64,000 bases of DNA, taken from positions 1 to 64,000 of the forward strand of contig JBFLWQ010000009.1 in the NCBI GenBank assembly GCA_040757775.1, given 5' to 3'. Below the pieces are notes generated by a model, which had not been told where the DNA came from, ran no database searches, and worked only from the letters and a program-made list of their open reading frames with translations. Positions 1 to 64,000 of this stretch are shown piece by piece; the first letter of the stretch is position 1; every line of letters begins with the position of its first letter. A program made the position numbers and the translations under genes. The DNA comes from Thermodesulfobacteriota bacterium (GTDB taxonomy: Bacteria; Desulfobacterota; UBA8473).

Positions 1-97
1 TCTCAAAAGAAAAGTTTCCATTATATTTAAAAGAACTCGAATTCCGTTATAATAATAGAAAAGAATCTATCTTTAATCTGATAACAAAATATATCAC

Positions 98-133
98 AAA
101 TTTGGTGCCAAATCTTTTATAATCACCAAATTT
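98..133 (+). promoter_or_regulatory. Candidate promoter -10 box inside a perfect inverted repeat
   Basis: AAATTTGGTG (98-107) is repeated in inverted form as CACCAAATTT (124-133). A TATAAT hexamer (118-123) sits between the arms. No convincing -35 box is seen. The SAP-like gene starts 20 bases downstream of the repeat. The arrangement suggests an operator overlapping the core promoter; a hairpin in the leader is the alternative. The function is inferred. Confidence 0.4.
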
Positions 134-153
134 TAATGTTTAGGAGGGGCAAA

Positions 154-366
154 ATGAACTTTAACGAGGTTAGAAGAATGGCTAAAAATCTGGGTGTAAA
201 CACAGCGAGAAGGAACAAGACAGATATAATCAGGGCAATTCAACGAGCGGAAAATAACATCGATTGCTACGCCACAGACAGAGTGAACAACTGTTATGAG
301 GACTTATGCTTATGGAAAAGTGAGTGTCTTTCCATAAATAATAATGGGAAAATTACCCTGAAATGA
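154..366 (+). CDS. Small SAP-domain-like protein
   Basis: Encodes 70 residues. The N-terminal half (MNFNEVRRMAKNLGV, then KTDIIRAIQRAEN) matches the helix-turn-helix pattern of SAP/Rho-N-like motifs, which bind nucleic acid. The C-terminal half carries spaced cysteines (DCYATDR, NNCYEDLCLWKSEC), as in short SAP proteins common in Geobacter-like bacteria. The start at 154 is chosen because AGGAGGGG (142-149) is well placed for it; the in-frame ATG at 136 lies upstream of that site. A nucleic-acid-binding regulatory role is inferred from the family. The cysteines might bind a metal. Confidence 0.65.
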   Translation: MNFNEVRRMAKNLGVNTARRNKTDIIRAIQRAENNIDCYATDRVNNCYEDLCLWKSECLSINNNGKITLK

Positions 367-465
367 TCTTAAGATTTCCAACTTGCCCTGCTTCTTCGAA
401 ACAACAACTTTCTTTTTTTGGTGACCATAATTTCACCGTTAAACTTAACGAGGAGGGAGAATATA

Positions 466-789
466 ATGCTGTGTATAACCGAAGACAACAGGGTTGCACA
501 GATAGACCTGTCTGGAGACCTTAACCGAAACAATATCCTTCCTATTAAAGAGAGTATCATGGAAAGGGTTCACCCCAAGATAAAAACTGCTGAGTTTCAC
601 TTCGAAAATGTAGGTACGATGGATACTCCGGCAATGGCCATGATGGTTATTGTCATGAGATACCTGTTTGCTAAAAGCATTACCTCAAGAGTAAAGGGTT
701 TAAGAAAAGAATGTATGGATTTGGCTACTATGCTGGGGTTAGATCTGGTAGCCGATATAGAGGCTGAAGCACAACATTTAAGCACTTAA
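466..789 (+). CDS. STAS-like domain protein (anti-anti-sigma-like fold)
   Basis: Encodes 107 residues read from ATG 466, which follows GAGGAGGGAG. An upstream in-frame start (418) has no ribosome site. The order is short strands (RVAQIDLSGDLNR), a helix, then FHFENVGTMDTPAMAMMVIVMRYL and a final strand-helix, resembling a single STAS domain. The usual phospho-acceptor Ser context (D-S-S-G) is not present; a Thr-rich VGTMDT stretch occupies that place. Canonical partner-switch phosphorylation is therefore doubtful. It lies 39 bases ahead of glgC. The call rests on overall pattern only. Confidence 0.45.
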   Translation: MLCITEDNRVAQIDLSGDLNRNNILPIKESIMERVHPKIKTAEFHFENVGTMDTPAMAMMVIVMRYLFAKSITSRVKGLRKECMDLATMLGLDLVADIEAEAQHLST

Positions 790-828
790 GTTTAAACCCA
801 GGGATAAATACAGAAAGGGGTTGCAGCC

Positions 829-2118
829 ATGAGGGATGTATTGGCCATGATTATGGCAGGGGGGATGGGTGAACGGCTCTATCCATTAACACGTGATAGA
901 GCCAAACCAGCAGTGCCCTTTGGAGGAATATATCGCCTGATCGACTTTACCTTGAGTAACTGTATCAATTCCGGTGTGCGTAAGATCGCAGTCCTTACCC
1001 AATACAAGTCACTGTCTCTGGAACAGCATCTCAGGTTGGGCTGGAGTATATTCGATTCAGAACTTGACGAATATATATTCCCAATTCCTCCCCAGATGAG
1101 AATCAACGGAGATTGGTACAAGGGAACAGCTGACAGTATATACCAGAACCTGTACTTTGCCGATACTGTAAACCCCGGATATTTTCTAATCCTTTCTGCT
1201 GATCATATCTATAAGATGGACTATTCCAGGATGCTTGCCTTTCATAAAGAAAAAGATGCTGATGCTACTGTAGCCACCATAGAGGTGGATCAGGAGGTGA
1301 GTTCTCAGTTTGGTATTATGAAGGTTAATGATGAAGGCAGGGTAATCGGTTTTGAGGAGAAGCCTAAAAAACTCGAATTATTGTCCCCTAATAATACACT
1401 CTCCGCCAATATGGGGGTTTATATCTTTAATAGTGAAATCCTGAGAGAATTTCTGGAGGAGGACGCCTGTAAAAAGAGTCATCACGATTTTGGCAAGGAT
1501 ATCATCCCTGCGATGATCCGCAGTGCCAGGGTATTTGCCTATAACTTCAGGGACGAGAATAAAAAAGAGTCCAAATACTGGAGGGATGTGGGTACCATCG
1601 ATGCCTATTTTGATGCCAATATGGACCTGGTGTCGCCAGACCCTAAGTTCAATTTTTATGACACTGACTGGCCCATACGTACATATCAGGGACAGTACCC
1701 TCCTGCCAAAACCGTCTTTGCCCAGGAATATCCCGGGGGAAGGATGGGTGCTTGTCTGGATTCTATAGTTTCGGGGGGGTGCATCATCAGTGGTGGGAGA
1801 GTGCAGAACTCTGTTCTCTCTCCACTGGTTCGTGTCAACAGCTACGCTGACATCAGGGAATCCGTCCTGATGGAAGGTGTGGAGGTTGGCAGGTATTGTA
1901 AGATCAGGAGGGCAATCATAGACAAAGGAGTAAAGGTGCCCCCGGGGACAGAGATAGGCTATGATATGGAAGATGATAGTAAGCGCTTTTTTGTAAGTGA
2001 CGGAGGGATCGTTGTTATCGCCAGAGGTACGAAACTCTTGTTTACAAAGAGAGAACCCCTGAGGATACAGGAGGCTGTTGATTATGTTCATACCCATGGA
2101 GTGGCTAATTGGAACTAG
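829..2118 (+). CDS. glgC: Glucose-1-phosphate adenylyltransferase
   Basis: Makes ADP-glucose from ATP and glucose-1-phosphate, the committed step of bacterial glycogen synthesis in the cytoplasm. At 429 residues it has normal family length. The N-terminal nucleotide-binding motif AGGMGERLYPLT is followed by KPAVPFGG and the HIYKMDY substrate region. A C-terminal left-handed beta-helix region (SGGCIISGGRVQNSVLSP) is present. AAAGGGG precedes ATG 829. No other glycogen genes adjoin it, so synthase and branching enzyme must be elsewhere. The family is normally allosterically controlled by glycolytic intermediates. Confidence 0.95.
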   Translation: MRDVLAMIMAGGMGERLYPLTRDRAKPAVPFGGIYRLIDFTLSNCINSGVRKIAVLTQYKSLSLEQHLRLGWSIFDSELDEYIFPIPPQMRINGDWYKGTADSIYQNLYFADTVNPGYFLILSADHIYKMDYSRMLAFHKEKDADATVATIEVDQEVSSQFGIMKVNDEGRVIGFEEKPKKLELLSPNNTLSANMGVYIFNSEILREFLEEDACKKSHHDFGKDIIPAMIRSARVFAYNFRDENKKESKYWRDVGTIDAYFDANMDLVSPDPKFNFYDTDWPIRTYQGQYPPAKTVFAQEYPGGRMGACLDSIVSGGCIISGGRVQNSVLSPLVRVNSYADIRESVLMEGVEVGRYCKIRRAIIDKGVKVPPGTEIGYDMEDDSKRFFVSDGGIVVIARGTKLLFTKREPLRIQEAVDYVHTHGVANWN

Positions 2119-2176
2119 GGAAACACGTTACGGAGAGACCTGTTGAAAAATTGTTAATCAGATCAAGGAGGGTGTT

Positions 2177-2650
2177 ATGGTAGAGATAAAGCGTATTTTA
2201 TTCTGCCACGATTTTTCTGAGACCGCCGATTTTGCTTTTCCGTATGCTATATTAATAGCAGAGAAGTTCTCGGCTCCGTTGTATATCATCCATGTGGTGG
2301 AAGAGAGTTTCCAGCATTGGACATATATGGAACCCTTTTTTGCCGGGGATACTCTGGTAAAGATTTTTGAAGAAATAGAAAAAAAAGTCAGAGAACAGCT
2401 TGAGGATATATGTAAATCCATGGCCACCATGCTTAAGGGATACTACCCTATCATAGCCAAAGGGATACCATTTTCGGAAATCATACATACAGCGAATGAA
2501 AAGAAAATCGATCTTATTATTATGGGCACCCACGGGCGTACAGGCTTAGGACGTGTGCTTTTTGGGAGTGTGGCACAGAGGGTTGTAAGGAGGGCTACAT
2601 GTCCTGTTTTGACTGTGCGTATGCCGGCAAAAGAATCTGAAGGGCATTAG
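2177..2650 (+). CDS. Universal stress protein, UspA family
   Basis: Encodes 157 residues in a single Usp domain. It begins with the typical strand KRILFCHDFSE and ends in GTHGRTGLGRVLFGSVAQRV, which fits the G-2x-G-9x-G(S/T) ATP-binding signature, followed by CPVLTVR. Such proteins are cytoplasmic, often dimeric, and accumulate under starvation or stress. AAGGAGGG lies directly upstream of the ATG. It follows glgC by 58 bases in the same direction and may be co-transcribed. The precise role is unknown. Confidence 0.9.
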   Translation: MVEIKRILFCHDFSETADFAFPYAILIAEKFSAPLYIIHVVEESFQHWTYMEPFFAGDTLVKIFEEIEKKVREQLEDICKSMATMLKGYYPIIAKGIPFSEIIHTANEKKIDLIIMGTHGRTGLGRVLFGSVAQRVVRRATCPVLTVRMPAKESEGH

Positions 2651-2775
2651 CTTTTCTTTCTATTCTCAGTATCTGTTCTATCCCAAAATCGGTCTACCTT
2701 AAGTAACTGCCCAAAATACACCCCCCATTCTTAAACAAACAATAATTATAGCTAGTCCACCTAGTAAGCAGGGTT

Positions 2776-2804
2776 TTGTCTTTTTTTGAGGAACTATTTA
2801 TGCT
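2776..2804 (+). promoter_or_regulatory. Candidate sigma-70-type promoter for polX
   Basis: TTGTCT (2776-2781) and TATGCT (2799-2804) are separated by 17 bases and lie about 65 bases upstream of the polX start. Both boxes are imperfect. Confidence 0.35.
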
Positions 2805-2867
2805 ATGATTTATAACCTGTTCGTCAGCCTGTGAAGCTCGTTCAAAGGACTGTAAAGGAAAGGGCAA

Positions 2868-4586
2868 ATGAAAAATCTTGAGATTGCAAAGATATTCAAT
2901 AACATCGCCGATCTCCTGGAAATCAGAGGAGATAATCCCTTTAAGATAAGGGCGTACAGAAGGGCGGCGTTGAATCTGGAGAGCATTGCGGAAGACCTGG
3001 CAACCATCTCTGCCAGGGGAGATCTCAAAGAGATTCCCGGCATTGGGAAAGACCTTTCCCTGAAGATTGAGGAATACCTGCATACCGGGTACATGATCTA
3101 TTATGAGGAACTAAAGAAGGAAATACCGGAAAGCCTCCTTGACCTGATCGCCATTCAGGGAGTTGGTCCCAAAAAAGCCAAGCTCTTTCATGAGACCCTT
3201 GGGATAACGAGTATTGATGAACTCCAGGACATGGCACAGTCTCACCAACTCCATGGTCTTCCCGGCATCAAGGAGAAGACCGAAGAGAATATCCTGAGGG
3301 GTATTGCTTTCTACAGGCAAGGGGTTGAAAGGATGACCCTGGGATATGCTATTGCCATATCGAAAAGGTTAACCGATCAACTCAGAGGGATTCCCGGTAT
3401 AGAGCAGATAGATTCTGCCGGAAGCCTGAGACGCCGAATGGAGACTATTGGCGATATTGATATCCTGGTATCGTCGAGTTCGCCACATGAGGTCATGGAT
3501 GCATTCATCCATCTGCCGGATGTCAGGCAGGTCCTGGGAAAGGGAACGACTAAGTCGAGTGTGCTTACCCAGGAAGGATACCATGTGGACATTAGGGTAG
3601 TACAGCAGGATCAGTATGGTGCAGCTTTAGCCTATTTTACCGGCTCCAAGGCTCACAATATCCGAACCCGGGAAATGGCTGTAAAAAAGGGGTTCAAGAT
3701 AAGCGAATACGGCATCTTTGATGAGAAATCCGGCAACCGGATAGCAGGGGAAAAGGAGGAAGACATTTACCGGCTTCTGGGCATTCCTTTCATACCTCCG
3801 GAACTTCGGGAGGACAGGGGAGAGATCGAAACTGCCATTAAGGGTACTCTTCCAAACCTTATTCAAAGAGAGGACATTAAGGCTGACCTTCACGTCCACA
3901 GCCATTACAGCGATGGGGCACATTCCATCAGAGAAATTGCAGAAGGTGCAATGAAAATGGGCTACGAATACGTGGCAATTACTGATCACTCGCAGTCCTT
4001 AGGGGTTGCAGGGGGGGTCAGTATTGACACCCTGATAGCCAAGATAGAAGAGACTGAAAAAGTCAATCGTGAACTTTCGGGGATCCGGGTCCTTTGTGGA
4101 ACAGAGGTTGATGTTCGTCTCGATGGTACCCTTGACTACCCGGAAGATGTCCTCTCAAAGCTGGATATTGTCATCGCATCTATTCATTCCGGATTCAAAA
4201 GGAGCAGGGAGGAACAGACTGAGAGAATTATTCATGCCATGAGAAACCCTCATGTGCACATCATCGGACATCTAACAGGAAGGCTTTTGAAGGAACGTGA
4301 GGGTTATGAGGTCAACCTGGATGAGATACTAAAGGTTTCCGTAGAGACCGGAACAGCCCTTGAGGTCAATGCCTATCCCCAGAGACTGGACCTGAACGAC
4401 ATTGGATGCAGGCGGGCTAAAGAACTGGGGGCAAAGGTTGTTATTAATACCGATGCCCATGTGCTTTCCCAGATGGACTATATGGAGCTTGGGGTAGCCG
4501 TCGCAAGAAGGGGGTGGCTTGAAAAGGAGGACGTTCTGAATACCCTCGATGTTGAGTCCTTTCTGAAAGCGATTAAAAAAAATTGA
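2868..4586 (+). CDS. polX: Family X DNA polymerase with PHP domain (PolX)
   Basis: Gap-filling DNA repair polymerase with a C-terminal PHP exonuclease/phosphoesterase module. Residues about 1-150 hold helix-hairpin-helix repeats (IPGIGKDLSLKIEEYL, IQGVGPKKAKLF, LPGIKEKTEENIL). The nucleotidyltransferase core carries GDIDILV near residue 195. The PHP domain begins near residue 339 with DLHVHSHYSDG, followed by ITDHSQSLG and later HLTGR and NTDAHV metal-site segments. At 572 residues it has normal length for bacterial PolX. AAGGAAAGGG lies upstream of the ATG. It stands alone in its transcription unit. Confidence 0.93.
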   Translation: MKNLEIAKIFNNIADLLEIRGDNPFKIRAYRRAALNLESIAEDLATISARGDLKEIPGIGKDLSLKIEEYLHTGYMIYYEELKKEIPESLLDLIAIQGVGPKKAKLFHETLGITSIDELQDMAQSHQLHGLPGIKEKTEENILRGIAFYRQGVERMTLGYAIAISKRLTDQLRGIPGIEQIDSAGSLRRRMETIGDIDILVSSSSPHEVMDAFIHLPDVRQVLGKGTTKSSVLTQEGYHVDIRVVQQDQYGAALAYFTGSKAHNIRTREMAVKKGFKISEYGIFDEKSGNRIAGEKEEDIYRLLGIPFIPPELREDRGEIETAIKGTLPNLIQREDIKADLHVHSHYSDGAHSIREIAEGAMKMGYEYVAITDHSQSLGVAGGVSIDTLIAKIEETEKVNRELSGIRVLCGTEVDVRLDGTLDYPEDVLSKLDIVIASIHSGFKRSREEQTERIIHAMRNPHVHIIGHLTGRLLKEREGYEVNLDEILKVSVETGTALEVNAYPQRLDLNDIGCRRAKELGAKVVINTDAHVLSQMDYMELGVAVARRGWLEKEDVLNTLDVESFLKAIKKN

Positions 4587-4599
4587 ACTATCCATTAAC

Positions 4600-4698
4600 C
4601 GCACCCTAACAACAGCTTCAGCCAGGGCTATGGCGTATACCCTGTTCAACCCTTTCGAAGAACCGGTAACCATAGAAGTCCTTTCCCTTGAGTAACAC
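4600..4698 (-). pseudogene. Decayed 5' fragment of a short-chain dehydrogenase
   Basis: On the minus strand, GAGGAGG is followed by GTG (4696-4698) and LLKGKD. After an apparent frameshift the next frame reads TSMVTGSSKGLNRVYAIALA. This resembles an SDR N-terminus with the TGxxxGxG cofactor motif (here G-L-N instead of G-x-G), and it then breaks off near the polX stop. The remaining catalytic part is absent. I read it as a relic of a lost SDR gene. Both a frameshift and a truncation are visible. Confidence 0.5.
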
Positions 4699-4785
4699 GT
4701 TTCCTCCTCTTTTGCCAAGCTATAAGAACCGTTTTTTGAATAACGACTTATTTGTATGTTAACTGATAAGAATCACCTTTATGAA

Positions 4786-4814
4786 TTGACATGCAGCCAT
4801 GTTTCGACTATACT
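4786..4814 (+). promoter_or_regulatory. Sigma-70-type promoter for the nitroreductase gene
   Basis: TTGACA (4786-4791), a 17-base spacer and TATACT (4809-4814) lie 65 bases upstream of ATG 4880. This is one of the best promoter matches in the window. Confidence 0.6.
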
Positions 4815-4879
4815 CTGTCCTCACACTAACGGGTTTCTATTCTTTAAAATCCCGGCAATTCATGAATAGGAGGAGATTT

Positions 4880-5554
4880 ATGGACATTGTAGAGGCTATA
4901 AAAACACGAAAGAGTATACGAAACTTTAAACCTGACGCCGTACCGAAAGAGACACTAAGAGAGATCCTGGAAATTGCCAGACTTGCCCCGTCAGCAATGA
5001 ATACACAGCCATGGGAGTTTATTGTACTTTCAGGAAATGTTCTTGAAAATATCAAACGAGGCAACGTGGAAAAACTCAATTCTGGAGCATCACCCCATCC
5101 GGAACATTCCGTTGTAGGATGGCCTTCTGATAGTGTTTACAGACATCGTCAGGTGGAACTTGCCAAGCAGCTCTTTAGCCTCATGGACATACCAAGAGAG
5201 GATAAGAAAAAGAGAGCAGAATGGATGGAAAGAGGGTTTCGTTACTTCGATGCACCGGCGGCTATCATTGTCTTGACGGATCGGTCTCTGTCTGAAGCAG
5301 GACCACTGATGGATGTGGGCGCTGTGGTGCAGAGCATCTGCCTTTCTGCCTTGAACCATGGTCTTGGTACCTGCATTGAGGACCAGGGTGTAATGTATCC
5401 CGATGTGGTGAGGAAGTTTGCCAATATCTCCGAGTCCAAACGGATTATAATATCTATTGCTATTGGTTATCCCAACTGGGATTTTCCCGCAAACAGGGTG
5501 CAGAGTGCCCGAGAGCCCGTGGAAAGCATCACTACATGGTGTGGCTTTGAGTAA
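4880..5554 (+). CDS. Nitroreductase-family FMN oxidoreductase
   Basis: Encodes 224 residues. It opens with the family's FMN phosphate-binding pattern (AIKTRKSIRNFKPDAVP), then LAPSAMNTQPWEFIVLSG. A later segment, MDVGAVVQSICLSALNHGLGTCIEDQ, is the typical second half of the FMN/dimer site. Ends with the IAIGYPN signature. The start at 4880 is set by GGAGG six bases upstream; the longer reading from 4799 would run over the promoter. The family reduces nitro compounds, quinones or flavins with NAD(P)H. The physiological substrate is unknown. Confidence 0.88.
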   Translation: MDIVEAIKTRKSIRNFKPDAVPKETLREILEIARLAPSAMNTQPWEFIVLSGNVLENIKRGNVEKLNSGASPHPEHSVVGWPSDSVYRHRQVELAKQLFSLMDIPREDKKKRAEWMERGFRYFDAPAAIIVLTDRSLSEAGPLMDVGAVVQSICLSALNHGLGTCIEDQGVMYPDVVRKFANISESKRIIISIAIGYPNWDFPANRVQSAREPVESITTWCGFE

Positions 5555-5623
5555 GTAACCAAAACTATTTATGTTTTGAAAAGAGGTAGTTATTGAATGA
5601 ACAAAACGGAAGGAGGCTCAGGT

Positions 5624-7192
5624 ATGAGTGACAAGAAGCGCAGTAAGAACGTGGAGAAATTAGAGGAACTTAAAAAGAGGCGTGAGCGCATCCTGCAGAT
5701 GGGAGACCCCAAGGCAATAGAAAAGCGCCACCAAAAAGGACAGATGTCTGCAAGGGAAAGGATAGAATACTTTTTTGATCCTGGTACGTTCACTGAGATA
5801 GGAATGCACATTAAGCACAGAACGACTGCCTTTGGAATGGATAAAAAGGAGGTTCCTGCTGAGGGTGTTGTTACAGGTTTTGGTAAAGTAAGAGGCAGGC
5901 ATGTTGTTGTTGCCAGTGAAGACTATACAGCTATGGCAGGCTCTTTCGGAGAGTATCATGGTAAAAAGTTTGCCCGTGCCATGGATTTTGCTAAAGACAA
6001 TGGCTGGCCGTTTGTAGGCATGAACGACTCAGGGGGTGCACGTCTTCAGGAGGGAGTGGATTCTCTGGAAAGCTATGGTTGGCTGTTCAGGTCTCAAATA
6101 CTGGCTTCGGGGATAATTCCTCAAATAGCCTTGCTAATGGGTCCCTGCCTGGGCGGACAGGCATACCATCCTATAATGCAGGATTTCCTTGTTCAAACAA
6201 AACATACAGGATTTATGGGTATTGCGGGTCCGGCATTTGTAAAGACACAGACCGGAGAAGAAATCAGTCTGGAGGAACTCTCGGGGTACAAGGCTCACGC
6301 CATAAAATCAGGGCAGACACACGTAGTAGCAGAGGACGACAAAGACGCCCTGGATAAAGCAAAGGAACTTCTTTCTTTTATGCCATCCAACAACAAAGAA
6401 AAACCGCCTCGTATGGAAACAAAAGATGATCCCGAAAGAAAATCACCAGATTTGCTTGACATACTGCCTGAAGAGCCATATCAACCTTTCGATATGTTTC
6501 AGATTATCAAAAGGATAGTGGATGACGGTTATTTCTTTGAGACACTGGGTCTCCACGCGAGAAACCTAATCACTGGTTTTGCCCGCTTTAATGGTCGTCC
6601 TGTAGGGATGGTTGCCACCCAGTCCAGTCACATGGGCGGGTGTCTGGATGTTGATGCTTCAGACAAAGGCACCAGGTTTATAAGATTTTGTGACCTGTTT
6701 AACATTCCCCTGGTTGCCCTTCACGACTCTCCCGGTTACTTAATAGGTTCCCAGCAGGATTGGAAAGGTATCCTGAGACATGGCGCCAAAATGCTCTATG
6801 CCTGGGCAGATGCTACTGTTCCATTAATTGCTGTCATGGTAAGGAAATCATTTGCCGGTGCCCACTACGGCATGCTGGATAAGGCTATAGGTGCCGATTT
6901 GGTATTTGCCTGGCCCACGGCACAGGTTACCCTCGTTGGTGCCAAAACTGCTGCCAGCATCATCTTTGCCAGAGAAATAAAGGAGGCAGAAAACCCAGAG
7001 GAGATACGTACAAAGAGAATAAAGGAGTATTCAGATCTTTATGAGAATCCCTATGAAGCTGCTGCCCGGGGTTTTGTTGATGATGTGATAATGCCCGAAG
7101 ATACCAGGAAGATAATTAATCAAGCCTTAGACGCACTGGAAAATAAGACTGTAGCCCGACCATGGAGGAAATATTCCAATATTAATATGTAA
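5624..7192 (+). CDS. Acyl-CoA carboxylase carboxyltransferase subunit (PccB/MmdA type)
   Basis: Encodes 522 residues from ATG 5624, which follows AGGAGG; an ATG at 5597 is less well supported. Two crotonase-like halves are visible. The N-terminal half has MNDSGGARLQEGVDSLESYG (acyl-CoA side) and MGPCLGGQAYHP. The C-terminal half has DSPGYLIGSQQDWKGILRHG and GKMLYAW-like and SFAGAHYGM segments (biotin side). The family moves CO2 between carboxybiotin and propionyl-, methylmalonyl- or other acyl-CoA. No biotin carboxylase, biotin carrier or membrane decarboxylase subunit lies nearby, so direction and substrate are open. It probably once led directly into the acyl-CoA synthetase gene at 10525. 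Confidence 0.85.
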   Translation: MSDKKRSKNVEKLEELKKRRERILQMGDPKAIEKRHQKGQMSARERIEYFFDPGTFTEIGMHIKHRTTAFGMDKKEVPAEGVVTGFGKVRGRHVVVASEDYTAMAGSFGEYHGKKFARAMDFAKDNGWPFVGMNDSGGARLQEGVDSLESYGWLFRSQILASGIIPQIALLMGPCLGGQAYHPIMQDFLVQTKHTGFMGIAGPAFVKTQTGEEISLEELSGYKAHAIKSGQTHVVAEDDKDALDKAKELLSFMPSNNKEKPPRMETKDDPERKSPDLLDILPEEPYQPFDMFQIIKRIVDDGYFFETLGLHARNLITGFARFNGRPVGMVATQSSHMGGCLDVDASDKGTRFIRFCDLFNIPLVALHDSPGYLIGSQQDWKGILRHGAKMLYAWADATVPLIAVMVRKSFAGAHYGMLDKAIGADLVFAWPTAQVTLVGAKTAASIIFAREIKEAENPEEIRTKRIKEYSDLYENPYEAAARGFVDDVIMPEDTRKIINQALDALENKTVARPWRKYSNINM

Positions 7193-7238
7193 CTTCGAAT
7201 TCGAGGATAGGTTTATATCGAACTTGTTATAGTGCGAC

Positions 7239-7348
7239 TTTGATGGACTCGTAAAAAGTGACATTTCCCCTCCCCTGGAGACTGTGTCACAATCCCCTTT
7301 TTTGTCATCGAGGGAGAAGGGGGCTTGCGACTTTTTACTAGGGCATCA
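7239..7348. repeat. MITE-like palindromic repeat, family A
   Basis: TTGATGGACTCGTAAAAAGT at the left end is mirrored at 7326-7348 by a segment whose complement reads TTGATGCCCTAGTAAAAAGT. The arms are about 23 bases with a few mismatches. No coding capacity. The same terminal motif recurs at 19748-19768 and, in a variant TTGACGGCTTCGTAA form, at 57793. Directly downstream, ATTTGAT (7350-7356) and ATCAAAT (7369-7375) form a further inverted repeat just before the restriction-modification gene. Confidence 0.6.
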
Positions 7349-7393
7349 ACATTTGATGATAGGAAAATAATCAAATAAGCAAAAAGGCAAAAA

Positions 7394-10300
7394 ATGCTGA
7401 AATCCTATCTGAAAGGAATATATAATAATCTCAATCAAGGGGATGCCACAGAGGAAAGTTATTATTCTGCACTTAAGGAGTTGCTTGAGGGATATGCAGA
7501 CTTGTTTGGCAAGAAGAAAATTCATATAACTACCCTTCCTAAAAGGACCGAAGTCGGCAACCCTGATTTTAGAATTTGGGACGGAAAGCAACATATTGTT
7601 GGCTATATTGAAGCCAAAGCGCCCACAGTTGAACATTTAGACCAAATAGAAACAACAGACCAACTAAAACGGTATCTCCGAACCTTCCCCAACCTCATAT
7701 TAACCAACTTTTTTGAATTCCGGCTTTATCGCAATGGAGCCTTGATCGCCAATGTTTCTATTGCCAGACCTTTCGGTATGTATAAGCTAAAATCTATCCC
7801 GCCTGTTGAAAAAGAAACCGACTTTGTAAAACTGCTTGAGCAATTCTTTTCCTTTTCCCTTCCCAAGGTCTACGATGCCAAAACCCTGTCCGTAGAATTA
7901 GCAAAAAGGACGCGTTTCCTGAAGGATGAAGTAGTTGCTGAAGAGTTAAAGAAAGAAGAAAATCAAAAGAAAGGCTTCATCTCCAGCTTCTATGAGGCAT
8001 TCAGGCAATATCTTATCAGTGGTCTTGCCAAAGAAGAGTTTGCTGATCTTTATTCACAAACCATTACCTATGGACTTTTTGCTGCCCGTACCCGTTCAGA
8101 GGATGGATTCAATAGGAAACTGGCTTACGACAATATTCCCCGTACTATTGGAATACTGAGGGATGTATTTCAATTTATTTCCCTGGGAGATTTACCCCGG
8201 CAAATGGAGTGGATTATTGATGATATATCCGAAGTCCTGGCAGTTACAGACGTGAAAAATATTCTTCACCAGTATTTTCATGAAGGGAAGGGGAAAGACC
8301 CCGTTGTACATTTCTACGAAACTTTTCTGGCTGAATATGACCCGGAAACGAGAGAAAAACGGGGAGTCTATTATACTCCTGAGCCGGTAGTTTCCTACAT
8401 TGCCCATTCATTGCAGTATATCCTGAAGGAACATTTTAAGAGAACGTATGGGCTGGCCGGCGAATCGGTGACGGTTTTGGACCCTGCTGCAGGAACGCTT
8501 ACCTTTTTAGCGGAGGCGGCAAAAATAGCAATAGGGGAGTTTGTCTCCAAATATGGCGAGGGAGGAAAAGAAAAATTCATTAGAGAACATATCCTCAAAA
8601 ACTTCTTTGCCTTTGAACTGATGATGGCTCCCTATGCAGTGGGGCATCTAAAAATGTCGTTTCTTTTGGAAGAATTGGGCTATAAACTCCATAGCGATGA
8701 CCGGTTCAAACTCTATCTTACCAATACCTTGGAAATGGCTGAACTTGATCAAACCGCACTTCCCGGGATGTCCTCACTCTCCGAAGAATCCCATTTGGCA
8801 GGGATGGTAAAGAAACAACAGCCTATCTTGGTAGTCCTTGGCAATCCTCCTTATTCCGGTCATTCTTCCAATGTGGGAGAGTGGATATCTAAAGAAATCA
8901 AAGCCTACTATAAAGTTGACGGTAAACCCCTTGGAGAGAAAAATCCTAAATGGCTCCAGGATGACTATGTAAAGTTCATCCGTTTCGCCCAATGGAAGAT
9001 TGACCAGGCAGGAGAAGGGGTCTTAGGGTTTATAACCAATCACAGCTATCTTGATAATCCCACCTTCCGGGGCATGCGGCAGTCTTTGATGAATAGTTTC
9101 AATGAGATTTATATTCTGGACTTACACGGCAACAGCCTGAAGAAAGAGAGATGCCCTGACGGCTCAAAAGATGAGAATGTCTTTGACATCCAGCAGGGAG
9201 TAGCTATTGGACTGTTCATAAAGCAGAAGAGTAAGAAGAAAGACTGTACGGTCTATCATTCAGAGCTTTGGGGGCTGAGAGAAAAGAAGTATGATTGGCT
9301 GACAGAGAACAACGTCAAAACAACCGAATGGCGGGATTTACTGCCAAAGTCAGAGTTTTATCTTTTTGTTCCGAGAGACGAGAAGCTTTTAGAAGGTTAT
9401 GAGAAATACCCTAAAATAACTGACCTATTTTCTGTAAATAGCGTAGGCATAGTGACATCAAGAGATAATTTTGTAATTGACTTCGATAAGGAACCTCTGA
9501 AAATACGCATCAGGATGTTTCGGGATGGAAAAATGCCCGATGAACTTGTCCGCCAAACATTTAATTTAAAGGATAAATCGAACTGGGAATTGAAGGCTGC
9601 ACGGGAAAAAATAAGAAAAGATGAAAACTGGGAAGAGTCAATTACACAAATCTTATACCGGCCATTTGATAGGAGGTGGATCTTTTACCATGATGAGGTA
9701 ATTGAGCGCTCTCGAAAAGAAGTCATGCGCCACATGATGAAAGAAAATTTGGGATTATGCGTTGGTCGGGCTGGACAAGTTGTAGGTTTAGAGCAACCTT
9801 GGAATATTATTTTCTGCTCCAATTGTATTGAAGATTTTAATTTATTCTATAGGGGCGGAAACGCCAATTTTCCTCTCTACCGCTACCAGAAAAAAAACAA
9901 CCCTGGAAAACGATCCACAGGTGGCCTAATGATGCTCTTTGAACCACAAGCAGATTATGAGGTAAAAAAAGCGAACATATCTCCCACTCTTATAGAACAA
10001 TTAACCGGCAATTTTAAGAAAGCACCTTCCCCTGAGCACATTTTCTTTTACATCTATGCGGTGCTCTACTCGAATATCTATCGGACAAAATATGCCGAGT
10101 TTTTAAAGACAGATTTTCCGAGGATTCCTTTTGCAAAAGATCATAAGCTGTTTATCAAAATGGGAGAGCAAGGGAAGAAGCTGGTGGATTTGCACCTGCT
10201 CAAGTCCCCAGAACTTGATTTACCTGTCGCTAAACTTCAAGGCGAAGGAGATCACAGAGTTGAAAAAGCGAGGTATGAAAACGAATGTGTTTATATAAAC

Positions 10301-10528
10301 AATGACCAATACTTTGAAGGTGTTAAATCAGCGATATGGGAATACCGGATCGGAGGGTATCAGGTTTGCGAGAAATGGCTTAAGGATAGGAAAGGAAGAG
10401 CATTGTCTCTTGATGACATAAAAACCTACTGCAAAATTGTTACCGCCCTGAAAAAGACAAAAGAAATTCAGAAAGCGATTGACGATATTTACCCGGAAGT
10501 GGAAAAGGAGGCTATAAAAAAAATATGA
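7394..10528 (+). CDS. Type IIG-like restriction-modification enzyme (fused nuclease, N6-adenine methylase, specificity region)
   Basis: 1044 residues in one chain. Near residues 55-75, NPDFRIWDG followed by YIEAKAP is a PD-(D/E)xK nuclease pattern. The methylase core has motif I VLDPAAGTLTF near 362 and motif IV NPPYSG near 483, the signature of N6-adenine methylases. The C-terminal third is likely the target-recognition part. No helicase motifs occur between nuclease and methylase, so it differs from type ISP enzymes. The ribosome site is weak (AAAAAGG). Its stop overlaps the next start as ATGA, an odd coupling of a defence gene with a metabolic one. Function as host defence is inferred from the family. 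Confidence 0.85.
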   Translation: MLKSYLKGIYNNLNQGDATEESYYSALKELLEGYADLFGKKKIHITTLPKRTEVGNPDFRIWDGKQHIVGYIEAKAPTVEHLDQIETTDQLKRYLRTFPNLILTNFFEFRLYRNGALIANVSIARPFGMYKLKSIPPVEKETDFVKLLEQFFSFSLPKVYDAKTLSVELAKRTRFLKDEVVAEELKKEENQKKGFISSFYEAFRQYLISGLAKEEFADLYSQTITYGLFAARTRSEDGFNRKLAYDNIPRTIGILRDVFQFISLGDLPRQMEWIIDDISEVLAVTDVKNILHQYFHEGKGKDPVVHFYETFLAEYDPETREKRGVYYTPEPVVSYIAHSLQYILKEHFKRTYGLAGESVTVLDPAAGTLTFLAEAAKIAIGEFVSKYGEGGKEKFIREHILKNFFAFELMMAPYAVGHLKMSFLLEELGYKLHSDDRFKLYLTNTLEMAELDQTALPGMSSLSEESHLAGMVKKQQPILVVLGNPPYSGHSSNVGEWISKEIKAYYKVDGKPLGEKNPKWLQDDYVKFIRFAQWKIDQAGEGVLGFITNHSYLDNPTFRGMRQSLMNSFNEIYILDLHGNSLKKERCPDGSKDENVFDIQQGVAIGLFIKQKSKKKDCTVYHSELWGLREKKYDWLTENNVKTTEWRDLLPKSEFYLFVPRDEKLLEGYEKYPKITDLFSVNSVGIVTSRDNFVIDFDKEPLKIRIRMFRDGKMPDELVRQTFNLKDKSNWELKAAREKIRKDENWEESITQILYRPFDRRWIFYHDEVIERSRKEVMRHMMKENLGLCVGRAGQVVGLEQPWNIIFCSNCIEDFNLFYRGGNANFPLYRYQKKNNPGKRSTGGLMMLFEPQADYEVKKANISPTLIEQLTGNFKKAPSPEHIFFYIYAVLYSNIYRTKYAEFLKTDFPRIPFAKDHKLFIKMGEQGKKLVDLHLLKSPELDLPVAKLQGEGDHRVEKARYENECVYINNDQYFEGVKSAIWEYRIGGYQVCEKWLKDRKGRALSLDDIKTYCKIVTALKKTKEIQKAIDDIYPEVEKEAIKKI

Positions 10529-11940
10529 ATCCATCCACGAAAGACAGTTTTGATGTTTTATTTAATCCCGACTCAGTAGCGATAGTTGGAGCATCGGAAG
10601 ACCCTTCAAAGATGGGCCATCAGTGTGTTGACAGCCTTAAGGACAGAGGATTTAAAGGAAAAGTATACCCTGTTAACCCCAATATCAGAGAGGTTTTGGG
10701 CATAAAGACATATCCTACCCTTGTTTCCATTCCGGAAAAGAAGATCGACCTTGTCATTATAGTAGTACCAGCCCGTTTAGTATTTGGTGTTCTGGACGAG
10801 TGCAGGGATAAGGGGGTTAAAGGTGCAGTAATTATCACTGCAGGGTTCAAAGAACTGGGGCATCAGGATGGACGCAACCTCCAGAAGGATATGGCAGAAA
10901 TGGCTAACAGAGCCGGAATAAAAATCATCGGACCAAATACATTTGGAATGGTGAACACCCATGCAGGGCTTAATGCCTCCTTCTCTCCATATCTGTCCCA
11001 ATTAAAGAAGGGCAGTATTGCGGTTATAAGTCAAAGTGGTGGGATCGCCCATGTGATTGTAAATCAGGGGGTAGCCGAAAATATAGGGTTCAGTAAGGTT
11101 GTTGGTCTGGGGAACAGGTGTAATGTAGAATATGCGGATTTATTGGAGTACCTGGTTGATGATAAAGATACAGATGTCATTCTCCTGTATATCGAGGGTA
11201 TAGATAATCCCCGCAGATTTATATCGGCAGCCAAAGAAGCAGCACTTAAAAAACCCATAGTGGCGTGCAAGGTGGGAAAATCGCCTGCCGCTTACAAACC
11301 GGCATATTCTCATACAGGGTCTATAGCAGGCAAATATGAACTGTATGATGCTGCTTTTAAGCAATCAAAGATTGTGTCTGCCACCGACTGCGAGGAATTG
11401 CTTGACATAGCCAAGATACTGTCTATCTCTTCACCTCCAGGGGGGGACAGGGTAGCTGTTCTCTCCTTTCAGGCAGGGCCAGGGATTATGATAACAGATG
11501 TATGTGCAACCAAAGGCCTGAAACTGCCAAATTTTTCAGACAAAACAAAAAAGATACTGGAAGAGACCTTACCCCCTATGACAATAAGAACCAACCCTGT
11601 TGATCTGGGGTTTGCAAAGGGCTGGAAAGTTCTGGATAAAGTGATAAGGGCTGTTTTAGAAGACAGCAACATCGATGCCCTGATCTTCTTTATGCTGCCG
11701 CATCCTGTTGTCCCCTTCAGGGAATTGTTCAAGGGCATGGTGGAGTTAAAGAAGGAATATGGAAAGCCTGTTGTGATGTGTATAAATTCACATCAAATGG
11801 ATAACCAGAATGTGATAGATGTGTTTGAAAAAAATTCGGTTCCTGTTTACACTACACCTGAAAGGGCTGCAAAGGCCCTTTCAGGCCTGGTCAGGTATGG
11901 TCAGGTTATTGGAGATTATAAATCCTTCTTCTTGAAGTAG
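10525..11940 (+). CDS. Acyl-CoA synthetase (NDP-forming), alpha subunit
   Basis: Encodes 471 residues. The CoA-binding Rossmann domain begins DSVAIVGASEDPSKMG. Then follow succinyl-CoA-ligase-like domains with SQSGGIAHV, and SHTGSIAGKYELY near residue 262, where the family's phosphohistidine lies. The partner ATP-grasp beta subunit is not in the window; the length matches an alpha-only subunit. It would interconvert acyl-CoA plus ADP and Pi with the free acid plus ATP in the cytoplasm. The start overlaps the restriction gene's stop; AAGGAGG lies within that gene's 3' end, 13 bases away, which is long. Its 3' end overlaps the convergent metallo-hydrolase by 25 bases. Confidence 0.88.
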   Translation: MNPSTKDSFDVLFNPDSVAIVGASEDPSKMGHQCVDSLKDRGFKGKVYPVNPNIREVLGIKTYPTLVSIPEKKIDLVIIVVPARLVFGVLDECRDKGVKGAVIITAGFKELGHQDGRNLQKDMAEMANRAGIKIIGPNTFGMVNTHAGLNASFSPYLSQLKKGSIAVISQSGGIAHVIVNQGVAENIGFSKVVGLGNRCNVEYADLLEYLVDDKDTDVILLYIEGIDNPRRFISAAKEAALKKPIVACKVGKSPAAYKPAYSHTGSIAGKYELYDAAFKQSKIVSATDCEELLDIAKILSISSPPGGDRVAVLSFQAGPGIMITDVCATKGLKLPNFSDKTKKILEETLPPMTIRTNPVDLGFAKGWKVLDKVIRAVLEDSNIDALIFFMLPHPVVPFRELFKGMVELKKEYGKPVVMCINSHQMDNQNVIDVFEKNSVPVYTTPERAAKALSGLVRYGQVIGDYKSFFLK

Positions 11941-12839
11941 TTGAGATATCCCATTGCACACATGGGGATATGGTGTTCCATTACCCATTGGCAGAGGAGT
12001 TCATTCCCTTTATCCGAACCCAGTACTTCCCTCGTATCTGCCCTGAACTTCTCTGTAATCCCTTCCGGAGACAACCCCTTGCTCATCATTCCTGAAACAC
12101 TGTCTTTCCATTTCATAAGCCAGTCAATACTCATATTCAGGGTCTGATGTACCTTTTCTGTAATCCCGAAATGAGAAAACAGCAGTAGCTTCAAATCAAG
12201 GTCTAAAAAACCTTTGATCGTTTCCGCGTTTACATCCGGATCGAATTCAGGAGGAGGGGTTGTGGGTATCAGTCCCCCTGAATCGGAAAGGTATACCCCC
12301 ACTGCATCTCCTGTAAAAAGGCCGTTCTCTTTCTCCATGTAGATACAGATATGGTGATTTGAATGTCCGGGGGAATCGATCATTCGGAGCCTCTGACCTT
12401 TACCCAGATCGATTATTTCACCACCATTTACGGGTATTATCCTGTCCTGTTCCACAGGCAGAACCTCTCCATACCATTCGTCTATCAATTCTCCGAAAAC
12501 CCTCTTTGAACTGTTTACCAGCTTTGAAGGGTCTATCATATGCCTTGCACCTTTTTCGTGAACCACTACCCTAGCATTAGGCATCTTCCTGAGTAATGCT
12601 CCGGCTCCTCCTCCATGATCCAAGTGGATATGAGTAACAACGAGATATGATACATCACCAGGATCAAATCCAGATCTTTTAATTCCTTCAATGATAAAAG
12701 GGGTTGATTTAGTTGGGCCGGTCTCTATCAAAGCCAATTTTTCACCTGCTATCAAATAGACTGAGGTGAAATTAGATATACCGAATACCCTGGCATCTAT
12801 CAGGTATATATTCTCAGCTACCTTCTTTCCGTTGGTCAT
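11916..12839 (-). CDS. MBL-fold metallo-hydrolase
   Basis: Encodes 307 residues. The metal motif THIHLDHGGG (HxHxDH), preceded by LIETGPT, is followed by the later ligands in DSPGHSNHH, TGDAVG and LLFSHFG. GGAGAAGG precedes the ATG on the minus strand. Family members hydrolyse thioesters, lactones, phosphodiesters and other bonds, so the substrate cannot be assigned. Neighbouring CoA-ester genes make a thioesterase-like role possible, as inference only. Convergent with and overlapping the acyl-CoA synthetase. Confidence 0.82.
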   Translation of the reverse strand: MTNGKKVAENIYLIDARVFGISNFTSVYLIAGEKLALIETGPTKSTPFIIEGIKRSGFDPGDVSYLVVTHIHLDHGGGAGALLRKMPNARVVVHEKGARHMIDPSKLVNSSKRVFGELIDEWYGEVLPVEQDRIIPVNGGEIIDLGKGQRLRMIDSPGHSNHHICIYMEKENGLFTGDAVGVYLSDSGGLIPTTPPPEFDPDVNAETIKGFLDLDLKLLLFSHFGITEKVHQTLNMSIDWLMKWKDSVSGMMSKGLSPEGITEKFRADTREVLGSDKGNELLCQWVMEHHIPMCAMGYLNYFKKKDL

Positions 12840-13005
12840 GGAACCTTCTCCTTTTATTAAAAAAGCACGTTTGTAACACTAAACGAGTTTTGACAAAAAG
12901 TAAAGTAAAACCTCTTTTAATCTTGAAACTCCAGGGGCATAGTGTTAATAATCTGGGAATCATATTCAAAAAATATGATAAAATCATAAGGATTCAAAGG
13001 GGCAA

Positions 13006-13030
13006 GCCCCTGACAGTAAGATTCAGGGGC
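13006..13030. repeat. Short GC-rich hairpin in the leader of the GIY-YIG gene
   Basis: GCCCCTG (13006-13012) pairs with CAGGGGC (13024-13030). A second compact pairing, GGGGC with GCCCC, overlaps the left arm. It lies 23 bases before ATG 13053, within the 214-base spacer after the metallo-hydrolase. It resembles GGGGCAAA-type palindromes near the ABC permease genes. Confidence 0.4.
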
Positions 13031-13052
13031 AAAGATTCGGTTTAAAGGTTTC

Positions 13053-13430
13053 ATGGATAAAGGTACTTACAATCTTATAATTAACCTGCCATCAGATAAG
13101 TTCTTACAGATAGGGAAACTTGGCAGGTTTTTGTTTGAAAAAGGTTACTACGTCTATACGGGTAGTGCTAAAAGAGGGCTGGATGCCAGAATAAGTAGGC
13201 ATAAAAGAAAAGAGAAGGCTCTACACTGGCATATAGATTATCTTTTAGAAGATGCTGTAATCATAGATGTGAAAGTCTATGCTGAAGGACTATTATCAGA
13301 GTGCGAGTTAAATCAGAAGGTCTTTAAGATGGAAGGTGCTGAAGTCTTGGCTCATGGATTCGGAGCATCAGACTGCAAATGCAAGAGCCACCTGGCATAT
13401 TTCAGAAAATTGCCCTATAGTATTCCTTAG
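13053..13430 (+). CDS. GIY-YIG nuclease-fold protein (DUF123 type)
   Basis: Encodes 125 residues. YVYTGSAKRGLDARISRHKR matches the GIY-YIG-like core of the DUF123 family, and LHWHIDYLL and a cysteine cluster (ASDCKCKSH) near the C-terminus are also typical. In some archaea this domain is fused to endonuclease III, which suggests a link to DNA repair, but the activity of stand-alone copies is unknown. The spacing to the next gene is 51 bases on the same strand. Confidence 0.75.
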   Translation: MDKGTYNLIINLPSDKFLQIGKLGRFLFEKGYYVYTGSAKRGLDARISRHKRKEKALHWHIDYLLEDAVIIDVKVYAEGLLSECELNQKVFKMEGAEVLAHGFGASDCKCKSHLAYFRKLPYSIP

Positions 13431-13481
13431 ATAATCAGACATGCTGAATTTTTCAATGTGTATTAATAATTTGGTACTAAC

Positions 13482-14663
13482 ATGAATAATCAATTCATTA
13501 TTTTTCTGAGCATCTTCTTTTCTGTTTACGGATTGGTACATTTTTATATCTACCGAAAAATCATATCACAAACCGATTTTCCATGCATAGTCAAAATAGC
13601 CATCATTGCCTTTATTGTTCTCATGGTAACATCTCCGATTCTCTCCAGGACATTAATGGTCAAACACACAGAAGGGGTTGGCTATATTCTAACACTGGTT
13701 TCATCTTTCTGGATAGGTTTTGTTCTCTACCTTTTTTTGATAAATGTGGGAGTAGACCTCATTAATATATCCGGTAAACTAATCAGCCGGGCATTTTTTG
13801 GAAGGTGCCCGGCACTATTTATACCTGAGAGTTATCCCACGTTCTTCTCAATAATATTAATTGTAATGGGCATCTGTACCTATGCCTATTTTGAAGCATT
13901 GAATATAGGTATCACAAGAGTCAGTATTCAGACCTCAAAATTACCTGAAAATGTGGAGGGGCTGGTCATTGCCCAGATTTCCGATGTTCACCTGGGGGTT
14001 CTCGTAGGGGAAAAGAGGCTAAAAAAGGTTATACATATTATTAGAGAAATCGAACCGGATATACTTTTTTCCACAGGGGATCTGGTGGATGGGAACCTGG
14101 ATTCTATGAAGGGACTGGCAGAAGAATTCAGGGGCATTAACCCAAAATTCGGGAAATATGCCGTTACGGGAAACCACGAGTTCTATGCAGGGATAGAACG
14201 GTCTGTAGAGTTCACTGAAGATTCGGGATTTAAACTCCTTCGCAACCAATATGTAAACCTTAATGGTATTATCAACCTCATAGGACTGGACGACCCTACA
14301 GCCGAGAGGTTCAAAAGCAGGGCAGGAGAGGACATCTCCAGACTCTTTTCCAGGTGCAATCCTGATCTCTTTACTGTATTCCTCTGTCATCAGCCCGGGA
14401 ATTTCAGGGAAAATGCCCTCTTTATGCCCATTGACCTTCAACTCTCCGGGCACACCCATAAAGGTCAATTGTTTCCCTTTAACCTTATAACCCATATCTT
14501 CTTTCCACTGCAGGGGGGGCTTTTTGAGGTAAATGGCAGGAAGCTCTATGCCAGTCGAGGCACAGGCACCTGGGGACCTCCCCTCAGATTTCTATCTCCG
14601 CCTGAGATTGTTGTTATAAGACTGGAGAATGTAAAGACAGAGCAAAATGGTGTCAGAAATTGA
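13482..14663 (+). CDS. Membrane-anchored metallophosphoesterase
   Basis: Encodes 393 residues. Four hydrophobic segments fill residues about 1-150 (for example IIFLSIFFSVYGLVHFYIY, ILTLVSSFWIGFVLYLF). The calcineurin-like domain follows, with all metal motifs: QISDVHLG, STGDLVDG, VTGNHEF, CHQPG and SGHTHKGQ. Proteins of this build (YkuE/YaeI-like) act on lipid-linked or other phosphoesters at the membrane; the substrate here is not known. The stop overlaps the TTG start of hemW, indicating coupled translation. Confidence 0.85.
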   Translation: MNNQFIIFLSIFFSVYGLVHFYIYRKIISQTDFPCIVKIAIIAFIVLMVTSPILSRTLMVKHTEGVGYILTLVSSFWIGFVLYLFLINVGVDLINISGKLISRAFFGRCPALFIPESYPTFFSIILIVMGICTYAYFEALNIGITRVSIQTSKLPENVEGLVIAQISDVHLGVLVGEKRLKKVIHIIREIEPDILFSTGDLVDGNLDSMKGLAEEFRGINPKFGKYAVTGNHEFYAGIERSVEFTEDSGFKLLRNQYVNLNGIINLIGLDDPTAERFKSRAGEDISRLFSRCNPDLFTVFLCHQPGNFRENALFMPIDLQLSGHTHKGQLFPFNLITHIFFPLQGGLFEVNGRKLYASRGTGTWGPPLRFLSPPEIVVIRLENVKTEQNGVRN

Positions 14664-15892
14664 AGGAGAGAGAAGAAGATACAGGAATATATGTACACGT
14701 TCCTTTCTGCATAAGTAAATGCCCCTACTGCGATTTCAATTCCATAACTGTGTCACCAATCCCCGAAGGGGATTATATAAAAGCCCTTGATAAAGAGATA
14801 GACTGCTATACCAAACCCCTTACAGTACCATTCAGGGGTAACCCTGAGAAAGGAGGGTTAAAGGAATCAGTATTTTTAGAAAAGGTGAAAAGGAGGGTTG
14901 CATCTATATACTTTGGGGGAGGGACGCCTTCCCTGTTTTCCGTTGACAGTATAGCCAGGGTTACTGACAAGATTATGTCTGTATTCTCGTCAAATTCTAA
15001 CGTAGAAATAACCCTGGAGGTTAATCCCAAAACCGCTGGTATTGAGAAACTTAATGCCCTTTATACCATAGGGGTTAACAGGTTGAGCTTAGGGGTTCAA
15101 TCCTTTCAAGACAGATTCCTGCAAAAGCTGGGACGGATCCATACCTCTGCTGATGCTGTTAACCTATTTGAAGATGCAAGGTCTTCTGGTTTCAGTAATA
15201 TTGGTCTTGATTTAATCTTCGGTACACCTGATCAGACCCTGGCTGATTGGGAAAGAGACCTGAACTGTGCCCTGTCTCTCAAGCCTGAACATATATCCGT
15301 CTATAACCTGACCATAGAGGAGGATACCCCTTTCTATGATTTACAAAGGAAAGGGAAGATCACTTTGCCTGATGAGGGTATCCAAATAAGAATGTATAGG
15401 CTTGCTCAAGAAAAGGCTGCTGCAGCCGGATATGAACAGTACGAAATATCAAATTTTGCGTTACCAGGTTTCCGCTGCCTGCATAATGAAGGATACTGGA
15501 CATTGAGAGAATATTTTGGGTTTGGTGCAGGGGCTCATTCTTATCTAAGAGAGACGTCAGATAAAAAGGATTGGGGTATCAGGTGGAAAAACATTCCCAA
15601 TCCTTACGAATACATCTCTTTACTATCAAATAATGGTACTGCTGTTATTGAGAGAGAAGAATTAACCAGAGAAGCAGCAATAAAAGAGGCTATCTTTCTG
15701 GGGCTTCGGAGGTTAGATGGTATTAGTCTTGATGATTTTGAAGAAAGGTTCGACATTCCTTTAGAAAAGACCTTTGCCAGTATTATCTCCTATCTTCTCA
15801 AAGAAAACCTTATATCAATCGACGAAGGGCATTTGAAACTTACCATTCAAGGTATCTTGCTTTCCAATGAGGTATTTTTAAAGTTCTTTTGA
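14660..15892 (+). CDS. hemW: HemW-like radical SAM protein
   Basis: Encodes 410 residues. IYVHVPFCISKCPYCDFNS carries the CxxxCxxC iron-sulfur motif with the CDF extension typical of HemW/HemN-like proteins. FGGGTPSL, EVNPKT, GVQSFQ and the C-terminal HemW winged-helix region follow. HemW binds heme and is thought to act as a heme chaperone rather than a coproporphyrinogen oxidase. Translation must begin at TTG 14660, overlapping the previous stop (TTGA), because no other start lies before the conserved core. A charged insertion near residues 55-75 is slightly longer than usual. Confidence 0.85.
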   Translation: MKEREEDTGIYVHVPFCISKCPYCDFNSITVSPIPEGDYIKALDKEIDCYTKPLTVPFRGNPEKGGLKESVFLEKVKRRVASIYFGGGTPSLFSVDSIARVTDKIMSVFSSNSNVEITLEVNPKTAGIEKLNALYTIGVNRLSLGVQSFQDRFLQKLGRIHTSADAVNLFEDARSSGFSNIGLDLIFGTPDQTLADWERDLNCALSLKPEHISVYNLTIEEDTPFYDLQRKGKITLPDEGIQIRMYRLAQEKAAAAGYEQYEISNFALPGFRCLHNEGYWTLREYFGFGAGAHSYLRETSDKKDWGIRWKNIPNPYEYISLLSNNGTAVIEREELTREAAIKEAIFLGLRRLDGISLDDFEERFDIPLEKTFASIISYLLKENLISIDEGHLKLTIQGILLSNEVFLKFF

Positions 15893-15942
15893 GGAAACTA
15901 GTAAAGCCTTTATTCTCAACCTTGTTATAAAGCAAACCTGAC

Positions 15943-15971
15943 TTGACAATGTAAGGCTTATGTGTTACTTA
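15943..15971 (+). promoter_or_regulatory. Candidate promoter for argS
   Basis: TTGACA (15943-15948), a 17-base spacer and a weak -10 TACTTA (15966-15971), about 70 bases upstream of the argS ATG. Confidence 0.4.
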
Positions 15972-16042
15972 CTACCTTCCACAGCATTAGGTAGGTGCCT
16001 TCAATAAAACCTTTAACATCTTGAGGCAGGACAACAGGTAAG

Positions 16043-17713
16043 ATGAAGATTAAAGATATGTTAAGAGGTATCATAAATAACGCTTTGTCTGATTGTGTTC
16101 GAAAGGGATTACTGAGAATAAAATCTATTCCCGATATAGAGTTGGAAAGCCCTAAGATTCAAGAACATGGGGACTTTTCTACCAATGTTGCCATGATTCT
16201 GGCTTCTGAGGAGAAAAGTTCTCCCAGGCTGATTGCCAGTAGTATCGCTGAGAGTATAAGAGATAAGGGTAATGTTTTGGCTAAAGTAGAGATAGCCGGA
16301 CCCGGATTCATTAATTTTTTCATAACCAATGACTATTGGCGCAATTCCCTGAAGGAGATCGAAATACTGGGGGATCGTTACGGAAAAAGTGAAGCAGGGG
16401 AAGGGAAAAAGGTTCAGGTAGAATTTGTCAGTGCAAACCCCACCGGCCCCCTTCATATCGGGCATGGAAGGGGAGCTGCTGTAGGTGATGCCCTTGCAAA
16501 TATCCTGAAAGTGGTAGGTTATAAAGTAGTTAAAGAATATTACATCAATGATACAGGAAATCAAATGGACACCCTTGGAAGGTCAGTTTTCTTGCGTTAT
16601 CTCCAACTCTTAGGCAGGGATATTGATCTGCCATCAGAGTGCTACCAGGGTGAATATATAGTCGATATAGCAAATGATATTATAGCTAAACAAGGGGATA
16701 AATACCTGGATAAACCAGATAGTGAAGTTATCTCAGATTTTGCTGTTTATGCCGCTGATTCTATTCTTGAGGGGATAAAAGAGGATTTAAGGAATTTTGG
16801 AGTAAAATTTGATGTATGGTCTAGTGAAAAAATACTCTTTGAGAACAACAAAATATCAGAAGTAACTGAGGAGCTCAAAAAGAAGGGGTATATCTACCAG
16901 AAGGATGGGGCTTTCTGGTTTAGAACCACAGCGTTTGGAGATGAAAAGGACAGGGTTGTGATAAGGGCTAATGGTCAGCCTACTTATTTTGCGTCTGATA
17001 TAGCCTATCACAGAGACAAATTGGAACGTAAATTTGATATGATTGTAAACATCTGGGGGGCAGATCACCATGGTTATGTCCCACGTATGCAATCAGTAAT
17101 CCAGGCACTGGGAGGTAATAAAGAGATATTGAAAGTCATCTTGGTGCAACTGGTAAACCTCGTGAGAAACGGCCAACAGGTGGCTATGTCTACTCGGTCT
17201 GGAGAATTTGATACATTAAAAGAGGTATTGCTGGAGGTGGGCAAGGATGCGGCCAGGTATTTTTTCCTGATGCGCAGTTCCGACAGTCAGCTGGATTTTG
17301 ACCTGGAATTGGCAAAAAAACAGAACAATGAAAATCCTGTCTATTATGTTCAATATGCGCATGCCAGAATCTGCAGCATCTTAAGGTTTGCAGAGGAACA
17401 AGGATTAAATATTCCAGGGTTTGAAGATGTGGCAATTGACCTTTTAACTCTACCTCAGGAATTAACGCTAATAAAACACCTATTGGGGTACCCTGAAGTC
17501 ACAGAAGGAAGTGCTTTCTCTCTGGAGCCCCATAGAATAACAGTTTATTTGAATGACTTAGCCAGTAATCTCCATAGTTATTATAATAAGAACAGGGTAC
17601 TATCAGATGACCTGCCCCTGACCATGGCAAGGTTGTATCTTGTGAAGATGATTAAGATAGTTTTAAATAATGCCTTAACCCTTTTGGGTGTGCATGCTCC
17701 TGAAAGAATGTGA
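16043..17713 (+). CDS. argS: Arginyl-tRNA synthetase
   Basis: Charges tRNA-Arg. At 556 residues it has normal length for this class I enzyme. The N-terminal tRNA-recognition (Add1-like) domain is followed by SANPTGPLHIGHGRGAAVGD with the HIGH motif. A degenerate second signature occurs at VAMSTRSGEF, as usual for ArgRS that lack a canonical KMSKS. The C-terminal DALR-like anticodon-binding domain ends in a YLVKMIKIVLNNAL helix. Thirteen bases separate it from the SPOR gene, suggesting an operon. Confidence 0.95.
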   Translation: MKIKDMLRGIINNALSDCVRKGLLRIKSIPDIELESPKIQEHGDFSTNVAMILASEEKSSPRLIASSIAESIRDKGNVLAKVEIAGPGFINFFITNDYWRNSLKEIEILGDRYGKSEAGEGKKVQVEFVSANPTGPLHIGHGRGAAVGDALANILKVVGYKVVKEYYINDTGNQMDTLGRSVFLRYLQLLGRDIDLPSECYQGEYIVDIANDIIAKQGDKYLDKPDSEVISDFAVYAADSILEGIKEDLRNFGVKFDVWSSEKILFENNKISEVTEELKKKGYIYQKDGAFWFRTTAFGDEKDRVVIRANGQPTYFASDIAYHRDKLERKFDMIVNIWGADHHGYVPRMQSVIQALGGNKEILKVILVQLVNLVRNGQQVAMSTRSGEFDTLKEVLLEVGKDAARYFFLMRSSDSQLDFDLELAKKQNNENPVYYVQYAHARICSILRFAEEQGLNIPGFEDVAIDLLTLPQELTLIKHLLGYPEVTEGSAFSLEPHRITVYLNDLASNLHSYYNKNRVLSDDLPLTMARLYLVKMIKIVLNNALTLLGVHAPERM

Positions 17714-17726
17714 TAAGACAAGGACG

Positions 17727-18380
17727 ATGGAAACTAAAAAACTCTTGACCTTTATGTTAATAGGGATAACCTTTGCCTTTGTTCTTGTATTTATGCTGGG
17801 TTTTACGGCAAGCAAAGGATTTTCTCAAAACCAACAGGGGGGGATAAGAGCTGAAGGCTCTACAGGGGTGGAAAAATATGGGAAAAATAGAATTCCCTCG
17901 AAGATGAAAAGTAATCCGAGGAAAGACCATTCCGACATAGAATTGACCTTCTATCAAACTCTTCTTGAAAAAGAAGGTATCCCTCCCGAACAGACTGAAA
18001 AGACAAATAAATCCTCTCAAATTGAAAAACAGGTAGAACAGAAGAAACCCTCCCAAACTGGAAAGCAGCTAGAGCAGAAGAAACCGTTGGAAATAAAACA
18101 GAGAGTTTCTAAAGAAGTAAAAGAGAACACTAAATCTTTCAGAGGATATGCTGTACAGGTTGGGGCATTTCCTAAGAAAGAACATGCCAGAAAAATGGCG
18201 AATAAGCTGAAAAAAAAGGGTTATCCTGTATATATAGTCTCATCAAATATACCGATGAAGGGGATGTGGCATAGGGTGAGGGTTGGCCATTTTCAAGACC
18301 TTAAAAAGGCAAAAAAATTTGGTTTAACTATTGAAATGAAAGAAAGGCTTCCAACCCATATCACATTTGTATCAGAGTGA
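17727..18380 (+). CDS. SPOR-domain membrane protein
   Basis: Encodes 217 residues from ATG 17727; in-frame GTG 17688 and ATG 17694 lie inside argS. One transmembrane helix (LLTFMLIGITFAFVLVFMLG) is followed by a low-complexity Lys/Glu/Gln linker with repeated KKPSQTGKQLEQ-type units. The last 75 residues are a SPOR domain (GYAVQVGAFPKKEHARKMAN). SPOR domains bind denuded peptidoglycan at division septa, so a periplasmic cell-division or wall-remodelling role is likely. The argS-SPOR neighbourhood is common in deltaproteobacteria. Confidence 0.85.
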   Translation: METKKLLTFMLIGITFAFVLVFMLGFTASKGFSQNQQGGIRAEGSTGVEKYGKNRIPSKMKSNPRKDHSDIELTFYQTLLEKEGIPPEQTEKTNKSSQIEKQVEQKKPSQTGKQLEQKKPLEIKQRVSKEVKENTKSFRGYAVQVGAFPKKEHARKMANKLKKKGYPVYIVSSNIPMKGMWHRVRVGHFQDLKKAKKFGLTIEMKERLPTHITFVSE

Positions 18381-18443
18381 GGCTTTCGCATGTAAGTCGT
18401 GAATCGTAAGTCATAAGTAGAATATTATCAGGAAAGGATAAAG

Positions 18444-19742
18444 ATGGAGGAGCTATTAAAAAAAATCAGGAGTAAAACTGCTAAAATTGCCGTTATTGGC
18501 ATTGGTTATGTAGGTTTACCTCTGGCAATTGAGTTTGCCAAAGAGGGATTTGACGTCACAGGGATAGATACTGATCCAAGAAAGGTGGAGGCTATAAATA
18601 GCGGAAGTTCTTACATACGTGATGTTGAAAAAGAGGAACTAATACCCTTGGTTCAGAGTCGGAGGCTACGCGCAACCCTTGACTATTCCCTTTTAAAGGA
18701 TATAGATGCCATATCTATCTGTGTCCCCACCCCTCTTAACAAAACAAAGGACCCTGATGTTTCATATATCCTGGATGCTGCCAATAAGATATCAAAATTT
18801 ATCCATGCTAAACAATTAATTGTATTAGAAAGCACTACTTATCCAGGGACAACAAGGGAGTTGATTCTGCCTATACTCAAAGAGACGGGATTAAAGGTAG
18901 GTGAAGATTTTTACCTTGCTTTTTCTCCTGAACGAATTGATCCTGGTAATAAATTTTATAAGACCAGAAATACACCAAAGATAGTAGCAGGCATTACACC
19001 AAAATGTACTGAAGTGGCTGAGCTTCTCTATCAGCAGGTTATAGATACTATAGTAACGGTTTCCTCTACAGAAACCGCTGAGGTCGTAAAGTTACTGGAA
19101 AATACGTTTCGCAGCGTTAACATTGCTCTGGTGAACGAGGTTGCCATTATATGTAATAAACTAAAATTGAATGTCTGGGAAGTTATCGAAGCTGCTGCTA
19201 CCAAGCCTTTCGGATATATGCCTTTCTATCCAGGGCCTGGACTGGGCGGACATTGCCTGCCTATAGACCCTTCCTATCTATCCTGGAAACTGAGAACCCT
19301 GGATTATAGGGCAAGATTTATTGAATTAGCAGGTGAGATAAATACAGAAATGCCTTACTTTGTAACCAACAAAATAATAGATGGTTTGAATAGATCCATG
19401 AAGAGTGTCAATGGCTCTAATATCTTAGTCTTAGGGGTGGCATACAAGAAGGACATCGACGATATCCGGGAATCCCCCGCCCTGGATATAATAAAGATCC
19501 TCAAAGAAAAGGGGGCAGAAGTAATATTTAATGACCCCAACGTCCCATTTATAAAGACCGATGAACTTAAGATGTCATCCGTGGTCATTAATGAAGAACT
19601 ATTGAAAAAAATGGACTGTGTAGTAATTACTACTGATCATAGTGGCTATAATTGGCAATGGATTACCAAAAATGCCAATCTCATAGTTGACACAAGAAAT
19701 GCAACCAGAGGAATAAATACAGAGAAGATAATCAGACTCTAG
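18444..19742 (+). CDS. Nucleotide sugar dehydrogenase (UDP-GlcNAc/ManNAc 6-dehydrogenase type)
   Basis: Encodes 432 residues. The NAD-binding Rossmann fold AVIGIGYVGLPLAIEFA is followed by VESTTYPGTT-like ESTTYPGTT, SPERIDPGN and the central helix with NTFRSVNIALVNE. The active-site Cys lies in GLGGHCLPIDP near residue 268. The C-terminal UDP-binding domain has GVAYKKDIDDIRESPA. The subfamily pattern matches WbpA/WecC-like enzymes that oxidise UDP-N-acetylhexosamines to uronic acids for surface polysaccharide. AGGAAAGGA precedes the ATG. No other polysaccharide genes are adjacent. Confidence 0.9.
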   Translation: MEELLKKIRSKTAKIAVIGIGYVGLPLAIEFAKEGFDVTGIDTDPRKVEAINSGSSYIRDVEKEELIPLVQSRRLRATLDYSLLKDIDAISICVPTPLNKTKDPDVSYILDAANKISKFIHAKQLIVLESTTYPGTTRELILPILKETGLKVGEDFYLAFSPERIDPGNKFYKTRNTPKIVAGITPKCTEVAELLYQQVIDTIVTVSSTETAEVVKLLENTFRSVNIALVNEVAIICNKLKLNVWEVIEAAATKPFGYMPFYPGPGLGGHCLPIDPSYLSWKLRTLDYRARFIELAGEINTEMPYFVTNKIIDGLNRSMKSVNGSNILVLGVAYKKDIDDIRESPALDIIKILKEKGAEVIFNDPNVPFIKTDELKMSSVVINEELLKKMDCVVITTDHSGYNWQWITKNANLIVDTRNATRGINTEKIIRL

Positions 19743-19747
19743 CAATA

Positions 19748-19812
19748 TTGATGAACTCGTAAAAAGTCAGGAAACCCTCTCTCTTGTCATTCTGGCGGAA
19801 GCCGGAATCCAG
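19748..19812. repeat. Composite repeat remnant: half of family A plus half of a GTCATTC family
   Basis: TTGATGAACTCGTAAAAAGT (19748-19767) is the end motif of the element at 7239. It is followed at 19786 by GTCATTCTGGCGGAAGCCGG and AATCCAG, the left half of the family seen at 61407. Neither half has its opposite arm here. Confidence 0.5.
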
Positions 19813-19888
19813 TAATTTCAAGCAGTATCTATCAAGTAATTAACAATAACGCCCCCAAATAAATATTAAGCCCCTCTAACTCACAACA

Positions 19889-21241
19889 TCAATAAAGGCT
19901 GAATATCTTTACCCCTAGAGCGGCAAGGAAACCGACAAGAGTAGAGAGACCTACTATAGTGCCTCCTCCCTGCTCGAAGGCCTCAGGAAGCATGGTTTCT
20001 GCAATCATGGTAAGCATGGCTCCAGCAGCTAGCCCTTCGATTCCAGAAATAAAATATCGCAGAGCTCCTTCCGGATGTGCCGGAAAAAGCAAAGTTCCTA
20101 TCAGGGCTCCCATGCCTGTCATCACGCAAAGGGACATCCACATCCAGAAGATCTTCATGAAACTCGAGCCCTGTCTCTTCATCGTGACAGCGCTTGACAT
20201 TGCTTCCGGCAGATTAGCAAGAAATACACCGACGATAAAAGCTAAGCTTATCGTGGTACCCGATGCCGCTGCAATAACAACAAGCATACCGATGACAAGA
20301 GATTCGGGAATGCCATCAAGCGCTATGCCTAGCCAGATGGCAAGAGCCGCACCTCCGCTGGCACGCTCCTTTATTTCATGGTGGAGATCCCTTTCAGTAA
20401 CAGGGATAGTAAGCCTGGCCAGATTTCTCAGGGCACTCTTTTCCCAGGCTTTAGCCTTCCCAACCAGAATACTGTCTTTTGCCTCTATGTCATAGAGTCG
20501 TTCTTTTATCATCCTGCTGCAGGCATCTCTGAGGGCAGGAGAGTGTTTTATCAATTGTTCAAACTCGGACTTGTGAATAGTACATGTCTCGATATCTGTT
20601 ATTGCACGTACGGTGGCGGTCCTGGGCATGTCCGAAATGAGGGCAATCTCACCGAAAGTGTTCCCCTCCCCAAGTTCCGCAATTAACTTGGTATCTGTCT
20701 CTGATTCGCGAATAATCTGAACATTGCCCTTGACAATAAAATAAAGTTCCGAAGCGATGTCTCCCTGCTTGAAAATCGTTTCACCGGCATGGAATTTCAT
20801 GGTCTTTAAATGAGGAATAAGTTTAACGAATTCTTCAGCTGGGAGTAACTGAAGAATCTCGATTTTGCTCAGTGCCCGGATCATATTCCTTGCTCTGCCC
20901 CGTTTGATCTTCAGTATATGTTTTTCTATGAGTGAAGGCTTTCGAAGAAAGGCACCTCTATTATTTAGAAGCTGGTTGAGAAGCTCGAAGAGAAGGCCGC
21001 CAAAAATAGCACCAATCATCGTTGCCAGGATAATTCGGACATCATGGGCATTATGTGAAATGTGTAATGAATGGGAGAAAAGCTCAATGGTAAGCGCAAA
21101 TAAAAGCGCTCCTCCGCCAAATGCCATAAGAGATGAGGTAACCTTCTTTGACGGACTTGACCATAATCCAATAATTGCGCCAAGTGGTAAAGAAACAGCA
21201 CTAATACAACCCCATATTAATGCGGCAATCATTACTTTCAC
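19889..21241 (-). CDS. ZIP-family metal transporter with an inserted cyclic-nucleotide-binding domain
   Basis: Encodes 450 residues. Two to three transmembrane helices (about 1-90; LPLGAIIGLW, FGGGALLFALTIELFSHSL) are followed by a cytoplasmic insert. The insert carries a Crp-type cNMP-binding domain (about 125-240) with AGETIFKQGDIASELYFIVK, GEGNTFGEIALISDMPRTAT. After about residue 285 the membrane part resumes with the ZIP motifs ALDGIPESLVIG and NLPEAMSSAV, then MIAETMLPEAFEQGG. ZIP proteins carry Zn, Fe or Mn ions. The DGIPES site replaces the more common HNxPEG. The insert suggests gating by a nucleotide or simple tethering; ligand is unknown. Confidence 0.8.
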   Translation of the reverse strand: MKVMIAALIWGCISAVSLPLGAIIGLWSSPSKKVTSSLMAFGGGALLFALTIELFSHSLHISHNAHDVRIILATMIGAIFGGLLFELLNQLLNNRGAFLRKPSLIEKHILKIKRGRARNMIRALSKIEILQLLPAEEFVKLIPHLKTMKFHAGETIFKQGDIASELYFIVKGNVQIIRESETDTKLIAELGEGNTFGEIALISDMPRTATVRAITDIETCTIHKSEFEQLIKHSPALRDACSRMIKERLYDIEAKDSILVGKAKAWEKSALRNLARLTIPVTERDLHHEIKERASGGAALAIWLGIALDGIPESLVIGMLVVIAAASGTTISLAFIVGVFLANLPEAMSSAVTMKRQGSSFMKIFWMWMSLCVMTGMGALIGTLLFPAHPEGALRYFISGIEGLAAGAMLTMIAETMLPEAFEQGGGTIVGLSTLVGFLAALGVKIFSLY

Positions 21242-21319
21242 GGTTTATACTCCGTATTTGGGTGATGGATATGGGGGTGGATATGGGGTCAAATCTTTAT
21301 CCTTGACTTAGTTGCGTTT

Positions 21320-21440
21320 TTATTCACCTCCGCCACCCCGTTTCAATAAATCCTCCCTTTTTACTCCCATCTGTTTACAGGTTACACGTATTATCTTTTC
21401 TGGCTCGACTTGTCCCAGTATCTGCTTCTTATACTTCTCG
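21320..21440 (-). pseudogene. C-terminal relic of a REP-associated transposase-like gene
   Basis: The minus strand reads SEKYKKQILGQVEPEK, then IIRVTCKQMGVKREDLLKRG and a stop at 21320-21322. This resembles the helix-turn-helix tail found after REP-associated tyrosine transposases. No transposase core is present. The downstream sequence (rc of about 21270-21310) has the AAGATTTGACCCC phrase and a duplicated GGATATGGGG (21267-21288), which I associate with such elements. The upstream end overlaps the lipocalin-like gene's last codons. Confidence 0.4.
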
Positions 21441-21863
21441 CTCCCAAACGAAAATTCCAGTGACTGTCGTGCCAGCCGCTGGTATGGGCGGGGTTTTGAG
21501 TGTCAAGCGATTGCCAGAAAACTCGAAAAACCTTTTCTGGTCTTGACCCACCCAGTTCGGAAAGTGGCTGCCTCTGACGCGATGGGTGACTGTACCTTCT
21601 TCCTCATCAACTTCATAGATGCCGAAGTAAGCCGTGTATCCATCAAAAGCTGCCTTGATTTCTTCCGCCGTACCTTTTCGAATGCTACCAGATACGAAAA
21701 TCGGGCGGTCCGGGTTCATGATTTGGGCAGACATATGCCCATGCTCATTATAGATGAGCATTCCAATGGCTTCCTTGCCATAAGGGTATGCTGTGCTTCC
21801 ATCTGATCGCTTGAATTCGGATGTAACAAGTTTCCAAACGCCGACAAAGTTATCTTTGACCAT
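21429..21863 (-). CDS. Lipocalin-like domain protein
   Basis: Encodes 144 residues from ATG 21863, where AAGGAGG is well placed; the longer reading to 21947 lacks such a site. The features FVGVWKLVTSEFKRSDGS, GMLIYNEHGHMSAQIM and a closing LTLKTPP...FVWEREV strand are those of the lipocalin-like family (single beta-barrel). There is no signal peptide, so it is probably cytoplasmic. A ligand cannot be named. It is monocistronic between a transposase relic and the slipin gene. Confidence 0.72.
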   Translation of the reverse strand: MVKDNFVGVWKLVTSEFKRSDGSTAYPYGKEAIGMLIYNEHGHMSAQIMNPDRPIFVSGSIRKGTAEEIKAAFDGYTAYFGIYEVDEEEGTVTHRVRGSHFPNWVGQDQKRFFEFSGNRLTLKTPPIPAAGTTVTGIFVWEREV

Positions 21864-21999
21864 AGGTAGCCTCCTTTTTCTTGATGGGCTAGAAAACCTG
21901 GTTGCAATCCCGTAGCCTTCCTCGTTTGCGCTCTGCTTGCCTAACAATGTTATTAAGCGACAAAACGAGTGTAGCAGAAATAGGCTTTTTTATAAAATT

Positions 22000-22752
22000 C
22001 TACTTCTCTTTATCTACCAGCTTCAAGAACGGTTTAAACAGGTCAATGGGAATAGGGAAAATGGTTGTTGAATTGTTCTCTGCTGCAATCTGGTTCAGGG
22101 TCTGAAGGTATCTAAGCTGCAGAGACATGGGTTCTGTTTCCATAAGGGCTGCCGCCTCAATCAGTTTCTGAGCAGCCTGATACTCACCCTCGGCATTAAT
22201 GATCTTTGCCCGCCGTTCCCTCTCTGCTTCCGCCTGTTTGGCTATGGCACGTTTCATCTCCTCAGGCAGGTCAATATGTTTGATTTCAACCAACGTTACC
22301 TTAATCCCCCAGGGATCGGTACTGCGATCCAGGATTTCCTGCAGGCTCAGATTGATCTTTTCCCGTTCCGATAGAATTTCATCCAGTTCCACCTGACCGC
22401 AGACACTCCTCAAGGTCGTCTGGGCAAGCTGAGAGGTCGCATAGAGGAAGTTCTCTACCTCTACGACAGCCTTATTGGAGTCCATGACCCGAAAATAGAC
22501 AACAGCATTTACCTTAACTGAGACGTTGTCTTTGGTAATTACATCCTGGGGAGGGACATCCATAGTAACCAGCCTTAAACTGACCTTCTGCATCTTATCA
22601 ACAATTGGAATCAAGATTATCAATCCAGGGCCTTTTGTGGCAATTAACCTCCCCAGACGAAAGATGACACCTCGTTCATACTCGTTTAACACCTTCACAG
22701 CACTTGCCAGAATAATAAACAGAAAAACAGCCAATACAACCCATCCAATCAT
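22000..22752 (-). CDS. Slipin (stomatin-like SPFH membrane protein)
   Basis: Encodes 250 residues. One N-terminal membrane helix ([18 protein letters not shown]) is followed by [13 protein letters not shown], the SPFH domain opening, and [20 protein letters not shown], the coiled-coil helix typical of slipins. It oligomerises in membrane microdomains. It lies 31 bases downstream of the NfeD-like protease gene on the same strand; this stomatin-NfeD pair is a known conserved operon in bacteria and archaea, where the protease cleaves the stomatin C-terminus. GGGAGG precedes the ATG. Confidence 0.92.
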
Positions 22753-22783
22753 ATAAAACCTCCCTTTTCAAAGTGTTGAAAAA

Positions 22784-24088
22784 CTAAACTAATCTTTCCA
22801 CCTTCAACCTAAGATTGTCCATCTTTAAAACTCTAACCTTTTCTCCCTCTGAAATAACTTCATCGCTGTAGGCATTCCAATGCTCTCCATGTATAAAAAC
22901 CTTACCTTCCTGTAATATTTCTGTTTTAGCAGTCCCAATTTCCCCTATTAATCCTTCCATCCCGGTTGTAGGCTTGGAGACATAAGCCTTGAATGCCAGG
23001 GTTACAGAGAGGATAAACAGGGCTGAAGTGCCTAGAATTACAGGAATGAGCACAGACCATGATACCCGCAAATACGGGACAGGGGATTCAAACAACATCA
23101 GAGAACCTAAAAGCATTGAGGCAATACCTCCAATGGTTAAGAGCCCGAAACTCGTTACCTTAACTTCAGCAATAAAAAGTATTATAGCCAGGACTATTAA
23201 AAGGATTCCGGCATAGTTTATGGGCAGGGTCTGAAAGGCAAAAAATGCCAGGATTAAACTAATAGCTCCAATTACTCCTGGAAAGATAACACCAGGATGT
23301 GCCAGCTCGAAATACAACCCTAGAAACCCTATCATCATCAAGACATAGGCAATGTTAGGGTTACTCAGTGTATTAAGTATATTGTGACGGATACCCATAT
23401 TGATGAAGACAGGCTTTACGTTTTTTGTATTCAACGTGAAGGTGCCCTTTTCAGTCTTAACCTGTTTTCCGTTAATCTCCTCAAGAAGGGTTTTAATATC
23501 TGGAGCTATTAAGTCAATTACATTTAGCTTTAGTGCCTCTTTTTCAGTAATGGATACACTCTTCCTCACTGCCTCTTCTGCCCATCTGATATTTCTACCC
23601 CTTTTTTCTGCAATGCTTTTGATATATGCCGCAGCATCATTTACCACCTTTTTTTCCATTTCCTTGTCTATCTTTTGGCCACCCATAGTAACGGGGTGAG
23701 CTGCTCCAATGTTTGTTCCCGGAGCCATAGCGGCGATATTGCTGGCCAGTGTTATCATTACTCCTGCTGATGCTGCCCTTGCCCCGCCGGGAGAAACATA
23801 TACAATAATGGGTATGTCAGCACTCAACATATCCTTTACTATTTTACGCATTGAGAGGTCTAGACCACCCGGAGTATCGAGCTGGATGATTAAACATTCT
23901 GCCCCGTCCTTTGACGACCTTTCTATAATTTCTGCGATGAACTCTACAACCACTGGATTTATTATACTATCTATTTTGGCAACGTTTACATGAGGACTTT
24001 TAGCTGAAGCAAAGGGAATTAAGTATAGTGAGAAAACAATAAAGGGGGCTATTAGCAGTACGGTATGGTAAAGTCTTCTATTAATCAT
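22784..24088 (-). CDS. NfeD-like membrane serine protease
   Basis: Encodes 434 residues. Signal peptide (LLIAPFIVFSLYLIPFASA), then a ClpP-like domain with IQLDTPGGLDLSMRKI and PGGARAASAGVMITLAS, in which the Ser of AASAG is the expected nucleophile. Four to five membrane helices follow (about 235-350), then a C-terminal OB-fold NfeD domain (GLIGEIGTAKTEI). Full-length form of the family. The partner slipin gene follows immediately. It probably acts in membrane protein quality control. Confidence 0.9.
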   Translation of the reverse strand: MINRRLYHTVLLIAPFIVFSLYLIPFASAKSPHVNVAKIDSIINPVVVEFIAEIIERSSKDGAECLIIQLDTPGGLDLSMRKIVKDMLSADIPIIVYVSPGGARAASAGVMITLASNIAAMAPGTNIGAAHPVTMGGQKIDKEMEKKVVNDAAAYIKSIAEKRGRNIRWAEEAVRKSVSITEKEALKLNVIDLIAPDIKTLLEEINGKQVKTEKGTFTLNTKNVKPVFINMGIRHNILNTLSNPNIAYVLMMIGFLGLYFELAHPGVIFPGVIGAISLILAFFAFQTLPINYAGILLIVLAIILFIAEVKVTSFGLLTIGGIASMLLGSLMLFESPVPYLRVSWSVLIPVILGTSALFILSVTLAFKAYVSKPTTGMEGLIGEIGTAKTEILQEGKVFIHGEHWNAYSDEVISEGEKVRVLKMDNLRLKVERLV

Positions 24089-24196
24089 GGTATTTCAAGT
24101 TATGTGCCTAAAGTTATTTAAAATGAAAATTCCTATACAATATATTTAGCTGGTGAAAAGGGTTCGAGGATTAAAGGATTCTAGGGTTCAAGCATC

Positions 24197-25000
24197 TCAC
24201 TCGAATCCCTGCCCCCTTGATCCCTTAAACCCTCTTGATAGATACTCTTTCTGAATCATCTGCATATCTTCCCAGACAAACCGCTTGAAATTGGGGTTTC
24301 GGAGTAAGAAAGCAGGGTGATAAGTAGGAATGAGTTTAATCCCGCTATAACTGTGGAATCTCCCCCTCAGTTTAGAGATTTTTTCGTTCGTTTTAAGCAG
24401 GGTTTGCGCAGCAAATGTACCCAGGGCACATATAATCTCAGGCTTGATTGCCTGGATTTGTTTGGTTAAGAATGGCTCGCATGCCTTTATTTCATCCGGC
24501 TCAGGGTTTCTATTTCCGGGCGGACGGCACTTGATTATATTGGCTATATAAACCTCTTTTCGATTCAAATTTATTGCATTTATAATCCTTGTAAGTAGCT
24601 GACCAGCCTTACCTACGAAGGGTTCTCCTCTTATATCTTCATCCTGACCAGGCCCTTCTCCCACAAAGAGCAATTTGGCACTCTCGTTGCCTGTCCCAAA
24701 GACTATGTTTCTTCTGCCGGAATGGAGCTTACAGCGTTTACAACCAACAAGTTCTTCCCTGATAGCTTCCAAAATCATCAAATTGCCTGCCTGTCTGCCA
24801 CAGGCAGATGCCGACAGGTCTTCACAAATTCCAATGCCTGAATCATGACTACTTAAAACTCTATGCTTGCCTGCGCTATCTGTCCTTTCAGGAAAGGTTG
24901 GGAACCCTTCGATGCCTATATCCTTTTGGTAATTCAGATATTCTCTAAGATCAAGTACGATTTCCCTGAAATCTTGAAGCAGACTTTTTTGACTAATCAT
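24197..25000 (-). CDS. Family 4 uracil-DNA glycosylase (Fe-S)
   Basis: Encodes 267 residues. Removes uracil from DNA. GCKRCKLHSGRRN starts the 4Fe-4S cysteine set, continued by KCRPPGNRNP and EIKACEP. Motif 1 is VGEGPGQDED, the C-terminal motif is HPAFLLR. About 95 residues precede the core, longer than minimal family 4 enzymes. This part includes ASACGRQAGN, encoded by an imperfect palindrome (about 24784-24818). The start overlaps the coaBC stop by 8 bases, so the two are coupled. Confidence 0.88.
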   Translation of the reverse strand: MISQKSLLQDFREIVLDLREYLNYQKDIGIEGFPTFPERTDSAGKHRVLSSHDSGIGICEDLSASACGRQAGNLMILEAIREELVGCKRCKLHSGRRNIVFGTGNESAKLLFVGEGPGQDEDIRGEPFVGKAGQLLTRIINAINLNRKEVYIANIIKCRPPGNRNPEPDEIKACEPFLTKQIQAIKPEIICALGTFAAQTLLKTNEKISKLRGRFHSYSGIKLIPTYHPAFLLRNPNFKRFVWEDMQMIQKEYLSRGFKGSRGQGFE

Positions 25001-26222
25001 TGCTGGTTCTTTTACTCAGGTTTTTTGATTTTTTAGTCTTAATTTTCACAACTCTGTCAAGTATCTTTTCAGCCACCTCTTCTTTGCTCATCAACGGCAA
25101 TTCCTCTATCTTACCCTCTCTATCCAGTATCTTAACTATATTAGTATCGGACTCAAAGCCTGCCCCTTCCATACATACATCATTGGCTACAATCAAGTCG
25201 AGGTTTTTATTTTTTAGTTTACTTCTTGCATTGTTTATTAAGTCTTCTGTCTCAGCAGCAAACCCTACATGAATTCTATCCCCCTTTTTCTTCCCGATCT
25301 CTGACAGTATGTCCGGGGTTTCTTCCAATTCCAATATAAGATTTGCCCTTTCCCGTTTTATCTTTTCTGAACAGACTTCCTTGGCCTTATAGTCACCTAC
25401 CGCAGCCGTCTTAATCACGATAGTGGAACCCTCCAGACTGTCAAGGACAGCGGCTCTCATCTCTAAAGCCGTCTTAACTGAAAAGAATTTTATGTTTTGA
25501 GGAACAGGCAACATAGAAGGACCACTTATTAAAGTAACTTCAGCGTCTCTTCTCCTGGCTACTCTGGCTACTGCATATCCCATCTTTCCTGTAGAGCGGT
25601 TAGTAATGAACCTTATGGGATCAATAAACTCTGTGGTTGGACCGGCAGTAACCAGAACCCTCTCTCCTGAAAGGTCCTTTTTAGATAGTATGGATTCCAT
25701 TTCTTCAATAATATCATCAACCTCGGCTAACTTACCCTGCCCCTCTGTTCCACAGGCGAGCCCTCCATAAGCAGGTTCAACAAAGTGGCAGCCAAGAGAC
25801 TTTAAAGTATTTATATTGCGTTGAACTGTATGATTCTCGTACATATTGGTATTCATTGCAGGTGCTATCAGGACAGGGGCTTTGGTTGCCATTACAGATG
25901 TTGACAGAAAGTCATCTCCTATACCACTTGAGATCTTTCCAATAATATTAGCAGTTGCCGGAGCAATAACAAAAATATCCGCCCACTGCGCTATAGCTAT
26001 GTGTCCAATCTTCGAATCTTCCAGAAGGTCAAATAATCCTGTGATTACCCTATTGCCGGAGAGCGTCTGAAAAGTTAAAGGGGTAACAAACTCCTGAGCG
26101 CTTTTAGTCATTATTACATTGATCTCGGCATTAAGATTTACAAGCCTTCTTACCAGTTCCACCGCCTTATATACCGCTATACCCCCTGTAATACCCAGGA
26201 CAATCTTTCTGTCTTTTAGCAT
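24993..26222 (-). CDS. coaBC: Bifunctional phosphopantothenoylcysteine decarboxylase / phosphopantothenate-cysteine ligase
   Basis: Two consecutive steps of coenzyme A synthesis. 409 residues from ATG 26222, preceded by GGAGGAG; the reading from 26261 is less likely. The N-terminal CoaC flavoprotein has GITGGIAVYKAVELVRRL and PAMNTNMYENH (active-site PxMNxxM region). The CoaB half begins near residue 190 with RVLVTAGPTTEFIDPIRFIT and STGKMGYA. Ends in a basic tail. It forms an apparent operon with the upstream lipoprotein gene and the downstream glycosylase. Confidence 0.94.
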   Translation of the reverse strand: MLKDRKIVLGITGGIAVYKAVELVRRLVNLNAEINVIMTKSAQEFVTPLTFQTLSGNRVITGLFDLLEDSKIGHIAIAQWADIFVIAPATANIIGKISSGIGDDFLSTSVMATKAPVLIAPAMNTNMYENHTVQRNINTLKSLGCHFVEPAYGGLACGTEGQGKLAEVDDIIEEMESILSKKDLSGERVLVTAGPTTEFIDPIRFITNRSTGKMGYAVARVARRRDAEVTLISGPSMLPVPQNIKFFSVKTALEMRAAVLDSLEGSTIVIKTAAVGDYKAKEVCSEKIKRERANLILELEETPDILSEIGKKKGDRIHVGFAAETEDLINNARSKLKNKNLDLIVANDVCMEGAGFESDTNIVKILDREGKIEELPLMSKEEVAEKILDRVVKIKTKKSKNLSKRTSND

Positions 26223-26267
26223 GTAGTTCTCCTCCAAGTTTCCCAGAAGATTATAGCTCAATACTTG

Positions 26268-26786
26268 CTATTTAGGTTCTTCTACTGTTCCATGCAGGGG
26301 GCCAACTCTAACTTCGACTATGGTATTAAATGCCCTGTCGAATAAAGTGATTAAACAGCTCTTATCTTCTTTTTGAAAGTTCAGGATATAGCCTTTATAC
26401 TTGAAGCTGTTTATAAAGACCCAGTTGTTTTTTTTCATATTTTCCTGAAAGAACGCTACCAGGGAAGAGACATCGATACGCCCCTTGAATACCAGAATCC
26501 CGGTTTTCAATGCGGATGTTTCGTAAATAAATGACTTCTCTTTATCCAGCGTAAGCTCCGGGGGAATAGATATATCCTCAAAATCATAGTATACCGGGAG
26601 AGACTGGGGCTTTAAAAGCTTTACATCAGTACTCTCCCCTGATGAACTTACATCTTTAAGTGTAGTGCCGCAGCCTGGAAGTAAAATCAGGCTGACAATC
26701 ATTATAATTGCTGATATAAGAAGGGATAAATTACGTGTTATTAAATTATTTGAAGCATTTAAAAATCCGGTTCCTTTTTTATCCAT
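26268..26786 (-). CDS. Lipoprotein of unknown function
   Basis: Encodes 172 residues. A signal peptide ends in the lipobox LLPGC near residue 39. The mature part has VYYDFEDISIPPELTLDKEK, ILVFKGRIDVSSLVAFFQEN and a strand-rich end (SCLITLFDRAFNTIVEVRV), which resembles conserved periplasmic lipoproteins found upstream of coaBC in deltaproteobacteria. The long stretch before the hydrophobic core is unusual for a lipoprotein signal, so a later start is possible. AGGAGG is present upstream of the used ATG. Confidence 0.7.
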   Translation of the reverse strand: MDKKGTGFLNASNNLITRNLSLLISAIIMIVSLILLPGCGTTLKDVSSSGESTDVKLLKPQSLPVYYDFEDISIPPELTLDKEKSFIYETSALKTGILVFKGRIDVSSLVAFFQENMKKNNWVFINSFKYKGYILNFQKEDKSCLITLFDRAFNTIVEVRVGPLHGTVEEPK

Positions 26787-26972
26787 ATTATCCTCCTCTG
26801 TAATTATTGTTTTGGAGATTTGTATGATCGGCTTTTTGTCTTAAAGTAGCATGTATTTGTTGGCTTGTCAAAGAAAAACAACCCTCAGAATTGGCAGTAG
26901 GGTTAAGGTTGGTAGTATTTGAATTGACTGTATATAGAAAAGCATGGTAATTAGTAACTGGGAAGGATATCT

Positions 26973-27422
26973 ATGAAAAAGGCAGCCATAAAATGCCCTC
27001 ACTGCAAGAAAGATGCTGAAGTTCCAATGTCCCCCTTTTTAACGGTCGATATCATTATAGAATTGGAGAAGGGGATTGTCTTGATCAAGAGGAAGTATCC
27101 GCCAATTGCATGGGCATTGCCAGGGGGCTATGTTGACTACGGCGAGTCATTGGAGGACGCAGCAATAAGGGAGGCAAAAGAAGAAACCTCCCTCGATGTT
27201 GTTTTAAAGAGACAGCTGCATACCTATTCAGACCCACGGAGAGACTTGAGAAGTCATAATGTAACAACTGTTTATATCGCTTCGGCTGAGGGAAAACCAA
27301 AGGCTGATGATGATGCAAAAGAAGTTGGTGTGTTTACCAAAGAGACATTGCCAGAGGATTTGGCATTTGATCATGCTCAGATTTTGCAGGATTATTTCCA
27401 ACTCCTTGCTTCTACAACATAG
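26973..27422 (+). CDS. NUDIX hydrolase with N-terminal zinc-ribbon-like stub
   Basis: Encodes 149 residues. The Nudix box is complete: [20 protein letters not shown] followed by ETSLDV. The first residues KCPHCKKD form half of a possible zinc knuckle. Such proteins hydrolyse nucleoside diphosphates linked to a moiety, often ADP-ribose or modified nucleotides. GGAAGGA is upstream. A TTGACT (26924-26929) with a 17-base spacer to GTAATT could be its promoter, though the -10 is poor. Confidence 0.85.
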
Positions 27423-27473
27423 ATGCATCCTGGAGTAGGTTTCTTGTTGTTTACCGTAAGAAAGTAACCCAAT

Positions 27474-28034
27474 ATGCACATGATTACAATTGTATTCATA
27501 GCGCTTGGATTAGCAATGGACGCCCTTGCTGTATCCATTGCAAGTGGGGGAGCAATAAGACATCTGACAGCCAATGGTGCCTTAAAGATTGCTGTATTTT
27601 TTGGATCATTCCAGGCGGTTATGCCGTTTATCGGGTGGTCAGCAGGGCTTGGCATGATAAATCTTGTTTCAGGTGTTGACCACTGGGTAGCCTTTGCGAT
27701 TCTTTGTTTCATTGGCTGCAAGATGATTTATGAATCGAGAAAGATAGGGACAAAGGGAAGGAAAACTAACCCGCTGAATACTTCTGTTCTGCTGATGTTA
27801 TCTGTTGCTACCAGTATCGATGCCCTTGCAGTTGGGGTAAGCTTTGGTCTCTTAAAGGTTTTCATTGTAACTCCAATAATAGTAATCGGAATGGTAACAT
27901 TCCTGCTGTCGTTCATCGGTGTTTTTGTTGGAGATAAGTATGGGCATCTTTTTGAGAATAAAATTGAAATTATAGGAGGTGTTACCTTGATTTGTATCGG
28001 GATGAAAATACTTTTGGAACACTTAGTTCTGTGA
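27474..28034 (+). CDS. mntP: Manganese efflux pump MntP
   Basis: Encodes 186 residues with six hydrophobic helices. The two inverted half-repeats carry the family's paired motifs GLAMDALAVSIASG and ATSIDALAVGVSFG, whose aspartates are needed for export in characterised MntP. It exports Mn(II) across the inner membrane. It follows the NUDIX gene by 51 bases. I saw no clear Mn-sensing riboswitch upstream. Confidence 0.92.
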   Translation: MHMITIVFIALGLAMDALAVSIASGGAIRHLTANGALKIAVFFGSFQAVMPFIGWSAGLGMINLVSGVDHWVAFAILCFIGCKMIYESRKIGTKGRKTNPLNTSVLLMLSVATSIDALAVGVSFGLLKVFIVTPIIVIGMVTFLLSFIGVFVGDKYGHLFENKIEIIGGVTLICIGMKILLEHLVL

Positions 28035-28099
28035 CTCGTACAATCTATACGCCTGACAAAAGAAACAATAAATATCATCAGTATCGCTTTTTTTCTTTC

Positions 28100-28456
28100 T
28101 CAATACTCTTTCTTGATATTATCTATTATTTCTTCCGCCTTTTTTGTTTCTTCATCAAAAACCATGACTTCTCCCCAGCCTAACTGAGGGGTGAAGAGAC
28201 CATTGTATGCAGTATCCCTGAATTCCCTGACAATAAATGTAATACCCTCTTTTTCGAGGGCATCGCTAATCACGTCTGCCTCAAATCTGTTTTCTAATAC
28301 GCACACCCTGGAGAGCTTGTATAATTTCTTCAATTCAGCATCTTCAGCATCTTTTCTCTTAAGGTACTCATTCTCACCTGCGAGCCTGATATTACAGTCG
28401 CTGCACATATCGGCTTCATCAAAATACTCCGAACCGCAATCAGGGCAATACTTCAC
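28100..28456 (-). CDS. Zinc-ribbon protein with DUF2007-like signal-transducing domain
   Basis: Encodes 118 residues from GTG 28456. Two CxxC pairs (YCPDCGSEY, MCSDCNIRL) form a zinc ribbon. The C-terminal half (LSRVCVLENRFEADVISDAL, GWGEVMVFDEET) resembles DUF2007, whose PII-like fold is of unknown function. AAGGAG eight bases before the GTG is provided by the end of a restriction/methylase relic. Convergent with mntP. Confidence 0.7.
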   Translation of the reverse strand: MKYCPDCGSEYFDEADMCSDCNIRLAGENEYLKRKDAEDAELKKLYKLSRVCVLENRFEADVISDALEKEGITFIVREFRDTAYNGLFTPQLGWGEVMVFDEETKKAEEIIDNIKKEY

Positions 28457-28461
28457 AAGAG

Positions 28462-28533
28462 TTACTCCTTTATCATGCCTTCCACAATCCTTATCTCATC
28501 TTCACTCAGTCCATAGATTTTAAAAATGGACTT
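28462..28533 (-). pseudogene. C-terminal relic of a DNA methylase/restriction gene
   Basis: The minus strand reads NKSIFKIYGLSEDEIRIVEG then MIKE and a stop at 28462-28464. An I/L-YGL-S/T-E-x-E-I-x-I-V/I-E ending is typical of large N6-adenine methylases of type I, IIG or BREX systems. A stop codon lies directly upstream, so only about 24 codons survive. Next to it, at about 28558-28585, is a locally GC-rich near-palindrome (TGCGGCGCGG...GCGTCCGCA). Confidence 0.4.
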
Positions 28534-28595
28534 ATTCTACAGGCTCACACCCGAACTGTGCGGCGCGGCTGTTTTGCGTCCGCACCAGTGAAAGG

Positions 28596-29048
28596 TTATG
28601 ATTTCCCCTTTTTTGTTAATGTTTTTATGTCAAGTTCATCTTTTTCTCTTCCTGTCGCCATTTTGTTTCTGATGAACTTTTCTAAAGATATAACTGGTAT
28701 TTTTAAACCTTCAATTTCAACAATAATTTTATCTTCATCAGCTTCTTCATATGTAACCCCATCAATCTTCGTGATGATGTCAATTCTACGAGGAATCACA
28801 CCGATCTGGAAAATAATTCCTTCAGTTGAAAATTCATCGATTTGAATTTGACCAAGAGGAACGCCAAATCGTGCTAATGCTTTGTATAATTTCTTTGAAT
28901 TTATTTTATTGGGTTTTACCCAAATATCGATATCCCCGGTAGCTCTCGGATATCCATGAGTTCCTAAAGCATATGCACCGACAATCATGAAATCAACTTG
29001 TTCTTCTAACAATAGTCGCAACATCTCTTTGTAATCTTCGTTTAGCAT
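28596..29048 (-). CDS. Nucleotidyltransferase-fold protein (AbiEii/DUF6036-like)
   Basis: Encodes 150 residues. The signature VGAYALGTHGYPRATGDIDI with W next is a minimal nucleotidyltransferase active site (G-[A/S]...D-x-D). The C-terminal LEKFIRNKMATGREKDELDI motif is found in MNT-like toxin/antitoxin and AbiEii-like proteins. An overlapping small gene upstream (28993-29190) makes a two-gene module. AGAGGG is upstream of the ATG. Whether it is a toxin, an antitoxin or a tRNA-modifying enzyme cannot be decided here. Confidence 0.75.
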   Translation of the reverse strand: MLNEDYKEMLRLLLEEQVDFMIVGAYALGTHGYPRATGDIDIWVKPNKINSKKLYKALARFGVPLGQIQIDEFSTEGIIFQIGVIPRRIDIITKIDGVTYEEADEDKIIVEIEGLKIPVISLEKFIRNKMATGREKDELDIKTLTKKGKS

Positions 29049-29190
29049 CTTGCCCTCTCACAAATGCCCAATTATCCTTCGTGATTTCCCAAATCATTGA
29101 GATTAATTCATTCTTTTCCGCTTGAACATGTCCATCATCTGTATCTTCACTCATATTAATTTTCTTTACCAATTTTCTATTCATGCTCAT
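28993..29190 (-). CDS. Small partner protein of the nucleotidyltransferase
   Basis: Encodes 63-65 residues (ATG 29190 or 29184). The sequence is protein-like: KKINMSEDTDDGHVQAEKNE, then SMIWEITKDNWAFVRG and RRLQRDVATIVRRTS. The pattern W-x-x-T-x-D-x-W-A-F with a basic RLQR tail recalls small proteins encoded just before nucleotidyltransferase genes. It overlaps the next start by 56 bases, an arrangement common in toxin-antitoxin pairs. Only a weak GGAGA lies upstream. Its being translated is likely; function is inferred from position. Confidence 0.5.
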   Translation of the reverse strand: MSMNRKLVKKINMSEDTDDGHVQAEKNELISMIWEITKDNWAFVRGQDAKRRLQRDVATIVRRTS

Positions 29191-29476
29191 CTTAAAATTT
29201 CTCCAGTGTTTATTAAAAATTCATTGCAATAATATACGTAATACTTAATTACCCTGCTGACACACATTACTATTGGAAAAATATGTGTAATTTTATACTT
29301 ATTGATAATGGAAGTCAAAGATTATTCAGGAAGGTATAGGAATGACTCCCGCATTTGATTTAAATGTTCTTCATAATAGCGGTAAGTCTGGCATAATAAG
29401 TGCTAATAACCCATTTGAGAGGTTTGCAGCCTTTCAGGTTTTCTGCTGCCTTACAAAAACACCTTACAAAAACAAT

Positions 29477-29505
29477 TTGACAATGAGGGGTCGTCCAGGT
29501 ATTAT
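29477..29505 (+). promoter_or_regulatory. Promoter upstream of the amidase gene
   Basis: TTGACA (29477-29482), 17 bases, TATTAT (29500-29505). The transcript would carry the palindromic repeat at 29545-29637 in its 5' leader before ATG 29673. Apart from this promoter and repeat I see nothing else in the gene-free stretch 29191-29672. Confidence 0.55.
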
Positions 29506-29544
29506 AATGGGCAATCTTGAATCAGCAAGTAAGCTGCCCAATTT

Positions 29545-29637
29545 GTCATTGCGAATCCGCCAGAGGCGGATGAGGCAATCTCATAACGTGTTAATTACCA
29601 AAGAGATTGCCACGGCGTGTAGACGCCTCGCAATGAC
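29545..29637. repeat. REP/MITE-like element with GTCATTGCGA ends
   Basis: Perfect 10-base terminal inverted repeats GTCATTGCGA (29545-29554) and TCGCAATGAC (29628-29637). A nested pair GGCAATCTC (29574-29582) and GAGATTGCC (29603-29611) lies inside. Non-coding; a spurious open frame crosses it. Repeats with these ends are widespread in deltaproteobacteria and related phyla. It sits in the leader of the amidase gene. Confidence 0.7.
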
Positions 29638-29672
29638 TGAAAGCGAGTTTTTCAAAGGTCTCGATAAATGTT

Positions 29673-31448
29673 ATGATAAAGAAGATTATTGCCACCAGTA
29701 TACCCTGTTCTCTTCTAATAGTTCTCATCCTGATATCTCATGCCTTCGCAGATGCTGGCGAAAGGGAGTATCAGGAAGCTTATCAGGCATTCAAATCTCT
29801 CGAAATTTCAAAAGTAAAGAGAATATCAAGGACTAACTGGATCTATTGCGCCAGAAAATTTAAAAATATCTATAAAAAATATCCAAAGGCTTCGAGGGCT
29901 GGTGATGCCATGTACATGGAGGGAAAGGTCTATCAATCTCTATACGGCTATTCAGCTAGAGGGGCTGATCTTGATGAAGCAGCACAGCTTTATCAAAAAA
30001 TGATGGAAAGTTACCCGAAGAGTAAACTGGCAGACGATGCCCAGTTCAGGATCGCTGAGATTTATGAGAAATACAAGAATGATAAATCAAAGGCATATAT
30101 TGAATACTCTAAGGTTATCTCTAACTTTCCAAAGGGTAACGTAACGCGGAAGGCAGGAATAAGCCTGGATAGACTCAAACAGTTCAAACCAACTATTGTA
30201 TCTAAAAAATCGTCGCTGTCCAAAGGCGAGGGTACAATAAAAGATACCAGAAAAGAAGACGAAATCACATCGTCTCTGCCTAAAGGTGAGAATACAGTAA
30301 AAAGCACTAAAAAAGAAGAGGAAATTACATCATCCCTGTCTAAAGGTGAAGACTCTGGACTCGTTACTGATATAAGATATTGGTCTAATCCAAACTATAC
30401 CAGAATTGTTATTAATATAGACAAGAAGGTTTCCTATTACAATCGCCTCTTGAAGGGAGACCCTTCAATCCAAAAGCCTAAACGTTTGTATATCGACCTC
30501 TTCAATACCAGGATCAGCCCAAAATTAAATCAGCCAATTCCCATTCAAGACGGCCTTTTGAAGATGGTCCGAGCCGGACAGTATACGAAGGACTGTGTGC
30601 GTGTGGTGCTGGATATTGAGAGTATTAAAAGCTATAAGATACTTCCCATGGAGGACCCCTTTCGAATAGTCATTGATGTAATAGGACAGGGCTCCGCATC
30701 AAGGGAAGAACATCTGACGCCGGGGGATACCAAATCACTGTCTTTAAGCCGACAACTGGGCCTTGGTATTGGTAAGATCGTTATCGATCCGGGACATGGG
30801 GGGCATGATCCTGGTGCAATCGGACCTTCCGGGCTTAGAGAGAAGGATGTGGTTTTAGAGATCGCCAGGAAACTGGAGGGTATAATCAGGGGGAAATTGG
30901 GTTGTGAAGTGGTCTTAACCAGAAAAGATGACAGGTTCATTCCCCTGGAGGAGAGGACTGCTATTGCTAATACCCAGAAGGCAGACCTGTTTATATCCAT
31001 TCATGCCAATGCAAGTCCCAATAAAGATGCCCATGGTATTGAAACCTACTTTTTGAACTTTTCAGCGGACGAAGAGGCAATGAAGGTGGCAGCCAGAGAA
31101 AACGCTACATCCACCAAGAAGATGAGTGATCTTAAGGCGATATTACGGGACCTTATGCTGAACTCAAAGATCAATGAATCCAGCGTCCTTGCTGGACATA
31201 TTCAGAAGTCTTTAACAGGGAGACTCAAAACTGAATATTCAGATATTAGAGACCTCGGGGTTAAACAGGCTCCCTTCTATGTGCTCATCGGTGCTGAAAT
31301 GCCAAGTATCCTGGTGGAGGTTTCCTTTATCAGCAATAAGATAGAAGAAGAGAGGCTTAAGGATATTGAATACCTTGAAAGACTGGCATCTTCTATATTC
31401 ACAGGCATCAGAGGATATATTGACGGGATAAAGGTTGCCGCATACTGA
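29673..31448 (+). CDS. N-acetylmuramoyl-L-alanine amidase with TPR-like and AMIN domains
   Basis: Encodes 591 residues. Signal peptide (SLLIVLILISHAFADA), TPR/YbgF-like helices (about 30-165), a Lys/Ser/Glu linker made of tandem units (SSLSKGEGTIKDTRKEDEIT-type, roughly 2.5 copies), an AMIN domain (about 230-340; RYWSNPNYTRIVINID) and an Amidase_3 domain from about 365 (KIVIDPGHGGHDPGAIGPSG, ISIHANASP, LVEVSFISN). Zn ligands are visible as H in GHGGHD, E in GLREKD and H in SIHAN. It cleaves peptide stems from peptidoglycan in the periplasm during division; AMIN anchors it at septal wall. The tol genes follow. Confidence 0.9.
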   Translation: MIKKIIATSIPCSLLIVLILISHAFADAGEREYQEAYQAFKSLEISKVKRISRTNWIYCARKFKNIYKKYPKASRAGDAMYMEGKVYQSLYGYSARGADLDEAAQLYQKMMESYPKSKLADDAQFRIAEIYEKYKNDKSKAYIEYSKVISNFPKGNVTRKAGISLDRLKQFKPTIVSKKSSLSKGEGTIKDTRKEDEITSSLPKGENTVKSTKKEEEITSSLSKGEDSGLVTDIRYWSNPNYTRIVINIDKKVSYYNRLLKGDPSIQKPKRLYIDLFNTRISPKLNQPIPIQDGLLKMVRAGQYTKDCVRVVLDIESIKSYKILPMEDPFRIVIDVIGQGSASREEHLTPGDTKSLSLSRQLGLGIGKIVIDPGHGGHDPGAIGPSGLREKDVVLEIARKLEGIIRGKLGCEVVLTRKDDRFIPLEERTAIANTQKADLFISIHANASPNKDAHGIETYFLNFSADEEAMKVAARENATSTKKMSDLKAILRDLMLNSKINESSVLAGHIQKSLTGRLKTEYSDIRDLGVKQAPFYVLIGAEMPSILVEVSFISNKIEEERLKDIEYLERLASSIFTGIRGYIDGIKVAAY

Positions 31449-31471
31449 TTTGCTCCGTCGGGAAAAATCCA

Positions 31472-31500
31472 TTGACACAGGACGATAAATTAAATAGGAT
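31472..31500 (+). promoter_or_regulatory. Sigma-70-type promoter of the tol-pal operon
   Basis: TTGACA (31472-31477), a 17-base spacer and TAGGAT (31495-31500) end 30 bases before the tolQ GTG. Confidence 0.6.
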
Positions 31501-31530
31501 TAATGTATATTCAATAACTAGGAGAAATGG

Positions 31531-32301
31531 GTGAATAACATAGCAGCATTACTCAGTTATATTGTTCCTGGATATTTAGACAGGGCTTTAAAAGGAGGGG
31601 TAGGCGATATAGTTCTCAATGCTGGTCCCATGGTCCAGTTTGTTTTAATGATTTTACTATCCTTCTCTATAGTGTCCTGGGCTATAATCTTTTCAAAATT
31701 CAGATTGTTACGCCGAGCAGATCGAGAATCTAAAAAGTTTCTGGAGTTTTTCTGGAAGAACAAAAAACTCCTCACCATCTTTGGAGAGTCAAAGAAGATT
31801 GAGGGCAGTCCAATCGCAGAAGTATTCCGAGCCGGGTATGTTGAATTGAGCAAACTGAACAAGGCTAAGTCTGATTCAGCAGTGAGAGGGACCCCCGGTG
31901 ATGTTACCTCAATAAGTACGGAACTGGGAGGGGTTGACAATATCAGCAGGGCATTGAACCAGGCAGTAACCTCCGAAACAAACAAGTTAGAGAGGGCACT
32001 TCCGTTTTTAGCGACCACTGGAAATACCTCTCCCTTCATAGGGCTCTTTGGAACGGTATGGGGTATAATGGATGCATTTAAGGGTATAGGGATTAAGGGG
32101 TCTGCCAGTTTAGCCGTTGTTGCACCAGGTATATCCGAGGCATTAATAGCCACAGCTGCAGGGTTAGCCGCTGCTATACCTGCAGTTGTAGCATACAATT
32201 ATTATCTCAACAAAATCAGGATATTAACCTCGGATATGGAAAATTTTTCTTCGGAGTTTCTCAATATAATAGAGAGGCATCTCTTTAGAAAAGTAGATTA
32301 A
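31531..32301 (+). CDS. tolQ: TolQ/ExbB-type proton channel protein
   Basis: Encodes 256 residues from GTG 31531 behind GGAG. Three membrane helices: near 30-55 (MVQFVLMILLSFSIVSWAII), around 160-185 (LPFLATTGNTSPFIGLFGTV) and around 195-225 (GISEALIATAAGLAAAIPAV). These are the MotA/TolQ/ExbB signature. With TolR it converts proton flow into force on TolA for outer-membrane constriction. A Ser/Thr-rich cytoplasmic stretch near residues 108-140 is slightly longer than in E. coli. First gene of a tightly spaced tol operon. Confidence 0.92.
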   Translation: MNNIAALLSYIVPGYLDRALKGGVGDIVLNAGPMVQFVLMILLSFSIVSWAIIFSKFRLLRRADRESKKFLEFFWKNKKLLTIFGESKKIEGSPIAEVFRAGYVELSKLNKAKSDSAVRGTPGDVTSISTELGGVDNISRALNQAVTSETNKLERALPFLATTGNTSPFIGLFGTVWGIMDAFKGIGIKGSASLAVVAPGISEALIATAAGLAAAIPAVVAYNYYLNKIRILTSDMENFSSEFLNIIERHLFRKVD

Positions 32302-32322
32302 ATAACTTTTCCGGGAAGACCT

Positions 32323-32736
32323 ATGAATCATCAAACAAGCGATAGACGATTCTTATCTGAAATAAATGTAACACCTCTGGTTGACGTGATGTTGGTACTT
32401 TTGATAATCTTTATGGTGACTGCTCCAATGTTACAACAGGGTATTGATGTGAATCTCCCTCAGGTTGCTGCAAAAGATATCCCTGCTAAAGAGGAAAAAT
32501 TGGTTTTGACTATTACCAAAAAGGGAGAAATATATATAAACGAGCACCCTGTTGAATTGTCCAGATTAAAAGAAAATTTAGAAAGGATATATGAAAACAG
32601 AGTTAATAAAGAGATATTTCTGAAGGCTGACGAAACAGTACCTTATGGCTTTGTTGTGAAGACTATGTCTGAAATTAAGGAGGCGGGAATTGAAAAATTG
32701 GGTATGATAACCAAACCCCCGGAAGAAGAGAGGTAA
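32323..32736 (+). CDS. tolR: TolR/ExbD-type protein
   Basis: Encodes 137 residues. The single helix NVTPLVDVMLVLLIIFMVTA contains the conserved aspartate needed for proton-driven activity. The periplasmic domain (GEIYINEHPVELSRLKENL, LKADETVPYGFVVKTM) is complete. It lies 21 bases after tolQ and 5 before tolA. Confidence 0.94.
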   Translation: MNHQTSDRRFLSEINVTPLVDVMLVLLIIFMVTAPMLQQGIDVNLPQVAAKDIPAKEEKLVLTITKKGEIYINEHPVELSRLKENLERIYENRVNKEIFLKADETVPYGFVVKTMSEIKEAGIEKLGMITKPPEEER

Positions 32737-32741
32737 GCCTT

Positions 32742-33578
32742 TTGAACAGTAACACTATTAATAATGGCGCCTCTTCAATAGGGTTGGAGAAGATGATTAT
32801 ACCATCAATTTTTCTTCACCTGGCTGTTATAGCCTTTGTAATTACGGCTCCAGCCTTATACATTGAGAGAGCCTCTCCCCCCCGGATATATATGGTTAAT
32901 TTGGTCTCTGCCCCCTCAGAAAAGCCATTGGGATTAGGGGAACAGGAGACAGACAGAGAGGTTGAAAAGATCGAATCTATTGAGAAGATTACTCCTGCAC
33001 CCATCAGAAAGATAGCTAAAGAAGTCCCTGCTGCACCTCTAAAAAAGAGGGTTATAAGAGAAGATAGCTTTACCAAAAAGGTCTCCCCTGATGAAATAAA
33101 AGACAGAGAATTAAACAAGAAGATAGATGAGGCTATAAACCGGTTAAAAGAGGAGGATAGAGACTCAAACAGGAAGATAGAGGAGGCTATAAGCAGGATA
33201 AAAAGGGATGCCTCTGTTCAAGGAAATGTGACAGCCGAAACTAATACCCCGAAAGGGGGAGGCGTTATAGCCTCAGGAATAACGGGACTGCGATTTAAAA
33301 TCTATTACACTATAATCTGGGGCAAAATAAAGGAGAGTTGGGTGCTTCCAGAAGGCCTTATAAAAAATAAAGAAGGATTGGAGGCTGTTATATCTTTTAA
33401 GATTCTAAGAGACGGGGAAATAAAGGATATTAAATTTGAAAAAACTTCAGGAAATGCTTATTTTGATAAGTCTGTACTAAGGGCTGTAGAAAAGGCCAAT
33501 CCTCTTCCATCCTTACCCGTAGAACACAAAGGGGGTTACCTCGATATAGGGGTTAGATTCCATTCGTCTGAGTTATAG
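32742..33578 (+). CDS. tolA: TolA/TonB-like energy transducer
   Basis: Encodes 278 residues from TTG 32742; ATG 32790 is a possible later start. One membrane helix (MIIPSIFLHLAVIAFVITAP) is followed by a charged Lys/Glu region with a repeated helix (KKIDEAINRLKEEDRDSNRK then IEEAISRIKRD). The C-terminal TonB-like domain has IWGKIKESWVLPEG and SVLRAVEKANPLPSLP. By position between tolR and tolB it fulfils the TolA role, spanning the periplasm to Pal, though its C-terminal fold is TonB/TolA-II-like. Confidence 0.82.
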   Translation: MNSNTINNGASSIGLEKMIIPSIFLHLAVIAFVITAPALYIERASPPRIYMVNLVSAPSEKPLGLGEQETDREVEKIESIEKITPAPIRKIAKEVPAAPLKKRVIREDSFTKKVSPDEIKDRELNKKIDEAINRLKEEDRDSNRKIEEAISRIKRDASVQGNVTAETNTPKGGGVIASGITGLRFKIYYTIIWGKIKESWVLPEGLIKNKEGLEAVISFKILRDGEIKDIKFEKTSGNAYFDKSVLRAVEKANPLPSLPVEHKGGYLDIGVRFHSSEL

Positions 33579-33584
33579 TCAACT

Positions 33585-33603
33585 GCCCCGATAGGATCGG
33601 GGC
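33585..33603 (+). promoter_or_regulatory. Hairpin between tolA and tolB
   Basis: GCCCCGAT and ATCGGGGC enclose a 3-base loop. There is no U-run after it, so it is more likely an mRNA-processing or attenuating hairpin than a terminator. Confidence 0.45.
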
Positions 33604-33658
33604 TAAAACTAAGGGCTTGGGAGTTTAAGGATGCAGGGGGGCAAGGAAGATTTTTTTA

Positions 33659-34975
33659 ATGAAAAAAACAGGTTACATTTTTATTATATTTATATGTGTA
33701 CTTTTTTTTAGTCCTGCCCTTTCTCATACGAAGACATACATTGATATAGATTCTCCTTCATTCAGAAGGTTCCCGATAGCCATAACCTATTTCAAGGATC
33801 TTAGAGGGAAAGACAACAAAGGGGATATATCAAAAGAGATATTTGAAGTATTGACTCAAGATCTGGAAATTTCTGGACTTTTTACTATTATGGATCTTTC
33901 CCTCTTTATAGAATCTCCTGGAGGTTCTAAATCCGGCAATGATAATAAAATCAATTTTAGGGATTGGTCTGTAATTGGAGCTGAAGCTCTGGTGAAAGGC
34001 AGCTTTCGTTTTGATAATGGTAATCTGGAGATAGATGCTAAACTGTATGACGTATTCCAGTGCCGGCTTCTTCTGGGTAAGAGGTATGTAGGCAAGAGGC
34101 AAGACCTCAGGAAGATGATACACAGGTTTTGCAATGAGATTTTACTGAGTTTTACCGGTGAGAAAGGGGTCTTTGATACAAAGATAGCCTTTGTTTCAGA
34201 TGAATCGGGTCATAAAGAGATTTATATTGTTGATTTTGATGGGTATAATATGATAGAGATTACCAATCATAAATCTATTGCCCTTTCACCCACCTGGTCC
34301 CCCAACGGTAAAATGGTTGCTTTTACATCATACAAAAATGGGAATCCTGATCTCTATGTTAAGGACCTTATTAACAATAGGGAGGATGTAATTTCCCATT
34401 ACAAAGGCTTGAATATAGCTCCTGCCTGGTCTCCGGATGGGGGTAAACTGGCGGTGACCTTAAGCGTAGAGGGAAACCCTGAAATATATGTGCTTAATAA
34501 AGATGGAAAGAGGCTCAAACGTTTGACAAATGATTGGGGAATAGATGTTTCACCCACCTGGTCCCCGGACGGGAAAGAAATCGCCTTCGTCTCCAACCGA
34601 TCAGGGAATCCAGATATTTACGTTATGGATTCTCAAGGGGAAAATGTGAAGAGGCTTACCTTCCAGACGAACTACAGTGCTTCTCCAAAATGGTCTCCAA
34701 AGGGAGACAAAATTGCATTTTCTTCTTTAGCAGAGGGACACTTTGATATATATACAATGAATCCCGATGGAACGGATGTTAAAAGACTTACATTAAACTC
34801 AGGGGATAATGAATACCCATCGTGGTCTCCCAATGGGAGATTTTTAACCTTTACCTCTACCAGAGGGGGAAATAAAAGGATATATATAATGAGGGCTGAT
34901 GGAAGTGGGCAAAGGCAGGTTGGGGCATTCAAGGGGAACCAGTTGAATCCATGCTGGTCCCCCAGATTTCAGTGA
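33659..34975 (+). CDS. tolB: Tol-Pal system beta-propeller protein TolB
   Basis: Encodes 438 residues. Signal peptide (YIFIIFICVLFFSPALSHT), an N-terminal TolB domain (about 25-165), then a six-bladed propeller built from PD40 repeats with recurring WSPxGxxIAF motifs (for example SPTWSPDGKEIAFVSNRSGN, SPKWSPKGDKIAFSSLAEG). Periplasmic partner of Pal. Normal family length and in its usual position upstream of pal. Confidence 0.95.
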   Translation: MKKTGYIFIIFICVLFFSPALSHTKTYIDIDSPSFRRFPIAITYFKDLRGKDNKGDISKEIFEVLTQDLEISGLFTIMDLSLFIESPGGSKSGNDNKINFRDWSVIGAEALVKGSFRFDNGNLEIDAKLYDVFQCRLLLGKRYVGKRQDLRKMIHRFCNEILLSFTGEKGVFDTKIAFVSDESGHKEIYIVDFDGYNMIEITNHKSIALSPTWSPNGKMVAFTSYKNGNPDLYVKDLINNREDVISHYKGLNIAPAWSPDGGKLAVTLSVEGNPEIYVLNKDGKRLKRLTNDWGIDVSPTWSPDGKEIAFVSNRSGNPDIYVMDSQGENVKRLTFQTNYSASPKWSPKGDKIAFSSLAEGHFDIYTMNPDGTDVKRLTLNSGDNEYPSWSPNGRFLTFTSTRGGNKRIYIMRADGSGQRQVGAFKGNQLNPCWSPRFQ

Positions 34976-35027
34976 TATGTATAAGATGGTTTTTGTTTCT
35001 TTAATTAAAAAAAGGGGGTAATAAAAA

Positions 35028-35741
35028 ATGGTTAAAAGGTTATCAGTTTATTTGTTGATTTTTAGTTTGACGTTTTCCCTTTCCTTATTTTTAAATGCCT
35101 GCTCAAAAAAGGTTCTGCGGGAAGGGGAAGGGATTGAGAAGAAAGAGGAAGCAGCAGCCAAGGCAGAGGAAAAAGTTCTTCCAAAGGAAGAACTAAAGGA
35201 AGAACCAAAGGAAGAACCAAAGGTTTCCCAGCCTCTGAAATCAGAGGAGGACGATAATGCCGCAAGAGAGGCACAGCTGAAAGAAGAAGAGCTTAAAAAA
35301 GAGAGAGAAAGAGAGGAAGCCGCGAGTAGAGAAGAGGCTGCCAAGAGAGAAGATGCCGCCAAAAGAGAAGAGACTGCCAAGAGAGAAGCAGCACTTAGAG
35401 AAGATTTTGAGAATGCGGACATTCACTTCGATTTTGACAAATTCTCCCTCACCAATGAAGCAAGAGAGATATTGGCAAAAAAGACTTCCTGGCTCCAGGG
35501 TCATACTAATTTGAAAATTAAGATTGAAGGGCACTGTGATGAACGAGGGTCAAATGAGTATAACATGGCATTGGGGGAAAGAAGAGCGGACAGTGCCATG
35601 AAGTACCTGGTCACTGCTGGAGTTGAGGCTTCCAGGATTTCCACTATAAGTTATGGCGAGGAGAAACCCCTGGATCCAGGGCACAATGAAGATGCATGGG
35701 CAAAAAATAGAAGGGCGCACTTTAAAATAGTTTCAGAGTAA
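35028..35741 (+). CDS. pal: Peptidoglycan-associated lipoprotein Pal
   Basis: Encodes 237 residues. Lipobox LFLNAC around residue 25. A long low-complexity Glu/Lys/Arg/Ala region (about 35-130), with repeats such as KREEAAKRED, is unusually extended compared with E. coli Pal. The C-terminal OmpA-like domain has IHFDFDKFSLTNEAREIL, IEGHCDERGSNEYNMALGER and the NRRAHFKI end that bind diaminopimelate. It anchors the outer membrane to peptidoglycan. The long charged spacer may extend its reach. Confidence 0.94.
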   Translation: MVKRLSVYLLIFSLTFSLSLFLNACSKKVLREGEGIEKKEEAAAKAEEKVLPKEELKEEPKEEPKVSQPLKSEEDDNAAREAQLKEEELKKEREREEAASREEAAKREDAAKREETAKREAALREDFENADIHFDFDKFSLTNEAREILAKKTSWLQGHTNLKIKIEGHCDERGSNEYNMALGERRADSAMKYLVTAGVEASRISTISYGEEKPLDPGHNEDAWAKNRRAHFKIVSE

Positions 35742-35818
35742 CCCTCTTACTGAGGAGGTGAGGGGTAACCCTTAAAGTTCCTCCGCAAGGGTTCCATTCC
35801 TGGCTCATCTGTGAGGAT

Positions 35819-36841
35819 ATGGTCTTGGTTAGTAATGTATGTAAATCCCTGTTATTTCCATCATGGGTGCCGATTTTATTTTCGATTTCGGTATGCCTTA
35901 TATTCTTCTTGAATGGATGCGCTTCTAAAAAGGATGTTGTTGGACTTCAATATGATTTAAACGGCTTAAACGCGCAGATCTCTGGTTTAAGAAAGGATTT
36001 AAAAAAGGATACTGAACAGTCTCTTGACCTGCTGAAGAAAAATGAGGAAAAAATACGGGAAATTGAGGATAGAATTGCAGGACTCAAAGGTAATATTAAA
36101 GAAATTGAGAGTAGAATTGCAGGGTTCGAAGGTAATATTAAGGAATCTATAAGCCCTGTGAGGAAGAATCAAGCTGATGCAGGCGCAAGGCTGGATAACT
36201 TACAGGTTCAGCTTCGATCTTTGGGAGGAAAGATTGAAGAGTATGGTTATCTTTTAGATAAACAAAACAGAGAAAATACCTCTTTAAAGAGGGGGTATGA
36301 ATCTGAAATAAAGACCATTGAAGCAAAATTGTCTGGATTGGAGAAGCGTATCCTTTTTCTGGAGGGATTTTTTATCTCTGAAAGCATTCCTTCTGCTGGA
36401 GAGGCTCCCTCTAAGGAGGGAACTTCCGAACAGAGTGAGGAGAAAGAGACAACCGAAAGTAAGAAACCAACCAGTGAGGAATTGTACCAGAAGGCGTACA
36501 ATGACTTTAAGAAAGGGGATATAACTACCGCCAGAATGGGGTTTCGAAAATATCTAAGGGTGTTTCCTGATACCGAGTATTCCGATAACGCCCAGTACTG
36601 GATTGCGGAGTCCTTCTTTATAGAAAAAAAGTACAGAGAGGCTATACTGGAATTTGAAGAAGTTTTAAGGAAATATCCCAAGGGTAACAAGGCTCCCAGT
36701 GCCCTATTAAAACAGGGTCTGGCATTTTATATGTTGGGAGATAAAACCAGTGCCGGGCTGCTATTCGAAAAGGTCATCAAGGATCATCCAGGCTCTAATG
36801 AGGCTAAAGTAGCTAAGAAAGAGCTGGAAAAATTGAATTAA
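35819..36841 (+). CDS. cpoB: Tol-Pal system protein CpoB (YbgF)
   Basis: Encodes 340 residues. Signal ending in lipobox FFLNGC (about residue 33), which would make it a lipoprotein, unlike E. coli CpoB. A coiled-coil region (about 40-185) contains a near-duplicate IEDRIAGLKGNIKE / IESRIAGFEGNIKE. The C-terminal TPR domain (about 220-340) has YQKAYNDFKKGDITTARMGF and YSDNAQYWIAESFF. CpoB coordinates peptidoglycan synthesis with outer-membrane constriction. Last gene of the tol block. Confidence 0.9.
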   Translation: MVLVSNVCKSLLFPSWVPILFSISVCLIFFLNGCASKKDVVGLQYDLNGLNAQISGLRKDLKKDTEQSLDLLKKNEEKIREIEDRIAGLKGNIKEIESRIAGFEGNIKESISPVRKNQADAGARLDNLQVQLRSLGGKIEEYGYLLDKQNRENTSLKRGYESEIKTIEAKLSGLEKRILFLEGFFISESIPSAGEAPSKEGTSEQSEEKETTESKKPTSEELYQKAYNDFKKGDITTARMGFRKYLRVFPDTEYSDNAQYWIAESFFIEKKYREAILEFEEVLRKYPKGNKAPSALLKQGLAFYMLGDKTSAGLLFEKVIKDHPGSNEAKVAKKELEKLN

Positions 36842-36886
36842 GAATGTTCAGCGGTCAGCAATCAGGTAACTAACTAAAATCCCTGA

Positions 36887-37963
36887 TTATCTGACATTCA
36901 ACAGCATATAGATTCCAATCAGCAAGAAGATAAAATTGGATATCCATGCAGAAATTATGGGTGGGAGAGTACCGTTGTGTCCTAAGGAAAGAGCAATTGA
37001 CAGTATAATCCAATAAGCAAAGCTTATTATTATGCTAATCCCAATCCCCCTAATAATTCCTCTCTCCCTTCCTGTTCTTATAGCAAAGGGTACCCCGAGA
37101 AGCGGCATTATAATACCCGCAAAAGGGAAAGCCAGCTTTGCATGCATGTCAACCTGATATTTTGTAGCATCGTAGCCTTCGGCTCTAATCTTTTTAATAT
37201 AGCTTTTAAGTTCAGCGTAACTCATCTCATCGGCACTCTTTTCTACAATCTTAAAGTCATCAGGTGTCTCTGGGATAGAAATTATTTTTTCATGCCACCT
37301 TTCCATTCCGACTTCTCCTCCATTCTCAAAGCTTCTGGAAGAAACGTCATAGAAGTACCATTTCTTATTGAGCCATCTAGCTGTATTTGCATCTATGCGC
37401 CTAATCAAATTGAAATCTTTGTCAAAATAATAGATGGTTATACCTTTTAGGGTGTTTTTTTGGGGATCGAATATGTTTATATTGTAAATGGAGCTGTTGC
37501 TTCGGTACAAAATCCTGTTTTGTTTAAAAGAACCACGTGGGTTCTTTTTTTCTAATCCTGTACTTTCAATATATTTGATCCTCTGGTTTGTATAGGGTAA
37601 AATAGACTCGTTGCCTACCAGAGATCCAATACTGACCAGCAGGGATATCCCTATGATAGGAGTAATAATTCTATATATGTTTACCCCGCTTGTCATAATA
37701 GCTATAATTTCGCTGTTTTTAGACAGTATCCCTAAGGTTATTATAGAGGAAAGCAGAGTAGCAACAGGGGCGACCTGAACCATTATAAGGGGAATCTTAA
37801 ATACGAAAAATTCAATAGTTGTAGAGAAAGAGACTCCCTGCTTAATAAAGTCATTTATATTCTCAAGAACGTCAACTATAAGATAAATAACAACAAAAGC
37901 GCTTATACTCAAGAGAAATATCTTTAATGATTCTCTACCGATATATCTGTTTAAGATGGTCAA
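36887..37963 (-). CDS. lptG: LptG/LptF-type lipopolysaccharide export permease
   Basis: Encodes 358 residues from TTG 37963, seven bases after GGAGG; an upstream TTG (37996) lacks a site. Six membrane helices are arranged three at each end (YLIVDVLENINDFIK near the first; PIIMVQVAP-like; GIIMPLLGVPFAIRTGRERG; SAWISNFIFLLIGIYML), enclosing a periplasmic jellyroll domain (about 120-250). This is the YjgP/YjgQ family; LptF and LptG move LPS from the inner membrane. The partner gene is not here, so F and G cannot be separated with certainty. Convergent with cpoB. A heptamer repeat lies just upstream. Confidence 0.85.
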   Translation of the reverse strand: MTILNRYIGRESLKIFLLSISAFVVIYLIVDVLENINDFIKQGVSFSTTIEFFVFKIPLIMVQVAPVATLLSSIITLGILSKNSEIIAIMTSGVNIYRIITPIIGISLLVSIGSLVGNESILPYTNQRIKYIESTGLEKKNPRGSFKQNRILYRSNSSIYNINIFDPQKNTLKGITIYYFDKDFNLIRRIDANTARWLNKKWYFYDVSSRSFENGGEVGMERWHEKIISIPETPDDFKIVEKSADEMSYAELKSYIKKIRAEGYDATKYQVDMHAKLAFPFAGIIMPLLGVPFAIRTGRERGIIRGIGISIIISFAYWIILSIALSLGHNGTLPPIISAWISNFIFLLIGIYMLLNVR

Positions 37964-37994
37964 CTGCAAGCCTCCATCTACACATACAACATAC

Positions 37995-38064
37995 AACTGA
38001 TAACTGATAACTGATAACTGATAACTGATAACTGATAACTGATAACTGATAACTGATAACTGAT
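37995..38064. repeat. Perfect heptamer tandem repeat, 10 copies
   Basis: AACTGAT repeated ten times without interruption (70 bases). It begins 32 bases upstream of the lptG start, so it occupies the leader or promoter of lptG on the minus strand. Copy number changes by slipped-strand pairing would alter this spacing. Beyond it, 38065-38282 holds a small hairpin (CTCCCAA and TTGGGAG, about 38215-38232) and CCTTGAAACCTCGAATCC-type sequence resembling that near 24165 and 58830, but no gene. Confidence 0.9.
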
Positions 38065-38282
38065 ACTATAAGAGTTTTATCGTATAATATAAATCGATTC
38101 TTGTAAATTGTTTTTTCTCCATGGTTTACCCTTGTAATTTGGGCTTGTTGCTGGTATCTTTAAAAACATCACTAGAAAACAAACCCTTGAAACCTCGAAT
38201 CCTAGACTCCTTCCTCCCAACTGATTGGGAGAAGAACCAGAATCTTTACCACCTTCCTTATTAAGTGGGAGACTGTTATTCA

Positions 38283-39464
38283 ATGCCATCGAATTGTATT
38301 GAGCGCATAGTTCTTATAATACTGGATAGTGTTGGCATTGGTGAGCTGCCAGATGCTCTGGATTACGGTGATGTTGGAAGCAATACCCTTAAAAATATTG
38401 CTGAGGAATTGGGAGGATTGAATCTCCCAAATTTAGAGTCTATGGGATTGGGATTGATAGAGGATATAAAGGGATTAAAAAACAACGTAGTACCCACGGC
38501 CTTTTATGGAAAGATGTCAGAGAGGTCTAAGGGAAAGGACTCCACTACAGGCCATTGGGAGCTAGCCGGTGTGATTCTGGATAACCCTTTCCCGGTATTC
38601 CCAAATGGGTTTCCCGAGGAGATTATAGAAAAATTTAAGGAGGCAACAGGGCTGGATGTCATTGGAAATTTTACCGCCTCAGGCACAGAGATCATTAAAT
38701 ACCTGGGCGAGGAGCATTTAAACACAGGAAAACCTATAATATATACTTCATCGGATAGTGTATTTCAGATAGCTGCCCATGAGGACATAATCCCTCTGAG
38801 TAGACTCTATGAGATATGTCAGGTAACCAGGGAGATACTGAATCCTTATGGTATATTAAGGGTAATAGCCCGTCCCTTTATTGGCAAACCTGGTAGTTTT
38901 AAAAGAACAAGGGCAAGAAAAGATTACTCAATCCCTCCTCCCGGTAATACGATCTTAGATGTCCTAAAAGAGGCCGGATTGCCAGTGATAGGTGTAGGCA
39001 AAATCAGTGACATATTTGCAGGCAGAGGATTGAGTCTAACAATCCCTACCGAAAACAACCTTGATGGAATAATAAGGACCATTAAAGCGATAAAATGTAC
39101 GAACAAGGGGCTGATCTTTACAAACCTGATCGACTTCGATATGATATGGGGGCATAGAAAAGATGTTAAAGGATATGCTGACGGACTGAAAGAATTTGAT
39201 AACAACCTTCCTGAAATTTTGGGCTTGCTAACCGATGGTGATCTTCTGATTATTACTGCTGATCATGGATGTGACCCCACAACCCCGGGTACAGATCATT
39301 CCAGAGAGTACATTCCTCTGCTGGTGTTTAACCCATCCTGTCCTGAAGGAAGAGATTTAGGTGTCAGGCATACCTTTGCCGATGTAGGACAGACCATAGC
39401 CTCAGCCTTTGGTGTGAATTCCCTTGAGAATGGAACGAGTTTTTTAAAAGAAGTCGCATGTTGA
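38283..39464 (+). CDS. deoB: Phosphopentomutase
   Basis: Encodes 393 residues. Interconverts ribose-1-phosphate (or deoxyribose form) and the 5-phosphate in nucleoside catabolism. Alkaline-phosphatase superfamily signatures are complete: IVLIILDSVGIGELPDA, DSTTGHWE, TADHGCDPTTPGTDHSRE and GVRHTFADVG with metal ligands D and H. ATG 38283 gives the family's usual length; GTG 38265 would add six residues. A GTGGGAG lies about 11 bases upstream. Confidence 0.94.
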   Translation: MPSNCIERIVLIILDSVGIGELPDALDYGDVGSNTLKNIAEELGGLNLPNLESMGLGLIEDIKGLKNNVVPTAFYGKMSERSKGKDSTTGHWELAGVILDNPFPVFPNGFPEEIIEKFKEATGLDVIGNFTASGTEIIKYLGEEHLNTGKPIIYTSSDSVFQIAAHEDIIPLSRLYEICQVTREILNPYGILRVIARPFIGKPGSFKRTRARKDYSIPPPGNTILDVLKEAGLPVIGVGKISDIFAGRGLSLTIPTENNLDGIIRTIKAIKCTNKGLIFTNLIDFDMIWGHRKDVKGYADGLKEFDNNLPEILGLLTDGDLLIITADHGCDPTTPGTDHSREYIPLLVFNPSCPEGRDLGVRHTFADVGQTIASAFGVNSLENGTSFLKEVAC

Positions 39465-39514
39465 CAGACTCTTGAGGTTAAGGGGGAAGAGGGAATTCTA
39501 CCTAATAAAAAACC

Positions 39515-39542
39515 TTGACCAATTATCACTATTTGTTATAAG
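39515..39542 (+). promoter_or_regulatory. Promoter of the GntR-dehydratase cluster
   Basis: TTGACC (39515-39520), 16 bases, TATAAG (39537-39542), 53 bases before the regulator's TTG start. Confidence 0.5.
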
Positions 39543-39543
39543 G

Positions 39544-39576
39544 TACAATGAAGTATATTGTATTCTGAATTGTATT
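39544..39576 (+). promoter_or_regulatory. Candidate operator for the GntR regulator
   Basis: TACAAT (39544-39549) and ATTGTA (39557-39562) form an inverted repeat with a 7-base spacer. ATTGTATT occurs twice (39557-39564 and 39569-39576) with a 12-base period. The sites lie between the promoter and the start of the FCD-type GntR gene, where autoregulation would act. The binding protein is inferred. Confidence 0.4.
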
Positions 39577-39595
39577 ATCCTCTGGAGGTCAATTC

Positions 39596-40285
39596 TTGAG
39601 TAATAACCCCTTTAAGTTCAAGCTGTTAGTGAAAAAGGGCGAATCCATAGAGAAATCTGTCTATAAATTCTTGAGGAAGGCTGTATTTTCCGGTTACTTT
39701 CAACCAGGCGAAAGGCTGATAGAGGCATCATTAGCAGAAAGGCTAAATGTAAGCCGAACCCCCCTGAGGGAGGCTATAAAGCGGCTGGAGACTGAGGGGC
39801 TTGTGAAGATAATCCCCAATAAAGGGGCAGCAGTATTAAAATCATCCCCTGAAGAGATAGAGGAGATGTTTTTTATTGTTGGAGTACTTGAGGGGCTTGC
39901 TGCCTATCTGGCTATGGAGAACATCTCAAAAGAAGATGTGGATAGAATGAGAGAAATAGAGTCCATCTTGGAGGATAAGGAATGCCAGATGGACTACGAG
40001 AAATGGCTCAAGTTAAATAATGAATTCCATAATATTTTTATTTCAGTGTGTAAAAAGTCTCTTCTTGTACATTTATTGAGCCAGAAGAGAGGACCTCTGG
40101 CGAGATACTGGTATTTAGGCTGTACAAGTCCTGGGGTGCTGGAATCATGTATATTTGCCCATAGAAATATCCTGGAGGCTTTTTCTGAAAGGGATGCGGA
40201 ATCTGCAAGGAGAGCCGTAGAGGAACATCTATTTCAGGTGGGGAAATTAACGAAAAGGCTTTTGGAGAAGCTCTTCGTGGTTTAA
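39596..40285 (+). CDS. GntR-family transcriptional regulator, FCD (FadR-like) subfamily
   Basis: Encodes 229 residues from TTG 39596 with TGGAGG 7 bases upstream. The winged helix has GERLIEASLAERLNVSRTPL and REAIKRLETEGLV. The FCD effector domain has the metal-type pattern of helix residues (NNEFHNIFI, AHRNILEAF, VEEHLFQVGK) with H in three places, so a metal-carboxylate ligand is likely. It is 36 bases upstream of the dehydratase genes and probably controls them in response to a pathway acid or acyl-CoA. Confidence 0.88.
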   Translation: MSNNPFKFKLLVKKGESIEKSVYKFLRKAVFSGYFQPGERLIEASLAERLNVSRTPLREAIKRLETEGLVKIIPNKGAAVLKSSPEEIEEMFFIVGVLEGLAAYLAMENISKEDVDRMREIESILEDKECQMDYEKWLKLNNEFHNIFISVCKKSLLVHLLSQKRGPLARYWYLGCTSPGVLESCIFAHRNILEAFSERDAESARRAVEEHLFQVGKLTKRLLEKLFVV

Positions 40286-40321
40286 TTAGAAATTTTGGAA
40301 AAGCAAAGGAGGTAGCATCTT

Positions 40322-41461
40322 ATGGAAGGTTTAATGAATGAGTTTGTTAAGTACACATCGGATCCTTACGCGAGCGTTTCACAGTGGAGAGAGGCGAATA
40401 AAAAAAAGGTTATTGGCATCTTTCCGATGTGGATACCTGAGGAGATAATACATGCCGCCGGTATGCTTCCTGTGGTTATGTGGAGAAGTAATGAGGCTAT
40501 CACGTGGGGATACAAACATGTACCTCCCTACAACTGCCCGATGAATAAGAGTGTGGTGGATGATGCAGTCAAAGGGAAGTTGAAGTTCATGGACGGCATG
40601 GTTTTCTTGAGGGAATGTTTACAATCCCAGGAGGTTCCGTACATTGTTGAAAAGAATGCATGTCCTCCGTTCGAGGAGTATCTCTATTTCCCACCGATAT
40701 ATCATGGAGACAGGGCATCGAAGGACTTAACCCGGGAAGAGCTTGAAAAGCTTAGACGAGGCATTGAGGAGTTCGGTGGGGGAAAGATCACGGATGACAG
40801 ATTAAAAGAGAGCATCAGCATATATAACAGAAATCGTTCCTTACTAAGGAAGCTTTACGATATAAGAAGGCAGAAGCCGGGGATTTTGAGGGCAAGAGAT
40901 ATTCTAAGGATAGTATGGTCGAGCATGCTGATGCCGAAAGAGGATCACAACAAATTACTCGCAAACCTCTTATCAGGGCTTGAGAAAAATGGATACAAAC
41001 CGACAAAAGGGAAAAAGGTCTTTCTCTCAGGATGTCTATGCATCCATCCCCAGCTTGAGCTGCTGGACATGATAGAAGATCTTGGAATGATCGTTGTAGA
41101 TGATGACATATATGTTGGATACAGATACTTTGCAAACGACGCAGAGATAACAGATGATCCGATAGGAGCTTTGGTAGAACGCCACTTTATTAAGACGCCT
41201 GTAGACCCGGCAAGGGGTGAGATCGAGCTGCACTGGGGAGATGAGTTGGTAAATAAAGCGAAGAAACTCAAGGCAGACGGCATCATCACCTTATTGACCA
41301 AATACTGTCCTCCTCATCTCTGTTATTATCCTGATATTAAAGAGAAGTTGGCAGATGCCGGTATACCTGAGGTCCTTATTGAGATAGAGCATGAAATTAT
41401 CTCTTTAGAGGGAATTAAAACAAGGCTGCAATCATTCAAAGAAATGATAGGAGGTGTTTAA
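40322..41461 (+). CDS. 2-hydroxyacyl-CoA dehydratase / benzoyl-CoA reductase-like subunit, HgdB/BcrC type (copy 1)
   Basis: Encodes 379 residues. GIFPMWIPEEIIHAAGMLPV is the family's N-terminal signature. Candidate 4Fe-4S ligands are C72 (YNCPMNKS), C99 (LRECLQ) or C114, and C329/C334 (TKYCPPHLCYYP). A second Rossmann-like domain has FLSGCLC and the ending EIEHEIISLEGIKTRLQSF is typical. Members accept one very low-potential electron from an ATP-driven activator to dehydrate 2-hydroxyacyl-CoA or reduce an aromatic ring. It is followed after 2 bases by its partner subunit. AAGGAGG is upstream. It closely resembles copy 2 at 44127. Confidence 0.85.
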   Translation: MEGLMNEFVKYTSDPYASVSQWREANKKKVIGIFPMWIPEEIIHAAGMLPVVMWRSNEAITWGYKHVPPYNCPMNKSVVDDAVKGKLKFMDGMVFLRECLQSQEVPYIVEKNACPPFEEYLYFPPIYHGDRASKDLTREELEKLRRGIEEFGGGKITDDRLKESISIYNRNRSLLRKLYDIRRQKPGILRARDILRIVWSSMLMPKEDHNKLLANLLSGLEKNGYKPTKGKKVFLSGCLCIHPQLELLDMIEDLGMIVVDDDIYVGYRYFANDAEITDDPIGALVERHFIKTPVDPARGEIELHWGDELVNKAKKLKADGIITLLTKYCPPHLCYYPDIKEKLADAGIPEVLIEIEHEIISLEGIKTRLQSFKEMIGGV

Positions 41462-41463
41462 AG

Positions 41464-42732
41464 ATGGGGATTGAATATAAACTGAACAGACTTGATACTT
41501 CAGGGGTAGGTCCCCTGGTTGACAGACATTGGAGAGAGCTTAGAGAAGCAAAGGAAAGGGGACAGAAAATTGCGTGGGGTTCTGGACCCATGTTTATATA
41601 TTCGTATGCCACTCCCAACATATCATCCCATTTCATGGCAGGGTATGCAGCTTATTGCGGGGGAAGAGGGATGGCAGATGAGGTGCTTGAAGCTGCGGAG
41701 AGATACGGGGAGCTCAGGGATACCTGTTCTTATCATCGCCTTCATACCGGGATGGCGGCAATCATAATGAAGGGATGGCCCATAAGCGACGAAAGGGTAA
41801 TACTCCCTATTCCGGATTTATTGATTGCGGGACGTTTTTGTACCGAGATGTCTCATTATATGGAGGGAATTAACCGGAGATTTGGGATAAGGGCTTTAAC
41901 GATAGAGCTGCCGGTGTGTCGCAAGAGTGAGGATCGGCCGAGGATGGAGAAGTATGTAACAGCGCAGGTGAAGGATATTCTCATACCGGCTATAGAAGAT
42001 GTAAGTGGCAGTAAATTTAATGAAGAGAATATGAGGGAGATCTTCAGAAAATGGAAAGATGCCTGTCTGATTCGTAACAAATGCTGGGAATTTTTGAAGA
42101 GGAAACCGGCCCTCTGGACGATGTGGGATTATGGTGTCAGCATAGCACCCATATTCTATGCTATGGGGAAACCTGAGAGCTTAGAATACTATCAAAATCT
42201 GTTAAAACAACTGGAAGATAGGGCAGAAAAGAATATCCCCGCGGTTCATCCTAACGGGGAGAAATATCGCCTCTACTGGGATGGGTGGCTTCCCTGGGCA
42301 TTTCTGGGGAAGTTCATTCGCTTGATGGTTCCTCACGGGGCTATCCCGGTGACAGGAAGGTATCCATGGGAGTTTTTCCCGCATCCTGAGGATATAAACC
42401 CGGAAGCCGATGATATTGTCTATGAATGGATCAGGCTGCTCTATACCAGTCCTAACGCATTAGCATATCATGATGGGCCGTGGGGAGGGGAAGAGCACAT
42501 TGAGAAGCTTATACAGGAGTATTCGGTTGACGGCATGCTATTCTTTTCATCGAAGACATGCCGGCTCTGGAACCTGGGACAGCAGGACATCATAAGCAGG
42601 ATCGATAGAAAGTACGGCATACCCGGGGTTGTCATCGATGGGGATATGATCGACTCTACTATGGTTTCGGATGACCAGATAAGAACGAGAATCGAAGCCT
42701 TGCTGGAAACCATCGATTCCAGAAGGAGATAA
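41464..42732 (+). CDS. 2-hydroxyacyl-CoA dehydratase / benzoyl-CoA reductase-like subunit, BcrB/HgdA type (copy 1)
   Basis: Encodes 422 residues. YSYATPNISSHFMAGYAAYC begins the conserved part, then TCSYHRLHTGMAA, LLIAGRFCTEMSHYMEG, FFSSKTCRLWNLGQQD and the end VIDGDMIDSTMVSDDQIRTR. Cysteines in SYHR-preceding TCS, GRFC and KTC are the likely cluster ligands. The pairing with the HgdB/BcrC-type gene shows a two-subunit enzyme. Members of this type occur in class I benzoyl-CoA reductases (BcrB/BzdO) and in dehydratases. The actual substrate is unknown. AGGAGGTG is upstream, within the previous gene's end. Confidence 0.85.
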   Translation: MGIEYKLNRLDTSGVGPLVDRHWRELREAKERGQKIAWGSGPMFIYSYATPNISSHFMAGYAAYCGGRGMADEVLEAAERYGELRDTCSYHRLHTGMAAIIMKGWPISDERVILPIPDLLIAGRFCTEMSHYMEGINRRFGIRALTIELPVCRKSEDRPRMEKYVTAQVKDILIPAIEDVSGSKFNEENMREIFRKWKDACLIRNKCWEFLKRKPALWTMWDYGVSIAPIFYAMGKPESLEYYQNLLKQLEDRAEKNIPAVHPNGEKYRLYWDGWLPWAFLGKFIRLMVPHGAIPVTGRYPWEFFPHPEDINPEADDIVYEWIRLLYTSPNALAYHDGPWGGEEHIEKLIQEYSVDGMLFFSSKTCRLWNLGQQDIISRIDRKYGIPGVVIDGDMIDSTMVSDDQIRTRIEALLETIDSRRR

Positions 42733-42756
42733 GCTCTCGCTGAAAGGAGGGAAACA

Positions 42757-43926
42757 ATGGCTGTTTGTTTTGATCTGACAACGGAGCAGGAAGAAATTAA
42801 ACGACAGGCAGGAGAATTTGGTAAGAGAGAAGTTGCACCCATAGCTGCTGAGATTGACGAAAAGGACGAAATGCCCTGGGGACTGATAAAAAAGATGGGG
42901 CAGCCCCCCCATAGATATATGGCAATGTATATACCAAAGGAGTACGATGGTACTGCATGGCCTGTATTGGACATATGCATAGCTGCTGAGGAGATCACAT
43001 ATGCCTCTCAGTCTGCTATGGCTGGAATGCTTATGGAGGCACCGGGCCTCGCACCGACGACTATCCTGGCTGGAGGCAACGAAGAGCAGAAGAAAAAGTA
43101 TGTAGCACCTGTAGCCAGGGGGGAGGCATTTGGTGCCTTTGGTCTTACCGAGCCCGGCGTGGGTTCTGATGCGAGTGCCCTTGAAACCGTTGCCGAGATG
43201 AAAAATGGCAAGTATGTTCTCAATGGGAGAAAGAGGTATATGAGCTTTGCTCATGCTGCAGATTGGGGGGTAGTTATGGCAAAGACTGACCCTTCCAGGG
43301 GGGCAAGGGGTATCAGTGCATTTGTGATAGAAAAGGGGACACCCGGCTATTCAGTTATAGAAAAGGTTCCGACTATGGGATGCAGAGGGCATCAGGATGA
43401 AGAGGTGCTACTTAAGGACTGTGTACTTCCGAAGGAACAGCTGGTTGGTGAAGAAGGGAAGGGGCTGAAGTACGCCCTGTCCACCCTTGATGAGACCAGG
43501 ACCACGCTGGCTGCGGGTTTTATTGGGCTGACGAGAGCAGCCCTTGAAGAGGCTGTTAAATACGCTAAGAGCAGACATGCCTTTGGTCACCCTATAGGTG
43601 AGTATCAGATGGTCAGCTTTTCCCTTGGTGACATTGCTACTGAGATTGAGGCAGCCCGACTCCTAGTTTACAAGGCGGCAATACTCGCTGACAGGAAGGT
43701 GAAACACAGCGCCGAGACCGCATCCGCCAAGGCATTTGCATCCCAACTACTTCTGAAGGCTACTAATATGTCAGTAGAGGTTCATGGAGGTTTTGGCTGC
43801 ACAAAACGTCACCCTGTAGAACGTATGTTCAGGGATGCAAGGACTTGGGTCTTTGCTCAGGGAGCCCCCTATGTGCAAAGACTGGTAAATGCAAGAAGCC
43901 TATTTCCTGAATTGACTATAAGATAA
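42757..43926 (+). CDS. Acyl-CoA dehydrogenase with altered catalytic position
   Basis: Encodes 389 residues in the usual ACAD fold: FGAFGLTEPGVGSDASALET (FAD/substrate segment), ARHAFGHPIGEYQ-like SRHAFGHPIGEYQ, and VEVHGGFGCTKRHPVERMFR. Where most relatives have Y-E-G-T-x-E-I-Q-R, this one has FAQGAPYVQR, so the catalytic Glu appears to be Gln. E94, in AMAGMLMEAPG, lies in an active-site loop and might substitute, as reported for cyclic 1,4-eliminating acyl-CoA dehydrogenases that use an Asp there. The gene lies between the two dehydratase pairs in the same operon; AAAGGAGGG is upstream. Confidence 0.85.
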   Translation: MAVCFDLTTEQEEIKRQAGEFGKREVAPIAAEIDEKDEMPWGLIKKMGQPPHRYMAMYIPKEYDGTAWPVLDICIAAEEITYASQSAMAGMLMEAPGLAPTTILAGGNEEQKKKYVAPVARGEAFGAFGLTEPGVGSDASALETVAEMKNGKYVLNGRKRYMSFAHAADWGVVMAKTDPSRGARGISAFVIEKGTPGYSVIEKVPTMGCRGHQDEEVLLKDCVLPKEQLVGEEGKGLKYALSTLDETRTTLAAGFIGLTRAALEEAVKYAKSRHAFGHPIGEYQMVSFSLGDIATEIEAARLLVYKAAILADRKVKHSAETASAKAFASQLLLKATNMSVEVHGGFGCTKRHPVERMFRDARTWVFAQGAPYVQRLVNARSLFPELTIR

Positions 43927-43938
43927 ACGTTACTACTC

Positions 43939-44030
43939 AGACACAAAGTGGCAAAGGCACATAGGAAGAAAGCAGAGCAGTGTCGTTTCGTTGTTTTTTT
44001 CCTACTTTGTGCCTTTGGTGCTCTGTGCCT
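43939..44030. repeat. Long imperfect inverted repeat
   Basis: AGACACAAAGTGGCAAAGGC ACATAGGAA (43939-43967) faces TTCCTACTTTGTGCCTTTGG TGCTCTGTGCCT (43999-44030), which is its near-complement. The hairpin lies directly after the acyl-CoA dehydrogenase gene and could end or slow transcription before the second dehydratase pair; a T-run (43994-44000) lies in its loop. Confidence 0.6.
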
Positions 44031-44072
44031 ACCTGAATAGTTACAGATAAACAGGTTACCACCCCCACCCTC

Positions 44073-44095
44073 CCCTCCCCCTTCAAGGGGGAGGG
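44073..44095. repeat. Perfect GC-rich hairpin upstream of the second dehydratase pair
   Basis: CCCTCCCCCTT and AAGGGGGAGGG flank a single base. Nearby C- and G-runs extend it (44062-44107). Such CCCTCCCC/GGGGAGGG palindromes are dispersed repeats in many bacteria of this group. It is 31 bases before ATG 44127. Confidence 0.6.
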
Positions 44096-44126
44096 TTTGG
44101 GAAGGGGTAAAAGAAAGGGATATAGT

Positions 44127-45269
44127 ATGGAAAGGGCACTGAGTAGGATTGCAGAGGTGACATCAGATCCCTATGGGTATGTTGCTGGACTCAAGGAGCG
44201 TAAGAATAAGAAAATTATTGGATGTTTCCCGATGCACGTTCCTGAAGAGATAGTCCACGCAGCCGGTCTTGTTCCTGTCGTCATATGGAGAGGTAACGAA
44301 CCTGTAACCTGGGGACACGCCCATGTACCACCATATGACTGTGGTATTACAAGAAGCTTTGTTGATGATGCAGTGAGAGGAAAACTGGGTTTTATGGACG
44401 GGATGGTATTCCATATAAGACAATGCTTGCAGGCTGGAGAGTTTCCCTTTATTATGGAGAGACATTTTAAACCTGCCTACCAAAAGGTTTTATACCTTCC
44501 TGCTATCTATCCCGGCGATCCCACAAGGGATTTTGCACTAAAAGAATTAGAATCTTTCAAGACATCGTTAGAGGATTTCACTGGCAAAATGATAAGCGAC
44601 GATAGTCTTAAGAAGAGTATTGAAATATACAATAAGAACCGCACCCTTATGGAAAGGGTCTATGAAATACGACGGGCAAAGCCCGAGATATTAAAGGCAA
44701 AAGAGACTATGCAGATTGTATGGTCGGGCATGCTGATGCCAAAAGAAGACCACAATGAATTGCTGACAGAGCTTATTTCTGGGATGGAAGAAAAGAGTGT
44801 AACACCTCAAAAAGAAAGGATTAAGGTTATCCCTGTCGGCTGTCTCTGCCAGACCCTTCAATTTGACATCCTTGACCTGATAGAGGATCTGGGGATGATT
44901 ATCCCTGATGATGATCTCTACGTCGGCTCAAGATACTTTGCAAATAAAATCAATCTGAATGGTAATCCAATAAATGCCCTTGCTGATCGTTATCTTACCA
45001 AAACCCCTCTCTGTCCTACCAAAGGGGTTTGGGATATCCACTGGGGCGATGAGGCAATAAAGAAAATGAGGGATAATGATGCCAGGGGTATTATCAGTGT
45101 TCGGGTAAAGTACTGTCCTCCTCACACCTGTTATTATCCTGATTTCAGAAGCAAGATGGCGGAAGAGGGTGTGCCTGAGGTAATGATAGAGATGGAACAT
45201 GAGATTATCTCTCTGGAAGGTGTAAAGACCAGGTTGCAGTCGTTTGCTGAGACAATAAGAGGTGTATGA
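44127..45269 (+). CDS. 2-hydroxyacyl-CoA dehydratase / benzoyl-CoA reductase-like subunit, HgdB/BcrC type (copy 2)
   Basis: Encodes 380 residues from ATG 44127 behind AAAGGGA; an earlier ATG at 44097 is inside the GC-rich repeat. It parallels copy 1 throughout: GCFPMHVPEEIVHAAGLVPV, PYDCGITRSFVDDAVRGKL, IRQCLQAGE, VGCLCQTLQ, KYCPPHTCYYP and MEHEIISLEGVKTRLQSF. The cysteine equivalent to C114 of copy 1 is replaced here (ERHFKPAY), which argues that C72 and C99 of copy 1 are the ligands. Its stop overlaps the partner's start. Divergence from copy 1 points to a different substrate rather than recent duplication. Confidence 0.85.
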   Translation: MERALSRIAEVTSDPYGYVAGLKERKNKKIIGCFPMHVPEEIVHAAGLVPVVIWRGNEPVTWGHAHVPPYDCGITRSFVDDAVRGKLGFMDGMVFHIRQCLQAGEFPFIMERHFKPAYQKVLYLPAIYPGDPTRDFALKELESFKTSLEDFTGKMISDDSLKKSIEIYNKNRTLMERVYEIRRAKPEILKAKETMQIVWSGMLMPKEDHNELLTELISGMEEKSVTPQKERIKVIPVGCLCQTLQFDILDLIEDLGMIIPDDDLYVGSRYFANKINLNGNPINALADRYLTKTPLCPTKGVWDIHWGDEAIKKMRDNDARGIISVRVKYCPPHTCYYPDFRSKMAEEGVPEVMIEMEHEIISLEGVKTRLQSFAETIRGV

Positions 45270-46528
45270 TGGATGCAAACTATAAGGTAAACCGGCTTCA
45301 AACAACGAATGAGATAAGACCACTAGTAGATAAACACTGGGCTGACCTGAGAACAGCCAAGGAGAGAGGAGAGTTGGTGGCATGGGCATCGGGTCCCACA
45401 TTCATATTCGCCTATGCAATGGGTATGAAATGCCACTTTATGGCCGGTTATGCCGCATACTGTGGGGGCATAGGAGCAGGGGAAGAGGTATTAAAGGTAG
45501 CAGAGATGGCAGGAGACCTTCCCGAAACATGCTCATATCATCGGCTTCACATGGGGATGGGTGAAGCCGTAGCCAGAGGGATACCCATAAATTCACAGGC
45601 GATACTCCCGATGCCTGATTTGATGGTAGCAGGTCGGCTCTGTCCTGAAATGTCCCATTATGCTGAAGGGCTTCATCGAAGATTTGGAGTTCGAGTTTTG
45701 CCTATTGACCTTCCGGCTGTTGTAGATATAGAAGACATGCTCAGAATGAGAGAATTTGTTTACAGGCAATTTAAAGAGGTTGTTATACCGACCTTTGAAG
45801 AGGTATGCGGGAAACCCTTCGATTATGATCGAATGAGTGAGATTTTAAGTGTACTCAAAAAAGTAGCTACACTCAGAAATCAGTGTTGGGAATTTTTTAA
45901 GGATAAACCGTCTCGTTGGACACTCTGGGACTATGGTGTAAGTATTGCACCTGTTTTCTATCTGATGGGGAATACGGCAGGTATTGCCTATTACGAAAAA
46001 CTCCTGCAAGAGTTACAAGAGCGGAGAGAAAAGGGTATCCCTGCAATAGCCCCGGATGGAGAGAAATACCGGCTATATTGGGATGGGTGGCTTCCCTGGG
46101 CATTTTTAGGCAAATTTATGCGCAAATTTATCCCTCATGGTGCTGTTTGTCTCTGTGGAAGATACCCATGGGAGTTTTTCCCTCATCCGGAACTGATTGA
46201 CCCTGAACATCCGGTTGAGACCTGGGCAGACCTTTATTATGGAATGGAAAGCCACCTGGTTTATACCTTTTCTCCCAAGGGAACAATAGACTTGATAGGT
46301 AAGTTGATTGATGATTACTCCCTTGACGGATTGCTCATGTTTTCCTCCAAAACATGCAGGGTAATGAACCTTTCTCAACCGGAGGTAATAGATGTATTGG
46401 ATAAAAAATATGGGATTCCTGGGGTAATTGTTGAAGGAGACATGATTGATTCAGCTATGATTTCAGATGCTCAGATAGAGACAAGGCTTCAGGCATTATA
46501 CGAGATGATAGATTCAAGAAGAAGGTAA
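45266..46528 (+). CDS. 2-hydroxyacyl-CoA dehydratase / benzoyl-CoA reductase-like subunit, BcrB/HgdA type (copy 2)
   Basis: Encodes 420 residues from ATG 45266, overlapping the previous stop by 4 bases (ATGA); ATG 45269 is equally possible. It matches copy 1 in every block: HFMAGYAAYCGGIGAGEEV, TCSYHRLHMGMGEA, LMVAGRLCPEMSHYAEG, LYWDGWLPWAFLGKFMRKF, FSSKTCRVMNLSQPE and IVEGDMIDSAMISDAQIETR. Four bases separate its stop from the activator gene, so the three are translated together. Confidence 0.85.
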   Translation: MMDANYKVNRLQTTNEIRPLVDKHWADLRTAKERGELVAWASGPTFIFAYAMGMKCHFMAGYAAYCGGIGAGEEVLKVAEMAGDLPETCSYHRLHMGMGEAVARGIPINSQAILPMPDLMVAGRLCPEMSHYAEGLHRRFGVRVLPIDLPAVVDIEDMLRMREFVYRQFKEVVIPTFEEVCGKPFDYDRMSEILSVLKKVATLRNQCWEFFKDKPSRWTLWDYGVSIAPVFYLMGNTAGIAYYEKLLQELQERREKGIPAIAPDGEKYRLYWDGWLPWAFLGKFMRKFIPHGAVCLCGRYPWEFFPHPELIDPEHPVETWADLYYGMESHLVYTFSPKGTIDLIGKLIDDYSLDGLLMFSSKTCRVMNLSQPEVIDVLDKKYGIPGVIVEGDMIDSAMISDAQIETRLQALYEMIDSRRR

Positions 46529-46532
46529 GAGA

Positions 46533-47309
46533 ATGGCTATAGTGGCGGGGGTAGATGTGGGTTCCCTCTGTACCAAGACGGTGATATTGGATGGAGATGG
46601 GGAAATCCTGTCATACGACATTATGCGGAGCGGGCACTACTATAAGGGTGCCGCTGAGGAGTCCATAGAGAATGCCCTTAAGTCCGCTGGTCTGAAAAAA
46701 GACGATATAAGCTACATATTGGGGACAGGTTATGGAAGAGGGGCTGTTGCTCATGCCGATGCTGAGGTTACTGAAATAACATGCCATGCACGGGGAGCTG
46801 TAAGGCTTTTCCCCGAAGTTCATACAGTCATTGATATTGGCGGTCAGGACAGCAAGGTAATAGGAATTGGTGACAACAGTAGAGTGACCAACTTTGTTAT
46901 GAACGACAAATGTGCTGCCGGAACAGGTCGGTTCTTAGAGGTAATGGCACTGGCTCTGTCAGTTGATATTGGAGAGATGGGCGATTTGTTCTTTGCCTCT
47001 AAGGAGAAGGTAGATGTAAGCAGCATGTGTACTGTCTTTGCTGAATCAGAGGTCATATCCCTCTTTGCCCGTGGTCATAAGAAGGCCGATATTGCAGCAG
47101 GTATAGCCCATGCTATTGCCAGGCGCATCATGGGTATGGTAGGGCAGGTGGGTTTGAGGGAAAAAGTGGTTATGTCAGGAGGGGTTGCGAAGAACGCAGG
47201 GGTTGTGCGTGCTATTGAAGAGAAGATAGAAACCAGACTCCTTGTCCCTCAGGAGCCGCAGATAGTTGGTGCCTTCGGAGCTGCAATTATTGCTTCCGAG
47301 CGGATATAG
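46533..47309 (+). CDS. 2-hydroxyacyl-CoA dehydratase activator ATPase (HgdC/BadG/BcrA family)
   Basis: Encodes 258 residues in one ASKHA-fold ATPase domain. VDVGSLCTKTVILDGDGEI is the phosphate-1 motif, DIGGQDSKVIGIG the phosphate-2 motif. The two cysteines that bridge one 4Fe-4S cluster between monomers are in NDKCAAGTGRFLEV and SSMCTVFAESEVIS. The homodimer would pass electrons, driven by ATP, to the dehydratase-like subunits. The length equals homodimeric dehydratase activators; class I benzoyl-CoA reductases have two distinct such subunits, and only one is present here to serve two enzyme pairs. Confidence 0.9.
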   Translation: MAIVAGVDVGSLCTKTVILDGDGEILSYDIMRSGHYYKGAAEESIENALKSAGLKKDDISYILGTGYGRGAVAHADAEVTEITCHARGAVRLFPEVHTVIDIGGQDSKVIGIGDNSRVTNFVMNDKCAAGTGRFLEVMALALSVDIGEMGDLFFASKEKVDVSSMCTVFAESEVISLFARGHKKADIAAGIAHAIARRIMGMVGQVGLREKVVMSGGVAKNAGVVRAIEEKIETRLLVPQEPQIVGAFGAAIIASERI

Positions 47310-47405
47310 ATAGTGTCGGTTGTCCGTTGTCAGTGGTCAGTTGTAAACTCTGACTTCTTACTCCTAAGCAGTTACGAGTTGCTTTCAGTATGAAAGGCTA
47401 TTCAA

Positions 47406-47963
47406 TTGAAGATAAAAATTGATCTCCATACCCATTGTCTTGAGTCTACTGCTGATCCTGTTCCCAGGGTAGATACGGTAAGGAAAATTATCCGGCAGGT
47501 AAAGAAAAGGGGGCTGGATGGAATCGCTATTACCGATCATGATAAAAAAGATTATGGATTTAGGGTAAAAGAGGTAGCAGATATTCATTTTCCCGGTGAG
47601 ATTGTGATTATTCCTGGACAGGAGATTTCCCTCCATAGGGAGCATGTGGTGGAATTATACCTCCCCGATGATGCTGTTTTCAGGTTTTGTGCCCACCCTT
47701 TTTTCGGGGGTCATTTCAGGGAATTCTTAAAAGAAGAGGGTGATAAAATCCATGGGATTGAAATCAAAAACGCGGCATGGCAGCTTCAGGAGGATAAAGT
47801 AAAAGAGGTAGCAAGAGAATATAATCTCATTACACTGGAAAACAGCGATGCGCATTCCATCAGAGATATTGGTCTGCATTACAACGAAATAGAGTTAGAA
47901 GAGTTGTATATGCGGTGTAATGGGTATAAAAGTAGGTTAAAGAGAGAAGCTGGAGGTATCTAA
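47406..47963 (+). CDS. PHP-domain metal-dependent phosphoesterase
   Basis: Encodes 185 residues from TTG 47406 (AAAGG upstream). KIDLHTHCLESTADPVPR, AITDHDKKDYG, IPGQEIS, CAHPFF and LENSDAHSIRDIG supply the PHP metal ligands. Short single-domain PHP proteins hydrolyse phosphates, but a substrate cannot be inferred. It is 96 bases after the activator; the spacer holds degenerate GTCAGTGGTCAGTTG-type sequence. Link to the CoA pathway is uncertain. Confidence 0.8.
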   Translation: MKIKIDLHTHCLESTADPVPRVDTVRKIIRQVKKRGLDGIAITDHDKKDYGFRVKEVADIHFPGEIVIIPGQEISLHREHVVELYLPDDAVFRFCAHPFFGGHFREFLKEEGDKIHGIEIKNAAWQLQEDKVKEVAREYNLITLENSDAHSIRDIGLHYNEIELEELYMRCNGYKSRLKREAGGI

Positions 47964-47981
47964 GTTTCTCTGAAATTGAAT

Positions 47982-48021
47982 AAGGAATAGGGTAGGATTT
48001 TCCAACCCTACCCTGTTCCTT
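47982..48021. terminator. Bidirectional transcription terminator
   Basis: AAGGAATAGGGTAGG (47982-47996) and CCTACCCTGTTCCTT (48007-48021) pair over 15 positions with one G-U-type mismatch and a 10-base loop. A- and T-rich sequence flanks both sides. It separates the convergent plus and minus clusters. Confidence 0.75.
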
Positions 48022-48038
48022 AAAATTTGAGTGCCGTA

Positions 48039-49172
48039 TTATAGTCCCATCACATCGGCCAGTGCCTCACGATGAAAATCGGCATCTCCGAAATACACCC
48101 CTGCCGCCTTAGTCCTTCTGAAATAGAGTTGGAGATCGTGTTCTTCCATAAAGCCTGTGCCCCCGACAGCCTGATGCGCAAGTGCAAGAAGACTGCGGCA
48201 GGAATCAGTCACCCATGCCTTGGTCATGGCAATCTCCTTTTCACAAGGCAAGCCTTCGCTTATTCTCCACGCTGCCTGATGGGTCATTAACCTTGATGTT
48301 TCGAGATAGGTTAGTATGTTTGCACAATGGTGCTGAATGGCCTGAAAACTTCCTACCTTTACACCGAACTGCTCCCTTTCGGTAACCTGCTCTATTGTCA
48401 GCTCCAGTGCACGCTGACCCCCTCCAACCATCTCCGCACACTTGGCGATTGCTGCCTTTTGAATAACCTTTTTCATAATTGACCAACCCTTGTCCAGCTC
48501 ACCCAGGATGTTTCTTTCAGGGACCTTTACGTTGTTGAAGACGACTTCGTTAAGTTTATCTCCGGCAAATGTTTTAAGAGGAGTAATCACTACCCCCTGG
48601 CTTTTTGCATCTACCAGAAAAAGGGTAATTCCGTCTTCTTTGTTTCCGCCTTCTTTTGTTCTTGCAACACAGATAATATAATTGGCAAGATGGGCGTCAG
48701 GAACAAAGAGTTTTGTTCCATTGATTACAAAATTATCGGCGTCTTTTTCTGCCTTCACTGCTATCCTTTCAGGCGAATACCCTGCAGTTGCCTCAGTTAG
48801 TGCCAGGGTAACGAATATCTTGCCTTCTGCAATTCCTGCCAGTAACTCCTGTTTTTTCTCTTCATTTCCTGCCTCCATGAGGGTCATTCCGCCTAAAATA
48901 ACCGTGGAGAAGAAAGGCCCTGGCAGACAGGAATATCCCATTTCAACAAGAAGCACCATCAAATCAAGATAACTACCACCAATACCACCGTATTCCTCGG
49001 GGAATATCAGTCCCATCCATCCAAGCTCCGCCATCTTTTGCCAGAGTTCGGGTGTAATCCCCTGAGGGTCCTCCTCCATCTCTCTTACGAACAGAGGCTT
49101 ACATTCCTTAGATAGAAAGCCTTTGGCTGCTTTTTTCAGTAATTCCTGTTCTTCATTTAAATCGTAATCCAT
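48039..49172 (-). CDS. Acyl-CoA dehydrogenase, small-type subunit of a two-gene pair
   Basis: Encodes 377 residues with the ACAD N-terminal helices (DLNEEQELLKKAAKGFLSKE), the beta domain (LALTEATAGYSPERIAVKAE) and C-terminal helices (HQAVGGTGFMEEHDLQLYFR). The terminal E-G-T active-site segment is absent: the chain ends GVYFGDADFHREALADVMGL. Lack of the catalytic base fits the non-catalytic member of heterotetrameric acyl-CoA dehydrogenases such as PimD/FadE-type pairs. The partner starts 50 bases upstream. AAGGAGG precedes the ATG. Confidence 0.85.
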   Translation of the reverse strand: MDYDLNEEQELLKKAAKGFLSKECKPLFVREMEEDPQGITPELWQKMAELGWMGLIFPEEYGGIGGSYLDLMVLLVEMGYSCLPGPFFSTVILGGMTLMEAGNEEKKQELLAGIAEGKIFVTLALTEATAGYSPERIAVKAEKDADNFVINGTKLFVPDAHLANYIICVARTKEGGNKEDGITLFLVDAKSQGVVITPLKTFAGDKLNEVVFNNVKVPERNILGELDKGWSIMKKVIQKAAIAKCAEMVGGGQRALELTIEQVTEREQFGVKVGSFQAIQHHCANILTYLETSRLMTHQAAWRISEGLPCEKEIAMTKAWVTDSCRSLLALAHQAVGGTGFMEEHDLQLYFRRTKAAGVYFGDADFHREALADVMGL

Positions 49173-49222
49173 GCTTATTTCCTCCTTCAGCAGTTTAGAA
49201 TAAAACCCACAGATTCGGCTAG

Positions 49223-50386
49223 TTATCTCGGCAATCCCAATCCTCTTTGGGCAATAATGTTTCTCTGTATCTCAGAGGTTCCCGCGTAAATTGTCTCCAC
49301 AATACTGGTTCGATAGAATTTTTCTACCTTCCCTTTCAATTGAGACCATTTGGAATCCTCCTTAAGTTGGCCATAGAGACCCAGAATATCCATTCCCACA
49401 TTTACAATTCGTTGGGCACACTCTGTGGCGAAGGTCTTTTCCATTGACGACTGATAGTTTGGGATACCTCCCTTATCCAGGATATGGGCGAGTTGATAGT
49501 AAAGGAGTCGCGTAACCTCGATTTCGGTGGAAAGCTGTGCCAGCTTTTGACGTATCAATGGGTCTTTGGACAGAGGTTTCCCGTCTAATATTGTTTCTTT
49601 TGTATATTCGACCACTTCATCGAAGACACGGCGGTACCTTCCAAGAGGAAACATCCTCTCAAAATCCAAAGCCGCCATCAGGTAATAGAACCCTTTGTTC
49701 TTTTCACCCACGAGGCGGTCTTTTGGCACATGGACGTCTTCATAGACAACCTCGTTGGTTTGCCAACCAGCCATGGTAACCATAGGACTTATTGTGATAC
49801 CTGGACTGTTCAGGTCCACTATCATCATCGAAACACCTTTGTGTTTTGCTACAGTAAAGTCAGTCCTGCACGCCAGCCAGTGGCAGTCTGCGATATGACA
49901 ACTGGTGTTGAACAGCTTGTTCCCATTTAACAGAAAGTAATCACCTTTGTCTTCAGCCCGAAGATTCAAGGCAGAAAGGTCTGATCCTGCCTGAGGTTCT
50001 GTATATCCAAGGGCAAATTCCAGTTCCCCGCTTGCTATTCGTGGTAACCACTTCTTTTTCATATCATCGCTTCCGAATCGAAGGATAGTAGGACCTGCCA
50101 TATGGGCAGCGATGAAACCAAAAGGCAGACCATGATAACCCATCTCTTCCCGGATCATGTAACTTGCAACATCGGACAGTCCCAGTCCACCGTATTCTTT
50201 TGGCCATGTAGGAGTAAGCCATCCCTTTGCTGCCATCTTCTGAATGATCTTTCTGCCCTCAGGTGCCCCATAGATATCACCCATCTCTTCGGTTTCCTTC
50301 AACATTTCCGGGGTTGATTCCTTTTTAATAAATTTACGAACCTCTTCCTGTAACGCCTTTTCTTCTTTGGTAAACTCGAAATCCAT
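49223..50386 (-). CDS. Acyl-CoA dehydrogenase, large-type subunit of the pair
   Basis: Encodes 387 residues. FGYTEPQ-type segment FALGYTEPQAGSDLSALNLR, the middle strand DYFLLNGNKLFNTSCHIADC and the ending IYAGTSEIQRNIIAQRGLGL are typical of the second member of heterodimeric ACADs, in which the E of Y-E-G-T is Ala. Together with 48039 it should form a heterotetramer acting on a dicarboxylic, branched, alicyclic or side-chain acyl-CoA. AAGGAGG is upstream. The ACAD pair lies opposite the dehydratase cluster. Confidence 0.87.
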   Translation of the reverse strand: MDFEFTKEEKALQEEVRKFIKKESTPEMLKETEEMGDIYGAPEGRKIIQKMAAKGWLTPTWPKEYGGLGLSDVASYMIREEMGYHGLPFGFIAAHMAGPTILRFGSDDMKKKWLPRIASGELEFALGYTEPQAGSDLSALNLRAEDKGDYFLLNGNKLFNTSCHIADCHWLACRTDFTVAKHKGVSMMIVDLNSPGITISPMVTMAGWQTNEVVYEDVHVPKDRLVGEKNKGFYYLMAALDFERMFPLGRYRRVFDEVVEYTKETILDGKPLSKDPLIRQKLAQLSTEIEVTRLLYYQLAHILDKGGIPNYQSSMEKTFATECAQRIVNVGMDILGLYGQLKEDSKWSQLKGKVEKFYRTSIVETIYAGTSEIQRNIIAQRGLGLPR

Positions 50387-50479
50387 GCTGAACTACCTCC
50401 TTTGAATGAAATGAGATTCAAAACTCCCTTTCCCGCTACATGGAGTCAAACCCTTGAGCATATAATAATAGTAATAGCT

Positions 50480-51247
50480 TCACCCCCAGTATCTGTGAAG
50501 AAGCTTACGGCTTATTTCCAGGTACTCAAAACGAACAGTATCATCACTGCAAAAGATTTCCAGTGTAATTGCCCCGTTGTATCCTACAGACTTCAGTGTC
50601 TGTATGGCGTTTCTCCACTCTATATTTCCTGAACCTAACGGAATATGGTGATCACCTGACGCCATGTTGTCTGAAAGATGAACATGAACGATCTCTTCCC
50701 CAAATTCTTTACAAAATGCAACCCCGTCATCGATGCCCATGTTTCCATGTCCAAAGTCAAGGTGTACCTTCAGCCCGGGAACTTTTGCCAAAATCTTTTT
50801 GAATGTGGAGACAGAATCAAAAGGGGGCCTGAAATTTTCAAAAGCGACCGTTAACTGAAAAGAACTTGCCATTTCAACTATGTCAGATAGTGCCTCTATG
50901 TTGAGCTCGATCTGGTTTGCCTTCATGGCAGGTGGAAAGGTATAACATGGATGGATATTCATTACCCTGGCACCAAGAGCGGAGAATATAGAGGCACAAC
51001 GTTCAAGTTCCTTTATGGATGCGTCACGTATACCTTTAATTGGGTAGGCATAAGGTAAACAGGGGTCGGTATGGCCAACTATGAAGAGCCCATAGCGCTG
51101 AAGAAAGGACTTTATTCTATCAATGTCTGAGTGTTGTATGTGTGGTCCCTCTATGGTTAAGTCTACAAAGTCATAACCGGCATTGCCAATGGCTAAGATT
51201 TCTTTTTCAAATGGCTCCATAGGATTGTTCATAAGCCCTATCTGCAT
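50480..51247 (-). CDS. TIM-barrel sugar-phosphate isomerase/epimerase-like protein
   Basis: Encodes 255 residues of the xylose-isomerase-like / AP endonuclease family 2 fold. NAGYDFVDLTIEGP, MNIHPCYTFPPAMK, VAFENFRPPFDS, VHLDFGHGNMGIDD, VHVHLSDNMASGDHHIPLGS and ITLEIF provide the expected metal ligands (H, E, D, H, E). The real substrate is unknown; family members act on sugars, inosose or hydroxypyruvate. A position among CoA-ester genes is unexpected. AAGGGGG lies upstream. Confidence 0.78.
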   Translation of the reverse strand: MQIGLMNNPMEPFEKEILAIGNAGYDFVDLTIEGPHIQHSDIDRIKSFLQRYGLFIVGHTDPCLPYAYPIKGIRDASIKELERCASIFSALGARVMNIHPCYTFPPAMKANQIELNIEALSDIVEMASSFQLTVAFENFRPPFDSVSTFKKILAKVPGLKVHLDFGHGNMGIDDGVAFCKEFGEEIVHVHLSDNMASGDHHIPLGSGNIEWRNAIQTLKSVGYNGAITLEIFCSDDTVRFEYLEISRKLLHRYWG

Positions 51248-51296
51248 TTAATGACCCCCTTTAGAGACTATCCGACAACCTCAAAAAAACGTTTTT

Positions 51297-51415
51297 GTCA
51301 TTCTGAACCCCTCGCCCATCATTCCGAGAAAAGCGAGGAATCTTGTCACTTCGCTCAAGGTAAACTCCGTAAGGAACCTTGTTACTTTGCTCGGGGCAGG
51401 CTCCGTGAAGAATCT
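51297..51415. repeat. Dispersed GTCATTCTGA-type repeat
   Basis: Begins GTCATTCTGAACCCCTCGCC and contains CATTCCGAG, GCGAGGAATCTTGTCA and two similar copies of a CTTCGCTCAAGGTAAACTCC- like unit. It resembles palindromic GTCATTC families at 19786 and 61407. Open frames across it are not genes. It fills most of the spacer 51248-51464. Confidence 0.5.
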
Positions 51416-51464
51416 AATAAATACAATGACGTTGTCGTGCAGACCCTTTACATCAGGCTGTTGC

Positions 51465-51653
51465 TTAAATTTCACCTTTCGGTTCTGGCTCATATGCAAG
51501 TCTGCCGTATACACTTTCATAAGACTTGCAAAAAGGGCAAACCTTTCGATCTACATTCTTGACAAACCAATAAGCAGCACCCTTCTGTTTTTTCCTGGCT
51601 GTTGTACAAACTGGGCAGATATTTTTGCAGAAATTTGCTGCGCTCTCCTTAAT
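51465..51653 (-). CDS. Small zinc-ribbon protein with unusual or lost start
   Basis: About 62 residues read directly from the minus strand downstream of the HMGL-like gene stop (51681). The sequence includes ESAANFCKNICPVCTTARKK, QKGAAYWFVKNVDRKVCPFC and KSYESVYGRLAYEPEPKGEI before TAA 51465-51467. Two cysteine sets (CxxxCxxC and CxxC) suggest one zinc site. No ATG, GTG or TTG is in frame: only GTT (51663-51665) or ATT (51651-51653) stand after AAGGAGGAG. TTG 51662-51664 lies at the right distance but one frame off. It is therefore an ATT start, a sequencing error or a fresh frameshift. Its protein-like character and ribosome site argue that it is, or recently was, a gene. Confidence 0.55.
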   Translation of the reverse strand: MKESAANFCKNICPVCTTARKKQKGAAYWFVKNVDRKVCPFCKSYESVYGRLAYEPEPKGEI

Positions 51654-51680
51654 TGACGCTTCAACTCCTCCTTGCTCCCC

Positions 51681-52805
51681 TTACTTTCCTTTATACTGAG
51701 CTTTCTCAGGCCAGCCATCAGGATAAATCTGATCGGGTTTTTCGCCCAGTTTTTCTTTGACTTTTGCCAGTCCTTTTCGTTTAAATTCCTCTCTGGGCTT
51801 TTTGGGAATCCTGCCATTCAGGATTGCTTCAGAGCGGAGGCGGCGTCCTATGGTCTTTTCCATCAGGGTACCCAATTCCAGGAGACGGTCTACATTTATC
51901 CCGATCTCTATACCCATTTCGTCCATCATAACTGCCATGTCCTCCATGGTAGCTAAACCAACCACGTTAGGGTCCTTGTAGTAATATGCCCCGGTACCTG
52001 TAACAGGGACACCATCGATAAAGTTGGCAGGCTGGCCTCCCAGACCACCAATGGTTCCTTCAAATATGTCAATACCAGCCTGAAGGGCAGCCAGCACATT
52101 GGCCAGTCCCCAACCCCGTGTTACGTGAAAGTGGCCCACGTGGAGGTCTGTGTTCGGCATAGTATCCAGAACCATGGAATAATAACGGTAGACCTGATTC
52201 GGCGGTGCTGAACCGTCGTGATCCGCATGTTCTATGTCTGCAGCACCTATATCCAGCCATCGTTTGGAAAATTCCACAGCATCTTCCAGTTTTGTAGGTC
52301 CGGAGATAGGGCTTCCCCATATAGTACTGACACAGCCGCACATCTTGATTCCCACGTCGGCTGCCTTTTTGGTGCATCTTTCTGCCTCTTTCCAGTAAGC
52401 TGGCAGTGATGTGCCTGAGTTAGCAAAGTGATGCTGTTCATCTGTGGAGACCATCATCAGGATACGGTCAGGGCCCCATCCTTCTTTCTTAGCCTCAATT
52501 GCCCTGTCCACTGCCTGTTCCCTTATGGTGATCGCTGTGAGTTCTATTTCCTCCCAGTTAATACCTGCCTTTGCTAATTTCTTGCTTCCCCTTAACTGTT
52601 TCATTAACTCATCTGCGTCTTTGAACTGGGGCATCCCTTTGGGATTCCCAAAATTTGTTACCTCAAGGCGTTTGAAACCACACAGGATTAACTCTTCCAG
52701 GTAAAAGAGCTTTGCTTCTGTAGGTATGAAGTGTTCTTCATGCTGAAACCCATCTCGCACGGTTATATCCCCTAACCTAACCTTCTTAGGGTATTTCAAT
52801 TCCAT
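51681..52805 (-). CDS. HMG-CoA lyase-like / pyruvate carboxyltransferase-domain protein
   Basis: Encodes 374 residues of the HMGL-like TIM barrel. RLGDITVRDGFQHEEHFIPT carries the conserved R-D metal/substrate site. HVGHFHVTRGWGLANVLAAL and GTIGGLGGQPANF follow, corresponding to metal-binding H-x-H and the glycine loop. The usual catalytic Cys of true HMG-CoA lyases (GGCPYxP) is replaced by GGQPA, so lyase activity on HMG-CoA is unlikely; a related aldol cleavage is possible. A C-terminal extension (KRKGLAKVKEKLG) is added. AGGAGG precedes the ATG. Confidence 0.78.
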   Translation of the reverse strand: MELKYPKKVRLGDITVRDGFQHEEHFIPTEAKLFYLEELILCGFKRLEVTNFGNPKGMPQFKDADELMKQLRGSKKLAKAGINWEEIELTAITIREQAVDRAIEAKKEGWGPDRILMMVSTDEQHHFANSGTSLPAYWKEAERCTKKAADVGIKMCGCVSTIWGSPISGPTKLEDAVEFSKRWLDIGAADIEHADHDGSAPPNQVYRYYSMVLDTMPNTDLHVGHFHVTRGWGLANVLAALQAGIDIFEGTIGGLGGQPANFIDGVPVTGTGAYYYKDPNVVGLATMEDMAVMMDEMGIEIGINVDRLLELGTLMEKTIGRRLRSEAILNGRIPKKPREEFKRKGLAKVKEKLGEKPDQIYPDGWPEKAQYKGK

Positions 52806-52830
52806 AATTCAAACCTCCTCATCAGTTTTT

Positions 52831-52907
52831 TATCTGCCCCTGTATTCTGCTTTTCGCAACAGCAAGCTTAAGCTTGCTGTTATCTCCCTTTGTATTCTGG
52901 TTTCCGC
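52831..52907. repeat. 24-bp perfect palindrome between duplicated gene ends
   Basis: AACAGCAAGCTT followed by its exact reverse complement occupies 52858-52881. On one side (52880-52907) is the 3' end of the enoyl-CoA hydratase gene, coding RKPEYKGR-stop. On the other (about 52830-52857) is a near copy coding RKAEYRGR-stop. The palindrome thus sits between two versions of the same gene end, suggesting an insertion with duplication or a collapse of two tandem hydratase genes. Confidence 0.65.
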
Positions 52908-53668
52908 TTCTCTTTGAAGGCATTGAGTCCCTCAATACGGTCTTCCGTGGGTATTGTTATGGCATAAGCCCTGGCTTCTATCCCGAGACCGATATCGAGG
53001 CTGCACTCCATCCCTTTATTGATAGCAAATTTTGCCTGCTGCACAGCTATAGGACCGTTCTCAGCAATCTTATGGGCTTTTTCCATACAGACATCTATTA
53101 ACTTATCGGGCTCCACTACCTGGATTACCAGACCGCAGGCTAATGCCTCATCCGCAGTAATGCGCCTGGCTGTGTATATAAGCTCCTTGGCCTTTGATAT
53201 ACCTACAACTCTGGGCAAACGCTGGGTACCCCCTGCCCCTGGAATAATGGCAAGGCTGGTCTCTGTCAATCCCATGAGCGCGTTGGAGGAAGCTACTCTT
53301 ATGTCGCAGGCCAGAGCCAGCTCTAATCCTCCCCCGAAGGCAAAACCGTTAATCGCTGCGATAACAGGTACCTTTACATTTTGGACATTGGAAAACGTGG
53401 AACTGATGGTATGAATGAACCTCTTGACATCGTCTGGAGACATGGTTCTTCTCTCAACCAGATCTGCCCCGGTACAAAATGCCGCCCTTTTTTCACCGGA
53501 TGCGCCGGTAATGATTATTACCCTAAGGTCAGGGTCAAAATTTGCCTCAGAAATGGCCGCATTGAGCTCGTTAAGCAGGGCAAAATTAAAACAGTTCATC
53601 GCTTCGGGGCGGTTGAGAGTTAATATCAGGATACCTTCTTTCTCTTCTTTTAATAGGATATCTGACAT
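52880..53668 (-). CDS. Enoyl-CoA hydratase/isomerase (crotonase family)
   Basis: Encodes 262 residues from ATG 53668 behind AAGGAGG; a longer reading to 53740 is not supported. ILTLNRPEAMNCFNFALLNE, FCTGADLVERR and AINGFAFGGGLELALACDIR form the CoA-binding and oxyanion region. SLAIIPGAGGTQRLPRVVG follows, with the acidic residue at a hydratase position (E of TETSLAIIPGAG is a candidate). It hydrates an enoyl-CoA or cleaves a ring. With carboxyltransferase and HMGL enzymes it resembles the methylglutaconyl-CoA hydratase step of leucine degradation, as inference. Confidence 0.88.
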   Translation of the reverse strand: MSDILLKEEKEGILILTLNRPEAMNCFNFALLNELNAAISEANFDPDLRVIIITGASGEKRAAFCTGADLVERRTMSPDDVKRFIHTISSTFSNVQNVKVPVIAAINGFAFGGGLELALACDIRVASSNALMGLTETSLAIIPGAGGTQRLPRVVGISKAKELIYTARRITADEALACGLVIQVVEPDKLIDVCMEKAHKIAENGPIAVQQAKFAINKGMECSLDIGLGIEARAYAITIPTEDRIEGLNAFKEKRKPEYKGR

Positions 53669-53857
53669 CTTTTTCCTCCTTAACAGTTTGTTATCTAAAC
53701 AATAAATTGGGATAATAATAGAACCCCGGCAAAATGTCAACTCGAACTTGCAAATTATAATGCTTATGTGGTATTATTCAAAAATTGATATAATACTATC
53801 TGGCAACAGATTAGGATTGGAAATTGATGGCCCTAAAAGAGAGATATCTGCAATACA

Positions 53858-55171
53858 ATGGTAAAGCTTTCTGAGATTCTAAATAAAGGTGTATTCCTTT
53901 TATTCCATGGGTTGGTTCTGTTCGGCTTATACTTGAGCAGTCTTTATAGCTACCTCCTTTTTCATAGCCTTGTGGAGATATTCAGCATTTTTGTCGGCTA
54001 TGTGATTTTTGTGTTTTCCTGGCACTCGAGAAAACGCATGGACAATAATTACCTCCTGTTCATGGGGATTGCTTTTTTGTTCATCAGCAGTCTGGACCTG
54101 ATTCATACGCTGGCTTACAAAGGTATGGGTGTATTTCCTGGATATGGCGCTAATTTACCGACTCAGCTCTGGATTGCTGCCCGCTATCTCCAAAGCCTTA
54201 CCTTGCTCATCTCACCTGTATTTCTCCAACGGAAACTGAATATCTATCTCGGGTTTGCGGTGTTTGCGGTAGCCACTGTCCTTGCGCTAGCCACGATATT
54301 TACCGGTGCTTTCCCGGCTTGTTTTGTGGAAGGGGTAGGCATGACACCATTTAAGAAGATAAGTGAGTATATCATTTCACTCATCCTCTTAGCCTCCATC
54401 GTGCTACTGCTTCGCAGACGTACCTCGTTCGACCGGAATGTATTGCAGTGGTTGGTTATGTCCATTGTCTTGACTATCGGAGCGGAATTAACGTTCACGT
54501 TATATATCAGCGTGTATGGCATTTCCAATCTGATCGGGCATTTCTTCAAACTTATCGCATTTTATTTAATTTACATCGCCATCGTTGAAACAGGATTAGA
54601 GAAACCGCATTACCTGTTGTTCAGAAATCTGAAACAAAATGAGGAAACACTAGAAAAAACAATCAAGGAAGTGAAACACTTAGCGATTACCGATTCGCTG
54701 ACAGGTCTGTACAACCGGCGCCATTTTTACAAGCTAGCTGAAGATGAGAGTCATCGTGCCTATCGCTATCAGCACCCCTTATCTGTAATTATGCTGGATA
54801 TTGACTACTTTAAGCAGATTAACGATACCTTCGGGCACACCGTTGGTGATGAAGTCCTGCAACGGGTAGCTGAATGCTGTCGCCAGCAACTGCGTAAAGT
54901 GGACGTATTGGGCCGTTACGGAGGAGATGAATTTGTAATGTTGCTGCCTGAAAGTAATCTGACTGCCGCTTGCCAGGCGGCTGAACGTCTGCGCACGACT
55001 ATCGCGCAGGTGACATTGAACACCACCAAGGGGACTGCAAAGGTCACTGCAAGTCTGGGCGTTGCTGCTATGGACACTGAAAATCTCACACTGGAAACCC
55101 TGCTCATCCATGCGGATCAAGCCCTCTTAGTTGCCAAACAGAATGGGCGAAACCGGGTATGTTGTGATTGA
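53858..55171 (+). CDS. MASE3-type membrane sensor diguanylate cyclase
   Basis: Encodes 437 residues. Seven hydrophobic segments in about 1-250 (GVFLLFHGLVLFGLYLSSLY, IAFLFISSLDLIHTLAYKGM with the MASE3 DLxHTxAYKG signature). A short coiled linker leads to a GGDEF domain (about 285-437) with ITDSLTGLYNRRHFYKLAED, MLDIDYFKQINDTFGH and RYGGDEFVMLLPE. The RKVD tetrapeptide five residues before GGDEF matches the inhibitory c-di-GMP site. It should make c-di-GMP under membrane-signal control. Only 2 bases separate its stop from the convergent carboxyltransferase. Confidence 0.9.
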   Translation: MVKLSEILNKGVFLLFHGLVLFGLYLSSLYSYLLFHSLVEIFSIFVGYVIFVFSWHSRKRMDNNYLLFMGIAFLFISSLDLIHTLAYKGMGVFPGYGANLPTQLWIAARYLQSLTLLISPVFLQRKLNIYLGFAVFAVATVLALATIFTGAFPACFVEGVGMTPFKKISEYIISLILLASIVLLLRRRTSFDRNVLQWLVMSIVLTIGAELTFTLYISVYGISNLIGHFFKLIAFYLIYIAIVETGLEKPHYLLFRNLKQNEETLEKTIKEVKHLAITDSLTGLYNRRHFYKLAEDESHRAYRYQHPLSVIMLDIDYFKQINDTFGHTVGDEVLQRVAECCRQQLRKVDVLGRYGGDEFVMLLPESNLTAACQAAERLRTTIAQVTLNTTKGTAKVTASLGVAAMDTENLTLETLLIHADQALLVAKQNGRNRVCCD

Positions 55172-55173
55172 TA

Positions 55174-56793
55174 CTAAAACTTTACATTCCCGAAGACAGA
55201 GTTCGGGATTGACTTATGTAAAGCAAGTTCGAAAGCCCTTGCCAGAACATCCCGGGACTCTTTTAAGGCAATTACACCATCGTGAAACAGACGCGCCCCG
55301 GTGAAGAAGGGATTAGCCTCTCGCTCATACTTTTCCCTCATCAGGGCATCAAATCTTACAACTTCCTCTTCATCCATCTCCTTGCCTGCTTCCTTTGCCT
55401 TCCTTCTTTCAAGACTGGTGAGGATAAAGGCTGCTGTTCTTCCAGACATAACAGAGGTCCTGGCACGCATCGTCTGGAAGCAAAACCGTGGTCTATATGC
55501 CCTGCCACACATACCATAATTTGCGGCTCCGTGGTCGGGACCTATAACCCACTGAATCTTCGGTACCTGAACAGTACTGCAGGTGCGAACCATATCCGCT
55601 CCATACTTACCGATTCCCTCCCATTCTTCCTGTTTGCCCACCATATATCCAGGGGCGTTCTGGATAAAGAGCAGGGGGGTCTTGTCATTTCCACAGCGGA
55701 TCATCCATTCTGCCGCCTTTCTGGCTGCTTCGATAAAGATTACTCCTATCCCGTTAGAGGCCACAACCCCTACAGGGATACCCTTCAGCCACATCTTACC
55801 ACAGACGATTGTATCACCCCTGCCTGTTTTATACTCCTTCTTATACTCGGAGAAATAACTGTCATCAGCGATGCACTTGATTACTTCTCTCACATTAATG
55901 GCCCTGTAAGTATCTTTTGGCAGTATCTCATAGAGTTTTTCCACAGGAATTTTAGGCTCTTTAGTCTCCCGGCGATCGATATATGTCTTCTGGGGCGGGT
56001 CAAATTTGATCAATTCTCTTAGCTTATCAATACCTTCCTCCTGGCTTTTCACAAAGTGGTCGCAGCCTCCCGAATGTTTTGTATGAACATATGCCCCGCC
56101 TAAATCTTCCATGCTCACGTCTTCGCCTATGGCCGATTTGACCATAGGTGGACCTGCCAGAAAGGCGAATGCCATCTTTTCGATCATTATTGATTCACAG
56201 GCAAGATAGACTATATATGCCCCTCCTGCGGTATTGCCACCGGTGCTCAGGGTATATTGTTTGATTCCCCTTGCAGACATATTGCACATATTATAAAACA
56301 TAGAACCAAACATTCCCTCATCTGCAAAGCACCCCTCTTGCATGGGCAAAAATATACCGCCTGAATCAGCTATATAAACACATGTCAGGCCGCATTCTTC
56401 AGCGATTTTCTGTGCACGCATATGTTTCTTCAGGGTTATAGGATAATATGTTCCTGCTGTCATCCGACTCTCGTTTCCAAAGATCATGCAGTCCTTACCG
56501 TGAATCCTGCCCACCCCTGTAACCAGACCACCCCCGGGTATGTGAGGCTGTTCGGAGTATCCAATTTCGAATCCGGCATCTATACCCACTTCAAAGAGTT
56601 TTGTGCCTGGATCAATCAACTGCTCAATGAGTTGCCTGACAGGCTTTTTCCCCTGTTTTGACAATCTGTCAAGCTGCTTTTGTCCACCCACATCGTATGC
56701 CTCCTGCCTGTGTACATAGAGCCCTTCCTCTTCCCTCAACCAGTGATCTCTGTTTTCCATTGCTGTTTTATCCATTTCTGACCTATCTGACAT
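55174..56793 (-). CDS. Acyl-CoA carboxylase carboxyltransferase subunit (methylcrotonyl-CoA carboxylase beta-like)
   Basis: Encodes 539 residues in two crotonase-like halves. VYIADSGGIFLPMQEGCFAD and YTLSTGGNTAGGAYIVYLAC are the N-terminal carboxyltransferase signatures. The C-terminal half has FIQNAPGYMVGKQEEWEGIG and IGPDHGAANYGMCGRAYRPR. The pattern resembles MccB/LiuB-type beta subunits more than PccB. Together with HMGL, enoyl-CoA hydratase and ACAD genes it suggests a leucine/isovalerate-like route. A biotin carboxylase/carrier partner is not seen. AAGGAGGG is upstream of the ATG. Confidence 0.85.
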   Translation of the reverse strand: MSDRSEMDKTAMENRDHWLREEEGLYVHRQEAYDVGGQKQLDRLSKQGKKPVRQLIEQLIDPGTKLFEVGIDAGFEIGYSEQPHIPGGGLVTGVGRIHGKDCMIFGNESRMTAGTYYPITLKKHMRAQKIAEECGLTCVYIADSGGIFLPMQEGCFADEGMFGSMFYNMCNMSARGIKQYTLSTGGNTAGGAYIVYLACESIMIEKMAFAFLAGPPMVKSAIGEDVSMEDLGGAYVHTKHSGGCDHFVKSQEEGIDKLRELIKFDPPQKTYIDRRETKEPKIPVEKLYEILPKDTYRAINVREVIKCIADDSYFSEYKKEYKTGRGDTIVCGKMWLKGIPVGVVASNGIGVIFIEAARKAAEWMIRCGNDKTPLLFIQNAPGYMVGKQEEWEGIGKYGADMVRTCSTVQVPKIQWVIGPDHGAANYGMCGRAYRPRFCFQTMRARTSVMSGRTAAFILTSLERRKAKEAGKEMDEEEVVRFDALMREKYEREANPFFTGARLFHDGVIALKESRDVLARAFELALHKSIPNSVFGNVKF

Positions 56794-56820
56794 TATAATA
56801 GCCCTCCTTATGTTTTACAC

Positions 56821-57723
56821 TTAATCCTTTTTTTGTTTCGATAAATAACCGGTTAACGGTTTTTGCACCAATCCCCCGGTCAGTTTACTGCATTTCATAA
56901 GCCTGCTCAACTCTATACCTGTTTCAATTCCCATTGTTTTCATCATGTATACAATGTCCTCGGTAGCTATATTCCCCGATGCTTCAGGTATATAGGGACA
57001 TCCTCCCAACCCACCTATGGAGCCGTCAAAAACACTTACACCACACTGTAACGAAGCAAAAACATTTGCCATGCCAAAACCATAAGTATTATGAAAATGG
57101 GCAGCCAGAGAGATTCCGGACAATTCATGGGCAGCCATTGAGAAAACTTTATACACCTGTGCAGGGTTAGCTAACCCGGCTGTATCAGCTAAGGCTATTT
57201 CATATGCCCCCATTCTCTTAATCTCTTTGCCAATGTCTATAACCCGGTCAGGGGAGATTTTACCATCAAAAGGGCATTCAAACGCCATGGCAATAACCCC
57301 GCGTATTCTTACCATATCTTTGGGAATATTTAAAGATGTTTCCTTTAGCTCACTTAAGGATTCAGAAACAGTACGATTGACGTTTTTCAGATTGTGTGTC
57401 TCGCTGGCAGATACCAGAAGCACTACCTCATCCACCTGACATTCCATAGCCCGCTCATAGCCTTTTTTATTGGGGACCAACGCACTGTAAACAACCCCCT
57501 CTTTCCTTTGAATCTGATTCATCACCGATTTAGCATCCTTTAATTGGGGGATCCATGATGGATGGGTAAAGGAGGTAACCTCTATCCGGGTCAGACCCGT
57601 TTGGGACAAGCAGTTTATCAGTTCTACTTTTTGGTCGGTAGAGACTTCTATGCCTTCATTTTGCAGGCCATCCCTGGGGCCTACCTCTACAATTGTTACT
57701 GATTTAGGAAGCTTAAGGCGCAT
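56821..57723 (-). CDS. Hydroxymethylglutaryl-CoA lyase
   Basis: Encodes 300 residues. VEVGPRDGLQNEGIEV, TSFTHPSWIPQLKD and AHFHNTYGFGMANVFASL are followed by GSIGGLGGCPYIPEASGNIA, which holds the catalytic Cys and metal loop of true HMG-CoA lyases. It cleaves HMG-CoA to acetyl-CoA and acetoacetate, last step of leucine catabolism. It lies 27 bases upstream of the carboxyltransferase gene, so the two are co-transcribed. The start is ATG 57723; GTG 57726 is equally near AAAGG. Confidence 0.9.
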   Translation of the reverse strand: MRLKLPKSVTIVEVGPRDGLQNEGIEVSTDQKVELINCLSQTGLTRIEVTSFTHPSWIPQLKDAKSVMNQIQRKEGVVYSALVPNKKGYERAMECQVDEVVLLVSASETHNLKNVNRTVSESLSELKETSLNIPKDMVRIRGVIAMAFECPFDGKISPDRVIDIGKEIKRMGAYEIALADTAGLANPAQVYKVFSMAAHELSGISLAAHFHNTYGFGMANVFASLQCGVSVFDGSIGGLGGCPYIPEASGNIATEDIVYMMKTMGIETGIELSRLMKCSKLTGGLVQKPLTGYLSKQKKD

Positions 57724-57747
57724 CACGATACCTTTAACCTGGTAATT

Positions 57748-57767
57748 CCCTACAGCTTGCTGGAGGG
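57748..57767. repeat. Short hairpin repeat, CCCTxCAGCTTGCT type
   Basis: CCCTACAGC, TT, GCTGGAGGG forms a hairpin with one internal mismatch about 25 bases upstream of the HMG-CoA lyase start. The same motif with AATTCCCTGTAGCTTGCTAT occurs at 61379-61398, upstream of another minus-strand gene. Confidence 0.5.
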
Positions 57768-57792
57768 TAGTTCATTTCCTAAGTTTTCAATC

Positions 57793-57946
57793 TTGACGGC
57801 TTCGTAAGTCTAAAATCAGACGGCACAGTAAAAAGCTCCATATGCAAGGCGCGCAAATCCTGAGGAGTGAGGCGTACTTATAGTTACGCTGCAACGACGA
57901 AGGGTGCAGCGCAACGCCGCAGATGGACTTTTTACAAAGCCGTCAA
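57793..57946. mobile_element. MITE-like element of family A ending inside oppC
   Basis: TTGACGGCTTCGTAA (57793-57807) and TTACAAAGCCGTCAA (57932-57946) are terminal inverted repeats of 15 bases with one mismatch. The 154-base body contains GGCGCGCAAATCCTGAGG and GCAACGCCGCAGATGGAC-like sequence but no gene. TCAATCTTG occurs at both borders (57787-57795, 57943-57951). The right end supplies the last codons and stop of the permease gene. The family's end motif also occurs at 7239, 7348 and 19748. Confidence 0.65.
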
Positions 57947-58783
57947 TCTTGGGTCTATGGCATCTCTTATACCTTCTCCCAGAAGATTGTACCCCAGTAC
58001 CGTAATGAGAATAGCCAGCCCAGGGTAGAGAGATAGCCACCAGGCAATTTCTATATTGTCTTTTCCTGCGGTCAGGATGTTCCCCCAACTGGGTGTGGGG
58101 GGCTGAACCCCTATGCCGAGAAAGCTCAATGCAGATTCCGTGAGGATTGCCGCAGCAACACCCAGGGTAGCAGACACCCATATGGGAGATAAGGCATTGG
58201 GTAAGATATGGAGAAAGATTATCCTGGGATTTTTCGCACCCGTTGCCTTTGCAGCCTTAACAAAATCCCTCTCTTTAAGGCTCAAAAATTCAGCCCTTAC
58301 AAGACGCGTTACTCCCATCCAGGAAGTAACTCCAATTACGATCATAATATTCCATATACTGGGCTCAAGGATAGCAATTACTGCAAGGATGAGAAAAAAA
58401 GTGGGGAAACAGAGCATTATATCAACAAACCGCATTATTACGTTATCAACCCATTTGCCATAAAAACCTGCCAGGGCGCCAAGAAAGGTGCCAATGACAA
58501 TGGCAATTCCAACAGCAACAAATCCGACCAAAAGGGATATCCGCGACCCCCAGATCATCCGGCTCAGGACATCCCTTCCCAGTTGATCAGTGCCGAGCAA
58601 ATGGTCTCTGCTCGGTGGTTGCAGGGCATTTTTGGTATTTATATCGCCTATATCATAAGGGGATATATATGGAGCTAAAGCAGCAACAAGGAAGAGAAGA
58701 AGGACGATCAATGTTCCGCTTGTAGCAAGCCTATTCTTTCTGAATCTGCGCCAAAAAAGGCGTCCCGGAGTTTCCCTTTGCAT
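57932..58783 (-). CDS. Peptide/nickel-type ABC transporter permease (DppC/OppC family)
   Basis: Encodes 283 residues from ATG 58783; an earlier GTG (58813) lies inside a hairpin repeat. Six membrane helices (LIVLLLFLVAALAPYISPYD first). Family motifs HLLGTDQLGRDVLSRMIWGS and the cytoplasmic EAA loop FVKAAKATGAKNPRIIFLHI are intact. The final codons (LTAL-stop) come from the MITE-like element, so the natural C-terminus may have been replaced by a few residues. The partner permease is upstream, but no binding protein or ATPase gene is visible. Confidence 0.88.
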   Translation of the reverse strand: MQRETPGRLFWRRFRKNRLATSGTLIVLLLFLVAALAPYISPYDIGDINTKNALQPPSRDHLLGTDQLGRDVLSRMIWGSRISLLVGFVAVGIAIVIGTFLGALAGFYGKWVDNVIMRFVDIMLCFPTFFLILAVIAILEPSIWNIMIVIGVTSWMGVTRLVRAEFLSLKERDFVKAAKATGAKNPRIIFLHILPNALSPIWVSATLGVAAAILTESALSFLGIGVQPPTPSWGNILTAGKDNIEIAWWLSLYPGLAILITVLGYNLLGEGIRDAIDPRLTAL

Positions 58784-58800
58784 TTGTCTTAAACCCTTTT

Positions 58801-58824
58801 GGGGCAAACACACAGGTTTGCCCC
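58801..58824. repeat. GGGGCAAAC hairpin repeat
   Basis: GGGGCAAAC (58801-58809) and GTTTGCCCC (58816-58824) pair perfectly. It lies between the two permease genes and just before the start of the downstream one, followed by CCCTTAAACCCTTGAACCCT-type sequence. Confidence 0.6.
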
Positions 58825-58859
58825 TACCCTTAAACCCTTGAACCCTTGAACTCCTTCTC

Positions 58860-59837
58860 TTACTTAGCTATCTTTATCCTTGGGTCAACCAGTGCATAGG
58901 ATATATCGGCAATAAGGTTACCCATCAAGGTAAGCACAGATCCAATGACCAGGATCCCCATTATTACAGGGTAATCCCTGGCCATAACGCTCATGTAGAA
59001 TAACTGTCCCATTCCTGGTATGGCGAAGATAGTTTCAAAGATTACGCTTCCGCCGATTAATCCAGGTACCGATAGCCCCAGGATTGTTATAACAGGCAAC
59101 AGGGCATTCCTCAGGGCATGTTTAAATATTACCACCCTTTCTGCCAAACCCTTTGATCGGGCTGTCATTATATAATCCTGCCTGATTACCTCCAGCATAT
59201 TGGATCTTGTGTATCTGGAAAGTCCTGCTAATCCTCCAAAAGCAGAAACAAATATAGGGAGTATCAGGTGTTTTGCCCTGTCCATAATCATTCCAAGGGT
59301 TGGTAAGTATTCGTAATTCAATGATTTTAAGCCAGATATGGGTAACCAGCCCAGGTTTACCCCGAATAGGATCATCAAGAGCAATGCCAGCCAGAAAGTT
59401 GGGACCGCAAATCCTGCAAAGACGAAAACTGTTGTAAACTTGTCAAAAAAGGAGTTCTGGTAGCTGGCTGAAATAACGCCTATGGGGATAGATATTAAGA
59501 TGATCAGAAACAGAGAAAGGGCATTTATAAGAATAGTTACGGGAATCCTTTCGATGATCTTATCTGTGACAGGTCTTCCGTCCATTGAAAAAGAATTGCC
59601 GAGATCCAGGACAACCAGACGTTTAAGCCACAAAAGATACTGGGTGTGCAGGGGTTTATCCAGCCCGTAAATCTTCTCCAGCCGAGCCCTGGCTTCTGCC
59701 GTGATCTTGGGGTTCAGATCGGTCTGAAGACCCGTTGGTGCTCCCGGGGCTAAATGGATGACCGCAAAAGAAATTACGGTAATTCCTAAAAGCAGAGGAA
59801 TCATTGAAACAAGGCGTCTAATAAGATAGTAAAACAA
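58860..59837 (-). CDS. Peptide/nickel-type ABC transporter permease (DppB/OppB family)
   Basis: Encodes 325 residues from TTG 59837, placed by GGAGG six bases upstream; a reading to 59897 runs through a repeat. [20 protein letters not shown] is the usual N-terminus, then [20 protein letters not shown] and the EAA loop [20 protein letters not shown], with [16 protein letters not shown] before it. Six helices. It forms a permease pair with the gene at 57932, likely importing peptides or similar solutes. The rest of the transporter is absent here. Confidence 0.9.
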
Positions 59838-59853
59838 GTGAAACCTCCGATGA

Positions 59854-59913
59854 GTAGGGGCGAACCTGTGTCTTCGCCCTCTATATTGGGCAGACACATA
59901 GGTCTGCCCCTAC
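59854..59913. repeat. Double-hairpin repeat upstream of the OppB-like gene
   Basis: GTAGGGGC (59854-59861) and GCCCCTAC (59906-59913) frame two inner hairpins, GGGCGAA/TTCGCCC and GGGCAGA/TCTGCCC. It is related to the GGGGCAAAC hairpin at 58801. It fills most of the spacer between the metallo-hydrolase and the permease. Confidence 0.6.
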
Positions 59914-59937
59914 GTTTATCATGAATATCCTCTTTTT

Positions 59938-60927
59938 TTAACGGGGTCTGAACATAATGAATTCGTCTTCAATGATTCTTTGAACTTTCCCTCCCCAACG
60001 CATATATTCGAGATGGGCTATTGTCTCCATAACTGCAATGCGCTTATGTAGGGGAGGCAAATTACTCCAGTCCAAATCCGGAATATTCCAGGTTATTTGG
60101 GAAGAAATCTCGTAAGCGTTATAGGGTCCTCCAATAATAGCTTGCTGGATTTCCGCCTCGCGATTATTGTGATGCTCCATCAGCTCCGTTATCCTGCCCC
60201 GAATATCCGTGAATATACCTTCATGGGCAGGAAGGATCTTCTCAACCGGCAAGTTCTCAAGCTTATGCAAGGAGTACAGGTAATCTCCGAGGGGGTTGTC
60301 CCCTGACTGCACATGGTAACTTACATTGGTAGTTATATGTGGGAGGATGTGATCCCCTGAAAAGAGAAGTTGATTTCTAGGTTCATAGAGGCAGATATGT
60401 CCTAGAGAATGCCCTGGCGTCCAGATAACCTCCAGGTTATATCTGCCGGTGGGAATAATCTCTCCTCCATACAAAGTTCTATCGGGAAAAGTGACTCTGA
60501 CAAATTCAAGAGCAGGCATAGAGGAAGATCCCAAAGATGAAAGTTCAAGAGAAGGCACCCCATGACGTCTCAACATAGCCTCTACCTTATGCTGAAGGTC
60601 GGAAAATTTGATATACCGTGTCTCAATCAAGTCTGCTTCTAACTGATGAGTGAGTAGTTTTGTGTCTGGAGATACGTGTTTGATTCTTCCGGCAAGGCCG
60701 AAGTGGTCTGGGTGGACATGGGTAACTACAATGGTAGCAATGTCGGTTAAAGCGATCCCCAGGTCTTTAAGCCCGTTTTTCAAGGAATCGAAGGTTTCGG
60801 GCGTGAACCACCCGGTGTCTACCATGAGCCATCCCTCTTTGCCTTCAACCAGGTAACAGTTCAGGTTTTCCAAGGGGTTGTTCGGGATTGGTACTTTTAG
60901 TTGATATATACCTGGGGCTACTTTCAT
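59938..60927 (-). CDS. MBL-fold metallo-hydrolase with C-terminal helical domain
   Basis: Encodes 329 residues. VTHVHPDHFGLAGRIKH is the HxHxDH metal motif; later ligands are WTPGHSLGHICL, LFSGDHILPH and PAHEGIFTDI. A winged-helix-like C-terminal part (ITELMEHHNNREAEIQQAII) is as in LACTB2/hydroxyacylglutathione-hydrolase-like MBL proteins. AGGAGG lies before the ATG. CoA-thioester or RNA substrates are both known in relatives; here thioester hydrolysis is a guess from the neighbours. Confidence 0.83.
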   Translation of the reverse strand: MKVAPGIYQLKVPIPNNPLENLNCYLVEGKEGWLMVDTGWFTPETFDSLKNGLKDLGIALTDIATIVVTHVHPDHFGLAGRIKHVSPDTKLLTHQLEADLIETRYIKFSDLQHKVEAMLRRHGVPSLELSSLGSSSMPALEFVRVTFPDRTLYGGEIIPTGRYNLEVIWTPGHSLGHICLYEPRNQLLFSGDHILPHITTNVSYHVQSGDNPLGDYLYSLHKLENLPVEKILPAHEGIFTDIRGRITELMEHHNNREAEIQQAIIGGPYNAYEISSQITWNIPDLDWSNLPPLHKRIAVMETIAHLEYMRWGGKVQRIIEDEFIMFRPR

Positions 60928-60974
60928 TTTATCCTCCTACGAAGCCTATATGGCGATTGTTTACTATTTTTGGG

Positions 60975-61328
60975 TTACTTTAACCGGATAATAACTGAAG
61001 ACTGTACTGGGTTTTCAACAAGCCTCTTCCATTGATCATCAAGAATATAACCGATGTGTTCCACAGCCCATGCAGGTGTCTGTCCAAAAAAAATACATAT
61101 ATAGTTTCCCTTGTTCGTATAGGCAATTCCACCGGGTGGAATCTTCTCAACCGGATTTTCTTCTCCCAGGTCTCTTCCTATTGAGCCATAAAGCTCTTTG
61201 CCCCATTGCATCAGGCTTACATTATACGGCATGTATTCTGCAAATTTTTTTGCTACTGCTGTGTCAAAAAGCTTCGCTTCTAACACAAATGTCCCGAAGT
61301 CAAGCTCTATCTGATTTTGTATCATCAT
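60975..61328 (-). CDS. Cyclophilin-like fold protein
   Basis: Encodes about 117 residues from ATG 61328 or 61325 (AAAGGGAG very close upstream); TTG 61343 would avoid that tight spacing. ELYGSIGRDLGEENPVEKIP, PPGGIAYTNKGNYICIFFGQ and TPAWAVEHIG follow the pattern of a widespread cyclophilin-like family of small beta-barrels in which isomerase residues are not conserved. Function is unknown. It ends 47 bases before the metallo-hydrolase start and probably shares its transcript. Confidence 0.7.
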   Translation of the reverse strand: MMIQNQIELDFGTFVLEAKLFDTAVAKKFAEYMPYNVSLMQWGKELYGSIGRDLGEENPVEKIPPGGIAYTNKGNYICIFFGQTPAWAVEHIGYILDDQWKRLVENPVQSSVIIRLK

Positions 61329-61378
61329 CTCCCTTTCGGACAAATAAAGAAATTAGTATAGTCATTAACTTAATAATT

Positions 61379-61496
61379 CCCTGTAGCTTGCTATAGGGTT
61401 TCCGCAGTCATTCCTGCGAAAGCAGGAATCCAGATAACTAAAAGACTGGATTCCTCCGTATCAAGTATGGGACGGGCTTATCGAGCACGGAATGAC
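61379..61496. repeat. Composite palindromic repeats upstream of the cyclophilin-like gene
   Basis: CCCTGTAGC, TT, GCTATAGGG (61379-61398) repeats the hairpin seen at 57748. It is followed by an element 61407-61496 with ends GTCATTCC and GGAATGAC and inner pair AGGAATCCAG (61424-61433) / CTGGATTCCT (61446-61455). Both are non-coding. This GTCATTCCTGCGAAAGCAGG family is abundant in anaerobic proteobacteria. Confidence 0.65.
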
Positions 61497-61573
61497 ATCC
61501 TGATCCCTTTCACACACAAAGCAATGCATTCAAAAACAATTTGATATAGATAGACCTTCCAGAGTAAGGATCG

Positions 61574-61798
61574 TTAGGTCAATGAAACTACACTGAGGTT
61601 TTCCAACTCAATTAAAGGATCTTCCCTGCTTATGTTCAGATGATCGGAGGCGTCGAGAATTTCGATCCCCACTATCTCCTCATTGGGACAAAAATCAATG
61701 GCAATATCTTCTGTTACTCTTATTGTGGTTACCTCAGTTGGCCCTTTCTTAAAAGAAATATAAGCGGCATCTACTTGAGGGTCATACTTGATCTTCAT
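61574..61798 (-). CDS. DUF2283 protein
   Basis: Encodes 74 residues. YDPQVDAAYISFKKGPTEVT, DIAIDFCPNEEIVGIEILDA is the DUF2283 pattern, a small protein often paired with a DUF4258 (RelE-like) partner in putative toxin-antitoxin loci. No such partner is recognisable here. GGAGGG is upstream of the ATG. Confidence 0.82.
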   Translation of the reverse strand: MKIKYDPQVDAAYISFKKGPTEVTTIRVTEDIAIDFCPNEEIVGIEILDASDHLNISREDPLIELENLSVVSLT

Positions 61799-61843
61799 AG
61801 TTTCCCTCCAAAATAAAAGACATATACTGTTATTACTACTAGT

Positions 61844-62029
61844 TTATCTATTTCTGCTTTCCCAAGTGTTGCACTTCATTATTGAACTGATGAGTCCATA
61901 AAAAAGATCGGGGTCAATGCTTTCAAGGATTCCTGATTCTTCAAAAGCGACCATTTTAGGGGTTTCCTGAGAATTGTCAAAGATTGCCCAGGATTCAACG
62001 ACGGGTTGATAAAGATTGAAGAGTTGATC
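61844..62029 (-). pseudogene. C-terminal fragment of a zeta-toxin/P-loop kinase-like gene
   Basis: Directly after the vapC stop, and in the same frame, the minus strand reads DQLFNLYQPVVESWAIFDNS, then QETPKMVAFEESGILESIDP and DLFYGLISSIMKCNTWESRN, R, stop at 61844-61846. ...Y-x-P-x-x-x-S-W-x-x-x-D-N-S is the typical C-terminal part of zeta-toxin-like predicted kinases. The first two thirds, with the P-loop, are missing and there is no start codon of its own in suitable place. It is a truncated relic joined to vapC. Confidence 0.6.
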
Positions 62030-62440
62030 TTACAAAACCTCACTGACCGCTTTCAATCTTTCCATATCCTTATCAAAGGAAACAACTACCTTTTCCGATG
62101 AGGATTTGGCTGCAAGAATGCAGTCTACAATATCAATATCTAAACTTTCATATTTTAGCAGGGCATTCAGGATTTCCGACCTGTTTGGATTTATTACGCC
62201 CGGGAAATTCATTATTTTACTTAATTTATCCACAATTTCATCCTTAGGAATATTGTAAAACTTTTCCATAACATATATAGATTCAACAATAACAACATCC
62301 AATATTTCAGCTTTTTTTATCCCATTGGAAATGTCCATCATAAAGGCTTTTGCTCTGGGACTGTATTCTTCGTGATCTTCGAGTAAATATCTGAGGATAA
62401 TGTTTGTATCAATCAGATAAACCTTCCCTGGCTGCTTCAT
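62030..62440 (-). CDS. VapC-type PIN-domain toxin ribonuclease
   Basis: Encodes 136 residues. The PIN acidic residues are visible: YLIDTNIILRYLLED (first Asp), VIVESIYVMEKFYNIPKDEI (Glu), DIDIVDCILAA and VVSFDKDMERLKAV (final Asp pair). VapC toxins cleave tRNA or rRNA. It overlaps the antitoxin gene by 32 bases. Its stop codon is immediately followed, in frame, by the kinase relic. Confidence 0.87.
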   Translation of the reverse strand: MKQPGKVYLIDTNIILRYLLEDHEEYSPRAKAFMMDISNGIKKAEILDVVIVESIYVMEKFYNIPKDEIVDKLSKIMNFPGVINPNRSEILNALLKYESLDIDIVDCILAAKSSSEKVVVSFDKDMERLKAVSEVL

Positions 62441-62672
62441 CTGCCACCTTTCCTTTAATTTTTCCCCTAATTTCGTTCAAAGAAATGTACTTTTTTGCAT
62501 ATTTTTTCAGGCTGCCCGCCAATATTTCAGCCTTTGCTCCGGGCACTCCTTTCAGCTTTACTTCGCCATCTTCAACAAGAAACAATACGCTGCCTTGCTT
62601 TTCAATATTTAATTTGTCTCTGATCGATTTAGGGATGGTTACCTGACCCTTTTTTGATATTTTTGCGTACAT
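62409..62672 (-). CDS. VapB-type antitoxin, AbrB/MazE fold
   Basis: Encodes 87 residues. YAKISKKGQVTIPKSIRDKL is the swapped-hairpin AbrB DNA-binding motif; the C-terminal part (AEILAGSLKKYAKKYISLNE) should wrap the toxin. Such antitoxins bind their own promoter. GGGAGA is nine bases upstream of the ATG. It overlaps vapC. Confidence 0.87.
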   Translation of the reverse strand: MYAKISKKGQVTIPKSIRDKLNIEKQGSVLFLVEDGEVKLKGVPGAKAEILAGSLKKYAKKYISLNEIRGKIKGKVADEAAREGLSD

Positions 62673-62788
62673 TTTAGAATTTCTCCCTACTAGGTTTTAT
62701 TTTCCAACTTTTCAAATAATCTTTACTTTATATTATATTTCTACTAAATATATTTGTCAAATAATTTAATGTTCTCTGCAATCACCCC

Positions 62789-64000
62789 TCAATCCTCTCT
62801 CGGCCTTGCCTTTTTAGCCACTGTCACAATAGCGTCCAGTTTCTCCTTCACCTCGGGATCAATCATCTCTTTGGGGACGAAACGAGCCAGTTCATGGAAG
62901 TTCTTTTTGTCCATAATATTATACAGGCTAAGTTTTTTGAAAAATGCCTTGAAGAAGGGAGTAAGAAAATCCTCGCTTACTTTTGTGTCTCTATCCCAGG
63001 GAGAGCCCTTTCCAAGAGTTTCCATGGCTTTTGTTAGCTCTTCTATGGCTTCTCTTATAACCTTTTTACGTGATTCAACATGGGCGGATTCAAAAAGTGG
63101 CCCTGGAAGCACTTCTCTGTCACTGGCAATGGCATAGGCTTCGAGGGCCTCGGGATACCAAAGGTAATTTTCAATTTCCCGCCTTGCCCACATAATGCCA
63201 CGAGCTCCAAGATCACCAGGAAGTCCCTGTTCAAGACGGTCAAATATTGCGATGCCCTTCAAATGTGGAACAGCTTCCCTGAGGCCGAAAAAATGCCTTC
63301 GTACCTCGCTGGTTTGATTTCCCACGTAATGAACAAAAGGTCTTTCCAGTGTCCGTACCGCCTCATTATATTCAAGCTTTTCTGCAAAGGTTCTCAAAAT
63401 CGCCAGATCAGTTGATCCTCCCAGGTATAGTACCCACCCGGTTTGCTCTGCCTGATAGTAGTGTTCAAATCCTATCTCTTTTAAAGCTTTTAAAACCTGG
63501 CTGCCTCGGTCATTGATGCGGTGTGGCTTTCCCACAAAAGCGACAACAACATCACGTTCCGCCGCTTCATTGAGCAAAACCTCGGAATGACTTGCGGCAA
63601 TAATCTGGTTGCCGTTTTCCCGGGCAACATCCGTCAGAAGCTGATAAACCTGTCTTTGGCGGAGGATTTCCAGATGAGCATCAGGCTCGTCGAGCAGCAG
63701 CACAGCGCCTGGATGAGCATACATGTAGGCGAGAAGCAAAAGGGTTTGCTGTAAGCCCCTTCCGGAAGAGGAAATATCAAGTTGGATGCCATGTTCCCGG
63801 TAGGTCATAACGATTTCGCCTCGTTCAGTAATATAGTTGGGGATATTAAGCTCAGCACCAAAAAGGGTTTTGATCTGGTCAGTAAGTTTTTGCCAGTCTT
63901 CCTTTTTGTTGTTATAAATTATGTAGCATAGGTTGCGAAGAACTTCTGCTGTTCGTCCCTCTCCAATGCGGACATTGATAGCGCCAGGATCAAGTCGGTT
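62789..64000 (-). CDS. AAA/OLD-like ATPase, C-terminal part (runs off the window)
   Basis: Open from the window edge (codon at 63998-64000) to the stop at 62789, at least 403 residues. An internal ATG (63808) is not the true start because the frame continues with NVRIGEGRTAEVLRNLCYII and NIPNYITERGEIVMTY. ABC-type signature SSSGRGLQQTLLLLAYMYAH and Walker B GAVLLLDEPDAHLE (D-loop follows) are present, with the H-loop region IIAASHSEVLL. The C-terminal half has LYLGGSTDLAILRTFA and GIAIFDRLE, which resembles the TOPRIM-like part of OLD/AriA-type defence nucleases. The Walker A part lies outside. Defence role is inferred. Confidence 0.75.
   Translation of the reverse strand, partial: NRLDPGAINVRIGEGRTAEVLRNLCYIIYNNKKEDWQKLTDQIKTLFGAELNIPNYITERGEIVMTYREHGIQLDISSSGRGLQQTLLLLAYMYAHPGAVLLLDEPDAHLEILRQRQVYQLLTDVARENGNQIIAASHSEVLLNEAAERDVVVAFVGKPHRINDRGSQVLKALKEIGFEHYYQAEQTGWVLYLGGSTDLAILRTFAEKLEYNEAVRTLERPFVHYVGNQTSEVRRHFFGLREAVPHLKGIAIFDRLEQGLPGDLGARGIMWARREIENYLWYPEALEAYAIASDREVLPGPLFESAHVESRKKVIREAIEELTKAMETLGKGSPWDRDTKVSEDFLTPFFKAFFKKLSLYNIMDKKNFHELARFVPKEMIDPEVKEKLDAIVTVAKKARPRED

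Follow-up and report, generated by a model that had tools for sequence, protein, structure and literature searches.

A ZIP-type gene with a cyclic-nucleotide-binding domain inside it

The window analysed here is a stretch of 64,000 nucleotides from the genome (3.1 Mb) of a Thermodesulfobacteriota bacterium. On its minus strand, at 19889-21241, a single open reading frame with a GTG start codon encodes a protein of 450 amino acids (an alternative start, ATG, is possible three codons in), and the gene lies intact within one contig, C9, of 110.8 kb. An earlier note, made from the letters of the sequence, had described the product as a metal transporter with a complete nucleotide-binding domain spliced into its cytoplasmic loop, and all the motifs that it quoted are present in the reading frame. 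The Pfam search that it proposed recovered both domains: Zip, split over two stretches (44.6 bits against a curated cut-off of 35.1, E 1.5e-11; the best stretch at residues 288-425), and cNMP_binding over residues 148-233 (86 bits against 27.5, E 1.7e-24). NCBIfam held no specific model for the protein, and its best matches there were far under cut-off. The features are as follows.

19889..21241, minus strand: ZIP-CNBD fusion gene, 450 aa, single open reading frame with Pfam Zip and cNMP_binding
20960..21233, minus strand: TM1-TM3, approximately residues 4-94 (AlphaFold2 helices)
21037..21072, minus strand: predicted periplasmic TM2-TM3 loop with H57, H60, H63 and H66 (sequence and positive-inside counts)
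20489..20869, minus strand: cyclic-nucleotide-binding domain (CNBD) with B/C helices, approximately residues 125-251, Pfam core 148-233 (Pfam, AlphaFold2, Foldseek)
20612..20656, minus strand: phosphate-binding cassette F196-GEIALISDMPRTAT-210 with G197, E198 and R207, invariant in 34/34 fusions
20354..20488, minus strand: predicted two-helix linker, residues 252-296, from the C-helix of the CNBD to TM4 (AlphaFold2, conservation)
19892..20353, minus strand: TM4-TM8, residues 297-450 (BbZIP profile match, invariance)
within 19892..20353, minus strand: D309-x3-E313 (DGIPES) on TM4 and N343-x2-E346 (NLPEAMSS) on TM5, at the BbZIP M1/M2 positions
21429..21947, minus strand: lipocalin-like gene (Lipocalin_5, Pfam E 2.6e-38), upstream on the same strand

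An AlphaFold2 model built from a 30-sequence alignment (mean pLDDT 79.8) places three transmembrane helices first, then a complete CNBD and then five further transmembrane helices, eight in total; confidence in how the domains are arranged is modest (pTM 0.59), and the run was of a monomer, whereas BbZIP, the ZIP of Bordetella bronchiseptica, is a dimer. TM1-TM3 are modelled as helices 2-28, 32-65 and 68-94, followed by a helical lead-in. The CNBD has the beta roll, the cassette helix and the B/C helices, with its strands and cassette helix at about residues 128-233 and its C-helix reaching residue 251; a poorly predicted break (251-258) and two linker helices lead to the five helices that begin at residue 297. 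The positive-inside pattern of the loop charges puts the CNBD on the cytoplasmic side. Domain matches and model thus agree with the earlier description of a ZIP protein whose cytoplasmic TM3-TM4 loop holds an entire cNMP-binding domain.

Distribution of the fusion among bacteria

The survey of this architecture across genomes, which had also been proposed, yielded 34 fusions: the window protein, 29 full-length relatives from a scan of genome contigs (41-80% identity) and four more (37-43% identity) from 395 genomes of the window's own phylum, a search that also returned four short relatives. The 29 relatives were binned as Myxococcota/Deltaproteobacteria, Spirochaetota, Latescibacterota, Gemmatimonadota, Nitrospinota, Nitrospirota, Desulfobacterota, Omnitrophota, Acidobacteriota, Bdellovibrionota and Pseudomonadota, and the identical layout is found in about ten phyla. 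Pfam Zip (E <= 0.01) and cNMP_binding were both matched in 30/30 proteins of the first alignment, which comprised the window protein and 29 homologues, and the segment from R100 to D309 measures 198-213 amino acids in every one of the 34 fusions. A fusion or assembly artefact, which the earlier note had named as an outcome that would undo its reading, is ruled out, since independently assembled genomes yield 34 proteins of this layout and the gene is intact in its contig. The ZIP-CNBD combination is a conserved architecture, neither chance nor misassembly.

In a maximum-likelihood tree with 33 of the fusions, all of them fell on one side of a branch with support 99/97, and Bacillus and other short ZIPs of the subfamily, without CNBD, fell on the opposite side; the placement of long-branched sequences, L071 for instance, is less certain. 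The tree is consistent with one insertion event having given rise to the fusions.

An all-against-all comparison of the neighbours of the fusion genes revealed no widely shared neighbour gene. Shared context was seen in three Bdellovibrionota members only (L025:5399-6715, L027:744-2063 and L035:5983-7302), where the ZIP-CNBD gene directly follows a gene for an ftsI-like penicillin-binding protein and is followed by two Mur ligase genes (murE/murF-like) and mraY-like genes. One would not expect a metal transporter inside this division/cell-wall cluster.

The predicted ligand pocket of the inserted domain

Both its sequence and its fold place the inserted domain in the cNMP_binding family (PF00027). 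When the whole-protein model was compared with the PDB by Foldseek, CNBDs alone appeared among the 50 matches listed, including PKA RI-alpha CNB-B, HCN2, M. tuberculosis CRP, GlxR and MloK1. The label 'Crp-like' given to the domain earlier is fair, but PKA/PKG, HCN and bacterial channel CNBDs match at least as well in both sequence and fold.

The phosphate-binding cassette, previously called nearly canonical, is canonical: it carries the ribose-binding Glu and the phosphate-binding Arg, and G197, E198 and R207 are present in 34/34 fusions. Across region 125-250, these three residues and G172 are the only invariant positions, and four invariants placed at random on about 121 positions would catch both ligand contacts with p about 0.0008. 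The domain as a whole is variable, with a mean major-residue fraction over the 34 fusions of 0.50 for the CNBD versus 0.70 for TM4-TM8. The counterparts of E198 and R207 are E72/R82 in CRP and E58/R67 in Bd1971, pairs that contact ribose and phosphate; the spacing is identical to that of the Bd1971 pair, through which Bd1971 binds both cAMP and cGMP (PMC6717892). Since E198 and R207 are among the four invariants, nucleotide binding is favoured over a dead domain of the CNNM type, and there is good, but indirect, evidence that the CNBD of the fusions binds a nucleotide. The loss of key ligand residues that had been named as a possible objection is not observed, and ligand control, which the earlier note had inferred, can be graded as likely, given a canonical cassette whose ligand residues do not vary among the 34 relatives.

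The genome of the window encodes seven class III nucleotide cyclase domains, several of which retain the aspartates that bind metal and a Lys of the kind typical of adenylate cyclases. PF00211 cyclases were found in 33/33 fusion genomes tested (the window's and 32 others). This co-occurrence lends weak support to a cyclic-nucleotide ligand, because the rate is already 77% (229/297 genomes) in the window's phylum, the single phylum from which the reference rate was taken. Genetic linkage of the ZIP-CNBD gene to a cyclase or to a metal regulon was not seen.

At residue 208, next after the cassette Arg, 16 of the 34 fusions have Thr, 7 have Ser and 6 have Asn; this variability (Thr, Ser, Asn, other) leaves cAMP and cGMP indistinguishable at the position. 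It is unlikely, in our estimate, that the CNBD is functional but responds in the cell to cGMP or a different cyclic mononucleotide instead of cAMP: Thr is the PKG-type residue, and some bacterial CNBDs (Bd1971, Clr) take both nucleotides, but bacterial channel CNBDs have Thr as their consensus too (PMC2246266 for both consensus assignments), so that it does not decide. The adenylate-cyclase-type Lys of the cyclases in this genome also speaks against it.

It is quite unlikely that the domain binds no nucleotide and serves purely as a dimerisation or docking module. This reading has a precedent in the CNNM/CorC magnesium transporters, which likewise transport divalent metals and bear a cyclic-nucleotide-binding fold on their cytoplasmic side: the CNBH domain of CNNM4 dimerises and binds neither cAMP nor cGMP (PMC6940986). 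The ZIP fold can itself dimerise, through TM3/7/8 (PMC10256678). The CNNM/CorC transporter fold is a different one, however, with the CNBH domain C-terminal to CBS domains, and the two residues missing from the CNNMs are precisely the Glu and the Arg (PMC6940986) that are both invariant in 34/34 fusions, kept down to about 38% identity in a domain that otherwise varies freely.

The membrane part and its metal site

Because the whole-model PDB matches listed were CNBDs, the ZIP fold was examined on a relative from the subfamily that lacks the CNBD, for which Foldseek gave ten matches with E <= 0.001, all of them BbZIP entries, with a TM-score of up to 0.81. A profile of the subfamily over TM4-TM8 matched BbZIP over TM4-TM7 (E 7.5e-8); a PDB search with a profile from six Bacillus short ZIPs alone gave no match. 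The window model, the matches of the relative and the family profile agree on an eight-helix fold of the BbZIP type (ZIP/SLC39, PF02535).

At the metal site, BbZIP H177, N178, E181 and Q207 correspond to D309, G310, E313 and A342 of the window protein, and D208, E211 and E240 to N343, E346 and T375; S106 corresponds to E53, with TM2 aligned by eye. D309, E313, N343 and E346 are invariant in 34/34 fusions and E53 is nearly so. The bridging carboxylates E181/E211 are therefore retained, as E313/E346, whereas the canonical HNxPEG signature with its M1 His is replaced by D309-G-I-P-E-S. As the signature with its His is missing, the fusions were filed as a divergent ZIP subfamily. This replacement of the canonical TM4 His by Asp, a point absent from the earlier note, means that the metal is perhaps other than zinc, and a His-free carboxylate site may favour Mn2+ or Fe2+ over Zn2+. 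S106 of BbZIP and its equivalents bear on substrate choice (PMC10372143).

The TM2-TM3 loop of the window protein (residues 57-68, with the sequence HSLHISHNAH in it) has a His at every third residue, a feature common to the nearest relatives; the median over the 34 fusions is three His in this loop. Predicted to be periplasmic, it is a possible metal-collecting site.

The unusual TM4/TM5 motifs and the TM7 motif 'MLPEAFEQGG' are shared with short 'DGIPES/NxPE' ZIPs (L036-L041 and L072-L075, and plasmid matches H1-H10). Unlike the window protein, these have 240-267 amino acids and no CNBD and lie across the 99/97 branch. Short ZIPs with the TM4 His-to-Asp change are widespread (Bacillus, rhizobia, Deinococcus, haloarchaea), and the short DGIPES proteins are annotated as ZIP family zinc transporters or hypothetical proteins, nothing more.

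With the M1 His and M2 Glu of BbZIP replaced (H177 by D309, Q207 by A342, E240 by T375), the transport competence of the ZIP part is not assured. The protein could then be a transceptor, in which metal occupancy of the ZIP part alters the CNBD with little net transport, and the missing conserved neighbour gene is what a stand-alone device might show. We consider this improbable: D309, E313 and E346, which are of metal-binding type, and N343 are invariant, a close relative without CNBD has the BbZIP fold, no output domain is attached, and the protein is the sole ZIP of its genome. For a member of the ZIP family, metal uptake is likelier than release, so that of the two directions named in the earlier note, uptake is retained and release becomes the less likely one.

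Origin of the gene and the surrounding segment

No match to the ZIP-CNBD protein was found in the four same-genus and three same-family genomes searched, which rules out an old vertical gene of the genus. In the ZIP-CNBD protein, the two relatives closest to it (L007 and L008) reach 80% and 77% identity, but in arginyl-tRNA synthetase only 49% and 46%. The ZIP-CNBD gene has a GC content of 46%; the window as a whole has 43%, and the argS, UDP-sugar dehydrogenase and NfeD genes have 39-41%. The gene looks horizontally acquired.

At the matching places of close relatives, the lipocalin-like gene is absent together with the ZIP-CNBD gene, and it belongs to the same variable segment. In the related genome G164, the SPFH-NfeD block comes directly after the argS-SPOR pair, and in G075 the UDP-sugar dehydrogenase gene is followed by genes located at 49-54 kb in the window. 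This gene order places the ZIP-CNBD and lipocalin-like genes at a rearrangement junction. Gene order in same-genus genomes, compared with 19742-22000 and 53740-53858 of the window, suggests that the segment between about 20-22 kb and about 53.8 kb has been inverted or otherwise rearranged, the two genes being at one of its junctions.

The gene at 53858-55171 encodes a membrane protein whose C-terminal domain is GGDEF (RYGGDEF), a probable diguanylate cyclase, and the earlier note had hinted from it at c-di-GMP as a ligand; this is very improbable and was rejected, since the gene lies 33 kb off and unlinked, the nearby segment end is joined differently in relatives, the cassette is of the canonical mononucleotide (cAMP/cGMP) type, and the genome has its seven class III cyclases.

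A proposed mechanism and its place among known systems

In BbZIP, the TM3-TM4 loop has two His residues that detect zinc in the cytoplasm and inhibit uptake (PMC10256678), and TM1, 4, 5 and 6 form the transport domain, which moves relative to the scaffold (PMC11549095). TM3 is part of that scaffold. The window protein resembles BbZIP in having a regulatory element in this loop; it differs in that a loop of about 20 amino acids with two His is replaced by one of about 200 with a CNBD. By analogy, its TM3 would belong to the scaffold, and since TM4 belongs to the transport domain, the CNBD would lie in the covalent link between the fixed and the moving parts.

We propose that the protein is a ZIP-fold divalent-metal transporter whose autoregulatory TM3-TM4 loop has been swapped for a functional CNBD. 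cAMP, or less likely cGMP, from the class III cyclases of the cell would bind the cassette via E198 and R207 and rearrange the hinge and C-helix, and this movement would travel through the linker (residues 252-296) to TM4, the first mobile transport-domain helix past the loop, which would be pulled or freed while TM3 stays anchored in the scaffold. Ligand occupancy would thereby permit or block the elevator step and thus metal entry. The linker is the least conserved part of the protein (mean major-residue fraction 0.37 over the 34 fusions), so the coupling cannot be assigned to any particular contact. We judge it somewhat probable that nucleotide binding to the built-in CNBD gates the elevator motion and metal entry.

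Bd1971 (a CNBD-EAL phosphodiesterase), SthK and MloK1 have the same cassette, with nine residues from E to R, and in them a cyclic nucleotide governs a non-transcriptional output. In these the nucleotide acts on an enzyme or on a channel pore and the CNBD is terminal, unlike the ZIP-CNBD proteins, in which it is spliced inside an elevator transporter. In the open-licence papers searched, no description was found of a ZIP with a CNBD or of a ZIP under direct allosteric control by a cyclic nucleotide; an earlier mention is possible, and any Pfam scan would reveal the pair of Zip and cNMP_binding domains. Among the 30 CNBD families of a census from 2007 there are channels and AAA/ABC-type proteins but no ZIP (PMC2246266), cyclic nucleotides go unmentioned in a pan-domain ZIP survey, and ZIP regulation has been described with the metal itself as the regulator (PMC10256678).

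More tentatively, with a chance that we put a little short of even, the fusions may constitute a widespread bacterial class of ZIPs, with divalent-metal uptake gated post-translationally by cAMP, that arose by a single ancestral replacement of the metal-sensing loop by a cAMP sensor and spread by gene movement between phyla. If the proposal is true, cAMP signalling would be tied to transition-metal uptake without transcription. The proteins would offer a compact system for learning how the TM3-TM4 linker controls elevator motion, as a soluble ligand would act there, and the Asp-for-His metal site of the family is a test case for metal selectivity.
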